Positions 1 through 64,000 of a DNA stretch of 64,000 bases are shown piece by piece. Position numbers and translations under genes: made by a program. Within the stretch, counting starts at the first letter, position 1. The number at the start of each line of letters is the position of its first letter. The notes below the pieces were generated by a model, which worked only from the letters and a program-made list of their open reading frames with translations, made no database searches and was not told the DNA's origin. The DNA comes from Thioalkalivibrio paradoxus ARh 1 (lineage in GTDB: Bacteria > Pseudomonadota > Gammaproteobacteria > Ectothiorhodospirales > Ectothiorhodospiraceae): contig NZ_CP007029.1 in NCBI RefSeq assembly GCF_000227685.2, forward strand, positions 1,648,501-1,712,500, read 5' to 3'.

Positions 1-339
1 GATCGGGACGACGGAGACGCCGCCCGGACTGCGACGAGTCTGTTCACCCCGCTGGAGCGTTTCGGGGATTTCACGCTGATGGAGGTGAACATCGGCACCG
101 GCAGAACGCACCAGATCCGGGTGCATGCAAGCGCGCTGGGCCACCCCGTGGCCGGGGATCACGAGTACGGCGACGCCGAGGCGAATCGCAGCGCGCGCGC
201 AGCCGGCCTGCGGCGCATGTTTCTGCACGCGCAGGCGATCCGCTTTCCGGACTGGCGGGGCGAGAGCCAACTGTATTCCAGCCCCCTGCCCAGCGACCTG
301 CAGTCGGTGCTCGATGCCCTGGCCGGTGGTGTCCGATGA
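1..339 (+). CDS. rluC: 23S rRNA pseudouridine synthase RluC, C-terminal part (5' truncated by window edge)
   Basis: The reading frame is open from base 1 to the TGA at 337-339, giving about 112 residues that form the C-terminal third of an RluA/RluC-family pseudouridine synthase. The visible segment carries the family signature TLMEVNIGTGRTHQIRVHAS followed by HPVAGDHEYGD and the late FLHAQAIRF motif. The catalytic Asp and the N-terminal S4 domain lie upstream of the window. RluC modifies three uridines of 23S rRNA. The neighbouring HAD phosphatase and S49 peptidase match the usual rluC context in pseudomonads and relatives, which favours RluC over RluD. It overlaps the next gene by four bases (ATGA). 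Confidence 0.88.
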   Translation, partial: DRDDGDAARTATSLFTPLERFGDFTLMEVNIGTGRTHQIRVHASALGHPVAGDHEYGDAEANRSARAAGLRRMFLHAQAIRFPDWRGESQLYSSPLPSDLQSVLDALAGGVR

Positions 340-1016
340 TTCCGCGTAGCGATGCGGATGCGCTGGCACTGGTCGTGTTCGACTGGGACGGCACCTTGAT
401 GGATTCGGTGGCCCGGATCGTGAACAGCCTGCGGCAGGCCATCGACGATATCGGTGCGGAACCGCGCAGCGAAAGCCAGTTGCGCGACATCATAGGCCTT
501 GGAGTGCGGCAGGCGACCCAGGCGCTTTATCCGGGCTCCGACGACGCGTTCACGGATGCGCTTGCACGCGCCTATCGCCTGCATTACCTGGAGCTCGACA
601 CGACCCCGACCCCGCTCTATCCGGGGGCCGAACAGGTTCTGGAGCAGTTGGCCGGGCGGGGTTTCCTGCTCGCGGTCGCTACGGGCAAGTCGCGCCGCGG
701 GTTGGACGCAGCCCTGGAGCAGACAAGCCTTGGCCGGTTCTTCGATGCCACTGCAACGGCCGACGAACACCCGTCAAAGCCGGATCCTGGCATGCTCGGC
801 TATCTGGTCGACCGCCTGGGTGTCGATGGCCGGGATGCGGTGATGGTCGGCGACAGCTCCTACGATCTCGAGATGGCTCAGCGGCTGGGTGTCGCCGGTA
901 TCGGTATCACCCATGGCGTCCACTGCGCCGAGATCCTGCTGCGTCATGCCCCGCTCGCATTGATCGGATCCCTGGGAGAGCTCCCGCCGCTGCTCGAGCC
1001 ACGGGGCAGCAGCTGA
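336..1016 (+). CDS. HAD-superfamily hydrolase (phosphoglycolate-phosphatase-like)
   Basis: A 226-residue HAD subfamily IA phosphatase. Motif I is VVFDWDGTLMDS near the N-terminus (nucleophile and acid/base Asp pair). Motif II is VAVATGKS, where the Thr lies in the expected strand, and motif III/IV is KPDPGMLG with MVGDSSYDLEMA. A cap of about 80 residues follows motif I. The start is fixed by the ATGA overlap with rluC, implying translational coupling. Members at this locus are annotated as Gph-like or simply HAD hydrolases. The substrate cannot be read from the sequence. Confidence 0.9.
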   Translation: MIPRSDADALALVVFDWDGTLMDSVARIVNSLRQAIDDIGAEPRSESQLRDIIGLGVRQATQALYPGSDDAFTDALARAYRLHYLELDTTPTPLYPGAEQVLEQLAGRGFLLAVATGKSRRGLDAALEQTSLGRFFDATATADEHPSKPDPGMLGYLVDRLGVDGRDAVMVGDSSYDLEMAQRLGVAGIGITHGVHCAEILLRHAPLALIGSLGELPPLLEPRGSS

Positions 1017-1116
1017 ACTTCGCCGGGGTATCGTGATCTGTCCGGTATTCTTGCCGAGGGCGGTCGCCCGCAGCTCTGGATCCGCCATCCGTTTCGATTC
1101 GTGAAGAAGGAGACGC

Positions 1117-2085
1117 ATGTCTACGTGGAACGCACAAGATTCCGTGCAGTGGGAGCGCCAGGCGTTGGAGAAAGTCCTGCTCGCGCAGATCACCGAGCAG
1201 CGCCGGGCCCGGCGCTGGGGAATCTTCTTCAAGCTGCTCGTGTTCATCTACCTGTTCGCGCTGCTGTTCCTGGTTCGAGGTGCCGACCTGGGCCTGTCGG
1301 AATGGCTGGATCGCCACGCGGAGCCGACGCGGCACGTGGCGGTGATCGATATCGAGGGGCTGATCGCAAGAGCTGCGCGGGTGAACGCCGAGGACATCAA
1401 CCGGACGCTGCGCAGGGCTTTCGAGGACGATGAGACCGCGGCCGTGATGCTGCGGATCAACAGTGGTGGCGGCAGTCCGGTTCAAGCCGGGATGATCCAC
1501 GATGAAATTCTGCGCCTGCGCGAGCTTTATGAGGAGATCCCGGTGTACGCGGTGATCGAGGACATCGGGGCGTCCGGCGCCTATTACATCGCGGTGGCGG
1601 CCGACGAGATCTATGCGGATAAGGGCAGCATCGTCGGTTCCATCGGCGTGCGGCTCGACAGTTTCGGACTGGTGGGTTTGATGGAGCGGCTGGGCGTCGA
1701 GCGGCGCTTGTTCACGGCCGGCGAGAACAAGGGCTTCCTGGATCCGTTTCTACCGTTGCAGCAGGGCGAGGTGGATCACATCGAGGACGTGATCGGCCAG
1801 ATCCACGAGCAGTTCATCGACGTGGTTCGCAAGGGCCGGGGAGAGCGGCTGGCAAACAACGACGAGGTGTTCAGCGGGCTGATCTGGACCGGGGCTGACT
1901 CGATCGAACTGGGGCTGATCGACGGGCTCGGCAGCGATCAGACAGTCGCTCGCGACGTGATCGGTATCGAGGAACTGGTCGTGTTCAAGCCCAAACAGAC
2001 GGCGTTGCAGATGCTGCTCGAGGATCTGGGGATCGCGGTCACGGACCGGATTCTGGGCTGGGAGTCGGTTCCGCAGTGGCGCTGA
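1117..2085 (+). CDS. sppA: Membrane-anchored S49 family peptidase (SppA/SohB-like)
   Basis: A 322-residue short-form (36 kDa) signal-peptide peptidase. An AAGGAG ribosome site at 1106-1111 precedes the ATG. One membrane segment at about residues 36-54 anchors a periplasmic catalytic domain. The nucleophile is predicted as Ser153 in GASGAYYIAVAAD, and the general base as Lys205 in AGENKGFLDPF. The SGGGSPVQAG loop near residues 116-124 is the substrate-strand motif of the family. It probably degrades cleaved signal peptides in the inner membrane. Position behind rluC and the HAD gene is conserved in gammaproteobacteria, but the 100-base gap here could hold its own promoter. Confidence 0.9.
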   Translation: MSTWNAQDSVQWERQALEKVLLAQITEQRRARRWGIFFKLLVFIYLFALLFLVRGADLGLSEWLDRHAEPTRHVAVIDIEGLIARAARVNAEDINRTLRRAFEDDETAAVMLRINSGGGSPVQAGMIHDEILRLRELYEEIPVYAVIEDIGASGAYYIAVAADEIYADKGSIVGSIGVRLDSFGLVGLMERLGVERRLFTAGENKGFLDPFLPLQQGEVDHIEDVIGQIHEQFIDVVRKGRGERLANNDEVFSGLIWTGADSIELGLIDGLGSDQTVARDVIGIEELVVFKPKQTALQMLLEDLGIAVTDRILGWESVPQWR

Positions 2086-2199
2086 CCGGTCGGCGCCCGA
2101 TTACTGCCTGGCGCGCGGCCTTTCGTTGCAACGGCGGGGCCGGCTCGAGCCAGCCGCCGCTGAGGCGCCCGCCTTTCCTGCCGACTGGCAGCCGGGCTG

Positions 2200-2859
2200 C
2201 TAGAGCCGGGTAACCCGGGCGATGATGCCGACCACTGGGTGATCGAGGTAGAAAAGGTCGTCGCCGGAATTCATGCGCTGGCTTCCGCGCACGGGTATTG
2301 CGGGGAAGGCTTCGGGATCATCTCCAGGGGCGTGGGGCACGTGATAGACCAGATCGGTTTCCAGATGCAGAAAGTGGCCGACCCAGACTCGCAGACGCCC
2401 CTCGAGTTCGTAGCGTTCGTGGTCCGGGGTCACGGCCCACAGTCCTGCGGGCGCCTCGTCGCGAACGGGTTCCGGTTCCCGGGTTCCGAGGTATCGCCCT
2501 TCCTGAATCCGGACCCACGGAGTCGAACGGAAGTCGCGCCCCAGCTGGTCCCAAGCGAGACGGGCCAGCACTCGGCCCTGGCCGGACCGTTCGATGCGGT
2601 CGGCGACGTGCTGCAGCTCGAAGCCCGTGCGGGACGGGCGCACCGCGCCTTCGCCGATGCCGAAGCCTGACAGGTCGGCCCGTATCGGACGTGCGACGCT
2701 TTCGATGAACGCCCGGCTCTCAGGCCCCAGGTGTTCGAAGATCACGAGTTCGATCCGGTATTGCCGGCCGACTTGGGCGTGGCCAGCGGCGGGCAGCGTG
2801 GCCATTAGCGGCAGTGCCAGCAACTGGCGGCAGAAACGGCGTCGGGAGGGCAGGGGCAT
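2200..2859 (-). CDS. csiV: CsiV-family peptidoglycan-binding periplasmic protein
   Basis: A 219-residue exported protein with the CsiV-family pattern: YRIELVIFEH just after the signal peptide, and an arginine/methionine turn followed by LFYLDHPVVGIIARVTRL at the C-terminus. In Vibrio cholerae CsiV binds peptidoglycan and supports PBP1A-dependent wall synthesis (established for that homologue; inferred here). It lies 14 bases downstream of mfd on the same strand, the usual arrangement in gammaproteobacteria. The signal peptide begins SRRRFCRQLLALPL, which resembles a twin-arginine (Tat) signal more than a Sec signal. The cleavage site is probably after GHA near residue 28. Confidence 0.78.
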   Translation of the reverse strand: MPLPSRRRFCRQLLALPLMATLPAAGHAQVGRQYRIELVIFEHLGPESRAFIESVARPIRADLSGFGIGEGAVRPSRTGFELQHVADRIERSGQGRVLARLAWDQLGRDFRSTPWVRIQEGRYLGTREPEPVRDEAPAGLWAVTPDHERYELEGRLRVWVGHFLHLETDLVYHVPHAPGDDPEAFPAIPVRGSQRMNSGDDLFYLDHPVVGIIARVTRL

Positions 2860-2873
2860 CGGGCGGTCCTCGT

Positions 2874-5800
2874 TCAGGCGGCCTTGCGTTCGGTCGCGAT
2901 CTCGTTCAGCAGGTGTTCCACCGCTTGTACGCGGCGTTCGAGGTCCGGCATCTCGGCGTTGAAACGGAACGCCGTCTGGCCGTCGAGCCGATAGGCCCGG
3001 GGATCGGACTGGACCAGGCGGATCAGCGCCGCGACGTCGATCTCGGGATCCGGCCCGAACAGCAGGCGCCCGCCGGCGGGACCGAGTTCGAGCTTGCGCA
3101 CCCCGAGCGACGCGAGCTGCAGGCGCAGCCGGGTCGCCGCCATCAGCGCGCGCGCGGGATCTGGCAACAATCCGAAACGGTCGATCAGTTCGATTTCGAG
3201 ATCGCGCAGTGCGGAGCTGTCGGGGGCGCTGGCGAGTCGCTTGTAGAGGATCAGACGCGTATGCACGTCCGGGACGTAGTCTTCGGGCAGCAGTGCGGGC
3301 AGACCAAGCTCGACCTCGGTGACCGAGGCGCCGGCGTTATCGAGCTCCGGCATCTGTCCCGAGCGCAGCGCATTCACCGCGCGGTTCAGCAGGTCGTTGT
3401 ACAGCGCGAAGCCGACCTCGGTGATCTGGCCGCTTTGCTCCGCACCGAGCAGCTCCCCCGCGCCCCGGATCTCGAGGTCGTGGCTCGCCAGCGCGAAGCC
3501 CACGCCGAGATCCTCGAGCGACGCAATCGCCTCGAGCCGCTTGCGCGCATCGGCGGTCATCGCCTTCGCCGGCGGCGTCAGCAGGTAGGCATAGGCCCGG
3601 TGGTGCGATCGGCCGACCCGCCCGCGCAGCTGGTGCATCTGCGCCAGGCCCAGCCGGTCTGCGCGGTTCATGACGATCGTATTCGCGGTCGGGACGTCGA
3701 TTCCGGTCTCGATGATCGTGGTGCAGACCAGCACGTTGAAGCGGCGATGGTAGAAGTCCAGCATCACCTGTTCGAGTTCGCGCTCGCGCATCTGGCCATG
3801 GGCGATACCGATGCGCGCCCCGGGCAGCAGTTCCTGGAGCCGTTCCCCGGTGCGCGCGATGGTCTCGACCTCGTTGTGCAGAAAATACACCTGGCCGCCG
3901 CGGCGCATCTCGCGCAGGCAGGCCTCCTGGATGATCGCATCGTTCCATTCGTGCACGAAGGTCTTGATCGCGAGCCGCTCCCGCGGCGGAGTGGCGATGA
4001 TCGACAGGTCGCGCAGCCCAGCCAGGGCCATGTTCAGCGTGCGCGGAATCGGTGTGGCGGTCAGCGTGAGCATGTCGACCTCGGCGCGCAGCTTCTTCAA
4101 TGCCTCCTTGTGGCGCACGCCGAAACGCTGTTCCTCGTCGACGATGATCAGACCCAGGTTGCGGAAATCGAGTCCGCCCTGCAGCAGCTTGTGGGTGCCG
4201 ATCACGATATCGACGCGGCCCTCCGCGAGCCCCTGGAGCACTGCTGCCTGGTCGCGCGCGCTGCGGAAGCGGGACAGCGACTCCACGCGCACGGGCCAGT
4301 CGGCGAAGCGGTCGCTGAAGTTCTGGTGATGCTGCTGTGCAAGCAGCGTGGTCGGCACCAGCACCGCGACCTGCCGCTGATTCTGCACCGCGACGAAGGC
4401 CGCGCGCATCGCGACCTCGGTCTTGCCGAAGCCGACGTCGCCGCAGACGACCCGGTCCATCGGCTGGCTGGCGGCCATGTCCGCGAGCACCGCGTCGATC
4501 GCCTGGGCCTGGTCGGCGGTCTCCTCGAACGGAAACGCCGCGGCGAAGGCATGGTAGTCGGGAGTTTCGACCTCGAACGATGTGCCGGCGCGGGCGGCCC
4601 GGCGGGCGTGGATCTCGAGCAGTTCGGCGGCGACGTCGTGCGCCTTCTCCGCTGCCTTGCGCCGGGCGCGCGTCCACTGTTCGCTGCCCAGCCGGTGCAG
4701 CGGTGCGTGCTCGCTGTCGGCCCCGGTGTAGCGGCTGATCAGGTGCAGCGACGACACCGGAACGTAGAGCTTGGCCGCGTCGGCGTACTCGAGCGCGAGG
4801 AACTCGGCCGGCTGGCCGCTGATGGTCAGGGTTTGCAGGCCGAGGTAGCGGCCGATGCCGTTCTCCTCGTGCACGACCGGGGCTCCGACATGCAGGTCGC
4901 TGAGGTTCTGGATCACCGCGTCGGCGTCGCGCGTCGGCTTTGCCCGCCGCCGCGATTGCTGAGCGCGTTCTCCGAACAGCGCCGATTCGGGCACCACCGC
5001 GATCGACTCGGGCAGCCTGAAGCCCTCGGACAGGCTGGCGACGGTCAGCATCACCGGCGCACTGGCGTCCAGGAAGCCCGGCCAGTCGTCCACCGCGACG
5101 GTGGCGATTTCCTGTTCCCGGAGCAGCGTTGCCAGCGCCTCGCGCCGGCCTGCGGACTCGGCGGTCAGCAGCACGCGCGGCTGTTCCGAGACGAACGCTT
5201 TCAGGTGCCCCGCCGGGTCCGGCCGGCCCTGGCGGATGCCGAGGTCCGGGAGCGGCGCGCGTCGGAACGCCAGGCTGCGGCCGCGGCCCGCCGGCAACGG
5301 TGCCGGATCCGGGCCGGTGGCCACACCGGGGAGGTGTGCCAGCGATTGCTGCAGCGCGGCCTCGTCCAGGTAGAGTTCATCGGGGGCCAGCAGCGGCCGC
5401 TCGACCTGATGGCCGAGCTGTTCGTAGCGGGACAGCACCTCGGCTGTGAACCGGGATGCGGCGCCGGCGATGTCCCCGAACTGCACGACCCCGGCATCCG
5501 GGCAATAGTCGAACAGCGTATCGAGACCGTCGAAGAACAGCGGCAGATAGGACTCGATCCCGGCGGAGGCGATGCCTTCGCTGACGTCGCGGTATACCGC
5601 GTGACGTGACGGATCGCCGGCGAAACGGGCCCGGTAACGCCCGCGGAAGGCCTTGATTGCTTCCGGATTCAGCGGAAACTCGTGGCTGGGCAGGATCTCC
5701 AGGCGTTCGACCTTGGCCGTGGAGCGCTGCGTTTCCGGGTCGAAATGCCGCAAGGAATCGATTTCGTCGTCGAGAAACTCGACCCGCACCGGCGCTTCCG

Positions 5801-6344
5801 CGCCCATCGGGAACACGTCCAGGATCTCGCCGCGCAGCGCGAACTCCCCGTGGGTCAGCACCTGGTGGACCGACTGATAGCCGGCGTCGGCCAGCGACTC
5901 GCGCAGGCGGCCGCGGTCGAGATCCTGTCCGGCCGTGAGTGCCAGGCACTGGCCGAGCAGCCACTGGCGCGGTGTCACGCGCTGCATCAGCGTGGCCACC
6001 GGGACCACCACGATGCCCCTTTTCAGCGAAGGCAGGCGGTACAGCGTGCGCAGCCGTTCCGAGACGATCTCCTCGTGGGGCGAAAAGACGTCGAACGGCA
6101 GCGTCTCCCAATCCGGCAGCTGCAGGATCGGGAGGTCGTGGCTCGACGCGAAGAACTGCCATTCGGCGATCCACTGGTCGGCGGCTTCGGTGCTTTCGGT
6201 CACCACCAGCAGCGGGCGCGGAAACGCCGGGATCGCACGCGCGAGTGCGAGCACCGAGGGACTGAACCCCAGGTCCGCCCAGGTCTCGAACCCCGACGAC
6301 GGCAGGCGTCCCGGGTTCAGTGGATCGCGGGCGGCTTCGGGCAT
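2874..6344 (-). CDS. mfd: Transcription-repair coupling factor Mfd
   Basis: A 1156-residue SF2 translocase that removes RNA polymerase stalled at DNA lesions and recruits UvrA. An N-terminal UvrB-like module (about 1-350) is followed by the RNA-polymerase-interacting domain around the GIGRYLGL motif (about 500). The helicase core has Walker A GDVGFGKTE at about residue 634, DEEQRFGV at about 733 and the TRG/RecG-like segment HQLRGRVGRS. The length matches the 1148-residue E. coli protein when the ATG at 6344 (MPEAARDPLNP) is used. A longer in-frame extension to 6485 is low-complexity Ala/Pro/Arg and is rejected. csiV follows 14 bases downstream. Confidence 0.97.
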   Translation of the reverse strand: MPEAARDPLNPGRLPSSGFETWADLGFSPSVLALARAIPAFPRPLLVVTESTEAADQWIAEWQFFASSHDLPILQLPDWETLPFDVFSPHEEIVSERLRTLYRLPSLKRGIVVVPVATLMQRVTPRQWLLGQCLALTAGQDLDRGRLRESLADAGYQSVHQVLTHGEFALRGEILDVFPMGAEAPVRVEFLDDEIDSLRHFDPETQRSTAKVERLEILPSHEFPLNPEAIKAFRGRYRARFAGDPSRHAVYRDVSEGIASAGIESYLPLFFDGLDTLFDYCPDAGVVQFGDIAGAASRFTAEVLSRYEQLGHQVERPLLAPDELYLDEAALQQSLAHLPGVATGPDPAPLPAGRGRSLAFRRAPLPDLGIRQGRPDPAGHLKAFVSEQPRVLLTAESAGRREALATLLREQEIATVAVDDWPGFLDASAPVMLTVASLSEGFRLPESIAVVPESALFGERAQQSRRRAKPTRDADAVIQNLSDLHVGAPVVHEENGIGRYLGLQTLTISGQPAEFLALEYADAAKLYVPVSSLHLISRYTGADSEHAPLHRLGSEQWTRARRKAAEKAHDVAAELLEIHARRAARAGTSFEVETPDYHAFAAAFPFEETADQAQAIDAVLADMAASQPMDRVVCGDVGFGKTEVAMRAAFVAVQNQRQVAVLVPTTLLAQQHHQNFSDRFADWPVRVESLSRFRSARDQAAVLQGLAEGRVDIVIGTHKLLQGGLDFRNLGLIIVDEEQRFGVRHKEALKKLRAEVDMLTLTATPIPRTLNMALAGLRDLSIIATPPRERLAIKTFVHEWNDAIIQEACLREMRRGGQVYFLHNEVETIARTGERLQELLPGARIGIAHGQMRERELEQVMLDFYHRRFNVLVCTTIIETGIDVPTANTIVMNRADRLGLAQMHQLRGRVGRSHHRAYAYLLTPPAKAMTADARKRLEAIASLEDLGVGFALASHDLEIRGAGELLGAEQSGQITEVGFALYNDLLNRAVNALRSGQMPELDNAGASVTEVELGLPALLPEDYVPDVHTRLILYKRLASAPDSSALRDLEIELIDRFGLLPDPARALMAATRLRLQLASLGVRKLELGPAGGRLLFGPDPEIDVAALIRLVQSDPRAYRLDGQTAFRFNAEMPDLERRVQAVEHLLNEIATERKAA

Positions 6345-6500
6345 GATGCAGTCACTGTGGTCGGGTGGAAAGGCGGAGTATACCGGGGCCGCGCTTCGGG
6401 CCGCAGTGGGCGGTGCCGCCGTGCAGGCCGGAGTGCGCGGCTGGCGCGGCGCGCGGGCCCCGGCACAGCAGCACGGGGCGGGCACGCGGCGCGGCGCGGA

Positions 6501-6710
6501 TCAGCGACGTTTTGGGGTCTTGCAGGTGTTCATGCCCAGCAGGCCATAGGCGGGGCACCAGCGGAACAGACCGGTGGCCAGCGGGATGATGCCGAGCAGC
6601 CCCCACAGAGTTTCCGGCCCGGTGAACACCAGCGACAGCAGCAGTACGCCAACGACGATGCGCAGGCCGCGGTCGATCCCGCCAACGTTCACGGTGGGTG
6701 TCAGGGTCAT
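6501..6710 (-). CDS. DUF2892 (YgaP-like) small inner-membrane protein
   Basis: A 69-residue protein with the DUF2892 hallmark: an N-terminal NVGGIDRGLRIVVG and two hydrophobic helices ending in the CPAYGLLGMNTC motif. The same domain follows rhodanese in YgaP, but here it stands alone. The start at 6710 is preceded by a GGAGGA ribosome site; an upstream in-frame ATG at 6770 has no such site. The function of stand-alone DUF2892 proteins is unknown. The paired cysteines (FRWCPAYG and GMNTC) are conserved in the family. Confidence 0.82.
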   Translation of the reverse strand: MTLTPTVNVGGIDRGLRIVVGVLLLSLVFTGPETLWGLLGIIPLATGLFRWCPAYGLLGMNTCKTPKRR

Positions 6711-6797
6711 GGTCGAGTGGTCCTCCGGATTTCGGGAGCAGTTGGATCGTCGATTGGCTCCGAGGTTCATTACCTCAAGGCGTACGGACTTCGGGAT

Positions 6798-7673
6798 TCA
6801 GTCGCGGAACCGGCGCAACAGCCCGTCGTAGGCATCGATGCGCCGGTCGCGCAGGAACGGCCATTGGCGGCGCACCCGCTCGGTTCGCCCCGGGTCGATC
6901 TCGGCGTGCAGCGTTTCGGGTATTTCGGTGCCGGCCTGGGCCAGAAACTCGCCCTGGGGGCCGGTTACGAAGCTCGATCCCCAGAACGCGGCGCCGGTGC
7001 CGGCCCCGGATGGATCCGGCTCGAACCCGACCCGGTTGCAGGCCAGCACCGGAAGGTTGTTGGCGATCGCGTGGCCACGCTGCACGGTGATCCAGGCGTC
7101 CCGCTGCCGGGCCTGTTCCTCCGGACTGTCGTGCGGATCCCAGCCGATCGCGGTCGGGTAGATCAACAGCTCGGCTCCGGCCAGCGCCATCAGCCGGGCG
7201 GCCTCGGGGTACCACTGGTCCCAGCAGACCAGTACGCCGAGCCGCCCGGCCGACGTATCGATCGGCTCGAAGCCGAGATCCCCTGGGGCAAAATAGTACT
7301 TCTCGAAATAGCCGGGATCGTCCGGGATGTGCATCTTGCGGTAGCGCCCGGCGAGTTGCCCGTCGCGCTCGAACACCACGGCGGTGTTGTGGTAGAGCCC
7401 CGGGGCTCGGCGCTCGAACAGCGAACCCACCAGCACGACCCGATGCTCGCGGGCGATCGCGGCCAGCGCCTCGGTGGAGGGGCCGGGCAGGGGTTCGGCG
7501 CGATCGAATTCCGCCGGGTGTTCGACCTGGCAAAAGTAGGGGCCGGTGTGCAGCTCGGCCAGCACCACCAGCCGGGCACCGCGTTGCGCCGCCTCGGCGA
7601 CGCGGGCTTGGGTCTCGGCGAGATTCGCGTCCCGGTCGGGGGCGTTACGATGCTGGATCAGTGCGACGCGCAT
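6798..7673 (-). CDS. aguB: N-carbamoylputrescine amidase
   Basis: A 291-residue nitrilase-superfamily enzyme that hydrolyses N-carbamoylputrescine to putrescine, CO2 and ammonia. The catalytic triad is visible as Glu40 (LAELHTGPYF), Lys113 (KMHIPDDP) and Cys150 (LVCWDQWYPEAAR). The GYFEKYYFAPG segment and NRVGFE are typical of the AguB subgroup. It follows aguA by 24 bases on the same strand, so the two steps from agmatine to putrescine are encoded together. Polyamine supply is the likely role. Confidence 0.95.
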   Translation of the reverse strand: MRVALIQHRNAPDRDANLAETQARVAEAAQRGARLVVLAELHTGPYFCQVEHPAEFDRAEPLPGPSTEALAAIAREHRVVLVGSLFERRAPGLYHNTAVVFERDGQLAGRYRKMHIPDDPGYFEKYYFAPGDLGFEPIDTSAGRLGVLVCWDQWYPEAARLMALAGAELLIYPTAIGWDPHDSPEEQARQRDAWITVQRGHAIANNLPVLACNRVGFEPDPSGAGTGAAFWGSSFVTGPQGEFLAQAGTEIPETLHAEIDPGRTERVRRQWPFLRDRRIDAYDGLLRRFRD

Positions 7674-7697
7674 AGTCGGAATGCTCCCTGGCCGGCC

Positions 7698-8747
7698 TCA
7701 GGCCGGCAAGATACCCTGCGGAAACTGCATCGTCAGGCAGTGCAGGCTGCCGCCCTGGCGAATGATCTCGCGGCAGTCGATGCCGACCACACTGCGGCCT
7801 GGAAACGCGGCCGCGATGGTTTCGAGCGCAACGTCGTCGGCCGGGTCGTCGTAGACCGGGACCAATACGGCCTCGTTGATGATCAGGAAGTTGGCATAGG
7901 TTGCTGCGTAGCGATGGCCGTCCTCGACGATCGGGGCCGGCAGCGGCAGCGGCAGCAGGCGATACGGTTCGCCGGATGGCTGACGCAGTGCCTCGAGCTC
8001 GCCGGCCATCGCGGCCAGATCCCGGTAATGGGGGTCGTTGCGGTCGGCGCACACGACGAATGCGATCGTCTCCGGATCGCAGAAGCGCGCGAGGGTATCG
8101 ATGTGGCCGTCGGTGTCGTCGCCTTCCAGGCCGCCGTGCTCCAGCCAGAGCACGCGGGTGGCCCCCAGATGTTCGCCGAGTCGCCGCTCGAGGTCCGCCC
8201 GCCACAGGCCCGGATTACGGTTGGGTTCGAGCAGGCAGCGGCTCGTCGTCAGCACCGTTCCGGCCCCGTCGGACTCGATGCTGCCGCCCTCGAGCACCAG
8301 GTCCACCGTTTCCACCGGGACCGTCCCAAAGCGTCCCTGCGCCGCGAGTTTGCGCGTCAGTTCATTGTCGTGCGTCGCTTCGAACTTGCCGCCCCAGCCG
8401 TTGAAGGTGAAATCGAGCAGGATCGGACCGTCGTCCTGCAACACGGTGATCGGGCCGTGATCGCGTGCCCAGGTGTCGTTGGCCGGCGCGATGCCCAGCT
8501 GCACGCGGTCCAGGTCGGCACCAGCGTGTGCGAGTTGCGCCAGCACCTGCGTCCGGTGGTCGGCATCCTGGCACACGACCAGCAGCGACTCGTGGCGCGC
8601 GATGCTCGCGCCGATCGCTGCGAACACCGGTTCCACGGCCGCAAGGCGCGGTGCCCAGTCGGTGCCGGGATGCGGCCAGGTCAGCTGGACTCCGCTTTGG
8701 AGCTCCCACTCTGCCGGAAGCCGCCGGGCCACGGGCGATCCGGTCAC
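7698..8747 (-). CDS. aguA: Agmatine deiminase
   Basis: A 349-residue guanidino-group-modifying enzyme converting agmatine to N-carbamoylputrescine. Characteristic motifs are NDTWARDHGP, FNGWGGKF, LEGGSIESDG, EGDDTDGHID and the C-terminal QGGSLHCLTMQFP, where Cys337 is the predicted nucleophile. The start is GTG at 8747, forming a GTGA overlap with the stop of the upstream DUF2782 gene, so translation is probably coupled. Together with aguB it makes a two-step route to putrescine. Confidence 0.95.
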   Translation of the reverse strand: MTGSPVARRLPAEWELQSGVQLTWPHPGTDWAPRLAAVEPVFAAIGASIARHESLLVVCQDADHRTQVLAQLAHAGADLDRVQLGIAPANDTWARDHGPITVLQDDGPILLDFTFNGWGGKFEATHDNELTRKLAAQGRFGTVPVETVDLVLEGGSIESDGAGTVLTTSRCLLEPNRNPGLWRADLERRLGEHLGATRVLWLEHGGLEGDDTDGHIDTLARFCDPETIAFVVCADRNDPHYRDLAAMAGELEALRQPSGEPYRLLPLPLPAPIVEDGHRYAATYANFLIINEAVLVPVYDDPADDVALETIAAAFPGRSVVGIDCREIIRQGGSLHCLTMQFPQGILPA

Positions 8748-9076
8748 GGCGCCAGCGGGCGGTTCGGCTCGTGCACGACGCTGTGCAGCACGAGAGATCC
8801 CTCGAACACGACCGAGAAGCCGTCGTAATCCCAGCGCGTGATGTACGGCCGATCGCGTGTGCCGGCGCCCACGGGGCCCAGTTGCCGCAACGGTTCCCCG
8901 TGCCGGGAGATCACGGTCGCGCGGTGTTCACCGCGCCGCGGCAGGCTGAGTTGCTGGCTGGCATCGCGGGTCGCGGGCTCGATCTGCACAGACTCCGCGA
9001 ACGCCGGTGCGGGCGCTGACAGCAGAAGACCCGCCGAGAGGGCGGCTGGCAGACCCCACTGGATTCTTCGAAGCAT
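8744..9076 (-). CDS. DUF2782 exported protein
   Basis: A 110-residue secreted protein with a Sec signal peptide (hydrophobic core about residues 8-22, cleavage after AFA). The mature part has the DUF2782 pattern: RRGEHRATVISRHGEP, then GPVGAG, then PYITRWDYDGFSVVFEG and LHSVVHEP. The family has no established biochemical function, although some entries are labelled phosphodiesterase without evidence. It is the first gene of a minus-strand unit with aguA and aguB. Confidence 0.8.
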   Translation of the reverse strand: MLRRIQWGLPAALSAGLLLSAPAPAFAESVQIEPATRDASQQLSLPRRGEHRATVISRHGEPLRQLGPVGAGTRDRPYITRWDYDGFSVVFEGSLVLHSVVHEPNRPLAP

Positions 9077-9228
9077 GGGTGCGTTTCCTCGTGCAACGGT
9101 GTATCCCGATTCTAGCAGCCTGTCGGACTTGGGCCGCTCCTACTGCGCCGGTGGGAAGGGCTGTGCGCTTTTCCCGGGTTCCCGCGGGCCCAGTAGGCGT
9201 GCTGCCGGGCCTCTGGCATGATTTGCCG

Positions 9229-10479
9229 ATGTTCAAGCCCCTGTCCGTTGCCATCGGCCTTCGCTATACACGAGCAAAGCGCCGCAACCACTTCATTTCC
9301 TTCATCTCCGTGGTCTCGATGATCGGTCTGGTGCTGGGCGTCACCGCGCTGATCACCGTGCTGTCGGTGATGAACGGCTTCGAGCGCGAATTGCGCGAAC
9401 GCATTCTGGGCATGGCCTCGCACGCGACCATCCAGGCGCTCGACGGCTCCCTGCGGGAATGGGAGACCGTGCGTCAGCAGGTGGAGGCGGCCGATCCGCG
9501 GGTGTTGGCCGCCGCACCCTATGTCTCGGGCGAAGCGATGCTGAGCGCCTTCGGCAACATTTCCGGCGGTCTGATTCGGGGAATCGACCCTGCGCTCGAA
9601 CGGCGGGTGGCGCGGATCGGCGAGCACATGATCCGCGGTGAACTCGAGGCGCTCGAGGCGGGCGAGTTCCGGATCGTGCTGGGGGTGGAGCTGGCCGCGC
9701 AACTGGGGGTGCGGATCGGCGATCCGGTCGTGCTGATGGCACCGCAGGCGGCGGTCACGCCGGCCGGGGTTCTGCCGCGCATGCGCCGCTTCGAGGTGGC
9801 AGGCCTGTTCGAAGTCGGAATGTACGAGTTCGATCGCGGAACCGCGTTCATTCACCTGGACGATGCGCGGGCGGTATTCCAGACGGGCGAAGGCGTGACC
9901 GGGCTACGCCTGCATCTGGACGATCTGATGCAGGCGGGGGTGGTCAGCCGCGATATCGCGCGGTCGCTGGACGGGATGTTCCGGGTGGCCGACTGGACCC
10001 AGCAGCATGCGAACCTGTTCCGCGCGATCCAGATGGAGAAGGTCGTGATGTTCATCATTCTGTCGCTGATCGTTGCAGTGGCGGCGTTCAATATCGTCTC
10101 GACGCTGGTGATGCTGGTGACCGACAAGCAATCGGACATCGCGATCCTGCGCACGCTGGGGCTCAAGCCGTCCAGTGTGATGCTGGTGTTCATCGTGCAG
10201 GGCGCCGTGATCGGGCTGGTCGGCATCGTGCTCGGCGTGATCGGCGGCGTCAGCCTGGCGCTGAACATCGACGTGGTGGTGCCGCTGATCGAGCGGATTA
10301 CCGGCACCCAGTTCCTGGCTGCAGATGTCTATTATATCAGTGATCTACCAAGCGAACTTCGGGTGGAGGATGTCATTCGGATCAGCGGTCTGGCGTTCGT
10401 GTTGACGCTGCTGGCGACGCTGTTCCCGGCATGGCGCGCGGCCCGCACCCGGCCGGCGGAGGCGCTGCGCTATGAGTGA
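9229..10479 (+). CDS. lolC: Lipoprotein-releasing ABC transporter permease (LolC/LolE family)
   Basis: A 416-residue permease of the LolCDE complex that extracts mature lipoproteins from the inner membrane for transfer to LolA. The N-terminus ([19 protein letters not shown]) and the first membrane helix are typical. A large periplasmic MacB-like domain (about 50-265) precedes three C-terminal membrane helices. It ends [18 protein letters not shown], the family terminus. The ATG at 9229 matches homologues; an upstream in-frame ATG at 9007 lies inside the divergent DUF2782 gene. Only one permease gene is present, so the transporter may use a homodimer or a second permease encoded elsewhere. It overlaps lolD by eight bases. 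Confidence 0.93.
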
Positions 10480-11167
10480 GCCACGCGCGGTGGTGCTGGA
10501 GGCGCAGGGGCTCGAGCGGCGTTTCCGCGAGGGCAGTCTCGATGTCCCGGTATTGAAGGGGGTCGATCTCCAGATCCGGCACGGCGATCAGATCGCGGTG
10601 GTCGGGGCTTCGGGCTCCGGCAAAAGCACATTGCTGCAGTTGCTCGGCGGACTGGATCTGCCGACCGGGGGGCGGGTGTCGATTCACGGCGAGGACTGGT
10701 CGGCGATGAGCGACACCCGGCGCGGCGTGATGCGCAACCGCCACCTCGGGTTCGTCTACCAGTTCCATCATTTGTTGCCGGAGTTCACCGCGCTCGAGAA
10801 CGTGGCGATCCCGTTGATGATCCGCGGGCTCAGCACGCGCCGCGCGCAGGCGGAAGCCGCGGATTGGCTGGGCAAGGTGGACTTGGCCGAGCGCGAACGG
10901 CACAAGCCGTCGGAACTCTCGGGCGGGGAACGCCAGCGCGTCGCGATTGCCCGTGCGATGGTCACCCGGCCGGCGGTGATCCTCGCCGATGAGCCCACCG
11001 GCAACCTGGATCGAGACCGGGCCGGGAAGGTTTTCGCGCTGCTGCAGGCGATGAATCGGGAGACCGGAACCGCGCTGGTGCTCGTCACGCACGATCCTGC
11101 GCTGGCCGCACGCATGGACCGGACGCTGCATCTGACCGATGGGCAGTTGCAGGGCGCAGGCGACTGA
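10472..11167 (+). CDS. lolD: Lipoprotein-releasing ABC transporter ATPase LolD
   Basis: A 231-residue ABC ATPase. Walker A is GASGSGKST at residues 45-53, the signature is [14 protein letters not shown], Walker B is [12 protein letters not shown], and the switch His lies in VLVTHD. The LolD-specific segment around [16 protein letters not shown] is present. Its ATG lies inside the last codons of lolC, giving an eight-base overlap consistent with coupled synthesis of the LolCD complex. Confidence 0.96.
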
Positions 11168-11188
11168 CGGCCGGAGCGCGCTTGCACA

Positions 11189-11809
11189 TCAGCCCGGTGG
11201 GCCGTTTCCTCCGGGCGCGTTGTCGCGGACGCCGCGATCGACCGCAGGCCTCCGGTCCCTTGCGTAGGGGTTCTGCTGGCTGTGAACCAGGCGCCGGTGC
11301 AGCCGTGCGCGCCGAAGTTTCAGCCGTTCGACGACGCTGAACCACCAGAGCAGCCGGATCACGATGTAGCCGGTCAGCGATGCGGCCATGGCGAGCAGCA
11401 GGCTGCCGGTCAGCAGTGGCTTCCAGATCGTCAGGAGATCCCCGGTAAACCACTCCAGCGACATTTCGACCCGGAACGAACGCCGCGGCTCGTCGAGAAT
11501 CCAGCGGCCGATGGTGTAGGCTGTATAGAAGATCGGCGGCATGGTCAGGGGATTGGACACCCAGACCAGCAGCACCGATATCGGCAGGTTGACCCGCACC
11601 ACGATCGCGATCGTGGCGGCGACCAGCATCTGCATCGGTATCGGCAGGAACGCGACGAACAGTCCCACGGCAAACGCACCCGCGACGGAGCGCCGGTTCA
11701 GATGCCACAGATCCGCTGCGCGCAGACGTGGCCCCAGCAACCCCAGCGCACGGTGGGCCCGGACCGACTCGTAGGCCGGGAACCACTTCTTGATCAGTTT
11801 CTTCGCCAT
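11189..11809 (-). CDS. DUF2062 inner-membrane protein
   Basis: A 206-residue protein with a DUF2062 domain. Recognisable parts are RRSVAGAFAVGLFVAFLPIPMQ, with an amphipathic helix and first membrane segment, then NLPISVLLVWVSNPLTMPPIFY and a final long membrane helix near residues 150-175. The start at 11809 (MAKKLIKKWFP) matches family members; longer in-frame starts add Arg/Pro-rich sequence and are rejected. The C-terminus is basic and low-complexity. It is convergent with lolD and divergent from comEC. Function unknown; members are sometimes linked to envelope or competence loci. Confidence 0.82.
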   Translation of the reverse strand: MAKKLIKKWFPAYESVRAHRALGLLGPRLRAADLWHLNRRSVAGAFAVGLFVAFLPIPMQMLVAATIAIVVRVNLPISVLLVWVSNPLTMPPIFYTAYTIGRWILDEPRRSFRVEMSLEWFTGDLLTIWKPLLTGSLLLAMAASLTGYIVIRLLWWFSVVERLKLRRARLHRRLVHSQQNPYARDRRPAVDRGVRDNAPGGNGPPG

Positions 11810-11922
11810 CGTTTGCTGGGCGCCGCCAGGCGCAGGGGTGGATGCGGCCGGCCGCGAAGCCGACGGACGGCCCTCGGGCCCGCCGTCCATGATCATATTT
11901 CCGTTGCCGGCCGGATGGAACC

Positions 11923-14256
11923 ATGATCCCGCTGGCGTTCGGGGTACTCGGCGGCGCGGTCGCGGTACATCGACTCGCCGTACTGCCCGACTGGCCCTGG
12001 GTTCTCCTGCTGGTCCCTGCGCTGGCGCTGCTGTTCGAGTCTCGTCTGCATTGGCTCGCAGGCCTGCTGCTCGGAGCCGTGCTGGCCGCAAGCCATGGTC
12101 AGACGTGGCTCGACCGGGCCTTGTCCGGGGATCTGGCCGGTGCCGAGGTGACCGTGTCAGGCCAGATCCACGGCATCCCGAACCATTCCCGCGAACGCTC
12201 GCGGTTCGTCTTGGGCATCGACCAGGTGCATGCCGGGCCGCAGGAGTTCCGCGCGCAACGGCTGCGGGTCACGACGTTTCCAGCCGCCCCCGAACTTCGG
12301 GCCGGAGACCGGCTTCGAGTCACGCTCCGGATTCGGCCGCCGCGGGGCCTGCACAACCCTTCGGGATTCGACTACGGAACCTGGCTGTACCGCGAGGGCA
12401 TCCACGGCCTGGCGACCGTTCGCGGCCAATTGACGCACGAGGGGCGCGCGCAGACCGCGCGGGTGTCCGCAGCCCTGCACCGCGCCCGGGAGGCGGTCCG
12501 GGACGCGATGCACGCGGCGCTCCCCGGGGCCCGTCACCCTGGAGTGATGCAGGCGCTGGTGATCGGCGAGCGCGGAGCCATGGAGGACGACGAGTGGCGC
12601 CTGTTCCTCCATACCGGAACCAACCACCTGATGGCGATTTCGGGCCTGCATGTGGGGCTGGTCGCGGGGTTCGCGGTGCTGATCGCGCGCGTGTTGTGGC
12701 GACGGCTGGCCTGGCTGCGCCCGCGGATCCCGCTGGGGCTGTTCACCGCGATGGCCGCCGTCGTCGCGGCGTCGGTGTACGCGGGGCTGGCCGGCTTCAG
12801 CATTCCGACACAGCGCGCGCTGGTCATGTTGCTGATGGTTACCGCGGCGATCGTCGCCGGCCGCGATCCGCTGTCCTGGCGGATCTATGGTGCGGCACTG
12901 CTGATGGTCATCGCGATGCATCCGCCGAACGTGCTCGCACCCGGGTTCTGGTTTTCGTTCGGCGCGGTGGCGGTGATCCTGCTGCTGATGCAGGGGCGAG
13001 TGGGCCGGCCGGGCCTGTCCGGCTGGTTTGGCCTGCAGGTGTTGCTGGCGCTGGCGCTGCTGCCGCTGAGCCTCGCCTGGTTTCAACTCGGCGCCTGGAT
13101 CGCTCCGGCGGCCAACCTGGTTGCGGTCCCGGTGGTCGGGCTGCTGGTACTGCCGGCGCTGCTTGCGGGCGCCGGGCTCGCGCTGATTTCGCCGGTTCTT
13201 GGAACGCCGCTGCTGTGGTGGGCGGATACCGGTCTCTTCCTGCTCCTGCAGGTGCTCGAGTGGTTGCTGCGGGTTCCGGGCGCGGTGTCGGAGGCGGCGG
13301 TGCAGGGGTTTGCGGCGGTACTGGCCGGGGTCGGCGTGATGTTGCTGCTGTTGCCCCGCCTGCGGGTGCTCGCGCCCTGGATCCTGCTGGCGTGGTTGCC
13401 GCTGGTGTTGCCCCTGGCGCCGCGGCTCGACGACGGGGCGTTTCGTGCCGAACTGCTCGACGTCGGGCAGGGGCTGGCGGTGATCGTGCAGACACGGCGC
13501 CACGCGTTGCTGTACGACGCGGGTCCGGCCTGGGAAGGGGGGTTCGACGCCGGGGATTCGGTGGTGCTGCCGGCGCTGCGGCGTTTGGGCCTGCGCCGGC
13601 TCGACCGGATCGTGGTCAGTCACGAGCACCTGGATCATCGCGGCGGGGTGGCGGCGGTGGCGGCGGCGATGCCCGTCGGGAAAACCCTGAGCCGGCGCCC
13701 GGACCTGCACGCAGGCGAGGAGGCCTGCGAGGCGGGCCTGTCCTGGGAGTGGGACGGTGTGCAGTTTCGCACCCTGCACCCGCCGGCTTTCTGGGACGAC
13801 GGCAATGCGGCTTCCTGCGTGCTCTCGGTGCACGGCCGCGGGGGTCGGTTGCTGCTGACCGGAGACGTGGAAGGGCTGGGCGAGAGCGTGCTGGTGCGCG
13901 CCGAGCCGGAAGCGTTGGCGACCGACCTGCTGCTGGTCCCTCATCATGGCGCCCGTGGCGTGTTCGAACGGGGTTTGCTGGAAGCGGCCGCGCCGCGCGC
14001 CGCGTGGGTCAGTCGCGGCTTCGACAACCGGTTCGGTCACCCGGCCCCCGACGTGACCGAGCGGCTGCGGCAGGCCTGCGTGCCGCTGCTGGATAGCGCC
14101 GAACGCGGGATGCTCTGGCTGGAGGCGGGACCGGACGGCCTTCGTCTGGGGCCGGGCAGCCGCGCCGAACGTCCCCGCTTCTGGCAGCCGCCGGTGCCGC
14201 CGCTGGAGTCGCTTCCCGAAGGCTGTCCCGATGCCGGCGAGGGGTTGCGCTGGTGA
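11923..14256 (+). CDS. comEC: DNA internalisation protein ComEC/Rec2
   Basis: A 777-residue polytopic protein that forms the inner-membrane channel for single-stranded DNA in natural transformation. Order of domains: N-terminal helices, a soluble OB-like DUF4131 domain (about 50-190), the Competence transmembrane core starting near the NHLMAISGLHVGLVAG motif (about 230), and a C-terminal metallo-beta-lactamase domain with SHEHLDHRGG at about residue 566 and LLVPHHGARG. The His/Asp metal ligands look intact. The start at 11923 is typical (MIPLAFGVLGG). Together with the small ComEA-like protein at 29865 it suggests at least part of a DNA-uptake apparatus. Confidence 0.93.
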   Translation: MIPLAFGVLGGAVAVHRLAVLPDWPWVLLLVPALALLFESRLHWLAGLLLGAVLAASHGQTWLDRALSGDLAGAEVTVSGQIHGIPNHSRERSRFVLGIDQVHAGPQEFRAQRLRVTTFPAAPELRAGDRLRVTLRIRPPRGLHNPSGFDYGTWLYREGIHGLATVRGQLTHEGRAQTARVSAALHRAREAVRDAMHAALPGARHPGVMQALVIGERGAMEDDEWRLFLHTGTNHLMAISGLHVGLVAGFAVLIARVLWRRLAWLRPRIPLGLFTAMAAVVAASVYAGLAGFSIPTQRALVMLLMVTAAIVAGRDPLSWRIYGAALLMVIAMHPPNVLAPGFWFSFGAVAVILLLMQGRVGRPGLSGWFGLQVLLALALLPLSLAWFQLGAWIAPAANLVAVPVVGLLVLPALLAGAGLALISPVLGTPLLWWADTGLFLLLQVLEWLLRVPGAVSEAAVQGFAAVLAGVGVMLLLLPRLRVLAPWILLAWLPLVLPLAPRLDDGAFRAELLDVGQGLAVIVQTRRHALLYDAGPAWEGGFDAGDSVVLPALRRLGLRRLDRIVVSHEHLDHRGGVAAVAAAMPVGKTLSRRPDLHAGEEACEAGLSWEWDGVQFRTLHPPAFWDDGNAASCVLSVHGRGGRLLLTGDVEGLGESVLVRAEPEALATDLLLVPHHGARGVFERGLLEAAAPRAAWVSRGFDNRFGHPAPDVTERLRQACVPLLDSAERGMLWLEAGPDGLRLGPGSRAERPRFWQPPVPPLESLPEGCPDAGEGLRW

Positions 14257-14310
14257 CGAGCGATGCCATCCGGCCATCGGACGGGGCAGGTGGCATGTAG
14301 AATGGCGGCC

Positions 14311-15375
14311 ATGAACGAGACCCTGCCCGATACCATCCGCCCGATCCGTTTCGACGGCGGAGCCCTCTATCTGCTCGATCAGCGCCGGCTTCCGGGCGCG
14401 ATGCGCGAGAACCGCTACGATGACGCCGGCGACGTCGCGGCAGCGATTCGGGACATGGTCGTGCGCGGCGCGCCGGCCATCGGCATTGCCGCGGCGTTCG
14501 CGGTGGTGCTGGCCTGCCGGTCGGCGGCCAGTGCTGCGGCGGCGGACTGGCGGGCGCAGGTGGAGCGGGCGATCGCGCAGCTGGAAGCGTCGCGGCCGAC
14601 CGCGGTCAACCTGTTCTGGGCGCTGGACCGAATGCGGGCAGTGCTGGCGGCGTGTCCGTCTGCCGACGAGGCCGAGGTCCGGACGCTTGCCGAGGCGCAG
14701 CGCATGCTGGCGGCGGACATCGCGGCCAACCGGCGCCTCGGCGCCGCCGGTGCCGAACTGATCGAACCCGGACGCGCGGTGCTTACCCACTGCAATACCG
14801 GGTCGTTGGCGACCGGCGGGTTCGGAACCGCGCTCGGGGTGATCCGGTCCGCCTGGGCTCAAGGCCGGATCCGCGAAGTGTTTGCCGACGAGACCCGGCC
14901 CTGGCTGCAGGGAGCACGGCTGACCGCCTGGGAATTGCTCCACGACGGCATTCCGGTGCATCTGCTCTGCGAGGGCGCGGCCGCCAGCCTGCTGCGTTCC
15001 GGGCAGGTCGGCTGGGTGATCGTCGGCGCCGATCGGATCGCCGCGAACGGCGATACCGCCAATAAGATCGGCACCTACGGGCTCGCACTGCTGGCCCGTG
15101 AGCACGGGGTGCGTTTCATGGTCGCGGCTCCGGTCAGCACCATCGACTTCGATACCGCGGACGGTTCCGGGATCCCGATCGAGATGCGTCCCGAATCCGA
15201 GGTGCTGGAACTTGGCGGCCGGGCCATCGCACCCCCCGGGGCCCGCGGCTGGAATCCTGCCTTCGATGTGACCCCGGCGCGGCTGATCGACGCGATCGTG
15301 ACCGAGCTCGGCGTGGTGCAGCAGCCCGACCGGGCCCGGCTGGCGGCTCTGCGGGAGCCGATCGCGGCGCAATGA
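14311..15375 (+). CDS. mtnA: S-methyl-5-thioribose-1-phosphate isomerase
   Basis: A 354-residue enzyme of the methionine salvage pathway that isomerises methylthioribose-1-phosphate to methylthioribulose-1-phosphate. The catalytic Cys lies in [19 protein letters not shown] and the catalytic Asp in [21 protein letters not shown]. The early [14 protein letters not shown] segment is also diagnostic. The start at 14311 ([12 protein letters not shown]) is favoured over upstream ATGs at 14263 and 14302. A TAGAAT hexamer sits only 8 bases before this ATG; if it is a -10 element the transcript would be nearly leaderless, but no convincing -35 was seen. Confidence 0.94.
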
Positions 15376-15452
15376 TTCGCAGCGTGCGCACCGCGTTTGC
15401 CCCGCTATGGTAGACTCGCGCGTTTACCGTTCCCGGAGCCCTGCGCGCGCCG

Positions 15453-18065
15453 ATGGCTGAATTCGCCAAGGAAATCTTTCCGGTCAACCTCGAGGACGAG
15501 ATGCAGCAGTCCTACCTCGACTACGCGATGAGCGTGATCGTGGGTCGGGCGCTGCCAGATGTCCGCGACGGTCTGAAGCCGGTACACCGCCGCGTGCTCT
15601 ACGCGATGCGCGAACTCGGCAACGAGTACAACAAGCCGTACAAGAAATCGGCGCGCGTGGTCGGCGACGTGATCGGCAAATACCACCCGCACGGCGATTC
15701 GGCGGTGTACGATGCGATCGTGCGCATGGCGCAGCCGTTCTCGGTGCGCTACATGCTGATCGACGGCCAGGGCAACTTCGGCTCGGTGGATGGCGACGCC
15801 CCCGCGGCGATGCGCTACACCGAAGTGCGCATGGCGCGCATCGCCCAGGAACTGCTGGCCGATATCGACAAGGAGACGGTCGACTTCGTCGACAACTACG
15901 ACGGTTCCGAGCGCGAGCCGTCGGTGCTGCCGAGCAAGTTCCCGCACCTGCTGGTCAACGGCTCGGCGGGGATTGCGGTGGGCATGGCGACCAACGTGCC
16001 GCCGCACAACCTCGGCGAGGTGATCGACGCCTGTGTGGCACTGATCGACGACCCGGAAATCAGCGTCGACGGGCTGATGGAACACCTTCCGGGCCCCGAT
16101 TTTCCCACTGCCGCGATCATCAACGGTGTCGATGGGATCCACGACGCCTACCGCACCGGTCGCGGCCGTGTTTACATCCGTGCCCGCACCCATACCGAGC
16201 CGCTCGAGGGAGGGCAGCGCGAGGCGATCATCGTCAGCGAGCTGCCCTACCAAGTGAACAAGGCCCGGCTGATCGAGAAGATCGCGGAACTGGTGAAGGA
16301 ACGCCGGATCGAGGGGATCAGCGAACTGCGCGACGAGTCCGACAAGGACGGCATGCGCATCGTGATCGAACTCCGTCGCGGCGAAGTGCCCGAAGTGGTG
16401 CTGAACCACCTGTTCATGCACACCCAGCTGCAGAACGTGTTCGGCATCAACATGGTCGCGTTGGTCGACGGCCAGCCGCGGCTGCTGGACCTGCGCCAGA
16501 TCCTGGAAGCCTTCCTGCGCCATCGCCGCGAGGTCGTGACCCGCAGGACGATCTTCGATCTGCGCAAGGCCCGGGAGCGTGCGCATATCCTCGAGGGGCT
16601 GGCGGTCGCGCTGGCGAACATCGACGAGATCATCGCGCTGATCAAGGCCGCACCGAACCCGGCCGAGGCCAAGGCCGGTCTGCTCGGCCGCGCCTGGCCG
16701 CCGGGCATGGTGACGACCATGCTCGAGCGTGCGGGCGCGCATGCGTCGCGGCCTGAAGAGCTGGCCGCCGAGTTCGGTCCGGGCGAGGACGGCTACCGTC
16801 TGTCCGAGGCGCAGGCACAGGCCATCCTCGACCTGCGCCTGCACCGGCTGACCGGGCTCGAGCAGGAGAAGATCCTCGACGAATACCGCGAGTTGCTGGA
16901 ACTGATCGACGACCTGCTGGATATCCTCGGTTCCGGCGAGCGCCTGCAGGAAGAGATCCGCAACGAGTTGCTGGCGGTCCGGGAACAGTACGGCGATGCC
17001 CGCCGCACCGAGATCCGGGAGGCCCATGCCAACCTGACCCTCGCGGACCTGATCGGGGAAGAGGACGTCGTCGTCACCCTGTCGCACGCGGGCTACGTCA
17101 AGTACCAGCCGCTGACCGCCTATCGTGCGCAGCGCCGCGGCGGCCGCGGCAAGGCCGCGACCAGCTTCCGCGAAGAGGATTTCATCGATCGCCTGCTGGT
17201 CGCGAATACGCACGACACCATCCTCTGTTTCTCCAGCCGTGGTCGGGTCTACTGGATCAAGGTCTACGAGCTGCCGCAGGGGAGCCGGGTCGCCCGCGGC
17301 AAGCCGATCGTGAACCTGCTGCCGCTGGAACCCGACGAGCGCATCAACGCGATCCTGCCCGTGCGCGGGTACGCGGAGGACCGCTTCGTGTTCATGGTTA
17401 CCGCGGGCGGAACGGTCAAGAAGACACCGCTGACCGATTTCTCCCGTCCGCGCACCGCCGGCATCATTGCGGTCGATCTGCGCGAGGGCGACTATCTGGT
17501 CGACGTCGCGCTGACCGACGGCAGCCAGGAGGTGATGTTGGTGACCTCCGCCGGCAAGGCGGTTCGATTCCCCGAAACCGACGTGCGCGCGATGGGGCGC
17601 GCCGCCTGCGGCGTGCGCGGGGTGCGCATGGACGAGACGCACCGGGTGATCGCACTGCTGATCGTCGGCGAGGGGTCGGCGCTGTTCGCGAGCGAGTTCG
17701 GCTACGGGAAACGAACCGGATTCGACGAGTTCCCGGTACACCGGCGCGGCGGCCAGGGGGTGATCGCGATCCAGTGCGCGGGGCGTAACGGAATGCTGAT
17801 CGGGGCTGCGCGCGTGCTCGACGATCAGGAAGTGATGTTGATTACCGATGCCGGGACGCTGGTGCGCACAGCGGTCGCGCAGATCCCACTGATCGGGCGC
17901 AATACGCAGGGCGTGCGCCTGATCCGCCTGAGCGAGGGCGAGAAACTCGCGGAACTCGCGCGCGTCGAGCGGCTGCAGGGAGAGGACGACCCCGAAGAAG
18001 CCGATGACGATACCGCGTCCGGTGCCGAAGCGCCGCCCGAGACCGACAACGGAGAAGCAGAATGA
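15453..18065 (+). CDS. gyrA: DNA gyrase subunit A
   Basis: A 870-residue topoisomerase II subunit that breaks and reseals DNA. The catalytic tyrosine is Tyr122 in AMRYTEVRM. The quinolone-determining region reads HGDSAVYD with Ser83 and Asp87 at exactly the E. coli positions, so the sequence is the susceptible type at these two sites. The C-terminal beta-pinwheel carries the GyrA box QRRGGRG near residue 560, and the protein ends in an acidic tail. It opens a long run of co-directional genes and overlaps serC by four bases (ATGA), an arrangement known in other gammaproteobacteria. Confidence 0.98.
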
Positions 18066-19144
18066 GTCGAGTATTCAATTTCAGCGCCGGACCCGCGGCC
18101 CTGCCGGAGAGCGTGCTGCAGCGCGCCCAGGCCGAGTGCGCCGATTTCCGCGGTGCCGGCATGTCCGTGATGGAGATGAGCCATCGCGGCAAGATATTCA
18201 TGGAAGTTGCGGAAAAAGCGGAGCAGGATCTGCGCAGGCTGCTGAACGTGCCCGACGACTATGTCGTGCTGTTTCTGCAGGGGGGTGCGACTGGGCAGTT
18301 CGCGGCGGTGCCGCTGAACCTGCAGTCGGGCGGGCAGGCGATGGATTACCTGGATACCGGGGCCTGGTCGGGCAAGGCGATCAAGGAAGCCCAGAAGTAC
18401 GGCCCGGTGAACATCGTCGCCAGCAGCCAGAGCCATGGCTATGCGTCGATCCCCGACCCGTCGGCCTGGAAATTGGATCCGGGCGCAGCCTATGTGCATT
18501 ACACGCCGAACGAGACGATCGGTGGCGTCGAGTTCCATTTCGTGCCCGAGACCGGGAACGTGCCGCTGGTTGCGGACATGTCGTCGACGATCCTGTCGCG
18601 GCCGATCGATGTCGCGCGCTACGGGGTGATCTACGCGGGAGCCCAGAAGAACATCGGTCCCGCAGGGCTGACGGTGGTGATCGTGCGCAGGGACCTGATG
18701 GAACGCAAGTCGGCCGCGGTTCCGGCGGTGGTCGATTATGCGTTGCAGGACAAGAACGAGTCGATGTACAACACCCCGCCCACCTTCGCCTGGTACCTCG
18801 CGGGACTGGTGTTCGAGTGGCTGACGGAGCAGGGCGGGCTGGCCGGAATGGCCGAAATCAACGAGCGCAAGGCGCGCAAGCTGTACCATTTCGTCGACAA
18901 CTCCGAGTTCTACCGCAATCCGGTGGAGCCCTCGGCGCGGTCGTGGATGAATGTCCCGTTCATCCTGGCGGACGACGCACTCGACGGCAGCTTTCTGAAG
19001 CAGGCCGAAGATGCTGGGCTTTCCGGCCTGAAAGGCCATCGCTCGGTCGGTGGCATGCGTGCGAGCATCTACAACGCGGTGCCCGAGGCAGCCGTGGACG
19101 CGCTGATCGAATTCATGGCCGATTTCGAACAGCGGCATGCCTGA
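18062..19144 (+). CDS. serC: Phosphoserine aminotransferase
   Basis: A 360-residue class V PLP aminotransferase that makes phosphoserine from 3-phosphohydroxypyruvate and also acts in pyridoxal phosphate synthesis. It begins [11 protein letters not shown], and the PLP-binding lysine is predicted as Lys196 in [24 protein letters not shown] binds the cofactor phosphate. The ATGA overlap with gyrA fixes the start. serA follows within 13 bases, so two consecutive steps of serine synthesis are co-encoded. Confidence 0.97.
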
Positions 19145-19157
19145 GCGGGTGGCGAAC

Positions 19158-20321
19158 ATGTACCGGATCCAGACCTTCAACAACATTGCCATTCGCGGTC
19201 TCGAGCGGTTTCCGCGGGAAACCTACGAGGTCGCGTCGAGCCTGCCGGACCCCGATGCGTTCATGCTGCGCTCGCACAATCTGCACGAAACGCCGATTCC
19301 GGACTCGGTGATCGCGGTCGGCCGCGCCGGCAGCGGCGTGAACAATATCCCGGTCGATCTGCTGTCCGAACGCGGCGTTGCGGTGTTCAATGCCCCGGGC
19401 GCGAACGCCAATGCCGTCAAGGAGCTGGTGATCGGCGGGTTGCTGCTGGCGGCGCGCAATCTGGTCCCGGCAGCGGAATACCTGCGCGGACTCGACAGCG
19501 ATCTGCCGGACTTCGAGAAGCGGGTGGAGGATGGCAAGAAGCGCTTCGTCGGATTCGAACTCCCGGGACGGACGCTCGGCGTGATCGGCCTTGGCGCAAT
19601 CGGCGTGAAGATCGCGAACGCCGCGCGCGCGCTGGGCATGCACGTGATCGGCTACGACCCGAAGATCACGGTCGAGAGCGCCTGGCGCCTGGCGTCCGAC
19701 GTCGAGCGCGCGCGCAGCGTCGACGCGGTCGTCAGCCAGGCCGACGTGATCACCTTTCACGTGCCGCTGAACGACCAGACCCGCAACATCCTGGACGCGA
19801 CCCGCATCCGTTCGCTGAAACCCGGGGCGATCGTGATCAACCTGGCGCGCGACGGCGTGGTCGACGACGCGGCGCTGTGCGCGGCGCTGGACGACAACCG
19901 TTTACATGCCTATGTCAGCGATTTCCCGACCCCCGCGCTGGTCCGGCACCCGCGCGTGATCGCGCTGCCGCACCTTGGGGCCTCCACAGCCGAATCCGAG
20001 GAAAACTGCGCGGTGATGATCGCCGATCAGCTCCGCAACTACCTGGAGAACGGCAATGTGGTGAATGCCGTGAATCTGCCGATGCTCAGTCTCGAGCGCA
20101 AGGGCGATTCGCGGCTTGCGATCGTGAACCGGAACCTGCCGGACCGGGTCGGTCAGATCTCGCATGTACTGGGGCAGAACGGGGTGAACATCGTGCACCT
20201 GGTGAACGAGTCCCGGGGCGATCTGGCCTACACGCTGCTCGACGTCGAAGGGGCGGTCGATGCCGCCACCGCCGAGGCGATTGCGGGCATCGACGGGGTT
20301 CTGCGCTTCCGGATCCTCTAG
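19158..20321 (+). CDS. serA: D-3-phosphoglycerate dehydrogenase (ACT-domain type)
   Basis: A 387-residue D-2-hydroxyacid dehydrogenase. The NAD-binding GLGAIGVKIANAA lies near residue 145. The catalytic Arg, Glu and His can be placed in INLARDGVVDD, around the acidic segment after it, and in LPHLGASTAESEENC. A C-terminal ACT domain of about 75 residues (RLAIVNRNLPDRVGQIS onward) probably senses serine. The start MYRIQTFNNI at 19158 matches homologues; an in-frame ATG at 19137, overlapping serC, would add seven residues. The TAG stop shares its last base with the GTG start of pheA. Confidence 0.95.
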   Translation: MYRIQTFNNIAIRGLERFPRETYEVASSLPDPDAFMLRSHNLHETPIPDSVIAVGRAGSGVNNIPVDLLSERGVAVFNAPGANANAVKELVIGGLLLAARNLVPAAEYLRGLDSDLPDFEKRVEDGKKRFVGFELPGRTLGVIGLGAIGVKIANAARALGMHVIGYDPKITVESAWRLASDVERARSVDAVVSQADVITFHVPLNDQTRNILDATRIRSLKPGAIVINLARDGVVDDAALCAALDDNRLHAYVSDFPTPALVRHPRVIALPHLGASTAESEENCAVMIADQLRNYLENGNVVNAVNLPMLSLERKGDSRLAIVNRNLPDRVGQISHVLGQNGVNIVHLVNESRGDLAYTLLDVEGAVDAATAEAIAGIDGVLRFRIL

Positions 20322-21403
20322 TGAGCGGTTCCGGCGAACTCGAGCGGCTGCGGGAGCGCATCGACCGGATCGATGCGCAGATGCTTCGCCTTTTGAACGA
20401 GCGCGCCCGCTGTGCCGAGGAGGTGGCCGCGGTCAAGCGCGATCGGGGCGATCCCGTGTTCTATCGCCCCGAGCGCGAGGCAGAAGTCCTGCGCCAGGTG
20501 CGCGAACGGAACCCTGGGCCCCTGCCCGGCGACGCGGTGGTTCGGCTGTTCCGCGAGATCATGTCGGAATGCCTGGCGCTGGAACAGCCGTTGCAGATCG
20601 CCTATCTGGGGCCTGAGGGCACGTTCACGCATCTGGCGACGCGCAAGCATTTCGGCCAGGCTGCGAGCCTGCTGCCACTGGCGTCGATCGACTCGGTGTT
20701 CCGCGAGGTGGCGTCGGGGCGGGCACAGTTCGGTGTGGTGCCGATCGAGAACAGCACCGAAGGCGTGGTGTCGCACACGGTCGACTGCTTCATGGAATCG
20801 CCGGTGCTGATCTGCGGCGAGGTGATCCTGCCGGTGCAGCACCACCTGCTGTCCTCCAGTTCGCGCCTGGAGGATGTCCGGGTGGTCATGGCCCACCCGC
20901 AGGCCCTGGCCCAGTGCCGGCAGTGGCTGGACCGGCAGCTGCCGGGTGCCGAGCGCCGCCATGCCTCGAGCAACGCGCGGGCGGCGGACGACGCCGCCGG
21001 TGTTCCGGGCGCCGCTGCGATCGCCAGCGAGGTCGCGGCCGAGCGCTACGGGCTGGAGATTCTCGCACGCAACATCGAGGACCGGGGCGACAACACGACC
21101 CGATTCCTGGTGATCGGGAGAATCGACACCGGTCCGACCGGGCGCGACCGCACCTCGATCATGCTCAGTACGGCCAACCGTCCGGGGTCGCTGTTCCGGC
21201 TTCTGAAACCGATTGCCGAGGCCGGCATCAGCCTGACCCGGATCGAATCCCGCCCCTCGCGCTGCGTGAACTGGGAGTACGTGTTCTTCCTCGACCTGAT
21301 CGGGCACCAGCAGGATCCGCCCGTGGCGGCCTGCCTCGAGAAACTGCGCGACAGCGCGGAAATGTTCAGGATCCTGGGGAGCTATCCCCAGGCTGCGACC
21401 TGA
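20321..21403 (+). CDS. pheA: Bifunctional chorismate mutase / prephenate dehydratase
   Basis: A 360-residue P-protein making phenylpyruvate from chorismate. An AroQ-type chorismate mutase domain occupies about residues 5-90 (LRERIDRIDAQMLRLLNERA). A prephenate dehydratase domain runs from about 92 to 270 (AYLGPEGTFTHLA, then the catalytic-Thr segment DNTTRFLVIG). A C-terminal ACT domain follows, with the ESRPSRCVNWEYVFF phenylalanine-sensing motif. The GTG start at 20321 overlaps the serA stop by one base. A longer open frame upstream to 19877 is antisense noise over serA and is not part of the gene. Confidence 0.96.
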   Translation: MSGSGELERLRERIDRIDAQMLRLLNERARCAEEVAAVKRDRGDPVFYRPEREAEVLRQVRERNPGPLPGDAVVRLFREIMSECLALEQPLQIAYLGPEGTFTHLATRKHFGQAASLLPLASIDSVFREVASGRAQFGVVPIENSTEGVVSHTVDCFMESPVLICGEVILPVQHHLLSSSSRLEDVRVVMAHPQALAQCRQWLDRQLPGAERRHASSNARAADDAAGVPGAAAIASEVAAERYGLEILARNIEDRGDNTTRFLVIGRIDTGPTGRDRTSIMLSTANRPGSLFRLLKPIAEAGISLTRIESRPSRCVNWEYVFFLDLIGHQQDPPVAACLEKLRDSAEMFRILGSYPQAAT

Positions 21404-21479
21404 GGCATGAACGACATCCGGATGGCGCATGCGCCGCAGCGCCGGCGAAACCCTTTCCGAATCCTGGGGCACGAAGACG

Positions 21480-22601
21480 ATGACTGACTATGCTTCCCTG
21501 GCCGTCGCGGGCGTGCAGGCGCTCCACCCCTACGAGCCGGGCAAGCCGGTGGCGACGCTGGAGCGCGAGCTGGGCATCCGTGATGCGGTGAAGCTTGCCT
21601 CCAACGAGAATCCGCTGGGTCCGAGCCCGAAAGCGGTTGCGGCGATGCAGGCGGCGCTGGCAGAGGTGCACATCTATCCCGACGGCAACGGCTTTGCACT
21701 GAAACAGGCTTTGGCCGAGCGCCACCGCTTGGCGCCGGAGCAGGTCACGCTCGGCAACGGATCCAACGAAATCCTGGAACTGGTCGCCCGGGCCTGGCTG
21801 GCGCCCGGGCGTAGCGCGGTGTACTCGCGCCATGCGTTCGCGGTCTACCCGCTGGTGGTGCAGGCGGTATCCGCCGACGCGCGCGTCGCCGAGGCCCTGC
21901 CAGCGGGCGCCGATCAGCCGTTCGGCCATGATCTGGGTGCGATGGCGGCGCTGGTGGACGAATCCACGCGGGTGGTCTTCATCGCCAATCCGAACAATCC
22001 GACCGGCACCTGGGTCGGGGCCGCCGAGCTCGAGGCTTTCATCGCCGGCGTTCCGGAACAGACGCTGGTGGTCGTCGACGAAGCCTACGCGGAGTATGTC
22101 GAGGCCGACGGCTATCCGGACACGACGCAATGGGTGGCGCGTTTCCCGAACCTGATCGTGACCCGCACGTTTTCCAAGATCCATGGCCTGGCCGGCCTGC
22201 GGCTCGGGTACTCGGTGTCGTCGCCACCGGTTGCCGAACTGCTCAATCGCGTGCGCCAGCCGTTCAACGTGAATGCGCTGGCGCAGGCCGCCGGTCTTGC
22301 CGCGCTGGCGGATCCGGAGCACGTGCAGGAGAGTGTGCGGACCAACCGCGACGGGCTGCGCCAGGTCGAGGCCGGGCTGCGTGACCGCGGGCTGGGGTTC
22401 ATTCCCTCGGTGGGCAACTTCATCACTTTCGATGTGCGCCAGCCGCCCGGTCCGGTCTACGAGCAGCTGCTGCGCCAGGGTGTGATCGTGCGTCCGGTCG
22501 CCAACTACGGGCTGCCGACGCATCTGCGCGTGACCATTGGCCGGGACGAGGAGAACGCACGCTTCCTGCAGGCGCTGGACGCGGTGCTGGCGGCGGCATG
22601 A
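21480..22601 (+). CDS. hisC: Histidinol-phosphate aminotransferase (HisC-like, aromatic cluster)
   Basis: A 373-residue class I/II PLP aminotransferase. KLASNENPLGPSP and FIANPNNPTGTW bind substrate and cofactor, and the Schiff-base lysine lies in TRTFSKIHGLAGLRLGY (about residue 233). This HisC paralogue sits between pheA and tyrA, so it probably also, or mainly, aminates aromatic 2-oxo acids in phenylalanine and tyrosine synthesis. That role is inferred from context. The start at 21480 gives the homologous N-terminus; an upstream in-frame ATG at 21429 lies in the 76-base pheA-hisC gap. Confidence 0.93.
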   Translation: MTDYASLAVAGVQALHPYEPGKPVATLERELGIRDAVKLASNENPLGPSPKAVAAMQAALAEVHIYPDGNGFALKQALAERHRLAPEQVTLGNGSNEILELVARAWLAPGRSAVYSRHAFAVYPLVVQAVSADARVAEALPAGADQPFGHDLGAMAALVDESTRVVFIANPNNPTGTWVGAAELEAFIAGVPEQTLVVVDEAYAEYVEADGYPDTTQWVARFPNLIVTRTFSKIHGLAGLRLGYSVSSPPVAELLNRVRQPFNVNALAQAAGLAALADPEHVQESVRTNRDGLRQVEAGLRDRGLGFIPSVGNFITFDVRQPPGPVYEQLLRQGVIVRPVANYGLPTHLRVTIGRDEENARFLQALDAVLAAA

Positions 22602-23479
22602 TTCAGCGCCTGGTCATCTTCGGTGTCGGGCTGATCGGCGGCTCGCTCGCGCTGGCATTGCGTGAGGCCGGGGCCGTAGGCGAAGTCGTCGGCTGTTCGC
22701 GCAATCCGGCCAACCTGGAGGAGGCGCAGCGTCTCGGCGTGATCGACCGCTGGACGACCGATCCGGTCGAGGCCTGCCGTGACGCGGACGTGGGCGTGCT
22801 GGCGGTGCCCCTGGGTTCGATGCAGGGCCTGGCCGCGGCGCTGGCCGGCCACTGGCCGAAGGACGCGCTGCTGACCGACGTGGGCAGCAGCAAGCAGGCG
22901 GTGATCGAGGCGGTGCGTTCCGGATTCGGACAGCTGCCGCGTAACTTCGTGGCCGGGCATCCGATCGCCGGAACCGAGAAGAGCGGCGTCGCCGCCGCGT
23001 TCCCCAGCCTGTTCCGGAACCGGCTGGTGATCCTGACTCCGGCGGATGAGACCAACCCGATCGCGGCCGACCGAATCGGGTCAATGTGGCGCGCGGCCGG
23101 GGCCCGGGTCGAGTTCATGACGCCGGCGCATCACGACCACGTATTGGCCGCCACCAGCCATTTGCCGCACGTGCTGGCTTACGCTCTGGTCGAGTCGCTG
23201 GCGCGGCGCAGCGAAAGCGACGAGATTTTCCACTACGCCGCCGGCGGGTTCCGCGATTTCACGCGTATCGCCTCGAGCGACCCGGTGGTCTGGCGCGATA
23301 TCTGCGTGGCCAACCGGGACGCGATCCTCGATGTGCTGGAGCGTTTCCAGCGCGATCTGGACAGCCTGCGCGAGGTGATCGTTCGGGGCGACGCACCGAC
23401 CCTCGAGGCGCGTTTCAGGTATGCGAAACAGGCGCGCGACCGCTTCAGCGAAAAAATGCAAGTACAACTGGACCAGTGA
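22598..23479 (+). CDS. tyrA: Prephenate/arogenate dehydrogenase
   Basis: A 293-residue monofunctional TyrA-type dehydrogenase. The N-terminal NAD(P)-binding motif is FGVGLIGGSLALAL. The DVGSSKQAV, GHPIAGTEKSG and HHDHVLAATSHLPHVLAYAL segments form the active-site region, including the conserved His. It converts prephenate (or arogenate) toward tyrosine. The ATGA overlap with hisC fixes the start, and only four bases separate it from aroA. There is no fused chorismate mutase and no ACT domain. Confidence 0.95.
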   Translation: MIQRLVIFGVGLIGGSLALALREAGAVGEVVGCSRNPANLEEAQRLGVIDRWTTDPVEACRDADVGVLAVPLGSMQGLAAALAGHWPKDALLTDVGSSKQAVIEAVRSGFGQLPRNFVAGHPIAGTEKSGVAAAFPSLFRNRLVILTPADETNPIAADRIGSMWRAAGARVEFMTPAHHDHVLAATSHLPHVLAYALVESLARRSESDEIFHYAAGGFRDFTRIASSDPVVWRDICVANRDAILDVLERFQRDLDSLREVIVRGDAPTLEARFRYAKQARDRFSEKMQVQLDQ

Positions 23480-23483
23480 TCCC

Positions 23484-24791
23484 ATGACATCGACCTTTCA
23501 TCTCGCCCCCGGCGGATCCTTGCGCGGCAACCTGCGCGTTCCGGGCGACAAGTCCATCTCCCATCGCTCGATCATGCTCGGGGCACTGGCCGAGGGCCGC
23601 ACGACGGTCACCGGGTTTCTCGACGGCGCCGACTGCCTGGCGACGCTCGCAGCATTCCAGGCGATGGGGGTGCCGATCGAACGGCCGGAGCCGAACACGG
23701 TGATCCTCGACGGCGTGGGCCTGAACGGGTTGCGTGCGCCGTCGGGTCCGCTGGACATGGGCAATTCGGGCACCGCGATGCGCCTGCTCTGCGGCGTGCT
23801 CGCGGGCCAGGCGTTCGACAGCGAACTGGTGGGCGATGCCTCGCTGAGCCGGCGCCCGATGCGTCGGGTGACCGCGCCGCTGGCGACCATGGGCGCCCGA
23901 ATCGACACCAGCGAGCAGGGCACGCCACCGTTGCGGGTGCATGGTGGCCAGCGCTTGCATGGCGAGCATCACAGGCTCGAAGTGGCCAGTGCTCAGGTCA
24001 AGTCGGCCCTGCTGCTGGCCGGGCTCTGGAGCGAGGGCGAGACCTGCGTGACCGAGCCCGCGCCGACCCGGGATCATACCGAGCGGATGCTCGCCGGCTT
24101 TGGCTACGAGCTGCGCCAGCACGACCGTACCGCCTGTCTGAGCGGCGGCGGCCGCCTGTCCGCCTGCGCAGTCGATGTTCCCGCCGACATCTCCTCGGCT
24201 GCGTTCTTCCTCGTCGGTGCGAGCATTGCCCAGGGGTCGGACCTGATCCTGCATCACGTCGGCGTGAATCCGACGCGGACCGGGGTCATCGACATCCTGC
24301 GCCTGATGGGCGCGTCGATCGAGGTGCTCGACCGCCGCGAAATCGGCGGCGAGCCGGTGGCCGACCTGCACGTGCGCTGGGCGCCGCTGCGCGGCATCGC
24401 GATCCCCGAGGAGCTGGTGCCGCTGGCGATCGACGAGTTCCCGGCGCTGTTCATCGCGGCGGCATGCGCGGAGGGCGAAACGGTGCTCACCGGCGCGAGC
24501 GAACTGCGGGTCAAGGAAAGCGACCGCATACAGGTGATGGCCGATGGGCTCGCCGCACTCGGCGTGGAATCCGAGGTGCGGCCCGACGGAATCCGCATCC
24601 AGGGGCGGGAGTCGCTCGGCGGCGGCGCGGTCCAGAGCCACGGAGATCACCGGATCTCGATGTCGTTCGCGATGGCCGCGCTTCGGGCGACCGGGCCGGT
24701 CGTGGTGCACGACTGCGCGAACGTCGCGACCTCGTTTCCCGGCTTCCCCGAACTGGCCCGCGGCGCAGGCCTCGCGATCACCGTGGCATGA
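23484..24791 (+). CDS. aroA: 3-phosphoshikimate 1-carboxyvinyltransferase (EPSP synthase)
   Basis: A 435-residue enzyme joining shikimate-3-phosphate and PEP in the shikimate pathway. Motifs in order: PGDKSISHRS near residue 19, MGNSGTAMRLL near 93, MRRVTAPL, ASAQVKSALLLAGL, NPTRTGVIDILR, RVKESDRIQVMA and the terminal TSFPGFPELARG. The overall pattern resembles class II enzymes (Bacillus and CP4 types) more than E. coli AroA, though the glycine in NSGT is retained. The start at 23484 follows the tyrA stop by four bases. It overlaps cmk by four bases (ATGA). Confidence 0.96.
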   Translation: MTSTFHLAPGGSLRGNLRVPGDKSISHRSIMLGALAEGRTTVTGFLDGADCLATLAAFQAMGVPIERPEPNTVILDGVGLNGLRAPSGPLDMGNSGTAMRLLCGVLAGQAFDSELVGDASLSRRPMRRVTAPLATMGARIDTSEQGTPPLRVHGGQRLHGEHHRLEVASAQVKSALLLAGLWSEGETCVTEPAPTRDHTERMLAGFGYELRQHDRTACLSGGGRLSACAVDVPADISSAAFFLVGASIAQGSDLILHHVGVNPTRTGVIDILRLMGASIEVLDRREIGGEPVADLHVRWAPLRGIAIPEELVPLAIDEFPALFIAAACAEGETVLTGASELRVKESDRIQVMADGLAALGVESEVRPDGIRIQGRESLGGGAVQSHGDHRISMSFAMAALRATGPVVVHDCANVATSFPGFPELARGAGLAITVA

Positions 24792-25477
24792 TTCCGGTTC
24801 TGGCGATCGATGGGCCCGGCGGCTCGGGCAAGGGCACGGTCAGCAAGCGCCTGGCACAGGCGCTCGGCTGGCATCTGCTGGACAGCGGTGCGCTGTACCG
24901 GCTGGTCGGTCTGGCGGCACGCAACCGCGGAATCGACCTTGCAAACGAAGCGCAAGTATCGGAACTGGCGGAACAACTGGATTGCCGGTTCGCGGTACCC
25001 GAGAACGGCGAACTGGTCCGGACCTGGCTCGACGGCGAGTGCGTCGACGATCGGCTGCGCACCGAGTCCGCCGGCGCGGATGCCTCGGTGGTGGCCGCGC
25101 TGCCGGCGGTCCGGACTGCGCTGCTGGCGCGCCAACGGGCGTTTGCCCGGCCACCCGGGCTGGTCGCGGACGGGCGCGACATGGGCACGGTGGTGTTTCC
25201 CGCTGCGACCCTGAAGGTGTTCCTGACCGCCAGTGCCGAGGAGCGGGCAAGACGGCGGTACAAGCAGTTGATGGAACAAGGACTTAGTGCTAACCTTCGC
25301 GCCCTTCAGGAAGAAATGGAGGCGCGGGACCGCCGCGACGCCGAGCGCGCGGCTGCGCCGCTGAAGCCGGCAGCGGACGCCTGGGTTCTGGATTGCACCG
25401 ATGTCGGGATCGAAACGGTGGTGTCCATGATCCAGGAACGCCTGAAGCAAGCGCTGTCAACCGCCGATATGCGGTAG
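24788..25477 (+). CDS. cmk: Cytidylate kinase
   Basis: A 229-residue kinase phosphorylating CMP and dCMP. The P-loop is [18 protein letters not shown] at residues 6-23, followed by [15 protein letters not shown], the [11 protein letters not shown] motif and the LID segment [13 protein letters not shown]. The start is set by the ATGA overlap with aroA. Order aroA-cmk-rpsA-ihfB is conserved across gammaproteobacteria. Confidence 0.97.
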
Positions 25478-25581
25478 ATCAACAAGCTGTATCCGTTCCC
25501 GCAGATGCGGGGTGTGTTCAATCCAAGCCCGGCTGCGGCATGCCGCTGCAGACCGTTCCAAATCACAGGTTCAACAAATCC

Positions 25582-27255
25582 ATGACCGAAAGTTTTGCGC
25601 AACTGCTCGAAGAGAGCATGGCCTACACCCAGATGCAGCCGGGTGCAATCCTCAGTGCCACCGTCATCGACGTCGGGCCTGACGTCGTCCTCGTCAACGC
25701 CGGTCTGAAGTCCGAAGGCGTAATCCCCACCGAGCAGTTCATGAACGAGCGCGGGGAACTCGAGGTCAAGGTCGGTGATGTGGTCGAGGTCGCGCTGGAG
25801 ACCCCCGAGGACGGCTTCGGCGAAACCCGCATGTCGCGTGAGAAGGCCAAGCGCGCGAAGGCCTGGGATCGGCTGGAACACGCGATGGAGGAAGAAACCT
25901 ACGTCGTGGGCCAGATTTCCGGCAAGGTCAAGGGCGGGTATACCGTCGAACTCGGCGACATCCGTGCGTTCCTGCCGGGCTCGCTGGTGGACGTGCGTCC
26001 GGTGCGCGATACCGCGTACCTGGAGGGCAAGGAGCTGGAGTTCAAGCTGATCAAGCTGGATCGGCGCCGCAACAACGTGGTCGTGTCCCGCCGTGCTGTT
26101 GTCGAGCAGGAATACAGCGCCGAACGCGAGGAACTTCTCAAGAACCTGCAGGAAGGCATTGTCGTCAAGGGTATCGTCAAGAACCTGACCGACTACGGCG
26201 CGTTCCTGGATCTGGGCGGCATCGATGGCCTGCTGCACATCACCGACATGGCCTGGAAGCGGGTCAAGCATCCGTCGGACGTGGTCAACATCGGCGACGA
26301 GGTCGATGTGAAGGTGCTGAAGTTCGACCGCGAGCGGATGCGTGTCTCGCTGGGCCTGAAGCAGCTCGGTGAGGACCCGTGGGAGAACATCGCTCGCCGT
26401 TACCCGACCGGAACGCGCATCTTTGGCCGCGTGACCAACATCACCGACTACGGCTGCTTCGTCGAGATCGAGGACGGCGTCGAAGGGCTGGTGCACGTGT
26501 CGGAAATGGACTGGACCAACAAGAACGTGAATCCGGGCAAGGCTGTGGCGATCGGCGACGAGGTCGAGGTGATGATTCTCGATCTGGACGAGGAGCGCCG
26601 CCGCATTTCGCTGGGCATGAAGCAGTGCCAGGCGAACCCCTGGGAGGACTTCGCGGCCAACCACAACCGTGGCGAGAAGGTTCGCGGCACGATCAAGTCG
26701 ATCACCGACTTCGGCGTGTTCGTCGGCCTGGACGGCGGTATCGACGGGCTGATCCACTTGTCCGACCTGTCCTGGCAGCAGCCGGGTGAAGAGGCGATCC
26801 GCAACTTCAAGAAGGGCGACGAGGTCGAGGCGGTGGTGCTTTCGGTGGATCCCGAGCGCGAGCGCATCTCGCTGGGACTGAAGCAACTGGACCGCGACCC
26901 GTTCTCGAGTTTCGTCGCCGAGCATGCCAAGGGCAGTATCGTCTCGGGTGTGGTGAAGGAAGTGGACGCCAAGGCCGCGGTGGTCGAACTGGCCGACGGC
27001 ATCGACGGCATCCTGCGTGCCGCCGACATCTCGCGGGATCGCGTCGAGGATGCGCGCACGGTGCTGAGCGTCGGCGACCAGGTCGAAGCCAAGTTCATGG
27101 GCGTCGACAAGAAGACCCGGGCCATCAGCCTGTCGATCAAGGCCAAGGACGTTCAGGAAGAGGCCGAGATCATGCAGGATTATTCGAGTTCGGCGGCCAC
27201 CACCTCGCTGGGTGCGCTGTTGAAGGAGAAGATGGGCGGCGGCAGGAGCGACTGA
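25582..27255 (+). CDS. rpsA: 30S ribosomal protein S1
   Basis: A 557-residue protein, exactly the E. coli S1 length, with six consecutive S1 RNA-binding domains (first two bind the ribosome, the rest bind mRNA). It starts [12 protein letters not shown] and repeats motifs such as [32 protein letters not shown] and [18 protein letters not shown]. No strong Shine-Dalgarno precedes the ATG at 25582 (the upstream sequence is AGGTTCAACAAATCC), consistent with the SD-poor, self-regulated rpsA leader known in E. coli. The 104-base gap after cmk probably holds its promoter. Confidence 0.98.
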
Positions 27256-27320
27256 CCCTGGTCGGCGCTCGGCCCCGGTGGGGGGAGGCTGCGGCCACCC
27301 TCCACCGGCCCGCCAGGTTC

Positions 27321-27366
27321 GCCGCCCCGGTGCTCGGTGCACCGGGGCGGCACGGGCAGTGCCCGT
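27321..27366. repeat. Two consecutive GC hairpins between rpsA and ihfB
   Basis: A perfect 13-base inverted repeat, GCCGCCCCGGTGC, at 27321-27333 pairs with 27339-27351 across a five-base loop. A second stem of six bases (ACGGGC/GCCCGT, 27352-27366) follows directly. There is no T tract, so it does not look like an intrinsic terminator for rpsA. It may protect the rpsA 3' end or attenuate read-through into ihfB. Confidence 0.6.
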
Positions 27367-27478
27367 CCCCCCGGTGGGAACGGACAACCACGACCAGATA
27401 TCGGCAAGCCGGCAGCGAACCGGCACGGCCTGCGTTTCAAGGCCTTCCGAAAACGAAGAACACCGCAAGGGGGGTGGC

Positions 27479-27778
27479 ATGACCAAGTCGGAGTTGATCG
27501 AACGGCTCGCGGAAAAGACTCCCCATCTGCCCGCCAAGGACGTCGAACTCTGTGTGAAGGCGGTGCTTGAGCGCATGAGCCAGGCCCTCGCCCATGGCGA
27601 CCGGGTGGAGATCCGCGGCTTCGGCAGTTTCTCGCTGCATTTTCGTCCACCGCGGATCGGCCGCAACCCGAAGACCGGCAAGGGCGTGGCGCTCGCAGGC
27701 AAACATGTCCCGCATTTCAAGCCAGGCAAGGAGTTGCGGGAACGCGTAAACCAGGCCTTCGTGCAATCGGACCCGTGA
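27479..27778 (+). CDS. ihfB: Integration host factor subunit beta
   Basis: A 99-residue HU/IHF-family DNA-bending protein. It starts [13 protein letters not shown], carries [22 protein letters not shown] with the DNA-intercalating proline arm, and ends [12 protein letters not shown]. An AAGGGGGG ribosome site lies just upstream of the ATG at 27479. It sits downstream of rpsA as in most gammaproteobacteria. An upstream in-frame ATG at 27278 would add a Pro/Gly-rich tail covering the hairpin region and is rejected. Confidence 0.97.
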
Positions 27779-27785
27779 TGCGCGC

Positions 27786-28994
27786 ATGAGCGTGCACTGG
27801 CTGCTGCTGTTGTTGCCGGTCGCGGCCGCCAGCGGGTGGGTGGCTGCACGCTATTCGTCTCTGGGGCGGGACGTTCGGCGGGAGCCGCCGCTCGATCGCT
27901 ACCTGGAGGGTGTACGCTATCTGCTGGACGATCAGACCGATCGTGCGCTGCAGGCGTTCATCGAAGTGGTCGAGATCGACCACGAGACCTTTGAGACGCA
28001 CCTGATTCTCGGCCGCCTGTTCCGGCGCCGCGGCGAGATGGATCGGGCGATCCGGATCCACCAGAATCTCGCGGCGCGCCCGACGCTCACGGATGCGCAG
28101 CGTGCGCGTGCGAGCTACGAGGTCGGGCGCGACTTCCTGCTCGCGGGCGTGCTGGACCGGGCCGAGGCAGTGTTCCGGGAACTCGTCGATTCCCCGTCGG
28201 TGGGTGTATCGGCACTGGAAGGCTTGCGCAGCGTGTACGAGACGCAGCGCGACTGGGTGCACGCGGTGGAGGCAGGGTTGCGGCTGAAGGCGCTCGGGGT
28301 GGCGTCCGAGGTGCTGCACATCGCCCACTACGAGTGCGAACTCGCGTTGCTCGAACTCGAACAGGATCGGCCGGACCGCGCGTTGTCGCACGTCGACCGG
28401 GCGCTGGACTACTGCCCCGGCCTGTCCCGGGCGCTGTTGCTGCGGGCGGAGGTCGCGGAGCGGAACGGCGATGTCGCGTTGTCGATCCGGCTGGGACGCG
28501 AAGCCATCGAGCGGACCCCGGCGCTGGCGACGTTGGTGGTGCCGAAGCTGGAGCGGCTGCACCTGAATTCGGGGCGGCCCGATGCGACCGCGAGCCTGGA
28601 GGACACCCTGCAGGCGCTTGCGAGCACGCACAAGATCACGGTGGCCAGCATCGCGCTGATGCGCCTGTATCGACGCACCAATCGCCTCGACGAGGCGTTG
28701 ACCCAACTGCAGCGCATTCTGGCCCAGCGTCCGGTGCCGACCTCCGGTCTGCTCGAGGCCGTGCGCTGGATGAAGATCCTCCCCGCGGTGCATACCTACA
28801 GTGGCGAGTTCGCGGCATTCGAGAAGGCATTGATGGACCAGTTGCGCAGCCAGCCGCTGTACCAGTGCAGCAACTGCGGGTACCAGGGGCGGGCCCATGT
28901 CTGGCAATGCCCCAGCTGCCGGCGCTGGGATACGCTGCGCGGCATCGATCTCGACCTTGACCAGCCAACGAACCAGACATTCGATACACCATGA
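27786..28994 (+). CDS. lapB: Lipopolysaccharide assembly protein LapB
   Basis: A 402-residue inner-membrane TPR protein. A single N-terminal membrane helix (about residues 3-20) is followed by at least six TPR-like repeats facing the cytoplasm. A C-terminal rubredoxin-type metal site has two pairs of cysteines (YQCSNCGYQ and WQCPSCRRW). In E. coli LapB regulates FtsH-dependent turnover of LpxC and so LPS synthesis. It starts eight bases after ihfB. The lapA (DUF1049) gene that usually separates them is absent. It overlaps pyrF by four bases. Confidence 0.94.
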
Positions 28995-29731
28995 GCGCAA
29001 CCATGCGGGACGGAACGCAGCCATCGGATCCCAGGCTGATCGTGGCGCTGGATTTTCCCGATGCCAGGGCCGCAACAGGCCTGGCGACTCGCCTGGATCC
29101 CGGGCACTGCGCGGTCAAGGTGGGCTTCGAACTGTTCGTTGCCGAGGGACCGGCGCTGGTGGAACGCCTGCAGGAAATGGGCTTCCGGGTGTTTCTGGAC
29201 CTGAAATTCCACGATATTCCGAATACGGTGGCCGCCGCCTGCCGGGCGGCCGCGCGGCTGGGTGTCTGGATGCTCAACGTGCATGCCGGGGGCGGGCTGG
29301 AAATGATGCGCTCCGCGCTCGAAGGCGTGCGTGCCGTCGCGCCGCAAAGTCGGCTGATCGCAGTGACCGTGCTGACGGCCAGCGACGCTGCCACGCTGCG
29401 GTCGGTCGGGATCGACCGAAGCCCCGACGAACAGGTGCTGTGGCTCGCGGATCTCGCGATCGCGCAGGCCGGGCTGGACGGGTTGGTCTGCTCGGCATTG
29501 GAAGCCGAGCGGCTGCGCCGGGCGCTGGGTCCGGACCCGTGGCTGGTGACTCCGGGCATTCGGCCCGCCGGTGCCGGCGTCGACGACCAGAAACGCATTG
29601 CGACACCGGCCGCTGCGATCCGCGCCGGGGCCTCGCATCTGGTAGTGGGTCGTCCGATCAGCCGGGCGCCGGATCCGGCGCTGGCCGCGGCCCGGCTGCT
29701 CGCCGAGATCGAATCCGCCTCCGGGGGCTGA
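28991..29731 (+). CDS. pyrF: Orotidine 5'-phosphate decarboxylase
   Basis: A 246-residue TIM-barrel enzyme for the last step of UMP synthesis. The core catalytic motif is [13 protein letters not shown] (Lys and Asp pair), preceded by [10 protein letters not shown] and VKVGFELF. The phosphate-binding end has VTPGIRP and [10 protein letters not shown]. The start overlaps the lapB stop (ATGA); a second ATG four codons in could also serve. Linkage to lapB is conserved in gammaproteobacteria. Confidence 0.97.
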
Positions 29732-29810
29732 TACGGCCGCGCGATCTGCGCGTTCACGCTCGGTTCCGTTTCAGGGGTGGTAGCCGAGCGCCGCGCCGGT
29801 TAGGATGTCT

Positions 29811-29833
29811 GCGGTGCCGGGGATCGGCACCGC
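29811..29833. repeat. 9-bp GC hairpin between pyrF and comEA-like gene
   Basis: GCGGTGCCG at 29811-29819 pairs perfectly with 29825-29833 around a five-base loop. It is followed by CCGTTTG rather than a run of T, so it is at best a weak terminator for the gyrA-pyrF block. Confidence 0.4.
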
Positions 29834-29864
29834 CCGTTTGAACCATGACATGGAGGTTGTACCC

Positions 29865-30125
29865 ATGAAGAAGCGCTTTGCTGTCGTTCTGGTCCTGCTG
29901 TCCCTCTGCCTGCCGGTGGCCTGGGCCTCCGGTCCGGTAAACCCCAACACGGCCTCGGTCGAGGAGCTGTCCCAGCTCACCAACATCGGGCCGGCCAAGG
30001 CACAGGCGATCGTTGCCGACCGGGAAGAGAACGGACCGTTTCGTTCGGTCCAGGAACTTACCCGGGTGAGCGGGATCGGCGAACGCACGGTGGAGATGAA
30101 TCTGGATCGGATCCAGCTCGACTAA
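29865..30125 (+). CDS. Small exported helix-hairpin-helix (ComEA-like) protein
   Basis: An 86-residue protein with a signal peptide ([22 protein letters not shown]) and a mature part made almost entirely of a paired helix-hairpin-helix domain: [21 protein letters not shown] and [14 protein letters not shown]. This is the ComEA DNA-binding module without the membrane anchor seen in Bacillus, as in many gammaproteobacterial ComEA proteins. A periplasmic role in DNA uptake together with ComEC is plausible. GGAGG at 29852-29856 fixes the start; an in-frame ATG at 29805 has no ribosome site. Confidence 0.88.
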
Positions 30126-30135
30126 AGCGTGGCCG

Positions 30136-30163
30136 GGCCGGGGTCTTCACGGAGGCCCCGGCC
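30136..30163. repeat. 8-bp hairpin after the comEA-like gene
   Basis: GGCCGGGG at 30136-30143 pairs with CCCCGGCC at 30156-30163 around a 12-base loop, ten bases after the stop codon. No T tract follows. It may end or stabilise the comEA-like transcript. Confidence 0.35.
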
Positions 30164-30190
30164 TCTGGCGGACAATCGCGTGGAGGGAGA

Positions 30191-31078
30191 ATGACGAAGA
30201 AAGAGCAGCGTATTCGCATGGCCGTTTTTCCGGTCGCTGGGATGGGCACGCGCTTCCTGCCGGCGACCAAGGCGAACCCGAAGGAGATGCTGCCGATCGT
30301 CGATAAGCCTCTGATTCAATATGCGGCGGAAGAGGCGGTCGCAGCGGGTATCGAGACGCTGGTGTTCGTGACCGGACGCAACAAGCGGTCGATCCCGGAC
30401 CATTTCGACAAGGCCTACGAACTCGAAAGCGAACTCGAGCAGCGGGGCAAGAGCCGCATGCTGGAACTGGTTCGGAATATCCTCCCGCCCGAGGTAACCT
30501 GCGTGTATCTCCGGCAGGCAGATGCGCTCGGCCTCGGGCACGCCGTCGGCTGCGCCCGGCCGATCGTGCAGCATGAACCCTTTGCCGTGATTCTTGCCGA
30601 CGATCTGATCGAGAGCGAGCGTGGCGGCGCGCTGGCGCAGATGGTCGAACAGTTCAACGAGACCCAGTGCAGCGTGCTCGGGGTCGAAGAGGTGCCGCAG
30701 CAGGACACCGGAAAATACGGCGTGATCGATCCGGTGGCGACCGATACCCCGGGCCTGTGGGATGTGCGAGGCATCGTCGAGAAACCCCGGCCCGAAGAGG
30801 CCCCTTCCAGTATGGCCGTCGTGGGCCGCTACGTGCTGACACCCAGAATCTTCGAGCTGCTGCACGAACAGCAGCCCGGAGCGGGAGGCGAGATCCAGCT
30901 GACCGACGCGATCGCCCGGCTGTTGCAGGAAGAACGCGTCACGGCCTTCGAGTTTTCGGGCCGGCGCTTCGATTGCGGGAGTAAGCTCGGGTATTTGCAG
31001 GCGACCGTCGAATTCGCGCTTCAGCATCCGGAACTCAGCGAAGATTTCGAGTCCTATCTGAACGCTAGAAGAGGCTGA
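30191..31078 (+). CDS. galU: UTP-glucose-1-phosphate uridylyltransferase
   Basis: A 295-residue nucleotidyltransferase making UDP-glucose for LPS, exopolysaccharide and glycolipids. The N-terminal [20 protein letters not shown] loop binds the nucleotide. LADDLI provides the metal-binding Asp, and VEKP and GEIQLTDAI are typical. GGAGGGAG directly upstream of the ATG at 30191 supports the start. It precedes a set of sugar-, methyl- and pterin-type genes, 53 bases before the FkbM-type methyltransferase. Confidence 0.96.
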
Positions 31079-31131
31079 TCTCCCGCTGCTGCACGTTCGC
31101 AGCCCCCTGCGGCGGGGATTCGCCCGGCACC

Positions 31132-31917
31132 ATGGTACAGCACGACTGGCAGACCGGGTTCGGGATCCTTCGCTCGCTGGTGATCTACTGGCGACCTGGG
31201 CGGCAGCGTTCGTTGCGCCGTCTCTACCGGCCGTTCGTGCCGTCGGGCGGTCTGGTATTCGATATCGGCGCCCATCTCGGCGACCGCAGCCGCGCGTTCG
31301 CGGCTCTTGGGGCGCGCGTGGTCGCGCTGGAGCCGCAGCCGCATCTCCAGCGCTGGCTCAGGCGCTTCGCGGGTTCGCACCCGTCCGTTGTCGTTCGGCC
31401 GCAAGCGGTGGGCCGCGCTGCCGGGCAAATGCGGCTCGCGGTCAGCCGCCTGCACCCGACGGTATCGACGCTGTCGGCGGATTGGCAGCAAGGCCTCGGT
31501 CGTCGCAACCGCTCGTTCCGGCGCGTGTCCTGGGACCGGGTCGTCCCAGTCGAGGTCACGACTCTCGATGCCCTGATCGCCGAATACGGGGTGCCGGATT
31601 TCTGCAAGATCGACGTCGAAGGATTCGAGGCAGAGGTGCTGGCGGGTCTCAGTCAGCCCTTGCCCGCAGTATCGCTGGAGTTCGTTTCCGGTGCCATCGA
31701 CGTCACCCAGGCCTGTGTGCACCGGCTTTCCGAGCTCGGTACCTATGCGTTCAACGCGATTCCTGGCGAGCGGCGCGAATACGTGTTTCCCGAGTGGCAG
31801 CCGCCGGCTGCGCTGTCGGCGTGGCTGGACGCCGGTGCAGGGGGCATCGCGTCCGGAGATCTTTATGCTCGGCTGCAGCCCGAGGATCCCGGCAACTGTC
31901 CCGGACACGGCGCTTGA
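31132..31917 (+). CDS. FkbM-family SAM-dependent methyltransferase
   Basis: A 261-residue methyltransferase of the FkbM type. The SAM-binding motif I is VFDIGAHLGDRS near residue 42. ALEPQPHLQRWL follows as motif II, and the FkbM signature is TLDALIAEYGVPDFCKIDVEGFEAEVL. Family members methylate sugars and natural-product hydroxyls. No strong ribosome site precedes the ATG at 31132, so the exact start is less certain. It is 53 bases after galU and 31 before the creatininase-family gene, consistent with one transcript. Confidence 0.85.
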   Translation: MVQHDWQTGFGILRSLVIYWRPGRQRSLRRLYRPFVPSGGLVFDIGAHLGDRSRAFAALGARVVALEPQPHLQRWLRRFAGSHPSVVVRPQAVGRAAGQMRLAVSRLHPTVSTLSADWQQGLGRRNRSFRRVSWDRVVPVEVTTLDALIAEYGVPDFCKIDVEGFEAEVLAGLSQPLPAVSLEFVSGAIDVTQACVHRLSELGTYAFNAIPGERREYVFPEWQPPAALSAWLDAGAGGIASGDLYARLQPEDPGNCPGHGA

Positions 31918-31948
31918 CACCGCGGCATCGTGGCCGAACCATGCGCGG

Positions 31949-32761
31949 ATGACGCCGACCGGATTTCCGCTCTGGCAGCAGATGACCAGCCCCGAGATCG
32001 CCGCGGCCGTCGCGCAGGATCCGGTCGTGATCCTGCCGTTGGCGGCGATCGAGCAGCATGGTCCGCAACTGCCGCTCTCGACCGATCTCGACATCGGGCT
32101 CGGGTTGCTGAATGCCGCGGCGGCCGCTCTCGGTGATGATGTGGCGGTCTGGGTTCTGCCGCCGTTGGCGGTCGGCACCAGCATGGAACACGATGGCTTC
32201 CCGGGAACGCTGAGTCTGGAACCCGAGACCGCGCTTGCGGTGATCGGGCAGTACGGGGCAGCCGTGGCCGGGAACGGGGTGCGCCGGCTGCTGCTCTGGA
32301 ACAGCCATGGCGGCAATTCCCAGGTGATGGACCTCGCGGCGCTTCGGCTGCGCCGCGACCATGGCCTGCTGGTCGTCAAGTGCAGTTATTTCCGCCTCGG
32401 GTATCCGGACGGGATCGGCCTGCCCGAGTCCGAACTCCGGCACGGGTGGCACGGAGGGGCGGTCGAGACTGCGATGATGCAGCACCTCGCACCGGATTCG
32501 GTGCGGCCGGAACCCGATCGAGACTCCGGATCGCTTGGCGAACAGCTCGAGCGCCAGTTCGAGCTGCTGGGCCCGGAAGGGACGGCCTCGTTTGCCTGGC
32601 TCGCGCGCGATTTGCACGGTTCGGGTGTGGTGGGCGACGCGCGCACGGCCAACGCCGCTCTGGGTGCGCGGCTCGTCGCGTACTACGGCGATGCGCTCGC
32701 ACGCGTGATCCGCGAAACCCGGGCGTTTCCGCTGGGTGCGTTGCGGACGCCGGCCACGTGA
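31949..32761 (+). CDS. Creatininase-family amidohydrolase
   Basis: A 270-residue metal-dependent amidohydrolase. The predicted metal ligands are all visible: Glu35 and His37 in AAIEQHGPQLP, Asp46 in LSTDLDIG, His120 in NSHGGN and Glu173 in GGAVETAMM. The family includes creatininase, the archaeal ArfB deformylase (which acts on a GTP-derived formamidopyrimidine in riboflavin and F420 synthesis) and the mycofactocin peptidase MftE. Location directly before a RibD-like reductase suggests an ArfB-like or related amide hydrolysis on a pyrimidine or pterin intermediate. This is inferred from context only. Confidence 0.85.
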   Translation: MTPTGFPLWQQMTSPEIAAAVAQDPVVILPLAAIEQHGPQLPLSTDLDIGLGLLNAAAAALGDDVAVWVLPPLAVGTSMEHDGFPGTLSLEPETALAVIGQYGAAVAGNGVRRLLLWNSHGGNSQVMDLAALRLRRDHGLLVVKCSYFRLGYPDGIGLPESELRHGWHGGAVETAMMQHLAPDSVRPEPDRDSGSLGEQLERQFELLGPEGTASFAWLARDLHGSGVVGDARTANAALGARLVAYYGDALARVIRETRAFPLGALRTPAT

Positions 32762-32831
32762 ACCTGCGTGCCGTTGCGTTCCACCCGCGGCGGAGCGGGA
32801 GCGCGCCCCCCGGGCTGGCCGGCGCGTGCGG

Positions 32832-33620
32832 ATGAACACCAAGTCGCTTGAAGAGGCCGCCTGGCGGGCGATCCTGGACCACGTGCCCGGGCGCGCGGGG
32901 CAGCGGGTCGGTCCCGCGAGTGCCAGTGCACATCCCGAATCCGGGACGCTATGGCAGATCTATTCTCCGCTGGTGGCCTCCGACTGGCTGGTGATCGCGC
33001 AGTTGGGACAGACCCTGGACGGATTTATCGCGACACGCACCGGGCATTCCCGATACGTGACTGGGCCCGAGGATATCCGCCACCTGCACCGGCTGCGGGC
33101 ACTGGTGGATGCGGTGGTCGTCGGTGCCGGAACGGTCGTGGCGGACGATCCGCTACTGACTGTGCGGGAGGTGGTTGGACCGAACCCGGTACGAGTCATC
33201 GTGGATCCGTCCGGCCGCGTGGATCCGCGCGCCCGGGTATTCCGGAACACAGATGCTCGAACGCTGTGGCTGCGCAGTGCGCAGCGCCCGATGCCGGCGC
33301 CAGTACCGCCGCCGGTGGAGGTAGTCGCGCTGGAGGAACGGGAACAGGGTGGGTTTGCGCCCGTGGACATCCTGCGACTGCTGGCCGCGCGCGGGTTGTC
33401 GCGGGTGCTGGTCGAGGGCGGTGGCATCACCGTTTCGCGGTTTCTCGCAGCCGGGGTGCTCGACCGGCTGCATGTCACCGTGGCGCCGATGGTGCTGGGT
33501 TCCGGCCGGGCTTCCCTGACCCTGCCGCCTGTGGATCGCCTCGATCAGGCGCTGCGCCTGCGCTGCCGTCATTTCCTGCTTGGCGACGACATGCTGTTCG
33601 ACCTCGAGCTGCATTCGTGA
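32832..33620 (+). CDS. RibD C-terminal-domain (dihydrofolate-reductase-fold) reductase
   Basis: A 262-residue protein with a stand-alone RibD reductase domain and no cytidine-deaminase-type domain. Motifs: LGQTLDGFIATRTGHS (about 58-73), VVVGAGTVVADDPLLT (about 95-110), a VDPSGRVDPRARVF strand, and RVLVEGGGITVSRFL (about 198), the NADPH-binding element. About 50 N-terminal residues are an extra segment without a recognised domain. Relatives (bacterial RibD, yeast RIB7, archaeal ArfC) reduce the ribosyl side chain of a diaminopyrimidine. It lies 70 bases after the creatininase-family gene. Confidence 0.85.
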   Translation: MNTKSLEEAAWRAILDHVPGRAGQRVGPASASAHPESGTLWQIYSPLVASDWLVIAQLGQTLDGFIATRTGHSRYVTGPEDIRHLHRLRALVDAVVVGAGTVVADDPLLTVREVVGPNPVRVIVDPSGRVDPRARVFRNTDARTLWLRSAQRPMPAPVPPPVEVVALEEREQGGFAPVDILRLLAARGLSRVLVEGGGITVSRFLAAGVLDRLHVTVAPMVLGSGRASLTLPPVDRLDQALRLRCRHFLLGDDMLFDLELHS

Positions 33621-33704
33621 CTGCAGCGATTTCGTCAAGACGCTGCAGCGTACCTGCGCAGGGGATACGGTACGCCTCCGGTCTCCGGGAAAACCTTGGC
33701 GGGA

Positions 33705-34514
33705 TCAGGCCGCGACCGGGGGCAGCGCCAGCAGATCCAGGTGGCCGACGCGAAGGCGAACCCGTCCGGAGCCGACATCGCGTTCCCGCCGCTGCGCCCA
33801 TGCACGGTAGCGGTCGCGATCGGCGGGAACCTGCTCGCAGGCGGCCGCCATCCAGCCGCGGATCAGCGCGCCTGCCAGCTGTTCGCTGTCGTTGCCGAGG
33901 TCCCAGGGGCTCTGCGCCGTCAAGACGTGGAAGCCGGCACTCCTGAAGCGTGCCGCGGCGTAGGCCGCCGCATCGGGGCCCAGTGCCGGGCCCAGGCCTT
34001 TGTCGCGCTGCTGATGCGCGTTCACGGCCCTTCGTACCGCGCGGTCGTCGGGATCGGGCGGCGACCCATGCAGGCGACCGTCGTAGCTGAGCGCAAACAG
34101 GGCCGCGGCGCCCAGTTCGCGGCAGCCCTGAACCAGACCGTCAACCCAGGCCGCTCCAGCGAGATCCAGCAGCGCGGCGGCGGTGACGAGATCCGGTGGC
34201 CCCGATTTGGCCAGCACATCACGCCACTGCTGCAGGTCGATGCAAACGCGGCGCACGGTGGGTCCTGGGTCCGGGAGATGCACCCGCGCGAGCAGCGCTG
34301 CGTCGTGGTCGATCAGCGTCCAGTGCTGCGGTACCGGCAGCCGTGGGGCGAGAAAACGCAGATTGGCACCGGTACCCGCTCCCAGATCCACCACGTTCAG
34401 GGCGTCGCGGCCCCGGCTCCAGCGCCGGACTTCGGCGACCAGTCTGGCCGAGCGTGCGCGTCGGTCCGCGGGTTCGCGCAGGGACAGCCACTCTGCGGCG
34501 AACCGGCCGCTCAC
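33705..34514 (-). CDS. Class I SAM-dependent methyltransferase
   Basis: A 269-residue Rossmann-type methyltransferase. Motif I is NVVDLGAGTGANLRFLAP near residue 40, followed by an acidic strand end (TLIDHDAALL) and a motif IV-like PPDLVTAAALLDL. The substrate is unknown. The start is GTG at 34514, in a GTGA overlap with the stop of the upstream glycosyltransferase, so the two are translationally coupled. It is the last gene of a four-gene minus-strand unit and is convergent with the RibD-like gene, with 84 bases between them. Confidence 0.82.
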   Translation of the reverse strand: MSGRFAAEWLSLREPADRRARSARLVAEVRRWSRGRDALNVVDLGAGTGANLRFLAPRLPVPQHWTLIDHDAALLARVHLPDPGPTVRRVCIDLQQWRDVLAKSGPPDLVTAAALLDLAGAAWVDGLVQGCRELGAAALFALSYDGRLHGSPPDPDDRAVRRAVNAHQQRDKGLGPALGPDAAAYAAARFRSAGFHVLTAQSPWDLGNDSEQLAGALIRGWMAAACEQVPADRDRYRAWAQRRERDVGSGRVRLRVGHLDLLALPPVAA

Positions 34515-35578
34515 GGTCGCGTCAACTCCAGCACCGCAGACGCCAGTTGTTGCGCGGCCGCCGGCCAGTCGGCCAGCGTACGGGCATGGTGCCGGCCGGC
34601 CTGGCCGAGACGAGCGCGGGCTGCCGGATCCTGCAGGAGCCGGGCGAGGGCCTGTATCAGCGCCTCGATGTCGCCCGGGGCGACCAGGATCCCGGCCTGT
34701 CGCGGAACCGTATCCGGGATCGCGCCCGCGCGGGTGCCGATCACCGGCAGGCCATGTGCCATCGCCTCGGCAAAGGCCATGCCGTAGCCCTCATGCCACG
34801 AGGGCAGCGCAAACAGCTGGGACGAACGGTAGAGATGGTTGAGGCGTGCGGACGTGCATTCCCCAGCGAGCTGCACCCGATCGGCGATTCCGGCCGTGCG
34901 GATCTGTTCCCGTACCTGCCGCACATGATTCGGATGTCGCGCCAGACTCCCGGCGATCACACAGTGCCAGGGGATGCTGCGCAGCGTGGCCAGCGCACGC
35001 ACCAGAAGATCCTGGCCCTTGCGGGGGGTTACCGCGCCGACGCAGAGGATGCGCGGGGGCGCGGCAGGATCCGGGGCCGCCGCAGTGATCGCGGTTGCGG
35101 TTCCGGGAAGCACACAGCGGATACCGATCCGGTCCGGTATCCAGTCCCGCAGCCGGCGCGCGGTATGAGGGCTGGTGACGATCACGCCGCGGCAGTGGGC
35201 AAGGGCGCGGCGCTCGAGCGCCTCCAACGCTGCGGCGCGCGCGGCCGACAATCCGGTTTCGTCGCGCAGCGGATGGTGCACCAGGGCAATCGGTTGCAGC
35301 CTGGATGCGTGCGCCGCCAGCGGGTCGGGCAGACCTCCGAGCGCCAGTCCGTCGATCAGTACCCGCGCGCGATCGGGCAGCGCCGCGAGGAGCCGGGATA
35401 GCGCCTGTTCCGCCTCGGGGTCCGGACCGGGGAAACGCCCGCCAAGGCTGTGAACGACGATGTGCCAGCCGAGTGCACGCAGCCCGTCTGCCATGCGTGC
35501 ATCGTACAGGTAGCCACCGGTCCGCTGGTCCAGGCGGCCGGGAACCACCAAGTGCAGGGTCGGCGCAGCCGGTGTCAA
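34511..35578 (-). CDS. Family 4 glycosyltransferase
   Basis: A 355-residue GT-B glycosyltransferase of family GT4. The N-terminal [14 protein letters not shown] resembles the acceptor loop. The C-terminal donor domain has [18 protein letters not shown] and the E-x7-E nucleotide-sugar motif [18 protein letters not shown]. The likely start is TTG at 35578, overlapping the PTPS-like stop as TTGA; no ATG gives a full N-terminus. The sugar and acceptor are unknown. Coupling to a pterin-synthase-like gene suggests that the product of that pathway is glycosylated. Confidence 0.84.
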
Positions 35579-35973
35579 AGGGGCGCTTCGAAACTGGCCC
35601 AGGCGACGTGGGATTCGTGCAGCGTGACGCAGAGCGCGTCGAGCCCCGGCGCGGACGGGCCGAGCTTGCCACGCTGGATCGCGTCCGCAAGGCGCTGATG
35701 GATCTCGCGAGCCAGAAACTCGGTGGTGGTGTTGTGCCCCTCGAACTCCGGGTGATCGTCCAGGTTCTGATAGTTCATCCCGGCCAGCACTGCACTCAGC
35801 TGGGCCGTCGCCAGAGCGATGTCGACCACCACTCCGTCGGCGTCGAGTTCCCGGCGGCGGAAAGTCGCGTCGACGACGTAAGTTGCGCCGTGGAGCCGCT
35901 GCGCGGGTCCGAACGCCTCGCCGGTGAAGCTGTGGGCAATCATGAAATGGTCACGGACGTTCACGCTGTACAT
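35575..35973 (-). CDS. 6-pyruvoyl-tetrahydropterin synthase / QueD-like protein with altered active site
   Basis: A 132-residue PTPS/QueD-fold protein, about the normal family length. Recognised parts are [12 protein letters not shown] (first zinc His, His14), [13 protein letters not shown], a [11 protein letters not shown] strand, [22 protein letters not shown] and the C-terminal [14 protein letters not shown] with the conserved Glu. Two key features differ. The usual HGH zinc motif reads H28-G-A30, and no Cys precedes it where the catalytic Cys normally sits (the segment is FGPAQRL). It is therefore unlikely to be a standard QueD or PTPS. The gene is 109 bases downstream of the dehydrogenase gene and coupled to the glycosyltransferase. 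Confidence 0.83.
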
Positions 35974-36082
35974 AAGGCCTCCTTGGGGCCGACCGGGAAA
36001 CGGGAAGACGATCGACGAAAGCGAGACCGGCAGCAGGTGCCATGGTTCCGCCGGCTACGCGGCCGCAGCAGGACGCCCGGGT

Positions 36083-37066
36083 TCATGGATACCGCACCCG
36101 GTGGCAGAGCGTATCGCCGGGATCCGCAGCGAGCCGCGCCATCACCTGTGGCAGATCCGCGAAGATGTCCTCGCCGGTCACCAGCCGGTCGAGGCGATCG
36201 TCGCGCAGCAACTCGAGTGCCAGACGCATCCGTCGGGCATGATCCCAGCGTGGGGCGCGTGCGGCCGGGATCCGGCCGACCTGACTGCTGCGCAGCGTCA
36301 GCCGCCGGGAATGAAAGGCCTCGCCGAGTGGCAGGGATACCATGCGGTCGCCGTACCAGCTGAGCTCTACCACGGTGGCCTCGACAGCAGCCGCGCGCAG
36401 CGCCTGGACCAGCCCCTCCGGATGCCCGCTGGCGTGGATCACCAGGTCGGCGTTCATCTCGTCGACCGGCGCGTCCCGAAACTCGAGGCCCAGGGCCATC
36501 GCAACCGGGCCTCGCCGCGGTTGGGTATCCACCAGCGTGACTTCGGTTCCGGGAACACGGCTGCAGAGCCATGCGGTCAACAGCCCCAGAACCCCGCCGC
36601 CGATCACCAGGATGCGGTCTCCGGCCAGTGGAGCCGCGTCCCAGCATGCATTGACCGCAGTCTCCATGTTCGCGGCCAGTACGGCACGTTCCGGAGGCAG
36701 TCCCTCGGGCAGCGGCGTTGCCGCAGTCCCCGGGACCCGGTACAGATCTTGGTGCGGGTACAGGCAGAAGACGTGTTGTCCGATACGTTCGGCCGGGCCG
36801 TCCTCGATCCGCCCGACGTTGATGTAGCCGTACTTGACGGGGCCGGGAAACTCGCCCGCCTGGAACGGCGCCCGCATCGCGGTTTGCTGACTCGCGGGAA
36901 CGCGTCCGGTGAATACCAGCGCCTCGGTACCACGGCTGACCCCGGAGAAGAGCGCGCGAACCAGCACGTCGCCCGGCTTGCGATCCGGAAGCGGCTCCTC
37001 GCGCAGTTCGCCGCGACCGGGGGCGAGCACCCAGAAGGCTCTTGCGGTGTTTGGGGCGGAGTGCAT
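36083..37066 (-). CDS. MDR-family (BchC-like) dehydrogenase
   Basis: A 327-residue medium-chain dehydrogenase. The N-terminal half has SGVSRGTEALVFTGRVP and MRAPFQAGEFPGPVKYGY, features also seen in bacteriochlorophyllide dehydrogenase BchC and related enzymes. The cofactor domain has LVIGGGVLGLLTAWL followed by a strand ending in VDTQ. The classical GHE zinc motif is absent. The ATG at 37066 with GGGAAA upstream is preferred over 37093. It is the first gene of the minus-strand unit, divergent from the phosphatidyltransferase gene. Its substrate is unknown; oxidation of a hydroxyalkyl side chain would fit the family. Confidence 0.82.
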   Translation of the reverse strand: MHSAPNTARAFWVLAPGRGELREEPLPDRKPGDVLVRALFSGVSRGTEALVFTGRVPASQQTAMRAPFQAGEFPGPVKYGYINVGRIEDGPAERIGQHVFCLYPHQDLYRVPGTAATPLPEGLPPERAVLAANMETAVNACWDAAPLAGDRILVIGGGVLGLLTAWLCSRVPGTEVTLVDTQPRRGPVAMALGLEFRDAPVDEMNADLVIHASGHPEGLVQALRAAAVEATVVELSWYGDRMVSLPLGEAFHSRRLTLRSSQVGRIPAARAPRWDHARRMRLALELLRDDRLDRLVTGEDIFADLPQVMARLAADPGDTLCHRVRYP

Positions 37067-37216
37067 CGGGTTTCCCAGGATGCCTGAGGTCATTGAATGG
37101 TAATCGGCGCTGCTGCAGCGCGCCAGCAAACCAATCGGACGCGCAAGGGTCGAAACCGACGAACGAGTCCCAACGCTCCGCGCATCGGCCGGCGCGTTCT
37201 GCGTGCCCTGGAGCCC

Positions 37217-37993
37217 ATGACCGCATCCACCGACCACGAGTTTCCAGCGACACCGTGGCAGAGGCTTCCCGCACAGGCGAGCGTCTGGCGCCTGCAGCTG
37301 GCGATCGGTTTCCTGGCCTGCTGGGGAATCGCGGCGCTGCTGGTGCACGTCGCGGGCATGCCGGTGGCGGTCGTTGCGTATTCGCTGTTTGCGTACGCGC
37401 TGCTGGCGGGCGGGCTGCTGTACCGCTCGCCGCCTGCCTTCCTGCGGCAGGGCCCGGGGGCGGCCAACGGCATCACGCTACTGCGTGCCGCGCTGGCTAT
37501 ACCGATCTCGATCGTGGCGCTGCATCCCGGCGACTGGGATGCGATCGTCACGATCTGGCTGATCGGCGTCTCGGCCATGGTCGTAACGCTGGACGCGGTC
37601 GATGGAGCTGTCGCCCGCCGGACCCGGCGCACGAGTGAATTCGGTGCCCGCTTCGATATGGAGGTGGACGCGTGGCTGATCCTGATGCTTTCCCTGCTCG
37701 TCTGGCGTACCGGGCAGGCTGGCGCCTGGGTATTGCTGATCGGCATGCTGCGCTACGCTTTTGTTGCAGCTGGCTGGTACTGGACCTGGCTGAACAAGAC
37801 ACTGCCGCCGAGTCGCCGCCGCCAGTCGGTCTGCGTGCTTCAGTCCCTGGCTCTACTGGCGGCCCTCGTGCCGATGATGTCTCCGATGGCCGCCAGCATC
37901 GTGGTTCTGGCGGCCTTGGTCTTGCTGAGCTACTCGTTCGCCGTCGATGTGCTGTGGCTGTACCGCCACGCCGACGGCGCCAGGATGCGGTAG
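37217..37993 (+). CDS. CDP-alcohol phosphatidyltransferase family membrane protein
   Basis: A 258-residue polytopic membrane enzyme. The full CDP-OH-P motif DxxDGxxARx8Gx3Dx3D is present (DAVDGAVARR through to DMEVD, about residues 125-150). About six membrane helices surround it. Family members transfer a phospho-alcohol from a CDP-linked donor, as in phosphatidylglycerol, cardiolipin or phosphatidylinositol synthesis. The start at 37217 (MTASTDHEF) is preceded by CTGGAG; an in-frame ATG at 37097 adds a basic leader and is rejected. It diverges from the BchC-like dehydrogenase, sharing an approximately 150-base promoter region. Confidence 0.86.
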   Translation: MTASTDHEFPATPWQRLPAQASVWRLQLAIGFLACWGIAALLVHVAGMPVAVVAYSLFAYALLAGGLLYRSPPAFLRQGPGAANGITLLRAALAIPISIVALHPGDWDAIVTIWLIGVSAMVVTLDAVDGAVARRTRRTSEFGARFDMEVDAWLILMLSLLVWRTGQAGAWVLLIGMLRYAFVAAGWYWTWLNKTLPPSRRRQSVCVLQSLALLAALVPMMSPMAASIVVLAALVLLSYSFAVDVLWLYRHADGARMR

Positions 37994-38084
37994 GCGGAGG
38001 TGCGGCGAACCCGCAACGCCGGGCCCGGTCCGCAGGGATCCGCGCGGCCGGTAGCCGTATTTCCGCGATCGCGGGAGACATTCG

Positions 38085-38453
38085 ATGAAAATCCTCGACA
38101 GGATTCGCAGCTGGTGGCCTTTCGGAACCGTTCCTGAAACCGGGGCGGAGGAACTTCGCGAGCTGGCCAGAAGCGGGCGCGTCCAGATCGTCGACGTCCG
38201 CACCAGGATGGAATTCCGGCGTAGCCGAATTCCGGGGGCGCGGCATCTTGCGATCACGCGTTTCACCCGTACCGGCATCCAGTCCCTCGACCTCGATGCC
38301 GCGCGCCCGGTGGTCGCGGTGTGCCTGACGGCCCACCGTAGTGTCCCCGCGGTGCGCATCCTGCGCAGGCAGGGCTACGACGCCCGGCAGCTGCGTGCCG
38401 GCATGCGTGCCTGGTGGCACGCGGGGCTTCCCTGCGAAACCGGCGGACCGTGA
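38085..38453 (+). CDS. Rhodanese-like sulfurtransferase
   Basis: A 122-residue single-domain rhodanese. VQIVDVRTRMEFRRSRIPGARH is the typical N-terminal half, and the active-site loop is CLTAHRS with Cys80 as the persulfide-bearing residue. No signal peptide is obvious, so it is probably cytoplasmic or attached through the short hydrophobic N-terminus (WWPFG). Placement just before a sulfur globule protein fits a role in sulfur handling, but the 388-base gap with its own promoter argues against one operon. Confidence 0.88.
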   Translation: MKILDRIRSWWPFGTVPETGAEELRELARSGRVQIVDVRTRMEFRRSRIPGARHLAITRFTRTGIQSLDLDAARPVVAVCLTAHRSVPAVRILRRQGYDARQLRAGMRAWWHAGLPCETGGP

Positions 38454-38663
38454 GGGCTTCGATCCCACCCCGACCAGGAAGCCAGCGTACGACGGGAGAG
38501 GCCGAAGGACCGCCATACAGGCCTGACACGGGCTCCTGGTCAGCGCGGGTGCGACACGCTGCAGCGTTGCCGGTTGTTGCGATGCGGACCTCGGGCCTTT
38601 CGGCTAAGGCCCGCCGGTTTTGCTGCGCGTCCGGCATGTGGCGGGAATGGCGTCGGCCAAGGC

Positions 38664-38691
38664 TTCACTTTTTCGAAACTTGCCATATAAT
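38664..38691 (+). promoter_or_regulatory. Sigma-70-type promoter for the sulfur globule gene
   Basis: A TTCACT -35 (38664-38669) and a perfect TATAAT -10 (38686-38691) are separated by 16 bases, within an AT-rich island in an otherwise very GC-rich region. Transcription would start near 38698, giving a leader of about 145 bases before the ATG at 38842. Within that leader AGGGGT/ACCCCT forms a short stem near 38727-38742. The rest of the 38454-38841 gap shows no gene. Confidence 0.6.
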
Positions 38692-38841
38692 TATTTACTA
38701 ACGGACGGTCCGGGGAGTGGGACCGAGGGGTTGAGACCCCCTGGATCGAATTCCGGCATTGCTACAACCCGCAACGTGCGGCCCTTGGCGAAGCGGGATC
38801 AATATCCAGCAAGGGCATTTTCGTTAAACAGGAGAAACGTC

Positions 38842-39237
38842 ATGCGCAAGTCTCTGAAAGTTCTCGCAGCCTCCGCTCTCGTGCTGGCCTTTGCCGCGCC
38901 GATGCAGTCCAGCGCCCAGTGGTGGGGTCCGGGCTACGGCCATGGTCCGTACTACGGTCCCGGATACGGCCATGGTCCGTACTACGGTCCCGGATACGGC
39001 TACGGTCCGGGCTGGGGCCGTGGCATCGGTGACTGGTTCGGTCTGGGTGACATGTTCGGTGATTTCGGCTTCTCGATGCGTGGCAGTGGCCGCGGCCTGG
39101 GTCGCGGCTACGGCTATGGCGACGGCTATGGCTACCATCACCCCTACTACCGCGGCTGGGGCTACGCGCCGTACTACGGTCCGGCCTATGGCGCTCCTTG
39201 GGCCGCCCCCGCTCCGCAGCAGGACGAGTCCGAGTAA
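38842..39237 (+). CDS. Sulfur globule protein (Gly/Tyr/Pro-rich, secreted)
   Basis: A 131-residue protein with a Sec signal peptide (MRKSLKVLAASALVLAFAAP, cleaved near SSAQ). The mature part is rich in Gly, Tyr, Pro and Trp, with GYGHGPYYGP repeats and later GYGYGDGYGYHHPYYRGWGY. This composition matches the envelope proteins of periplasmic sulfur globules (SgpA/B/C) in Chromatiaceae and Ectothiorhodospiraceae. AGGAG at 38830-38834 fixes the start. It has its own upstream promoter-like sequence and a strong terminator, so it is probably a highly expressed single-gene unit. A general low-complexity surface protein is the alternative. Confidence 0.8.
   Translation: MRKSLKVLAASALVLAFAAPMQSSAQWWGPGYGHGPYYGPGYGHGPYYGPGYGYGPGWGRGIGDWFGLGDMFGDFGFSMRGSGRGLGRGYGYGDGYGYHHPYYRGWGYAPYYGPAYGAPWAAPAPQQDESE
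38941..39000 (+). repeat. Perfect 30-bp tandem duplication inside the sulfur globule gene
   Basis: Bases 38941-38970 are repeated exactly at 38971-39000. Each unit encodes one HGPYYGPGYG decapeptide. Perfect identity at the DNA level, including wobble positions, points to a recent in-frame duplication rather than selection on protein sequence alone. Confidence 0.92.
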
Positions 39238-39281
39238 GTTCGCCCACTCGGCAGATCGGTAGTTGGGTAGTGCAGTACCGG

Positions 39282-39310
39282 AGCCCGGTCCTCAGGACCG
39301 GGCTTTTTTT
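39282..39310 (+). terminator. Rho-independent terminator after the sulfur globule gene
   Basis: AGCCCGGTCC (39282-39291) pairs perfectly with GGACCGGGCT (39295-39304) around a three-base loop, followed by a run of T to 39310. This is the clearest intrinsic terminator in the window and lies 45 bases past the stop codon. Confidence 0.93.
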
Positions 39311-39408
39311 CGGCCACGGTCGGCTGCGTCCCACCATCGGAGGGGCTGAAGCGATTCCCGCGATCGGGTAGGCTTGCGCCTCCCGAAATGGCCCAGGAAG
39401 GGGTTGCG

Positions 39409-40332
39409 ATGTGGTTCAGGAATCTCCGGCTGTACCGTCTTGCCCAGCCGTTCACGACCTCGCCCGAGGATTTGCACCAGGCGCTGCAGGCCGCCGCGTT
39501 TCGTCCCTGTGGCAGTCTGGAGCCGGAAACCGTCGGCTGGGTGCCGCCGCTGGGGCGTAACGCGACGCAGCTTGCTCATGCCGGCGCAGGAGCCATCCTG
39601 ATTTCTGCCCGCAGGGAAACACGCCTGCTGCCCGCATCGGTGGTCAACGACACACTCGCAGAGCGGGTCGAGACGCTGGAGGCCGCCGAAGGGCGGGATA
39701 TCGGACGCAGGGAGAAGAGCACGCTGCGCGAGCAGATCGTGCACGAACTGCTGCCCCGTGCGTTCACGCGGTCCAGCGTGACCTCGGCGGTGGTGCTGCC
39801 GCAGGACGACTGGTTGCTGGTGGATACGGCCAGCAAGGCCCGCGCCGAGGAACTGCTGAGCCTGCTGCGCAAGGCGTTGGGATCGCTGCCGGTGGCGCCG
39901 CCGAAAGTCGGTGCGGATCCGTCGACGCTGATGACGTCCTGGCTTGCCGGCGCCGCGTTGCCCGCCGGGCTGGCGCTGGGCGACGAGTGCGAACTGAAGG
40001 AGGCCGGAGACGATGCCGGCGTCGTCCGGGTCAAGCGGGTCGATCTGCTCTCGGACGAGATCCGTACCCACCTGGATGCCGGGCGCAGGGTGTCCCGTCT
40101 TGCGCTGGTGTTCGAGGATCGGATGCGTTTCGTGCTCGATGACGAGCTGAATATCCGCCGCCTGGGCTTCGAGGACGAGGTGCTCGAAGCGCTGGACGAT
40201 GTCGACAGCGACGACGAACTGGCCCGGCTGGATGCGCGCTTCGCGCTGCTGAGCCTCGAGGTGCAGCGGCTGCTGCCGCAGCTCATCGGCTGGTTCGGCG
40301 ACGCGGCGATGCCGGAGAGTGCTGCGGCCTGA
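39409..40332 (+). CDS. rdgC: Recombination-associated protein RdgC
   Basis: A 307-residue nucleoid-associated protein that forms a ring around duplex DNA and restrains RecA. It starts MWFRNLRLYRL and shows GSLEPETVGWVPPLG near residue 40, LLPRAFTRSS and a long C-terminal helix pattern typical of RdgC. AAGGGG precedes the ATG at 39409; an in-frame ATG seven codons upstream is less likely. It is expressed separately from the sulfur globule gene because the terminator lies between them. Confidence 0.94.
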   Translation: MWFRNLRLYRLAQPFTTSPEDLHQALQAAAFRPCGSLEPETVGWVPPLGRNATQLAHAGAGAILISARRETRLLPASVVNDTLAERVETLEAAEGRDIGRREKSTLREQIVHELLPRAFTRSSVTSAVVLPQDDWLLVDTASKARAEELLSLLRKALGSLPVAPPKVGADPSTLMTSWLAGAALPAGLALGDECELKEAGDDAGVVRVKRVDLLSDEIRTHLDAGRRVSRLALVFEDRMRFVLDDELNIRRLGFEDEVLEALDDVDSDDELARLDARFALLSLEVQRLLPQLIGWFGDAAMPESAAA

Positions 40333-40340
40333 CGACCGTG

Positions 40341-40375
40341 GGTCCCGCGATGGAGCCGCCGGCCGTCGCGGGACC
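40341..40375. terminator. 10-bp hairpin between convergent rdgC and MazG-like genes
   Basis: GGTCCCGCGA at 40341-40350 pairs perfectly with TCGCGGGACC at 40366-40375 around a 15-base loop. It fills most of the 55-base gap between two convergent genes. No T tract is present on either side, so a bidirectional terminator role is plausible but unproven. Confidence 0.5.
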
Positions 40376-40387
40376 GCGGCCTGGCCG

Positions 40388-40753
40388 CTATTCCGAGGGA
40401 CCGTATTCGGTGTATTTGCGTGCGCTGCCGTAGACCTTCTCGACCGGATACTTTCGTTCGTTCACCACGATCTTGTTTTCCACCGCATCGGCGATGCTGA
40501 CACCGAGCTTGTCCGCGAGGCGGACCAGATAGATCTGGATGTCGGCGATCTCGGAGCCCACCTTCGCCAGGGTGGCTGCATCGAGTTCGGCGCTTTGCTG
40601 CTCGTTCAGCCACTGGAAATGCTCGAGCAACTCGCCGGCCTCTCCGGCGAGCGCCATCGCGAGGTTCTTGGGGGCATGGAAGCGGTCCCAGTCGCGACGC
40701 TCGGCGAAGTCGCGCATCCGCCGCTTCAGATCGTCCAGCTCCTGCCATTCCAC
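40388..40753 (-). CDS. MazG-like nucleotide pyrophosphohydrolase
   Basis: A 121-residue all-alpha NTP pyrophosphatase of the MazG/RS21-C6 group. The metal-binding motifs are EAGELLEHFQW and EIADIQIYLVRLAD. Such enzymes hydrolyse non-canonical or dCTP-type nucleotides for house-cleaning. The start is GTG at 40753 (MEWQELDDLKRR), 16 bases after the TrpD2-like gene, so the pair probably share a transcript. Confidence 0.9.
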   Translation of the reverse strand: MEWQELDDLKRRMRDFAERRDWDRFHAPKNLAMALAGEAGELLEHFQWLNEQQSAELDAATLAKVGSEIADIQIYLVRLADKLGVSIADAVENKIVVNERKYPVEKVYGSARKYTEYGPSE

Positions 40754-40769
40754 CCCGCGTGCCTCGAGT

Positions 40770-41786
40770 TCAGGCCGCAGCCGGCAGACGGTCGCGGCGG
40801 CGTGCCTGCCACATCTCGCGCGCCAGCGCGGTCGCCGCCTCGGGCGTGGGCGCGCGGTTCATCAGATGCAGCGCAATCGCGGCGGTGCCGACCACCGCGG
40901 CTTCGCCGTACTCCTCCTCGGTCTCCCCGCGCCAGCATCGAACCAGCCGACCGATGTCGAGCGCGTCTTCCCGGGTATGCCGCCGGGCGAACATCGCCGG
41001 CCATTCCTCCTCTTCGAGCACGCCTTCGCGCACGCGCTGTACCAGGCAGGGCGAATCGGGATTGCGCTCGATTTCGCCGCCTTCGCCCTTGATGACCGCG
41101 ACGTTGGCCTCGCCCAGCAGCATTGCGGCCTCCTGGTGCACTGGCCGGTAGCCGGGGTGGAAGATTCCCTGCATCACGTAGGCTGCACCGAACGGGTTGA
41201 TGCTGCGCGCGACCGTGTGCACCGGCGAGCGCAGACCCATCAGCGGCCGCAGCTCGATGATCTCGTGCAGCCGGGGGCAGAGGAATTCGATGTCGAGGTA
41301 GGCGAAGTGATCCCGCGCCATGCGGTCGCAGGCCTCTTCGATCGACCGCGACGGGGCAATGCCGAGAGCGCCCAGCACATCGCGGGTATAGATCCGGCCA
41401 TTGGTATGCCCGCTGGCGCCGTGCATGAACGTGGTGATCCCGTTCTGCGCCAGCAGCAGTGTGGACAGCAGGTACCAGGGCAACACCCGGCGCTTGCCGG
41501 CATACGACGACCAGTCCAGATCGACCTTCGGGGCGTCGGCAGGGATCCGGATGGCATTGCGCACGGCGCGCACGAAGCCCACCAGTTCTTCGCGCGTTTC
41601 CTCCTTGACCCGCATCAGCATCATGTAGGCGCCGAGCTGAACGGGTTCGACCTGGCCCGCGAGGATCATGCTCATGGAGTCGAATGCCTCCTGCTCGGTG
41701 AACGGGCGGGTGCCGTTCTTGCCCTTGCCGAGGATGCGCACATACTGCGCAAACGGATGTTCTTCGTACTGCGTGGGCTGGACCAT
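40770..41786 (-). CDS. TrpD2-like (anthranilate phosphoribosyltransferase-fold) protein
   Basis: A 338-residue protein of the glycosyltransferase family 3 fold, related to YbiB/TrpD2 rather than to true TrpD. ILGKGKNGTRPFTEQEAFDSMSMIL is the alpha-helical N-terminal domain, and HGASGHTNGRIYTRDVL replaces the PRPP-binding HGNR/GTGGD motifs of TrpD. E. coli YbiB binds nucleic acid and lacks TrpD activity (established for that protein). GGAGG precedes the ATG at 41786. Role here unknown. Confidence 0.83.
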   Translation of the reverse strand: MVQPTQYEEHPFAQYVRILGKGKNGTRPFTEQEAFDSMSMILAGQVEPVQLGAYMMLMRVKEETREELVGFVRAVRNAIRIPADAPKVDLDWSSYAGKRRVLPWYLLSTLLLAQNGITTFMHGASGHTNGRIYTRDVLGALGIAPSRSIEEACDRMARDHFAYLDIEFLCPRLHEIIELRPLMGLRSPVHTVARSINPFGAAYVMQGIFHPGYRPVHQEAAMLLGEANVAVIKGEGGEIERNPDSPCLVQRVREGVLEEEEWPAMFARRHTREDALDIGRLVRCWRGETEEEYGEAAVVGTAAIALHLMNRAPTPEAATALAREMWQARRRDRLPAAA

Positions 41787-41958
41787 CGGGTTCCTCCGGA
41801 TTCGGGTTGCCGGGTCCCTGTCCGGAGCGGGCAGGGCGGCGCTGCCGCAAGATCATACCGGCAGGGGTTCCTCACGCAAGAAACGCCCCGATGAAACCCC
41901 AGGATTTCAGCACGATCCCCAGCGCGCCAGTGCCCGAGTCCGGGGCTTGCCGGGCGGG

Positions 41959-42135
41959 TCAGCCGCGACCCGGGCCCGGGCCGTCGCCCGGATCGTGCCT
42001 GGCCGCGGCCTCTGCTGCCGAGGCATCCATGAGTTGCTTCAGCAAGCCACCGATCAGGAATTTCAGGCCGACCAGCACCCCCACTAGCCCAAGCGCGATC
42101 CAGACGAAGTGTTCCACCAGCCAGGCAGCCATCAT
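41959..42135 (-). CDS. Small predicted membrane protein
   Basis: A 58-residue protein with one long hydrophobic stretch (about residues 9-33, FVWIALGLVGVLVGLKFLIGG) and a hydrophilic Gly/Pro/Asp tail. An AAGG motif precedes the ATG at 42135; a GTG at 42141 is an alternative. No family is recognised. It is the most credible reading frame in the 42000-42140 interval because of its membrane pattern and ribosome site. Confidence 0.5.
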   Translation of the reverse strand: MMAAWLVEHFVWIALGLVGVLVGLKFLIGGLLKQLMDASAAEAAARHDPGDGPGPGRG

Positions 42136-42247
42136 CGGCACCTTGAACCGCTAGTGGGCCATGCGGAAGGTTCGGCACCAGATCGCTTTGCCAGAAGCGC
42201 CGGCGCTGCGTTAACGTGAAACCGCACGGCTTTTCTCGGGGCGACGT

Positions 42248-42363
42248 GTAGGGCGGAAGAGCGCAGCGTCATCCGCCGTGCGGCGTTCGGAGCGCCCCTG
42301 CGCGCCCGCGGCAACCCCGGCGTGGGAATGGCGGATGACGGCCTTCGGCCTCTTCCGCCCTAC
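42248..42363. repeat. Palindromic dispersed repeat, copy A
   Basis: The left arm is GTAGGGCGGAAGAG followed by CGCAGCGTCATCCGCC, and the right arm is GGCGGATGACGG followed by CCTCTTCCGCCCTAC. The arms can fold into a long imperfect stem around a variable centre of about 50 bases. The same arms recur at 47908, 57934 and 58072. It occupies most of the 42142-42511 gap; nothing else was seen there. Confidence 0.85.
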
Positions 42364-42511
42364 GCCGGTTTCATGGTCGCGGGTGATGGCTGGCACCATA
42401 GAAGTTAGGCAAGTTTGAAATAAGTTGGCTATTCCGGCACTTGCCCGCCTTGCTCCGGCGCTTCTGGCTGTGCTCCATAGTCACCGAACTGCCCGCATGG
42501 CCCGCTAGGTA

Positions 42512-42796
42512 TCAGGAAGGCTCTCCGGCTACCGGCCGGAGCGCCTGGCGCGTCGTCGCGACCGGCTCCTCCGGGCCGCGCAGCCGGCGCAGCTGATGCG
42601 GGCGGGCATCGACGACGATGCCCTCGGACGCCAGCACCTTGACCCGGTAGCTGGGGCTGGTGCGGTAGCGCATGGACAGCAGATCCATTGAAGTCCGGGG
42701 GGCGAGCGCGCTTACGACCACCCCCAGCGCACCGTTCCATTCCGTGTAGTAGCTGGCGTTCTGCATGATCACGAGTTCGCCGACCTTGAATGTCAT
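42512..42796 (-). CDS. Conserved-looking hypothetical protein, 94 aa
   Basis: A 94-residue soluble protein starting MTFKVGELVIMQNASYYTEW, with a GGGGCAG ribosome site. The pattern GELVIMQN...GALGVVV...YRVKVLASEGIVVDARPHQLRRL suggests a small beta-barrel (SH3/KOW-like) domain. That is read from strand spacing and Gly positions only. I recognise no named family. It is 184 bases downstream of the DUF4139 gene on the same strand. Likely real because of the ribosome site and balanced amino-acid composition. Confidence 0.6.
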   Translation of the reverse strand: MTFKVGELVIMQNASYYTEWNGALGVVVSALAPRTSMDLLSMRYRTSPSYRVKVLASEGIVVDARPHQLRRLRGPEEPVATTRQALRPVAGEPS

Positions 42797-42980
42797 TGTG
42801 CCTGCCCCCGTTCGACAGAGAGTGTCCAATCCGGCGCATGGCCCGTGGGCCGGTCCGGCTTGCCCTGCGGCCGGGTGCCGCCGCCATGCTCCGGGAAGCG
42901 TCGATGCGCCGCAGTGCGATCCATGGCTCGAGTATAGCGGACGCGGCGCGCCGGACCGTGGTGCACCGGTGCGCGCGGGT

Positions 42981-44594
42981 TCATGGCCGCGGCCCGTCGA
43001 GCCCGTGGATCGATTCGACATCCTCAGGCCAGGACACCAGGTAGCTGAACCGGATCGTTCGCGACTCGCCCGGGGCCCATTCTCCGGTCCAGGCCAGCAC
43101 CCCGAGGCGACCGTCGACGTCGCGCTCGGTGGGCGGTGTCGCATTGGGACCCAGTTCGACCGCAATACGCTGATCGCGGGCGACCGGCAGGCGGTCGAGC
43201 ACCGTGACCTCCAGCGCGCGCTCGTGGCGATTGTCCACCGTGATCCGATAGCTCCGTTCGAGGCGCTGCTGGCGGCGCAGCAGGCCCTCGCGGCCGATAC
43301 TGTCGCGGTCGATCTCCCGGCGAACGTCGATTCGGTCGTCGACGCCGAATGCAAGCCTCAGGGGTGCCCCGGGCGCCAGCGCGTCGAGGCGGGCCTGTCC
43401 GGCGAGTTGCCCGTCCTGGAACAGGGTCACCGGACCCGGCAGCAGGGGTGTATCGCCGGCGAACTCGGTTTCCGCGAACAGGTAGGCGTGGGGCGAGAGC
43501 ACGGGCACCGCGCGGCCCGAGATCGCCGCCTCGTGACGGTGGCTTGCGAGGACGAACCGCTGCTGACGGCCGTCGGGCGGCAGGCTCACGCGCCCGGGTA
43601 CCCGGTACCGGGTGGTGAACCCGCTCGTTTCCAGCATCGCTTCGCTCACCGGAGCCGGCGCGCGGGCGGCCATCGTCTCCGGTGCAGCGGCGTCCTCGTA
43701 CATCCGGGGCCGCGGCGGCGGCCGAATGTCGATGAACCAGGGTGACAACCTGGGCAAGCGGCCACCGAGCGCCGGACGAGCCGTGGCCAGGTGCAGGATC
43801 ACGTCGTCCCATTTTTCGCCGGTGTTCTGGCCCACCTCGGCGCGCTGGACGAGTTCCAGCACCCCGTCGGCGGTATCGAGGCGGGCTTCGTAGGCCGGCT
43901 GCCAGCCAGCCCCGGGGATCTCGTACTCGAGCGTGACCCGCGCCTCGCCCGCGGCGGCGGCCTGGTACAGGATCGCAACCTCGGTGGTATCGCGCCGCCC
44001 GGTGCGCAGGCGGTTGAGCTCGCGTTCGATGCGCTCGATCTCGGCGTCGATCTCGCGCAGGTCGATGTCGATCCGCGCGATCTGTTCGAGCACGTCGCGG
44101 GCCCCGTCCCCGATCAAGCCCCAGGCACGGTGCCATTGATCGGGCGGCAGCCCGGGCTCCACCGCGCCGGCATGTTCGGTCAGATGCTCGATGAACGACA
44201 GCGTCATGGACTGGGCCTGCCGCTCGTCGGTGCGTCTGCGGCGCTCGTCCCGAGCGACCTGCAGGGCTTCGGTCAGCGCACGTTCCTCCGGATGGGCCAG
44301 ATCGCGGCCGTGGACGGTTCGGGTCTCGACATGACTGAGGATCAGTCCGTCGGGGCCCTCGGCGCGAACCCGAAGACTTTCCGGAACCAGTCGGGGAGGG
44401 AGCGGGTGAATGCGGATCGTTCCCTCGCCGGCGGCAATCGTCGCCTGGTGTTCGCGGGTCACGGTGGCCCGGTCCGGGTAGACGGTGACCGCGCGCACGC
44501 CCCCCTCTGCGGCGGCGATCGCCGGGCCGGAAAGCGCTGCGAGCAGAAACAGCGCCAGCAGCGGCCCGGTGGCGCGGAGGATCGCGGATGTCAT
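42981..44594 (-). CDS. DUF4139/DUF4140 domain exported protein
   Basis: A 537-residue protein with a Sec signal peptide (hydrophobic core residues 9-25). A DUF4140 N-terminal domain (RAVTVYPDRATVTREH...) is followed by a coiled-coil segment near residues 170-200, rich in Glu/Arg (IDIDLREIDAEIERIEREL). The DUF4139 domain (LEYEIPGAGWQPAYEARLDTA onward) runs to the C-terminus and ends in a series of beta-strands. Function is unknown; homologues in other bacteria are mucoidy-type or envelope proteins of uncertain role. It is 91 bases downstream of the NYN gene. Confidence 0.83.
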   Translation of the reverse strand: MTSAILRATGPLLALFLLAALSGPAIAAAEGGVRAVTVYPDRATVTREHQATIAAGEGTIRIHPLPPRLVPESLRVRAEGPDGLILSHVETRTVHGRDLAHPEERALTEALQVARDERRRRTDERQAQSMTLSFIEHLTEHAGAVEPGLPPDQWHRAWGLIGDGARDVLEQIARIDIDLREIDAEIERIERELNRLRTGRRDTTEVAILYQAAAAGEARVTLEYEIPGAGWQPAYEARLDTADGVLELVQRAEVGQNTGEKWDDVILHLATARPALGGRLPRLSPWFIDIRPPPRPRMYEDAAAPETMAARAPAPVSEAMLETSGFTTRYRVPGRVSLPPDGRQQRFVLASHRHEAAISGRAVPVLSPHAYLFAETEFAGDTPLLPGPVTLFQDGQLAGQARLDALAPGAPLRLAFGVDDRIDVRREIDRDSIGREGLLRRQQRLERSYRITVDNRHERALEVTVLDRLPVARDQRIAVELGPNATPPTERDVDGRLGVLAWTGEWAPGESRTIRFSYLVSWPEDVESIHGLDGPRP

Positions 44595-44685
44595 CGGCTG
44601 GTGTCTCCGGGAGCGGGGTGGTGCAGGGCGGGTCGATCGCCGGGCGGTTCGAATCGCTTGCGCGTCGCGGCGAAGGGCATCGAAT

Positions 44686-45504
44686 TCAGTCCTCGGTCAG
44701 GATGATGTAGCCGCCGGAGCGTTCGTCGCGCTCGAGGCCGATCAGGCCGGAGCGGCCGGCCTCCTCGAGCAGCGCGCTGAACGAGCGAAATCCGTAGTAG
44801 CTCTCGTTGAACCCGGGTTTACGGCGCTTGATCGCCTGCTTGACCATCGATGCCCAGACCGGCTCGTCCTCGCCACGCTCGGCATGCAGGGCCTCGGCGG
44901 TTTCGACGACCAGGTCGAGGGCTTCCTGTCGCCGGTCCTCGCCGTTCGGTTCGGCCGGCCGGGATGCGGCTTCGTCACGGTCGCCCGCCTTCGCGGGCTT
45001 GCGCGCCTTGCGTTTTTGGTGGGCCGCCTCGCGCACCAGATCGTCGTAGTAGATGAACTCGTCGCAGGCCGAAGTCAGCAGGTCCGAAGTCGATTTCTTG
45101 ACTCCGACTCCGATCACCAGCTTGTTGTTCTCGCGCAGCTTGGCGACCAGGGGCGAGAAATCCGAGTCGCCGCTGATGATCACGAAGGCATCGACATGTC
45201 CCTTCGTGTAGCAGAGGTCGAGTGCGTCGACGACCATCCGGATGTCGGCGGAGTTCTTGCCCGACTGGCGCACGTGGGGGATTTCGATCAGCTCGAACGC
45301 CGCCTCGTGCATCGGTGCCTTGAATTCCTTGTAGCGGTCCCAGTCGCAGTAGGCCTTGCGCACCACGATGTTGCCCTTCAGCAGCAGCCGTTCGAGCACG
45401 CGGCGGATGTCGAACTGCGGGTAGCGTGCTTCGCGCACCCCGAGCGCGATGTTCTCGAAATCGCAGAACAGGGCCATGTTTTGGATTGTGGACGCGCCGG
45501 GCAT
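44686..45504 (-). CDS. NYN-domain (PIN-like) ribonuclease with C-terminal OST-HTH/LOTUS domain
   Basis: A 272-residue protein. The NYN domain (residues 10-155) carries the acidic catalytic residues: Asp15 in LFCDFENIALG, an Asp in SADIRMVVDALDL, and the pair in IISGDSDFSPL. A basic linker (about 165-195) leads to a C-terminal OST-HTH/LOTUS domain (VWASMVKQAIKRRKPGFNESYYGFRSFSALLEEA), which binds RNA, often G-quadruplexes, in other systems. Together they suggest a small RNA-processing or RNA-decay nuclease. The start is at 45504 with AGGGG upstream; ATG at 45477 is possible. Confidence 0.88.
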   Translation of the reverse strand: MPGASTIQNMALFCDFENIALGVREARYPQFDIRRVLERLLLKGNIVVRKAYCDWDRYKEFKAPMHEAAFELIEIPHVRQSGKNSADIRMVVDALDLCYTKGHVDAFVIISGDSDFSPLVAKLRENNKLVIGVGVKKSTSDLLTSACDEFIYYDDLVREAAHQKRKARKPAKAGDRDEAASRPAEPNGEDRRQEALDLVVETAEALHAERGEDEPVWASMVKQAIKRRKPGFNESYYGFRSFSALLEEAGRSGLIGLERDERSGGYIILTED

Positions 45505-45771
45505 CGAGATGGCCCCTGGGATCGTTGCGTGAACAAGCCCCAGAGTAGCAAGTTGCTTCGGTGCAGGGCCACTGCCGGGAGGGTCCGGAATCCCTGGCGC
45601 TTGGAGCAGGCCCGGGTGGGGATCTCCGGGCGTGGCGCTCGCCTTTCTTGACGGCCATCCGGGGGCGGGGTAGTGTCGCGCGAACGACAGAAGGGCTTTG
45701 TTCCCGAACCTGCCGGCGCGCCTCGCTCGTCTCCAGGGTCGGTCTTATCCAGCAAAAGCTCCGGAGGAGTG

Positions 45772-45960
45772 ATGGAAGCAATCGCCACTGCCATACTGCA
45801 CCCGCAGGTCTTCATCCTTGCGGTCATCGGTTTCATCGCCTTTTATTCGTCCTGCTCGGTCGGCATTCGTGCGGGCTGGCTGGCCTACCACCCGTCGGTA
45901 TGTGGAACGGTCGGTGCTTTCGGCGGCGCCGGCCTCGGACTGCTCGTCGCTTCCGTTTAG
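45772..45960 (+). CDS. Small inner-membrane protein, 62 aa
   Basis: A 62-residue protein with two hydrophobic segments (about residues 12-24 and 42-60) separated by GIRAGWLAYHPSVCG. GGAGGAG ends two bases before the ATG at 45772 and strongly supports translation. No family was recognised. It lies 166 bases upstream of the hemerythrin-like gene on the same strand and may share its transcript. Confidence 0.62.
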   Translation: MEAIATAILHPQVFILAVIGFIAFYSSCSVGIRAGWLAYHPSVCGTVGAFGGAGLGLLVASV

Positions 45961-46126
45961 TCTTCCTCGCGCACCCGGCCCGCACCTTTCGCCAGGGGCG
46001 GGCGGGGTCAGGCGCTGTTCACGATCATCCGGCGCGGCAGCCACAGGAGTGGCCCCGTCCTTCCGCCGTTCCAGCGGTGGATCGCAGGACTGGCGGCTCG
46101 AGATCGGGAAGAACGAGTGCAACGAC

Positions 46127-46675
46127 ATGCTGGAATTGCCCAGAGCCGCACCAGGCTTTGACGACCCGATCGGGCTGTTGCGTGCCTGCCATACACGGAT
46201 TGCAGACCGCCTGGACCTTCTGGAGCGACTGCCCGGGTACTTGGATACCCATGGCGCGGACGCATCGGCCCAGGCTGCCGCGCGCCGCGTGCTCGACTAT
46301 TTCGACAAGGCCGCGGCCCACCATCACGAAGATGAGGAGCACGGCCTGTTTCCGCTGCTGCGGGCCGCCGAGAGCCGGCCGGGCTGGCAGCCGGAACTGC
46401 CGGCGGTGCTGGATCGCCTCGCCGCCGAGCACGGCACCCTCGCACAGGACTGGGCGCGGCTGCGCCCCGCGCTCGACGCCCTGGCCCGGGGCGAGTGTGC
46501 CGCGGATCTGCGCTGCGAGGCGCTGATCGCGGCCTACCGGCAGCACATGGCGCTGGAGGACGAACAGGTGCTGCCGCTGGCTGAAAGACTGCTCGACGCC
46601 TCCGAGCGGGCGGCACTGGGCGCATCCATGCAGGCGCGGCGCGGGATCGGGTCGACCCGGGAACAATCGGGATGA
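46127..46675 (+). CDS. Hemerythrin HHE cation-binding domain protein
   Basis: A 182-residue four-helix-bundle protein. The di-iron ligands can be placed as His22 (RACHTRIA), His66/67 and Glu69 with His72 (AHHHEDEEHGLFP), His102 (AEHGTL), and His140 with Glu144 (RQHMALEDEQVLP). HHE proteins of this type bind O2, NO or iron, and several are linked to nitrosative stress (YtfE-like). The nnrS gene lies 10 bases away in convergent orientation, which supports a nitric-oxide-related role. The start at 46127 is inferred from domain length; the ribosome site is weak. Confidence 0.87.
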   Translation: MLELPRAAPGFDDPIGLLRACHTRIADRLDLLERLPGYLDTHGADASAQAAARRVLDYFDKAAAHHHEDEEHGLFPLLRAAESRPGWQPELPAVLDRLAAEHGTLAQDWARLRPALDALARGECAADLRCEALIAAYRQHMALEDEQVLPLAERLLDASERAALGASMQARRGIGSTREQSG

Positions 46676-46685
46676 AAGCGGTCCC

Positions 46686-47867
46686 TCAGGTTTTGCGGGG
46701 CGCGAGCAGCACCGGCGTGGAATACAGCGCGAACAGCGCGAACGCGGCGGACCAGAGCAGGCCCGTGAGCAAGAGCAGCCAGCCAGCGACCGGGAATACC
46801 GCCATCGCCACCCGGGCCGCCGCGGCGAGCACGATCAGCAGGAACGCGACCGTGATCACCGCGGGCGCTTCCAGCGGCCGGCCAGTGTGGCCGAGCGAAA
46901 CCCGCGCCATCATTCCCAGAATGAGCCCGCCCATCGCGCCGACCATCAGCGCGTGGATCCCGATCGACCAGGACACCGGAGCGCCCAGCAGGTGGATGCC
47001 CTGCAGCAGGAACCCAACCGGAATCCAGAAGTACGAGACGTGCAGGATCCACAGCAGCGGCACGGTCAGCGTGCCCCAGGGCCGCCAGGCGAGCAGTCGG
47101 ATCAGGTTCAGTGCAGCGGCGGCGAGCAGCAACGGCGCGAGTGCCGGGTCGCGGCCCAGCCAGAGGTAGCCAGGCAGGATCGCCAGTGTGACCAGCAGCG
47201 TCGCCCAGTCGAGCACCGGCCAGCGGCGCACACCGAGATCCGGCAACCGACGCTCGGTGAAAAAGGGGATCACTCGCCCGCCCATGAACACCAGCAACAG
47301 CGTGACCAGATACACGGTCAGGTGCAGCGCCGGGATCCCGATGCCCGGGCGGACTCCGTGCAGGTCGAGGTGGATCGCGAGGTTCAGCACCGCGAAGGCC
47401 AGCAGCAGCGGCACGAGCAGGTAGTTGTTCCGGTTACGGGCGCGCCAGAGCACGCGCGCCATCATTCCGGCGAGCAATGGGAAGAAGGCCAAGTCCGCGA
47501 TGCTGGTGAGCCAGAGCGGGATCGCGTCGGGAAAAAGGAAACCGAGCCGGGCCAGCACCCAGGTCGCGAACAGCACGCCTAGGCTTGCAGGGGTGGTCGA
47601 GGTCAGCCCGGTCCAGTTCTGCACCGCGGTCAGCAGGAACCCGGCGATCACCGCCGCTGCCAGGCCGAAGACCATCTCGTGGCCGTGCCAGAGGATCGGA
47701 TGCAGGCTGCCCAGCGACGGGCTGCCCCGAAGCAGGAAGGTCACCCAGATCAGTACCCACGCCGCGGCCAGCCAGCCGGCGGCAAGGAAGAACGGACGAA
47801 AGCCGATCGAGAACAGCGTGCGCAGCATGCGATGGAAGCCTGGGGTAGTAGCGGTGGCGGAAGTCAT
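46686..47867 (-). CDS. nnrS: NnrS family heme-copper membrane protein
   Basis: A 393-residue polytopic membrane protein with about 12 helices. GFRPFFLAAGWLAA, the conserved WHGHEMVFGLAAAVIAGFLLTA and NWTG segments, and GGRVIPFFTERR are typical NnrS signatures. Histidines in WHGHEM and HLDLHG can bind heme. NnrS relieves nitrosative stress during denitrification in Rhodobacter and Vibrio. It ends 10 bases from the hemerythrin-like gene. Its promoter must lie in 47868-48050, which contains a palindromic repeat. Confidence 0.92.
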   Translation of the reverse strand: MTSATATTPGFHRMLRTLFSIGFRPFFLAAGWLAAAWVLIWVTFLLRGSPSLGSLHPILWHGHEMVFGLAAAVIAGFLLTAVQNWTGLTSTTPASLGVLFATWVLARLGFLFPDAIPLWLTSIADLAFFPLLAGMMARVLWRARNRNNYLLVPLLLAFAVLNLAIHLDLHGVRPGIGIPALHLTVYLVTLLLVFMGGRVIPFFTERRLPDLGVRRWPVLDWATLLVTLAILPGYLWLGRDPALAPLLLAAAALNLIRLLAWRPWGTLTVPLLWILHVSYFWIPVGFLLQGIHLLGAPVSWSIGIHALMVGAMGGLILGMMARVSLGHTGRPLEAPAVITVAFLLIVLAAAARVAMAVFPVAGWLLLLTGLLWSAAFALFALYSTPVLLAPRKT

Positions 47868-47907
47868 GGCAGGGGTTCGCCCCGGCCATCATGCAAGTCG
47901 CCCATAT

Positions 47908-48015
47908 CGGAAGAGCGCAGCGTCATCCGCCGCGGGGTCGTGGCCTTCACCGGTAATCGGGGCGGTCCCCGACGTCGGCGCGGCGGATGACGGCCTTCGG
48001 CCTCTTCCGCCCTAC
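47908..48015. repeat. Palindromic dispersed repeat, copy B
   Basis: CGGAAGAGCGCAGCGTCATC at 47908-47927 and the matching right arm GGCGGATGACGG...CTCTTCCGCCCTAC ending at 48015 repeat copy A with a different centre. The left arm is shorter, as GTAGGG is not conserved. It fills most of the gap between ubiT and nnrS. Confidence 0.82.
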
Positions 48016-48050
48016 GGGTGGCCCGAAACGCGAGCGGCGGGATTTGCACG

Positions 48051-48575
48051 TCAACGGGGCGTTGCGGATGCCGGGCCCGACTGCGCTCGGCGCTGTTCGA
48101 CGCCGTCGGCCGCGCGGTCGAGAAGGGCCTTCAGCGGGGCTGGCATCCAAGATAAATCAATTGTATCGAGAACGTTCTTCACAGCGAGTCCTAGCTCGGT
48201 GTTTCCGGACAGACGCAGGCGTCGGTGGAAAAACAGCGTGTCCGGGTCGGTGCGCTGCGCGACCAGCAGCAGGAAATCGTCGGCACTCGCCGTCACCGTC
48301 ACGTCGGCGCGGCCCGCATGGGCGCTGCGCAGGTGCCCGCGGTCGAGCGTGAAGCGCATCCGCAGCGTGGGGTCGGTCACCGTCACCGCGAGAACGCGGC
48401 CCTCGAGCAGTTCCAGCGAGCCGTCCTCCAACGCTTCCGCAAGCAGATGCTGCGTTGCGCGCGCCACCAGCGCTTCCATCAACGGAGGCGGAAGCGCGCC
48501 CAGCGGCGATATCAGCGCAGCCGACGAGGGGGCGGGGATGCGGTCGAGCAGGGTCCGAGGAAGGGTCAGCGTCAT
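48051..48575 (-). CDS. ubiT: Oxygen-independent ubiquinone biosynthesis accessory factor UbiT (SCP2 domain)
   Basis: A 174-residue SCP2/sterol-carrier-like protein. Residues from about 40 to 135 form the lipid-binding domain (LTVTDPTLRMRF..., then VTVTASADDFLLLVAQRTDPDTLFF). RLRLSGNTELGLAVKNVLDTID is the UbiT-type C-terminal motif. UbiT supports O2-independent hydroxylation of ubiquinone precursors together with UbiU and UbiV. The start at 48575 overlaps the ubiV stop (ATGA). A longer overlapping open frame in other coordinates is antisense noise. Confidence 0.92.
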   Translation of the reverse strand: MTLTLPRTLLDRIPAPSSAALISPLGALPPPLMEALVARATQHLLAEALEDGSLELLEGRVLAVTVTDPTLRMRFTLDRGHLRSAHAGRADVTVTASADDFLLLVAQRTDPDTLFFHRRLRLSGNTELGLAVKNVLDTIDLSWMPAPLKALLDRAADGVEQRRAQSGPASATPR

Positions 48576-49495
48576 CGGCGGCGTTCCAGGGGCGTGTGGC
48601 CCGGTGCCGCGGCCGCCATGCCGGGCAGTCCGAACCAGTAGCCGTTGCAGGTCGCTGCGGCCTGCCGGCCGAGCGCGGCGTCCGCAGCCGAATCGCCGTC
48701 GAGCGCGCGGCGCAGCGTACGCAGGCGTTCCAGCGTTCCCTCCGGCAGCGGGCTGAAGCGCAGGATATCGGCCCCGGCGACGACCAGATCCGACCACGCC
48801 GGCACCAGGTCGCAGACCTGCCCCGACTGGGTCTGGATGCCGTTCAGCGTCAGGAACTCCTCGCCCTCGCGTGTGGCCACCGTGATTCCGGCCGGATGAT
48901 CGAGGCAACGCAGCTCGCACTGGTCCTTCGGCAGGTCGTGGTATCGGGCCGTGTAGCAACGCGCCGACCAGGCCAGCGGCAGCCGGCCATGTGCGAACAC
49001 CTCGGTCTCGATCCCGGGCAGGCGGGCCTCGGTCAGGACGTCGGTCAGCGCCTCGCGGCCCAGCTCCACCGGCAGCACCCAGCGGCGCAGCCCGAGACGA
49101 TGGTAGTGCCGCAGCGTTGCCGCATTGTAGATGTTCACCGAGGGACCGGTGGCGAACGGCAGCCCCAGTTCGTGCAGGACCTGGATCGCGGCGACGTCGT
49201 TGGCTTCCACCAGGAACTCGCCGTTGCCGCACAGGCGGCGCACCACGCCCATCTGCGAGCGCGCCTCGATCAGCGTCAGCGTGGACAGCACCACTTCCTT
49301 GCCGGCGGCGGCCAGCTCGCGTCCCAGCGCGATCCAGTCGTCCGGACGCAGCTCGCGCCGCTTCGCGCAGACGGTCTCGCCGAGATACACGATGTCGGCG
49401 CGGCTGTCGGCGACCTCGGCATAGAACGCGTCGACCCGATCCCGCGACCAGAAGTACTGGCACGGGCCGACGGCAAGACGCGGTGTTCGGTTCAT
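48572..49495 (-). CDS. ubiV: Oxygen-independent ubiquinone hydroxylation protein UbiV (U32 family)
   Basis: A 307-residue U32-family iron-sulfur protein. The predicted [4Fe-4S] ligands are Cys43 (ETVCAKRRELR), Cys180 (SARCYTARYHD), Cys193 and Cys197 (KDQCELRCLDHP), the same spacing as E. coli UbiV. With UbiU it uses prephenate as the O donor for anaerobic ubiquinone hydroxylation (established in E. coli). The ATG at 49495 lies 14 bases after ubiU; an in-frame extension to 49813 overlaps ubiU and is rejected. Confidence 0.95.
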   Translation of the reverse strand: MNRTPRLAVGPCQYFWSRDRVDAFYAEVADSRADIVYLGETVCAKRRELRPDDWIALGRELAAAGKEVVLSTLTLIEARSQMGVVRRLCGNGEFLVEANDVAAIQVLHELGLPFATGPSVNIYNAATLRHYHRLGLRRWVLPVELGREALTDVLTEARLPGIETEVFAHGRLPLAWSARCYTARYHDLPKDQCELRCLDHPAGITVATREGEEFLTLNGIQTQSGQVCDLVPAWSDLVVAGADILRFSPLPEGTLERLRTLRRALDGDSAADAALGRQAAATCNGYWFGLPGMAAAAPGHTPLERRR

Positions 49496-49509
49496 CGCGG
49501 CGCTCCTCG

Positions 49510-50508
49510 TCAATGCCAGGGGCGGTGGTACGCGCCCAGCGTGGTCTGGCTGCCCTCGGAAAGCTCGGCGAGCGGGTTCTGCCATTCGGGGAGTGCGCGG
49601 TAGGCCGCGCGATCCGCCAGGCACCGGTCGATCGCCGCGCGCCAGATCGCGGTCACCTGCGTCACGTAGGCCGGGCTGCGCTGCCGACCCTCGATCTTGA
49701 TCGCGGTGATCCCAGTATCGAGCAACTCGGGGAGCAATTCGAGCGTGTTCAGACTCGTCGGCTCCTCGAGGATATGGCCGACATGGTCCTGGACCTGGTA
49801 GCGGCCCTTGCACAGCGTCGGGTACCCGGCACGCTCGCCGGCCTGAAAACGGTCGATCAGCACGCCGTTCAGACGCGTCTCAAGGCCGCCGTCGGGCAGG
49901 TCGTGCCAGCGCACGTGGGCGGCGGGGGAACACGCGCCGACGGTATTCGGCGATTCGCCGGTGGCATACGAGGACAGCAGGCAGCGCCCCTCGGCCATGA
50001 TGCACAACGAGCCGAAGCCAAACACTTCAAGTTCCACATCGCTATCCTGCGACAAGGCCTTGACCTGAGCAAGCGACAGCACCCGCGGCAGCACCGCGCG
50101 GCGGATGCCGAATTGCTGGCGGTAGAACGCCAGCGCTTCGGCACTGGTCGCCGAGGCCTGCACCGAGAGGTGCCGTGGAAGATCCGGGTGGCGGTCGGCC
50201 GCGTAGCCGAGCACCCCGGCGTCCGCCAGGATCACGCCATCGACGCCAAGCGCGGCCGCATGGTCGACCGCCGCGGTCCATCGCGGCCAACCCTTCGGCT
50301 GCGGATAGGTATTGATGGCCATCAACACCCGGCGCCCGCGAGCGTGCGCATATTCAACGCCTTGCGCAAGCGACTTCGCGGTGAAGTTCAACCCGGCGAA
50401 ATGGCGGGCGTTGGTGGCATCCTTCAGCCCGGTGTACACGGTATCGGCGCCGGCGTCGACCGCCGCACGCAGCGCGGGCAGGCTGCCGGCAGGGCACACG
50501 AGTTCCAT
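49510..50508 (-). CDS. ubiU: Oxygen-independent ubiquinone hydroxylation protein UbiU (U32 family)
   Basis: A 332-residue U32-family protein starting MELVCPAGSLPALRAAV. Cluster ligands are Cys169 and Cys176 (GSLCIMAEGRCLLSSY), Cys193 (GACSPAAH) and Cys233 (PTLCKGRYQ), matching E. coli numbering to within one residue. It forms the UbiUV heterodimer needed to hydroxylate ubiquinone precursors without oxygen. It is the first gene of ubiU-ubiV-ubiT. A perfect FNR-type palindrome lies 58 bases upstream of the start, so anaerobic induction is likely. Confidence 0.95.
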   Translation of the reverse strand: MELVCPAGSLPALRAAVDAGADTVYTGLKDATNARHFAGLNFTAKSLAQGVEYAHARGRRVLMAINTYPQPKGWPRWTAAVDHAAALGVDGVILADAGVLGYAADRHPDLPRHLSVQASATSAEALAFYRQQFGIRRAVLPRVLSLAQVKALSQDSDVELEVFGFGSLCIMAEGRCLLSSYATGESPNTVGACSPAAHVRWHDLPDGGLETRLNGVLIDRFQAGERAGYPTLCKGRYQVQDHVGHILEEPTSLNTLELLPELLDTGITAIKIEGRQRSPAYVTQVTAIWRAAIDRCLADRAAYRALPEWQNPLAELSEGSQTTLGAYHRPWH

Positions 50509-50565
50509 GCAGCAACACTCCGTTCGGGCGATCCCGCAGTCTGCTGGCGGTCGGGGACCGAAACC

Positions 50566-50579
50566 TTGATCTGCATCAA
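50566..50579 (-). promoter_or_regulatory. FNR/ANR-type box upstream of ubiUVT
   Basis: TTGATCTGCATCAA is a perfect match to the TTGAT-N4-ATCAA palindrome recognised by FNR/ANR-family regulators. Its centre is about 64 bases before the ubiU ATG. A class II site centred near -41.5 would put the start of transcription near 50531. Only a weak -10-like sequence (CAGACT on the minus strand) is visible at the expected place. Confidence 0.85.
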
Positions 50580-51054
50580 ATCCGTTGCACGTCGGGTTCG
50601 GCCAATGAGGTCCATGGCATCTCATTACGGCCGTTGGGGATCTCCCGGGCTCCGGGATCGTGGCGGCGTGGGTTGTTGTGCCGCCTGCGCCGGCACAACC
50701 TACGGCACCGCCGATGCTCTCATGATCGGTGTGGCGAGGAGTGATGGCGATCAGGCGGTGGATGCACGGTGGTGCGCGTGGGCGGAAAACCTTGCTGAGC
50801 GCGCGCGTTCCGACCGCTGTATGCTCATTCTTGCGTCGGGATGAGGTTCGCATCGTTCCCACGCGGGAGCGTGGGAACGAGAAGTCCCGGCTGATCGGGC
50901 GGCGGGCGAATGACTGGCGGACGGGGATTCGGCCAGCGCCGCCTCGGTCAGGGCGCTGGCCACCCAGCCCAGACGGATGCCGGCGCGGTTGCCTGCGCTT
51001 CTGGAGTGAAGGCCGCGGGTACGCGCGCCGATGTTGGCCCGCCAGACCGGGGAT
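50580..51054. other. Gene-free region between ubiU and the triheme cytochrome gene, with two hairpins
   Basis: No credible gene was found. Two perfect inverted repeats are present. GTTGTGCCG (50675-50683) pairs with 50691-50699. CGTTCCCACG (50854-50863) pairs with CGTGGGAACG (50870-50879) around a six-base loop. The second resembles the short CGTTCCCACGC...GTGGGAACG elements dispersed in many proteobacterial genomes. Confidence 0.6.
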
Positions 51055-51369
51055 TCAGCGGTCGTCCTGGTGGCAGCTCTCGCAGTTGCCGCGTGCCGCG
51101 AACGCCTTCTCGCCATCGTGGCAGCCGAAGCAGAACTGGTCGCTGCGGTGGTCGGCGCGGCTGATCCGCGCCGCACGGCTGACGTCGAAGATCGACAGGT
51201 GGCAGCTGGCGCAGTGCATTCCCGCCTCGGCGTGGGTGGTGCCGGAGAAGGTCACGTGGCCGGCGTCCTCGTTCAGGAAATCCAGCGTCAGGCCCGGGGG
51301 CACCGATTGCACGGGAAACGACGCCATCGCGAGGAGGGCGATCACCGCCAGGAGCACCGCGCTTCTCAT
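51055..51369 (-). CDS. Secreted triheme c-type cytochrome (c7-like)
   Basis: A 104-residue periplasmic protein with a signal peptide (hydrophobic residues 4-17). It has three CxxCH heme sites in the 80-residue mature part: CASCH at 53-57, CFGCH at 80-84 and CESCH at 96-100. Additional His residues (VTFSGTTH and RADHRSDQ) can serve as distal ligands, as in c7-type triheme domains. The ATG at 51369 forms an ATGA overlap with the stop of the upstream DUF2231-like gene. It probably carries electrons to or from the neighbouring membrane proteins. Confidence 0.88.
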   Translation of the reverse strand: MRSAVLLAVIALLAMASFPVQSVPPGLTLDFLNEDAGHVTFSGTTHAEAGMHCASCHLSIFDVSRAARISRADHRSDQFCFGCHDGEKAFAARGNCESCHQDDR

Positions 51370-51947
51370 CGTTCGGCCTCCCTGGACGGCGTGGATGCGG
51401 GCGCGCGGCGGGCGAGCATTGCGATCGCGAGCATCGCCACCGCCACGATGGCCTGGATGATGAACATCCAGCTCGGGAAGTAGAACGTCGCATAGACCTC
51501 CCAGCCCATCTCGCGCAGGATGTCGCTGAGGAAGGTCGGTGCACCGTGCAGGTGACCGCCGAGGGTGCCGGTAATCGTCAGCAACCCGGCCCCGAGCGCG
51601 CCCAGCCCAAGCATGATCAGGCGATTGACCAGCCCGTCCCATACCCGCTCACCGGCCCACCAGCGCAGCACCAGCACGGCGGTCCAGTAGAACAGCGACC
51701 AGGTGGCCGCCATCATGTGGTTGCGCCCGAGCGGGGTGGTTTGCAGCGTGTCGGGTGGCCAGACCATCAGGCCGATCGCGTAGGCGATCACGCCGGTGAC
51801 GACCCCGAGCACCAGGAATGGCACCAGCACGCGGTCGAAGGCCCGGGCGAGCGGGCCGTTCGAGAGTGCCCGGACGACGAGGATCACTGCGGCGGCGGTC
51901 CAGAAGGCCACCGGGAAATGCACCATCAATGCGTGATACGGGCCCAT
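51366..51947 (-). CDS. DUF2231-like integral membrane protein (possible cytochrome b)
   Basis: A 193-residue protein with four to five membrane helices. It starts MGPYHALMVHFPVAFW; the HFP motif and the early His are typical of DUF2231. A second His pair in GGHLHGAP near residue 139 could complete heme ligation. It is four bases from the ethylbenzene-dehydrogenase-type gene and overlaps the triheme cytochrome gene. A quinone-interacting or heme-b membrane anchor is the natural guess from context. Confidence 0.72.
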   Translation of the reverse strand: MGPYHALMVHFPVAFWTAAAVILVVRALSNGPLARAFDRVLVPFLVLGVVTGVIAYAIGLMVWPPDTLQTTPLGRNHMMAATWSLFYWTAVLVLRWWAGERVWDGLVNRLIMLGLGALGAGLLTITGTLGGHLHGAPTFLSDILREMGWEVYATFYFPSWMFIIQAIVAVAMLAIAMLARRAPASTPSREAER

Positions 51948-51951
51948 CGCA

Positions 51952-53355
51952 TCAGCTCCTTTCGCGCCCGAGAATCAGGCTGACCGAGAGCACGAAGCTT
52001 GCGATCAGCACCAGGCCGGCTATGAGGCTGAGCCACCATTGCCGGCGGATCTCGCGTTCGAACTCGATCTCGACCCCGTACTGGGCGAGCTGCGCTTCCT
52101 TGTGCCGGAACTTCACCGGCACGCCCTTCGCGATGTACGGCGCCCCTGCATGGATCTCGCTGGTCAGCCTCGGCCAGCTGACCTGGCCGGGGTAGAACAG
52201 CTCGATCTCGTGCACCGGGACACGGTCCCAGTCCGGAACGTCCCCGTCGAAGCGGGAGGCGACCCACTCGGCGGGCCGGTCGAGCCCGATCTGCAGCGGC
52301 ATCGACACGTAGTGCCACCGGCTCGCGGTACCGTCCCGATGCACTGCGACCGCGATGTCGTAGACACCCTTCGGATGCAGGATCTTGTCCTCCAGTGGGT
52401 GCCCGGTGTCGAGGGCTCTCCGCAGGGTCACGTCCCAGTGGCCATCGGTCCAACGGCCCTCGCCCTGCACGCGGATCGCGGCGCGCGCACCGCTGGGTTC
52501 GCGCAGCACCTGGCCCGGGATCACGTCCCCCTCGCGCCATTCGTGCCGCCTATCGAACGGGACCGCCTTGGCCTCCGCAAGATGGTAGGGGATGTCACTG
52601 TCGGTGTGACCCGCGGTGACGTCTTCCCAACGCAGTGCGCGGATGCCCGTGCGCTCGGGGTCGAACATCAGCCGCGGCCTCTGCGCCGCGCCGTCCCAGT
52701 TGCTTGTGAACGGCCCGTCGCCGGAATCGTACAGGCGATACCAGGAGATGTGCTGGTCATCCGAGCGGCCGATCGGGTTCGACAGCTGCGCGCGCCAGTG
52801 CCACAGGTCCAGGAAATAGCCGGCGTCGTGCAGACCGTGCAACGTGGCCGCATCGGCGATCGAGTACCAGTCCTGGGGGTCGGTGCGGGTGGCCGGGAGG
52901 TACTTGCGCCGGTACCCGTCTTCCTCGCCGAGCGCCGCATCCTGCGGCGTGAAGTCACGCATGTCGGCACCGACCGTGATGTAACCGCCGTAGCGCTGGA
53001 ACTCGGGAACGCTGCCGTCGTCGACCATCATCGTCAGCCGGTCTTCGGTCAGGCCGTCCGGGTCCGGGCCAATCGGCGAGCGGGCAACGCGCTGCCAACG
53101 GCCGTCGGTGAAGCGCAGCAGATCGGCGTACCGATGCGGCCGGTCCGCGGGCCAGCGGTAGCGGAACAGGATCTCGTCGTCGTTGAACGCGACCTGGAGC
53201 TGCAGCGGGAGGGTGAGCTGCCCGGGGACCCAGATATTCCGCGCGGGATCGTTCTGGATCACTCCCGTGCCATGCGTGACCAGCGATACGAGCAGAACGG
53301 CCACGAACAGCACCGAGACGGCGAGCAGCGCGGATCGGCGCCGGAGCATGGGCAT
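51952..53355 (-). CDS. Ethylbenzene-dehydrogenase-type heme-binding protein, membrane anchored
   Basis: A 467-residue protein with an N-terminal membrane helix or uncleaved signal (residues 8-27) and a C-terminal membrane helix (about 440-461). Between them lies a beta-rich domain of the EB_dh type, the fold of the heme-b-binding gamma subunit of ethylbenzene dehydrogenase, DMSO- and selenate-type molybdoenzymes. Segments such as LQLQVAFNDDEILFRYRWP, EWREGDVIPGQVLREPSG and GHWDVTLRRALDTG are typical. No molybdoenzyme catalytic subunit is encoded here, so the domain stands alone as an electron carrier. Confidence 0.83.
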   Translation of the reverse strand: MPMLRRRSALLAVSVLFVAVLLVSLVTHGTGVIQNDPARNIWVPGQLTLPLQLQVAFNDDEILFRYRWPADRPHRYADLLRFTDGRWQRVARSPIGPDPDGLTEDRLTMMVDDGSVPEFQRYGGYITVGADMRDFTPQDAALGEEDGYRRKYLPATRTDPQDWYSIADAATLHGLHDAGYFLDLWHWRAQLSNPIGRSDDQHISWYRLYDSGDGPFTSNWDGAAQRPRLMFDPERTGIRALRWEDVTAGHTDSDIPYHLAEAKAVPFDRRHEWREGDVIPGQVLREPSGARAAIRVQGEGRWTDGHWDVTLRRALDTGHPLEDKILHPKGVYDIAVAVHRDGTASRWHYVSMPLQIGLDRPAEWVASRFDGDVPDWDRVPVHEIELFYPGQVSWPRLTSEIHAGAPYIAKGVPVKFRHKEAQLAQYGVEIEFEREIRRQWWLSLIAGLVLIASFVLSVSLILGRERS

Positions 53356-53405
53356 TCTCCTTCGGTCTTGAGGCCTTTAACTATGCGGGTACTGTGCGGG
53401 GGCGT

Positions 53406-53813
53406 TCAGTTGTCCCGGGCGCCTTGGGCCACCCACTCACGGAGGGTCTTGAGTTCAGAATCCGGAAGGCGGTGCCCGCCGTGGGGCATCGCGATCGACG
53501 GGTCCGCCCGGCCCTCGACGAGCTGGTTCAGCACGCTGATGAACGGATCCCCCGGCTCGATGATCGGTCCATAGCGGGTGCCCCGCATCAGCGACTCGTA
53601 GCTCGTGAGCTCAAGCCCGCTGGCCTCGTAGCCCTCGGCTCCCGGCACATGGCATTCGATGCACCGCTTGTCCAGGATCGGCTGAACATGGTCACTGAAG
53701 CTCACGACGCGCTCTCCACAGCCCGCGAGCCCGCCGAGCGCGAGGGTCAAGCCGGAGGCGATCCCTATGGCGCGAAGCGAGTGAAACAGGGGTGACGAGT
53801 GACGCTTGTACAT
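53406..53813 (-). CDS. Lipoprotein monoheme cytochrome c
   Basis: A 135-residue protein with a lipoprotein signal (GGLAGC, lipidated Cys32) and one heme site, CIECH at 51-55. The following ASGLELTSYESLMRG and MPHGGHRLPDSELKTLREWV patterns match planctomycete-type cytochrome c domains; Met in AMPHGG may be the distal ligand. It starts at 53813 (MYKRHSSPLF). It is 50 bases before the ethylbenzene-dehydrogenase-type gene on the same strand and probably leads this four-gene unit. Confidence 0.86.
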   Translation of the reverse strand: MYKRHSSPLFHSLRAIGIASGLTLALGGLAGCGERVVSFSDHVQPILDKRCIECHVPGAEGYEASGLELTSYESLMRGTRYGPIIEPGDPFISVLNQLVEGRADPSIAMPHGGHRLPDSELKTLREWVAQGARDN

Positions 53814-54019
53814 TCGAACGCTCTCCTGCGTGCCGGACGGCCGCACCGACGCGGCCCAGGGTCCACTCACAGGAAAGGTAGATGGGAGAGGTGGGTAGAG
53901 CAAGGTGTGGCGTCCCGTTTTCTTCGTTTCGGCTGGATGTGCATTCGTGCGAGGGGCCACGCGGGAACCCCAATGTGGCCAGTGCGTCGGGAAAAAGCGG
54001 CCCGCCGGGGCGGCGCACG

Positions 54020-54206
54020 TGTCAAGACCCGTGTGATTGGATATACCCTTTAGGAAGAGCTCCGGGTGGTCGGCTTGCCATTGTTTGAGGGCGCCGATCC
54101 AGATTCAATGCTGGAGCGCCTTCTGAGGCATGTGGTGATTGTAGACGGTACGATAGTTCTCCAGGGTGGTCTTGAGATGCTGGGCGGAGTCGAACCGGGT
54201 GGTACG
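54020..54206 (-). pseudogene. C-terminal remnant of an IS481-type transposase
   Basis: Read on the minus strand, the region encodes TRFDSAQHLKTTLENYRT, then YNHHMPQKALQH, an in-frame stop at 54105-54107, and then ALKQWQADHPELF. This is the typical C-terminus of IS481-family transposases. The stop codon and the lack of the upstream DDE core show that it is dead. No inverted repeats were identified. It abuts the RND remnant. Confidence 0.72.
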
Positions 54207-54207
54207 C

Positions 54208-54522
54208 GCGGTGACCGTTGCAGTGCAGACCCGGCTGCGGCCGATCATGATGACCGCCTTGTCCACCAAAGCCGGCATGTTCCCGCTCGCGCTGGAGATG
54301 GCCGTGGGAGCGGAGCGTTTTTCGCCGATCGCGACCGTGATCATCGGTGGCATCACCATGGCCACCGTGCTGACGATGATCCTGGTGCCGACGCTGTTCG
54401 TGCTGCTGAGCCGGCGAGCCCCGCGACTCTCCGGTGACGGACGCCAGCGGCTCCCGCGCGGCGGCGATTGGGCAAAACGGCGTGTGGGGGTGATCGGCGC
54501 GGCCTGCGGCCGCGATCAGTAG
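54208..54522 (+). pseudogene. C-terminal fragment of an RND efflux permease
   Basis: The frame encodes the last membrane helices of an AcrB/CzcA-type pump: RLRPIMMTALSTKAGMFPLA, then ERFSPIATVIIGGITMATV and LVPTLFVLLSRRAP. About 85-90 percent of the permease is missing, and the start is replaced by transposase-derived sequence. The 3' end overlaps the stop of the LysR gene. It is interpreted as a gene fragment left by an insertion and deletion. Confidence 0.78.
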
Positions 54523-55358
54523 CCGGCGCAGAGTTCCCGTAAACCCTCGAGCGCCGGCTGCAGCATTGGGGAATCGCTGTCGAGCGCGTAGACCGCGTAG
54601 GCCGGGAGGCTGAAGCGGGGGCTTCCCGGCGGGATGAACAGCTCTCCGGCGGCGATCCGTGGCGCGGCCATGCGTTCGGGAACGAAGCAGGAGCCGCCGT
54701 TCTCGAGAATGATCTGCAGCCCCAGCCAGCCGATGTTCGCGGTCAATGCCGGCCGTTCGGTGTCGGGGTAGCTCGCGCTGTGCTGCGCGAAGAACGCCGG
54801 CCCCCAGTCGACGTGCACGTAGTGCTCGTCAAGCTCGCGTTGCTCCGGATCCGTGCTCAGCAGCACCAGAGTCTCGTCGAACAGGTGCTCGACGTGGAGG
54901 CCGGGGCTGTGCTGCGGGGTGTACATCAGTGCGAGGTCCAGCGTCCCCTCCACCGCTCGGCGCATCAGGTCTTCCTCGAAGCCGATCTCGGTGCGGATCG
55001 AGAGGTCGGGGGCGATCCGGCGCATGTGCCCGACCCAGGCCGGCAGAAAGCCTTCCCAGAGAGCGATGCGCGCGCCGATGCGGATCGAGCTGGTGAATCG
55101 GCTGGGCAGCCCCACGTCGTGCCGCGCCTGCTCCAGCGTCAGCAACATCGCCTTGGCGTGGCGCAGCAGCCGGCGCCCGGCGGGTGTCAGCGTCGCGCCC
55201 GAGCGGTTGCGAACGAACAGCCGGACGCCGAGATACTGTTCCAGCCCCTGGATCCGGGTACTGACGGTGGACTGGGTGACATGCAGCCGCGAGGCGGCAT
55301 CGACGAAGCTGCCGTGCGCGGCGACCGCGAGAAAAGTCCGGATCTGTTCGGTTTCCAT
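54516..55358 (-). CDS. LysR-family transcriptional regulator
   Basis: A 280-residue regulator. The N-terminal winged helix-turn-helix spans residues 1-60 (TFLAVAAHGSFVDAASRLHVTQSTVSTRIQGLEQYLG). The C-terminal effector domain starts near 90 (SIRIGARIALWEGFLP) and includes GTLDLALMYTPQ. GGAGGACCTCA immediately before the ATG at 55358 fixes the start. It is divergent from the CBS-HPP operon across 580 bases, which may be its target. No ligand can be assigned. Confidence 0.9.
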   Translation of the reverse strand: METEQIRTFLAVAAHGSFVDAASRLHVTQSTVSTRIQGLEQYLGVRLFVRNRSGATLTPAGRRLLRHAKAMLLTLEQARHDVGLPSRFTSSIRIGARIALWEGFLPAWVGHMRRIAPDLSIRTEIGFEEDLMRRAVEGTLDLALMYTPQHSPGLHVEHLFDETLVLLSTDPEQRELDEHYVHVDWGPAFFAQHSASYPDTERPALTANIGWLGLQIILENGGSCFVPERMAAPRIAAGELFIPPGSPRFSLPAYAVYALDSDSPMLQPALEGLRELCAGY

Positions 55359-55938
55359 TGAGGTCCTCCGCTCGACTTCTGCGTCAACGATCGCCGCGAT
55401 CGTTGCGACCGCGCAGTAACCAGGCCGGCCGCGTGACGTGTTGATCGCGCCCATCCCTTGATCGCCGGGAGGCATCCTGCCGTTCGCCAAACCGCCGCCC
55501 GCCGGTACAAGATCCACGCCCGACGGATAGTGCAGAACCGCGAAGGGAGTCGATGCGCGGCATTCGTATTCGTGGCGCAATGATATCGGGAAACGCGATC
55601 GAGGCACCTGTTGAGGTGCGCTTGCCGCTGTCTAACTCGGGACGACGTGTCGCGGAGGGATCGTGTGAGCCCCGACATCGGTCACGTGACTCCGGACTGC
55701 GCACGGGTCCGATCCCCATGATTCGCCGGACTTTAAATCGGATTTGTCGATAATAAATACAGATAAAATTCGTTTGTCATGTTCAATAGTGGCCGATATC
55801 CTGAGCGCCACAGGAGGAAATGGTCGTCGACGTGGTGGGCCCCGCTGACCGCTTCGTACCCCGGCAGCCCGAGCGCAGTGCCGCGCGGGGAGGTCCGCAG
55901 CCGCCGGCCCCTCCATTCCGCCTGCGATCGGAATCGAC
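55359..55938. other. Divergent regulatory region between LysR and CBS genes
   Basis: No credible gene was found in 580 bases. An AT-rich island at 55730-55790 (ACTTTAAATC..., then GATAATAAATACAGATAAAATT) stands out in GC-rich surroundings. It is the likely promoter and regulator-binding zone for the CBS-HPP operon. I could not place -35 and -10 elements with correct spacing. Confidence 0.5.
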
Positions 55939-56547
55939 ATGACGCACGAGAACTACGAGCTTCCCAGGCAGACACCGATCGGTCTCTCTGACGAGGACAT
56001 CCGGGCGGCGATGCACGAGATTCCCGGCTACCTCGACATCAGCATGGGGGACTTCCGCGAGCTGTATCACCACGCGTTCCGGCATGCACTCGAGCGTCTG
56101 GCAGGTTACACCACGGCGGGGCAGATGATGGTGCCCGCGACCTGGACGGTCAGCCCCCACATGCTGCTGGACGAGGTCATTCACGGCATGGCGGAGCGGG
56201 CGCTGAAGGGGCTTCCGGTGCTTGATGACAGGCGCCGTGTCGTCGGGGTGCTGACCGAGACGGATCTGCTGCGTCATTTCGGCGCGACCACGTTCACGCA
56301 GTTTCTGCACCGGTTCGTGGCCGACTCCGACACGCTGGAGCACTCGCTGCACGAGACGCCGGTGTCCGCGATCATGACCCGTCCGGCGATCACTGTCGAG
56401 GTCGATGCGCGCTTCAGCCGGATCGTCGAGCAGTTTCACCGGAAACACTCCAACCGGCTTCCGGTGGTGGATCGGAATGGCGTGCTGATGGGCGTGCTTT
56501 CGAGGAAGGATTTCATCCACGCCTTCCACCTGGAGGGCCTGGTATGA
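55939..56547 (+). CDS. Tandem CBS-domain protein
   Basis: A 202-residue protein with an N-terminal segment of about 55 residues (EIPGYLDISMGDFRELYHHA) and a pair of CBS domains (about 59-115 and 141-197; GLPVLDDRRRVVGVLTETDLLRHF and RLPVVDRNGVLMGVLSRKDFI). CBS pairs sense adenine nucleotides or related ligands. It overlaps the HPP gene by four bases, and HPP and CBS domains are fused in many bacteria. A regulatory role for HPP transport is therefore likely. Confidence 0.9.
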   Translation: MTHENYELPRQTPIGLSDEDIRAAMHEIPGYLDISMGDFRELYHHAFRHALERLAGYTTAGQMMVPATWTVSPHMLLDEVIHGMAERALKGLPVLDDRRRVVGVLTETDLLRHFGATTFTQFLHRFVADSDTLEHSLHETPVSAIMTRPAITVEVDARFSRIVEQFHRKHSNRLPVVDRNGVLMGVLSRKDFIHAFHLEGLV

Positions 56548-57083
56548 ACTACTGGCGCAAGATGCTCGGGACCACCCGGGGCAGCCTGCCGCGGGTCTCC
56601 AATGCCGAGGTGTTCTGGTCCTGGTGCGGAGCCTTCATCGGGATCGCGGCGGTTGGACTGGTGCACCAGCAGTTCTTCGACGGCACTGCCTACCTGCTGA
56701 TGATCAGCTCCTTCGGTGCGTCGGCCGTACTGCTGTTCGGGGCACCGCGAAGCCCGCTGGCGCAGCCCCGCAACCTGGTCGGCGGGCACCTGCTGTCGGC
56801 ATTGATCGGTGTTGCCGCGTTCAAGCTACTGGGAGGCCAGATCTGGCTCGCCGAGGCGGGCGCGGTGGCGACCGCGATCGCGGCAATGCACCTGACGCGC
56901 ACGCTGCACCCGCCGGGCGGGGCGACGGCCCTGCTCGCGGTGATGGGAGGCGAACAGGTCCACAGCCTCGGATTCCTGTTCGTACTGCTTCCGGTGGCCG
57001 CAGGCGCGCTGATCCTGCTCGCCGTGGCCGTGCTGTTCAACAATCTGCCCAAGACCCGGCGTTATCCCGAGGTCTGGCTGTAA
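56544..57083 (+). CDS. HPP family membrane protein
   Basis: A 179-residue protein with four to five membrane helices and the family signature His122-Pro-Pro in TLHPPGGATALLAVMG, together with SSFGASAVLLFGAPRSPLAQPRN. Some HPP proteins transport nitrite in chloroplasts and cyanobacteria (established there). Proximity to narXL and narK makes nitrite or nitrate movement plausible. The ATGA overlap with the CBS gene indicates coupled expression. Confidence 0.9.
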   Translation: MNYWRKMLGTTRGSLPRVSNAEVFWSWCGAFIGIAAVGLVHQQFFDGTAYLLMISSFGASAVLLFGAPRSPLAQPRNLVGGHLLSALIGVAAFKLLGGQIWLAEAGAVATAIAAMHLTRTLHPPGGATALLAVMGGEQVHSLGFLFVLLPVAAGALILLAVAVLFNNLPKTRRYPEVWL

Positions 57084-57101
57084 CGACAAGGAGAACATGA
57101 C

Positions 57102-57458
57102 ATGCGCCGTCTGCGCCGATCCAGCCGCAACCCGACATCCGGCGATCCGGTCATCGACCGCCAGAACCAGGCGTTGTCGCGGATCCTGTTCGACATGGGC
57201 GACGAGCTCCGCGCGACCGAACACTGCCAGGACATGAACGAGTTCTACGACGACCTCGTGGACCTGGCCGAGCAGCGTTTCGACGCAGCGGCGGCTGGCA
57301 CCCTCGACGTTCCCGAGGCCGACGAAGAGATCCGGGAGTTTCTCGCCGAGCGCATGCCGTTGCCCGCCCGCGACGGACCCGCCTGCCGCGACTGCGGGCT
57401 GTGCGAGAAGCTCGAGGATCGGGTCTGCGCATGGCTTCCGGAAACAGTGGCCGCCTGA
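57102..57458 (+). CDS. Cys-rich hypothetical protein (degenerate hemerythrin-like N-terminus)
   Basis: A 118-residue protein. The N-terminus (DPVIDRQNQALSRILFDMGDEL) resembles the first helix of bacteriohemerythrin, where H is replaced by N22. Otherwise iron ligands are not obvious. The C-terminus has C95xxCxxC101 and Cys109, a possible Fe-S or Zn site. AAGGAG lies eight bases before the ATG at 57102, and the gene follows HPP by 18 bases, so it belongs to the same operon. I do not recognise a named family; the hemerythrin likeness is tentative. Confidence 0.65.
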   Translation: MRRLRRSSRNPTSGDPVIDRQNQALSRILFDMGDELRATEHCQDMNEFYDDLVDLAEQRFDAAAAGTLDVPEADEEIREFLAERMPLPARDGPACRDCGLCEKLEDRVCAWLPETVAA

Positions 57459-57560
57459 GAGTGCAGCAGGTCAGGGATCCATGTCCATGCCGGACACGCC
57501 AGCGATCCCTGCATTGATTCGACACAACAGAATTCGACACCCCAGCGATAGGAGGCCGAC

Positions 57561-57899
57561 ATGGCAACCGAGACGATCGAAAGAGCCTACGTGACCGACG
57601 AAGAGGGTTACCTCGTCGATCCGGAGTCCTGGACGCCCGAAGTGGCGGAGCAGTTCGCCGAGCAGGAGGGCATCGCGCTCAGCGACGAGCACTGGGCGGT
57701 GATCCGCTTCATCCGCGAGTACTACGACGAGCACCAGATCGCGGTGGACGCGCGCTTCGTGATCAAGTTCCTCGACGAGGAATTCGGCTACGGCGCCAAG
57801 GCCCACAATCATCTGTTCAAATTGTTCCCCTACGGCTACGTGAAGCAGGCCTGCCGGATCGCCGGCATGCGCCGCCCGCGCGCCTGGAGCACCGGCTGA
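57561..57899 (+). CDS. DsrC/TusE-family sulfur relay protein with a single C-terminal-arm Cys
   Basis: A 112-residue DsrC/TusE-like protein. Signature segments are DEEGYLVDPESWTPEVAE, EGIALSDEHWAVIRFIREYY and FKLFPYGYVKQACRIAGMRRP. DsrC has two arm cysteines and TusE keeps only the penultimate one. Here the upstream one is present (Cys98) and the C-terminal one is replaced by Trp/Ser, so a DsrC trisulfide is not possible. AGGAGG before the ATG at 57561 supports translation. It lies about 100 bases after the Cys-rich protein. A regulatory or single-thiol sulfur-carrier role is possible. Confidence 0.87.
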   Translation: MATETIERAYVTDEEGYLVDPESWTPEVAEQFAEQEGIALSDEHWAVIRFIREYYDEHQIAVDARFVIKFLDEEFGYGAKAHNHLFKLFPYGYVKQACRIAGMRRPRAWSTG

Positions 57900-57933
57900 G
57901 ACTCGCATTTGCCGCCCCACACGAGTCCCCGCT

Positions 57934-58264
57934 GTAGGGCGGAAGAGGCCGAAGGCCGTCATCCGCCATCCGCCATCCGGGCGTTGGGAGTGGCACGGAT
58001 GTTCGGGTTTCGGCACGCGCCGACCGGCGGATGACGCTGCGCTTTTCCGCCCTACAGATCGCCACGGCAAGGTAGGGCGGAAGAGGCCGAAGGCCGTCAT
58101 CCGCCATCCGCCATCCGGGCGTTGGGAGTGGCACGGATGTTCGGGTTTCGGCACGCGCCGACCGGCGGATGACGCTGACGCTTTTCCGCCCTACAGATCG
58201 CCATGGCAAGGGAGGGCGGAAGAGGCCGCAGGCCGTGATCCGCCATCCGGGGTTTTCCGCCCTT
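57934..58264. repeat. Palindromic repeat copies C and D as a 138-bp tandem duplication, plus a partial copy
   Basis: Copy C (57934-58055) and copy D (58072-58194) begin GTAGGGCGGAAGAGGCCGAA and end TTTTCCGCCCTAC. They, and the 16 bases linking them, are identical apart from one inserted base and one substitution, giving a tandem period of 138 bases. A third, partial copy (58210-58264) follows with GAGGGCGGAAGAGGCC. Open frames across this block are produced by the repeat and are not genes. It fills the gap between the DsrC-like gene and narL. Confidence 0.9.
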
Positions 58265-58298
58265 GGTAGGCCGCGCGGGTGGTGGCGCGGTTACCGCG

Positions 58299-58991
58299 TC
58301 AGCGTGGCCGCTGCTGCTCGACCATCCATACCGCGGCTTCGACGCGCGAGCGCAGGTTCAGCTTGCGCAGCAGGTTTTTCACATGCACCTTCACCGTGCC
58401 CTCGGTGATGTCGAGGTTGCGGGCGATGTGCTTGTTGCTCAGGCCGTCGGCGATCTGGTTCAGGATTTCCATCTCGCGTTCGGTCAGCCCGGCCCGTTCC
58501 AGCGGCGTGGGCTCGTGCTCCCGGCGCACGGCCCGCGCGAGATGCTCAGTGAGCCCTTCGCTCAGCACCAGGTGACCCTCGAGCACCTGGCGCAGGCGGT
58601 CGAGCAGGTCCTCGGGCTCCATGTCCTTCAACAGGTAGCCGGACGCACCAGCCCGCAACGCCTCGACCAGGTCCTCCTCGCGGTCGGAGACGGTCAGCAT
58701 TACGATACGCACAGCCGGGTCGGCCTGGTGCAGCCGCCGGAGCGTTTCGAGCCCATCCATCTCGACCATGTTCAAATCGAGCAGGACGAGGTCCGGCTTG
58801 ATCTCGTTTACCCGGCGCAGACCCTCCGCGCCGGAGCTGGCCTCGGCGACGACCTGGAAGCCGGTGCCTGGCTCCAGCAGTTCACGCGCGCCTTTCCGGA
58901 ACAACGGGTGATCGTCGATGATCACCACCCGGGCGTCTGTTCTGGGCTCGTCAGGATTGGGACCGGGCTTTGGGGAGTCTGATGGGTTCAT
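58299..58991 (-). CDS. narL: Nitrate/nitrite response regulator NarL
   Basis: A 230-residue NarL/FixJ response regulator. The receiver domain starts VVIIDDHPLFRKGARELL, the phospho-acceptor is Asp72 in LVLLDLNMVEMDG, and the conserved Lys lies in ASGYLLKD. The LuxR-type helix-turn-helix is LTEREMEILNQIADGLSNKHIARNLDITEGTVKVHVKNLL near the C-terminus. It starts at 58991 inside the last codons of narX, a 41-base overlap, so the pair is coupled. Confidence 0.95.
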   Translation of the reverse strand: MNPSDSPKPGPNPDEPRTDARVVIIDDHPLFRKGARELLEPGTGFQVVAEASSGAEGLRRVNEIKPDLVLLDLNMVEMDGLETLRRLHQADPAVRIVMLTVSDREEDLVEALRAGASGYLLKDMEPEDLLDRLRQVLEGHLVLSEGLTEHLARAVRREHEPTPLERAGLTEREMEILNQIADGLSNKHIARNLDITEGTVKVHVKNLLRKLNLRSRVEAAVWMVEQQRPR

Positions 58992-60891
58992 CCGTCGTGT
59001 TCTCGTTCAAGGGTTCAGTGTGGGCCGCCGCAAGTGCCGCCGGCTCGAACAGCACGGCTACGATGGTGCCTCCGCCGGAACGCGGCAGGATCTCGAGTTC
59101 TCCGTCCAGGTTTCGTGCGCGCTCGCGCATGATCGTGAGGCCGTAATGGCCGTGTTTCCCGGCAGGCTCGGGCATGCCGCGGCCATCGTCCTCGATCATC
59201 ACCCGTATCCGGCCGTCGGGCAGGGTATCGAGGCCGACGGTCGCCGCGTGCGCCCCGGAATGCTTGATCACGTTCGAAAGCGCTTCGCGCACGATCTGCA
59301 GCACGTGGATTTCCTCGTTCACCCCGATCTGCCCATCCGCCACTCGGTTGTGCAGCCGGATCGACAGTTCCCCGCGGTCAGCGAACTCGCGCACCGTTGC
59401 CTCGAGGACCCGGTTCAGGCCCTGTTCGTCCATGCGGATGCGGAACGTGGTCAGCAGTTCGCGCAGCTCGCCGTAAGCACTGTTCAACCCCTTGCGAAGG
59501 TCGCGCAGCGTAGACTCCATCTGGAACTCGCGCCCCGGGGTCTTCAGCATTCCCTGCAGGCGGCTCACTTGGATCTTCATATACGTCAGCGCCTGAGCGA
59601 GCGAGTCGTGCAGCTCACGCGCGATGGTCGCGCGTTCCTCCAGCAGCGCCAGGCGGTTCAGCTGATCCGCGCGGTGTTGCCGGCCGATCGCGGTCCCGAG
59701 GTGCTGCGCGACGCCCTCGGCGAGCTGGATTTGCCAGGGCTCGAGGTTCACACCGTCCGGTACCTGCATCCGAAGCAGACCGTGGATCCGGTCACCGTCC
59801 CTTAGCGGCACGCTGAGCACGCGCCCGGTGTCGGCCGAGCTACGGGGCCGGTTGAGCCGGGTGCGCCCGTCGTCCAGGCAGTTCTGGCAGGACTCCAGGG
59901 TACAGAACACCGGACCGCTCCCGGGCGCGGTGTCCGATGTCGCCATGCGAAAGCCCTTGCGGCCGTCGGGCTCGACGACGCAGACGCTGCCCGCACCCAG
60001 CCCGAGAAACCGCTCGAGCTCCCGCAGCGTGCGCGAATAACTGGCGTCCGCGAGACTGGCATCGTGCAGGTGCATCAGCGACCGGTACATCAGCTCCAGC
60101 GAGCGGTTGCTGCGTTCCAGCGCTCCGGTCTTTTCGCGCACCCGTGTCTCGAGGTCCTCATAGGTCTGCGATAGGTCCCGGGCCATAAGGTTGAAGGTCG
60201 CACCGAGCTGACCGAGCTCGTCGTCTCCCGTGTGCCGGATGCGCCAGCCGAAATCACGCCTGCGCACTGCCTCGGCGGCGCGCAGCAGGGCGCGCAGCGG
60301 CTGCAGCACTTCGGTGCGCACGAAGTACATCGTGATGAAGATCACGACCAGCGTCAGGAACAGCGACATCCCCTGTGTGAAGCGCAGCAACTGCACCTTC
60401 GACTCGGTCTTCTGCTCCAGGTGGCGCACGAGGTCATCGATCAGCACCACGAACGCGTCCATCTCCTGTCTCAGGGGGCCCAGCTGCTCGGCATCGGGCG
60501 GCTGGTCCAACGCTGCGACGACGCCCGGGCGGATGCGGTGCTCCCAGGTATGTCCCACCTTGTCGTAGACCTGGCGGGCCGGCTCGGACGTTCCGCGGGG
60601 CACGATGCGGGTCAACGCTTCGCCCAGGTACCGCGCTTCGAATCGGTCCAGCGCGGAAACGATCCTCAGCTTCCGTGCCTCCGCGCTTTCCACGCGCCGT
60701 TCCAGCAGCTCGGTGCTGATCATGTAGGTCTGCATGCGCAGCGCACCGGCACGGTTGATCGCCGTTGCCTCGCCGCGCAGGGTCTCGGCGATGATCACCG
60801 AGGTGACGATCCCGAAAAGCGCCAGCGCGGCGATCAGCGAGAACGCGAAGCCGAGGCGCAGCATCAGGGATCGATTCATGCCGTCAAACAT
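58951..60891 (-). CDS. narX: Nitrate/nitrite sensor histidine kinase NarX
   Basis: A 646-residue membrane sensor kinase. TM1 (about 11-35) is followed by the P-box AINRAGALRMQTY (45-56), the periplasmic nitrate-binding element. TM2 (about 174-191) leads to a HAMP domain, then a central region with a cysteine cluster (Cys304, Cys330, Cys335, Cys338), as in E. coli NarX. The H-box is RATIARELHDSLAQ with His428, and the HATPase has DDGRGMPEP. The start at 60891 has GGAGG four bases upstream; ATG at 60879 is an alternative. Phosphorylates NarL. Confidence 0.95.
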   Translation of the reverse strand: MFDGMNRSLMLRLGFAFSLIAALALFGIVTSVIIAETLRGEATAINRAGALRMQTYMISTELLERRVESAEARKLRIVSALDRFEARYLGEALTRIVPRGTSEPARQVYDKVGHTWEHRIRPGVVAALDQPPDAEQLGPLRQEMDAFVVLIDDLVRHLEQKTESKVQLLRFTQGMSLFLTLVVIFITMYFVRTEVLQPLRALLRAAEAVRRRDFGWRIRHTGDDELGQLGATFNLMARDLSQTYEDLETRVREKTGALERSNRSLELMYRSLMHLHDASLADASYSRTLRELERFLGLGAGSVCVVEPDGRKGFRMATSDTAPGSGPVFCTLESCQNCLDDGRTRLNRPRSSADTGRVLSVPLRDGDRIHGLLRMQVPDGVNLEPWQIQLAEGVAQHLGTAIGRQHRADQLNRLALLEERATIARELHDSLAQALTYMKIQVSRLQGMLKTPGREFQMESTLRDLRKGLNSAYGELRELLTTFRIRMDEQGLNRVLEATVREFADRGELSIRLHNRVADGQIGVNEEIHVLQIVREALSNVIKHSGAHAATVGLDTLPDGRIRVMIEDDGRGMPEPAGKHGHYGLTIMRERARNLDGELEILPRSGGGTIVAVLFEPAALAAAHTEPLNENTTDEPIRLPKARSQS

Positions 60892-61186
60892 TCTTCCTCC
60901 GGGCCCGGGGCGTGCCGGTCGCCAAGGGGATCCAGCGCAGGTGGCGCCGGGCGGGGTCTTCAGACATACCCATACCGGCTTCCCCGCGGCGGGAGGGCCT
61001 GGCGGGCCTCGAGCCGTTTCCATGGAGAATACCGCACATTCAATGTTTTGTAGGGTGTGAGAAGGGCTACTTACAAAGTCGTAACAGCGGAAGAACGGCG
61101 CAGGAAAGGTCCCCGGAGGCGCATTTACCGCTCCGTTTGCCGGGCGTAGAACGGGTTTCAGACCCAATCCGGATCGGGGGAAAACC
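60892..61186. promoter_or_regulatory. Divergent narX / narK1 promoter region
   Basis: This 295-base region separates narX from narK1. It has no gene. The stretch 61028-61080 (GAATACCGCACATTCAATGTTTTG...) is the least GC-rich part and is the probable promoter zone. No perfect FNR palindrome was found. A single NarL-type heptamer (TACCCAT at 60967-60973) occurs without a partner at the correct spacing. Confidence 0.45.
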
Positions 61187-62458
61187 GTGGCGACGCCCCG
61201 CTATCAGCAGATCTCCGTACTCACGATGAACACCCTGGCCTTCACGGTGTGCTTCGCCGTGTGGACCATGTTCTCGATCATCGGCATTCCGCTGAAGGAG
61301 GACCTCGGCCTTTCGGAAACCGAGTTCGGCATCCTGGTCGCGATGCCGATTCTGACCGGCTCGCTGATCCGCCTGCCGCTGGGCATGCTGACCGACAAGT
61401 TCGGCGCGCGCATCGTGTTCACGGTGCTGATGGCGGTCACCATTGTGCCGATCTGGATGGTTTCCACGCTGGAACAGTATTGGGCATTGCTGATCGCCGG
61501 GCTGTTCGTCGGCATGGCCGGAGGTTCGTTCGCAGTCGGCATCGCGGGCACCGCGCGCTGGTTCGAGAGGAAGAACCAGGGCTTTGCGATGGGCATCTTC
61601 GGTGCTGGCAACGCGGGTGCGGCGGTCACCAAGTTCGTCGCACCGACGCTGGTCGTGGCCTACGGCTGGACCATGGTGCCGCAGGTCTACGCGGTGGCAA
61701 TGGCGGTGATGGTGGTTCTGTACTGGTTCTTCACCTTCAAGGAGCCGGTCAGCCATCTGGTCGACAAGTCGGTGACGGTCCGCGAGCAGCTCGCCGCACT
61801 GAAGGACCCGAAGGTGTGGAAATACTGCCAGTACTACTCGCTGGTGTTCGGCGGCTACGTCGGCGTGTCGCTGTGGATGACCAAGTACTACATCAGCGAG
61901 TACGGCATCGGCATACAGGTCGCTGCGCTGCTCGCCGCGATCTTCGTGCTGCCCTCGGGCGTGATCCGGGCGCTGGGCGGCTGGCTGTCCGACCGCTTCG
62001 GCGCCCACAACGTCACCTGGTGGGTGATGTGGACCAGCCTGATCTGCCTGTTCTACATGGCCTATCCGCAGACCGAGCTGGCGATCCGCACGGTCGACGG
62101 CGGGACGCTGACCTTCAGCTTCGGCGGCGACATCTACCTCTTCACCCTGGCCCTGTTCGTGATGGGCATTGCCTGGGGCTTCGGCAAGGCTTCGGTGTTC
62201 AAGTACATCTCCGATGAGTATCCGCACAACATCGGTGTGATCTCCGGGATCGTCGGCCTGATCGGCGGGCTCGGCGGATTCCTGCTGCCGATCATGTTCG
62301 GGGCTCTCGTGGACATCTTCCAGTTCAATCAGATCGTCTGGTGGCTGCTGTTCGGGGCCACCGGGGTATCGCTGATCTGGATGTGGTGGACCGAGCGCAA
62401 GCCGCTGATCGCGGCGGCCGATGCCGCTGGCGTGCGCCGCCACGTATCGCGCGGGTGA
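61187..62458 (+). CDS. narK1: Nitrate transporter NarK1-type (MFS, NNP family)
   Basis: A 423-residue MFS transporter of the nitrate/nitrite porter family with 12 predicted helices. The motifs are GMLTDKFGARIVFTV and RALGGWLSDRFGAHN (cytoplasmic loops), GFAMGIFGAGNAG (nitrate signature 1) and GIVGLIGGLGGFLLPI (signature 2). It resembles the NarK1 half of the fused NarK1-NarK2 in Paracoccus, considered a proton/nitrate symporter. The start is GTG at 61187 with GGGGG upstream. narK2 follows after 57 bases. Confidence 0.93.
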   Translation: MATPRYQQISVLTMNTLAFTVCFAVWTMFSIIGIPLKEDLGLSETEFGILVAMPILTGSLIRLPLGMLTDKFGARIVFTVLMAVTIVPIWMVSTLEQYWALLIAGLFVGMAGGSFAVGIAGTARWFERKNQGFAMGIFGAGNAGAAVTKFVAPTLVVAYGWTMVPQVYAVAMAVMVVLYWFFTFKEPVSHLVDKSVTVREQLAALKDPKVWKYCQYYSLVFGGYVGVSLWMTKYYISEYGIGIQVAALLAAIFVLPSGVIRALGGWLSDRFGAHNVTWWVMWTSLICLFYMAYPQTELAIRTVDGGTLTFSFGGDIYLFTLALFVMGIAWGFGKASVFKYISDEYPHNIGVISGIVGLIGGLGGFLLPIMFGALVDIFQFNQIVWWLLFGATGVSLIWMWWTERKPLIAAADAAGVRRHVSRG

Positions 62459-62515
62459 TGACGACATCGGACAACGGTTTTTTCGCGAAACAGCGATTGA
62501 CAAGGGAGCCACGCA

Positions 62516-64000
62516 ATGGCCGCTGACATCAAAGAATGGGATGTAGAAGACAAGGCGTTCTGGGAATCGCAGGGGCGGCGCATTGCCAACCGCAACCTGT
62601 GGATCTCGATCCCGAACCTGCTGGTGGCATTCGCCGTCTGGCTCATGTGGGGCATCATCACGGTGCAGATGATCAACCTGGGGTTTCCGTTTTCCCAGGC
62701 CGAACTGTTCACCCTGACCGCGATCGCCGGTCTCACCGGCGCGACGCTGCGCATCCCCGCGTCGTTCATGATCCGCGTCGCCGGCGGGCGCAACACGATC
62801 TTCCTGACCTCGCTGCTGCTGATCCTACCCGCGCTCGGGGCCGGTTTCGCGCTGCAGACCCAGGACACGCCGCTCTGGGTGTTCCAGTTGCTCGCGCTGC
62901 TCTCCGGCGTCGGCGGCGGAAACTTCGCCGCCTCGATGAGCAACATCAGCACCTTTTTCCCGAAGAGCCAGCAGGGGCTGGCGCTGGGTCTGAACGCGGG
63001 TCTCGGCAATTTCGGCGTGACCACGATGCAGATCCTGATCCCGGCGGTGATGACTATCGGTCTGTTCGGCGTGATCGCCGGGGATCCGATGATCCTGCTG
63101 AAGGACAGCGGCACGCTGATCGGGCGGATTCCGGCCGGAACCGAGACCTGGATTCAGAACGCCGGTTTCATCTGGGCCGCGATTTTGGTGCCGCTGGTGA
63201 TCCTGGCCTGGTTCGGCATGAACAACCTGCGGCCGATCACTCCCGAGCCCGGTCACCCCCTCGCCGCGTTCGGCAAGGTGCTGAGCCTGTACCTGATCGG
63301 TTTCGTGACCGCCGGCGTGGGGCTGTACCTGTACCTGCCCGCTCCGACCGGCCTCGGCATCCTGAACATGTGGGTCGCGATGCTGCTGATCATCGCCGCG
63401 ACGCTGTTTCTGATGCGCGTCATGCCCGGACAGATCGGTGCCAACTCGAAGCGCCAGTTCACGATCTTCAAGGACAAGCACACCTGGTCGATGACCGTGC
63501 TGTACATCCTGACCTTCGGCTCGTTCATCGGCTACTCGATGGCATTGCCGCTGTCGATCACGGTGATCTTCGGTTTCACCAGCGTGGAGATCGATGGCGT
63601 GATGCAGCGGGTTGCGCACCCCGACGCGCCGTCGGCGCTGACCTACGCCTGGATCGGGCCGTTCGTCGGCGCGCTGATCCGCCCGCTCGGCGGCTGGGTC
63701 TCCGACAAGGTCGGTGGCTCGATCGTGACCCAGATCATCGCCGGGGTGATGGTGGTCGCCTCCGCCGCGGTCGGCTACATCATGATGCTCGCGTACAACT
63801 CGCCCAACCCGGAACAGTACTTCTTCGCCTTCATCGCGCTGTTCATCGTGATCTTCGCCGCGACCGGCATCGGCAACGGTTCGACGTTCCGCACCATCGG
63901 CGTGATCTACAACCGCGAGCAGGCCGGCCCGGTGCTCGGCTGGACCTCGGCGGTCGCCGCCTACGGCGCGTTCGTCGCTCCGCTGGTCATCGGTGAACAG
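62516..64000 (+). CDS. narK2: Nitrate/nitrite transporter NarK2-type, 3' truncated by window edge
   Basis: The frame is open from the ATG at 62516 (AAGGGAG upstream) through base 64000 without a stop, giving at least 495 residues. Motifs include MINLGFPFSQAELFTLTAIAG, RIPASFMIRVAGGRN, GVGGGNFAASMSNISTFFPK, GLALGLNAGLGNFGV and RPLGGWVSDKVGG. These mark a NarK2-type porter, probably a nitrate/nitrite antiporter. Narrow hydrophobic helices support at least 11 membrane segments within the visible part. The pair narK1-narK2 is the arrangement found upstream of narGHJI in several denitrifiers; that operon may lie beyond the window. Confidence 0.93.
   Translation, partial: MAADIKEWDVEDKAFWESQGRRIANRNLWISIPNLLVAFAVWLMWGIITVQMINLGFPFSQAELFTLTAIAGLTGATLRIPASFMIRVAGGRNTIFLTSLLLILPALGAGFALQTQDTPLWVFQLLALLSGVGGGNFAASMSNISTFFPKSQQGLALGLNAGLGNFGVTTMQILIPAVMTIGLFGVIAGDPMILLKDSGTLIGRIPAGTETWIQNAGFIWAAILVPLVILAWFGMNNLRPITPEPGHPLAAFGKVLSLYLIGFVTAGVGLYLYLPAPTGLGILNMWVAMLLIIAATLFLMRVMPGQIGANSKRQFTIFKDKHTWSMTVLYILTFGSFIGYSMALPLSITVIFGFTSVEIDGVMQRVAHPDAPSALTYAWIGPFVGALIRPLGGWVSDKVGGSIVTQIIAGVMVVASAAVGYIMMLAYNSPNPEQYFFAFIALFIVIFAATGIGNGSTFRTIGVIYNREQAGPVLGWTSAVAAYGAFVAPLVIGEQ

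Follow-up and report, generated by a model that had tools for sequence, protein, structure and literature searches.

The eight genes examined here in Thioalkalivibrio paradoxus ARh 1 form one variant of a conserved, presumably biosynthetic cluster of about ten genes, which extends from Thioalkalivibrio to Streptomyces. With a probability that we put at roughly 0.4, the cluster would use GTP to build a pterin-like compound that carries further groups and may be linked to a lipid; the reactions and their sequence, the attachment to lipid and the final compound are all predictions from gene content. On this reading two orphans, the crystal structure of SCO6650 and one type of GTP cyclohydrolase, would find their place in a single pathway present in at least four phyla. 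A lipid-linked pterin, should this be the product, would represent an overlooked redox- or light-active membrane molecule in bacteria.

The gene block and its setting

The window analysed is a stretch of 64,000 nucleotides (assembly GCF_000227685.2, contig NZ_CP007029.1, positions 1,648,501-1,712,500 of the forward strand), and the block occupies its positions 31132-37993. All eight gene families that a sequence-only reading had named in the block are present. The plus strand carries an FkbM-family methyltransferase (31132..31917; PF05050 with 53.8 bits and TIGR01444 with 93.3 bits, both above cut-off), a creatininase-family amidohydrolase with intact metal-ligand motifs (31949..32761; PF02633, 212 bits) and a stand-alone RibD_C reductase of 262 aa (32832..33620), whose sole Pfam match is PF01872 (141 bits) and which has no deaminase domain. 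On the minus strand lie a class I SAM methyltransferase (33705..34514; PF13649 with 25.8 bits, just below the cut-off of 27), a GT4 glycosyltransferase (34511..35578; PF00534, 115.6 bits), a PTPS-like T-fold protein (35575..35973; PF01242 with 87.6 bits, cut-off 22.4) and an MDR-type dehydrogenase (36083..37093). Divergent from the dehydrogenase gene and again on the plus strand, a CDP-alcohol phosphatidyltransferase (PF01066, 57.6 bits) probably starts at 37217 and ends at 37993.

The translational coupling that had been read from TTGA and GTGA overlaps on the minus strand applies to the PTPS-like, GT4 and methyltransferase genes: the GT4 gene shares four bases at each end, GTGA at 34511-34514 with the methyltransferase gene and TTGA at 35575-35578 with the PTPS-like gene. 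It does not extend to the dehydrogenase gene, which stops 109 bases ahead of the PTPS-like gene. The label BchC-like survives for this dehydrogenase only as a distant likeness, as it scores 47.6 bits against the BchC model TIGR01202, far below the cut-off of 291.25. The GC content of the block (0.67-0.71) is not clearly different from that of the flanks at 28-31 kb and 38-42 kb (0.64-0.69), which speaks against a composition island. A viral carrier was also rejected: a scan of viral contigs gave 41 pattern matches and no relative among them.

Conservation across four phyla

We compared the surroundings of the PTPS-like gene in 92 loci, which belong to four phyla; phylum labels were assigned by hand from record titles, and eleven genomes were labelled by class. 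Counts refer to 70 full loci, those with at least 7 kb on each side of the PTPS-like gene; since the loci were picked as the best 80 of at least 585 PTPS matches and the counting profiles were built from the same loci, distant members are under-represented in them. The GT4 glycosyltransferase and the methyltransferase occur in 70/70 and the dehydrogenase in 69/70, and together with the PTPS-like protein they form a near-invariant core. The CDP-alcohol transferase follows with 64/70, a PF03706 membrane protein with 56/70, GTP cyclohydrolase II with 46/70, RibD_C with 44/70 and the creatininase-family enzyme with 41/70. A Sulfatase/LTA-synthase-like gene (18/70) and YceI (11/70) are less frequent. 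As a single set, the eight families of the sequence-only reading thus hold in their core and vary at their edges, most of all in the peripheral FkbM methyltransferase (11/70) and also in the creatininase. The list was moreover incomplete, as the PF03706 protein belongs to the set and is missing from the block in the window. In three full loci (L018, L022 and L048) GTP cyclohydrolase II, RibD_C and creatininase are all absent within 8 kb, a point against the proposed pathway; the RibD_C genes of L018 and L022 sit elsewhere in the genome.

That these are unrelated genes grouped by chance in a single lineage, with no pathway behind them, is extremely improbable. Such a reading could point to the neighbours GalU, ComEA and PyrF, which among the 92 loci are confined to close relatives. 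The cluster genes, in contrast, keep the same order and partners across four phyla. Of the 58 loci that extend 9.9 kb or more to either side, all have the dehydrogenase, GT4 and methyltransferase within 5 kb of the PTPS-like gene (58/58 for each); at a distance of 5-10 kb they are found in 0/58, 1/58 and 0/58, respectively. The grouping is therefore far beyond chance, and this near/far control together with a whole-genome profile rules the chance reading out.

The whole-genome profile covered 274 genomes of the host's class. At E 1e-30, RibD_C was found in 11 of the 12 genomes with the PTPS-like gene and in 0/262 without it; in the remaining one (G255) the locus contains a weaker match to RibD_C. 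At E 1e-40, the dehydrogenase was present in 14/274, among them all 12 genomes with the PTPS-like gene. The other two, G174 and G249, have a dehydrogenase match of 38% identity without a PTPS-like gene, which counts against the pathway reading. The reductase lies on another contig than the PTPS-like gene in G223 and G068, as does the dehydrogenase in G068, and still co-occurs. The Fisher values of these profiles overstate the association. The co-occurrence of the families outside close relatives, proposed earlier as a check, is thus borne out in many genomes of four phyla. In the genus of the window the PTPS-like gene is present in 23/23 high-quality genomes, so this marker looks core in the genus rather than part of an occasional secondary metabolite. 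AT-rich genomes of only about 1 Mb retain the cluster as well.

A PTPS-like protein without the PTPS catalytic residues

Alignments identify the PTPS-like protein as an orthologue of SCO6650 that carries the same residue changes and has lost the PTPS catalytic residues. A profile search matched it to chain 3d7j (SCO6650) with E 2e-58 over 131 residues, the next solved chain following at E 8e-8. It shares the PF01242 T-fold family with PTPS and QueD, and Asp72 and Glu85, invariant in the cluster homologues, are common to it and PTPS 2g64; an invariant Glu120 presumably corresponds to the pterin-anchoring Glu. The remaining active site is different in practically all 92 homologues. With residue columns assigned via alignment to 2g64, the column that we take to be the catalytic Cys is Ala in 92/92 loci. 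Within the presumed catalytic Asp-His pair the Asp column is Asn, Thr or Ser in 91/92 and the His column is never His, and the second His of the HxH zinc ligands is replaced by Ala in 91/92 and by Thr in 1/92. Against the QueD equivalog TIGR03367 the window protein reaches 42.1 bits, below the curated 89.25, and a second PTPS-family protein in the genome, at 3009160, scores higher; we take the latter to be the genome's QueD. From the residues and this second gene, the role of a normal PTPS or QueD, to which the sequence-only reading had likened the protein, is unlikely.

GTP cyclohydrolase II and the creatininase-family enzyme

The window (1648501-1712500) contains no GTP cyclohydrolase, and the earlier expectation that one would have to be encoded elsewhere proved right: the genome has GTP cyclohydrolase II matches at 1072221 and 1558829 and a GTP cyclohydrolase I match at 869170, all outside it. 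Among relatives, the search for such a homologue in the same genomes is answered by the cluster GTP cyclohydrolase II counted above. The enzyme at 1558829 looks intact and has Tyr at the position of E. coli Tyr105. Met at this position marks, we assume, GTP cyclohydrolases II that release a formyl-pyrimidine, and we included His by analogy; by this measure the genome's own enzyme is not of the formyl-releasing type.

Among 52 cluster GTP cyclohydrolases II, Met or His at this position is restricted to Actinobacteria. There the creatininase-family gene accompanies the Met/His type in 29/29 clusters and the Tyr type in 0/13, a tracking that fits a formyl-pyrimidine route. The Fisher value for this link is overstated because few evolutionary events underlie it (20/21 Met loci bear Streptomyces-type names, Streptomyces or Actinacidiphila, and 12/13 Tyr loci are Micromonosporaceae by name). 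The creatininase also occurs in 8/10 Tyr-type clusters of Proteobacteria and Acidobacteria, which argues against a simple deformylase role. RibD_C is missing from 24/29 Met/His-type actinobacterial clusters, so the route is not identical everywhere.

We propose that the creatininase-family enzyme would act as a formamide or amide hydrolase. Its metal motifs, to whose residues we assign ligand roles by assumption, are found with loose patterns in 47/47 cluster homologues. The window protein stays below the cut-offs of the MftE, creatininase and IolN models; mycofactocin MftE is the best-scoring curated model (116.7 bits, cut-off 172), and we know of no other cluster family that is part of the mycofactocin pathway. 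The reductase has as its closest solved chain 6p8c, a 2,5-diamino-6-ribosylamino-4(3H)-pyrimidinone 5'-phosphate reductase. It lacks a deaminase domain, as expected of a RIB7/ArfC relative, and scores 113.8 bits against TIGR01508, below the cut-off of 186.45.

These families bear on an improbable alternative, in which the product is a redox cofactor similar to a flavin or deazaflavin, formed on a branch of the ArfB/ArfC kind. GTP cyclohydrolase II, the creatininase-type hydrolase and the stand-alone RibD_C resemble enzymes that act early on the archaeal routes to riboflavin and F420, where ArfB and ArfC belong. The archaeal route uses GTP cyclohydrolase III, whereas the cluster has the bacterial GTP cyclohydrolase II together with additional GT4, methyltransferase and CDP-alcohol transferase genes, and its proteins fall below the curated ArfB and archaeal-reductase cut-offs. 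Against the ArfB model NF033501 (cut-off 180), three relatives score 40.5 (a Streptomyces protein), 34.6 and 19.2 bits and the window protein gives no match at E 0.01; ArfB membership is thereby ruled out by score. Inspection by eye of the 30 largest extra families showed no lumazine- or deazaflavin-synthase-like gene, and to our knowledge a T-fold pterin binder has no role in the archaeal route.

Proposed pathway and possible membrane link

In the pathway that we favour, GTP cyclohydrolase II would open GTP to a diaminopyrimidine ribosyl phosphate, a step probably taken in this genome by the enzyme at 1558829, shared with riboflavin synthesis. The RibD_C reductase may work on this diaminopyrimidine or on a pterin derived from it, and the creatininase-family enzyme could strip off a formyl group, or another amide, if the intermediate still carries one. 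The PTPS-like protein would bind a pterin-like intermediate and perform non-PTPS chemistry. Oxidation by the dehydrogenase, methylation by the methyltransferase and glycosylation by the GT4 enzyme would decorate the core; the CDP-alcohol transferase would then couple a phosphatidyl group to an alcohol function of the product. Transport across the membrane may fall to the PF03706 protein in most relatives. For the methyltransferase, the AlphaFold model (pLDDT 95.7) gave general class I methyltransferases in Foldseek and no indication of a substrate.

A more specific version is a long shot. RibD_C and the dehydrogenase would together replace GTP cyclohydrolase I, RibD_C reducing C1' of the ribosyl-diaminopyrimidine and the BchC-like enzyme oxidising C2'. 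With the altered PTPS-like protein as the site, the 5-amino group could then close the ring to a dihydropterin, to which a sugar, a methyl and a phosphatidyl group would be added. We know of no source that describes such a pterin-headed membrane lipid.

The membrane link rests on several genes. The motif DxxDGxxARx8-9GxxxDxxxD, which we take to be that of CDP-alcohol phosphatidyltransferases, is complete in 78/81 cluster proteins including that of the window (x8); the exceptions have Ser for Ala in AR (L028), seven spacer residues (L067) or a gene split over two frames (L087). PF03706, Sulfatase/LTA-synthase-like and YceI genes likewise fit a membrane product. PF03706 is, however, missing from the block itself, and the three matches in this genome do not resemble the type found in the cluster. 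The earlier suggestion of a GTP-derived product with sugar, methyl and phospholipid-like headgroup thus gains from the conserved linkage and the cluster GTP cyclohydrolase II, the lipid attachment being conjectural.

It is rather doubtful that the product is instead soluble, a pterin or pyrimidine with sugar and methyl groups that serves as cofactor or pigment, with the CDP-alcohol transferase and PF03706 serving a separate lipid step or export. Soluble glycosylated pterins have a precedent in cyanobacterial pterin glycosides, the near-invariant core includes no lipid enzyme, and the CDP-alcohol transferase is missing from 6/70 and PF03706 from 14/70 full loci. The broad retention of the transferase across four phyla with its active-site motif argues against it, and the Sulfatase-like and YceI genes strengthen the membrane theme.

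Quite improbable is a ribitol- or ribityl-phosphate wall or lipid polymer, for which the reductase would make the ribityl unit and CDP-alcohol and LTA-synthase-like enzymes would pass it on. The LTA-synthase/sulfatase-like gene of some loci and the GT4 enzyme, of a type common in wall and lipid polymer systems, would suit it. It leaves unexplained the Met/His substitutions of GTP cyclohydrolase II and the PTPS-like protein (which every locus contains by construction), and casual inspection of the cluster revealed no cytidylyltransferase.

Relation to Streptomyces

Loci of Streptomyces other than S. coelicolor share with the block the dehydrogenase, GT4, methyltransferase, CDP-alcohol transferase and creatininase families and also carry PF03706 and a Met-type GTP cyclohydrolase II. 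The block differs in having RibD_C, which most Streptomyces loci lack, and in having neither a cluster GTP cyclohydrolase II nor the PF03706 protein. In S. coelicolor, SCO6650 presumably neighbours SCO6655, a GTP cyclohydrolase II paralogue. According to work attributed to the Bandarian group, SCO6655 is said to release the formyl-pyrimidine, and the active site of SCO6650 is reportedly zinc-free. The earlier statement that no characterised pathway combines these families needs qualification, as the Streptomyces version has been studied in part, through the structure of SCO6650 (PDB 3d7j) and, reportedly, a 2006 paper on S. coelicolor GTP cyclohydrolase II proteins. A literature search found no paper on the cluster, weak evidence given that most subscription papers lie outside its coverage. 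In one paper, SCO6655 appears in a table of flux-anticorrelated genes.

A conserved gene cluster around a PTPS-like protein

The genome is a single contig of 3.76 Mb in which the window occupies positions 1648501-1712500, and the block at 31132-37993 contains all eight gene families for which the sequence-only reading had proposed a pterin- or diaminopyrimidine-derived product pathway. In the left part, an FkbM methyltransferase, a creatininase-family hydrolase and a RibD_C reductase follow one another on the plus strand. They are succeeded on the minus strand by a class I methyltransferase, a GT4 glycosyltransferase, the PTPS-like T-fold protein (PF01242) and an MDR-type dehydrogenase, while a divergent CDP-alcohol phosphatidyltransferase gene marks the right end. 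The GTGA and TTGA overlaps are present as described, and 109 bases lie between the dehydrogenase and the PTPS-like gene, whose closest named matches, among those listed, are four Thioalkalivibrio records.

We compared 92 loci, namely the window, 11 from the search of the class and the best 80 of at least 585 relatives confirmed among at least 596 stretches in a pattern scan of named genomes. Neighbours were counted within 8 kb of the PTPS-like gene in the 70 loci with at least 7 kb on each side. The GT4 glycosyltransferase and the methyltransferase occur in all 70, the dehydrogenase in 69, the CDP-alcohol transferase in 64 and a PF03706 membrane protein in 56, followed by GTP cyclohydrolase II (46), RibD_C (44), creatininase (41), a sulfatase/LTA-synthase-like gene (18), YceI (11) and FkbM (11). 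As a linkage control, genes within 5 kb were set against those at 5-10 kb in the 58 loci that extend 9.9 kb or more to either side. Near versus far counts were 58 to 0 for dehydrogenase and methyltransferase, 58 to 1 for GT4, 52 to 1 for the CDP-alcohol transferase, 47 to 0 for PF03706, 32 to 2 for RibD_C, 34 to 4 for creatininase and 6 to 0 for YceI. GTP cyclohydrolase II (29 to 12), FkbM (3 to 8) and the sulfatase-like gene (10 to 7) are read as members of the outer edge, which this control by itself does not tie in.

The window's block has no PF03706 gene. In the close relatives L033, L034 and L035 this gene lies between the methyltransferase and RibD_C, where the window has a gap of just 84 bases (33621-33704). 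None of the three PF03706 matches in the genome is similar to the cluster type, and the gene has apparently been lost or moved.

Altered active site of the PTPS-like protein

A profile of 12 cluster sequences matched PDB 3d7j, named SCO6650 of S. coelicolor, with E 2e-58, ahead of the second-best solved chain, the putative PTPS 2g64 (E 8e-8). SCO6650 is reportedly without zinc. Across all 92 cluster sequences the catalytic Cys column holds Ala, and the second His of HxH is replaced by Ala (91) or Thr (1). The catalytic Asp column contains Asn in 81, Thr in 5, Ser in 5 and Asp in 1, and the His column Tyr in 75, Phe in 9, Leu in 6 and Met in 2. Invariant residues are His14, His28, Asp72, Glu85 and Glu120, the last of which corresponds to the pterin-anchoring Glu of PTPS.

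GTP cyclohydrolase II and the role of the creatininase

GTP cyclohydrolase II matches were found at two places in the window's genome. In the riboflavin-operon RibBA (locus L029, 115-1986), the RibA half seems degenerate, as judged from its sequence: it has no zinc Cys motifs and scores 68 against a TIGR00505 cut-off of 205.85, and the protein lies above the cut-off of a full-length bifunctional model. The enzyme at 1558829 carries the motifs HSxCLTGD and RCDCG and has a Tyr where the E. coli enzyme has Tyr105; it passes the PRK00393 cut-off (176.2 versus 148) and, with a score of 151.7, misses that of TIGR00505. Given these motifs and their absence from the riboflavin-operon RibA part, the window's pathway probably draws on the shared enzyme at 1558829. 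It is the only intact-looking one found in the genome, and lies outside the riboflavin operon, near a gene read from sequence as a CbiM-like cobalt/nickel transporter and away from RibD/RibBA (L031, 7907-11045; contig positions 1550500-1570000).

Many relatives carry a GTP cyclohydrolase II gene within the cluster. In Actinobacteria its Tyr105 column holds Met (21), His (8) or Tyr (13). All 29 Met/His clusters have creatininase and none of the 13 Tyr clusters does; RibD_C occurs in 5 of the 29 and in all 13. These counts are not statistically independent, since they come from a small number of related actinobacterial groups. In SCO6655, the S. coelicolor paralogue, a Met in this column is said to halt the reaction at the formyl-pyrimidine, so that a creatininase-type deformylase would be needed, and the correlation fits this need. 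Tyr-type clusters of Proteobacteria and Acidobacteria, however, count against a deformylase, since 8 of 10 have creatininase (RibD_C, 10 of 10); there the creatininase may have some other role.

In some proteobacterial cluster enzymes (L045, 14256-15419; L024, 3653-4960), about 190-240 residues at the N-terminus match no Pfam family and may be a decayed RibB domain. The protein of L045 aligns along the RibA model PRK08815 with a score under the cut-off.

A proposed pathway and its precedents

In the most likely working scheme, whose reactions and order we infer, GTP would be opened by GTP cyclohydrolase II and the pyrimidine processed by the creatininase-family hydrolase and the RibD_C reductase. 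The altered T-fold protein would handle a pterin-like intermediate, to be modified by dehydrogenase, methyltransferase and GT4 glycosyltransferase, and the CDP-alcohol transferase, whose motif is found in 78 of 81 cluster members, would link an alcohol to a phosphatidyl group. The PF03706 protein suggests that the product belongs to the membrane, as do the accessory genes for YceI and LTA-synthase-like proteins.

A literature search of partial coverage found no paper on the cluster. The Streptomyces version is already partly known through 3d7j and a 2006 paper on GTP cyclohydrolase II, and for this reason the finding is not an unprecedented system but an orphan pathway newly given a definition that is broad and testable.

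The LTA-synthase-like gene, whose product is a large membrane protein that matches Sulfatase weakly (L037, 16451-18190, and L060, 6292-8133, both minus strand), recurs beside the cluster among the full loci in three phyla, and in Acidobacteria lies farther out or in incomplete loci. In one genome a squalene/phytoene-synthase-like gene (PF00494; L024, 9346-10167, minus strand) adjoins the dehydrogenase.

Distribution and inheritance

Of 274 genomes from the class, 12 contain the PTPS-like protein (E 1e-15). Counted in genomes drawn the same way, RibD_C is found in 11 of 274 (E 1e-30), all among these 12; the twelfth, G255, has a RibD_C match in the locus, but a weaker one. The dehydrogenase (E 1e-40) is present in 14 of 274, namely the 12 with the PTPS-like protein plus two more in which the match has 38% identity. 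Within the window's genus, 28 of 30 genomes and all 23 of high quality carry the PTPS-like gene.

Judged by name, the best 80 of the at least 585 relatives belong to Proteobacteria, Actinobacteria, Gemmatimonadota and Acidobacteria. In a midpoint-rooted FastTree of joined PTPS, dehydrogenase and GT4 sequences (57 of 91 loci), in which several deep nodes are weak, the Thioalkalivibrio clusters group with most Gemmatimonadota and Acidobacteria (local support 0.88), apart from Halomonas-type clusters; the acidobacterial locus L065 is placed elsewhere. This placement suggests that the cluster moved between phyla.

Two AT-rich genomes, 1.0-1.1 Mb in size, have the cluster too (PTPS identity 37-44%), a strong retention in genomes so small. 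It is nearly complete in both (L027, 5592-11901; L028, 4148-10286), with creatininase and GTP cyclohydrolase II not nearby.
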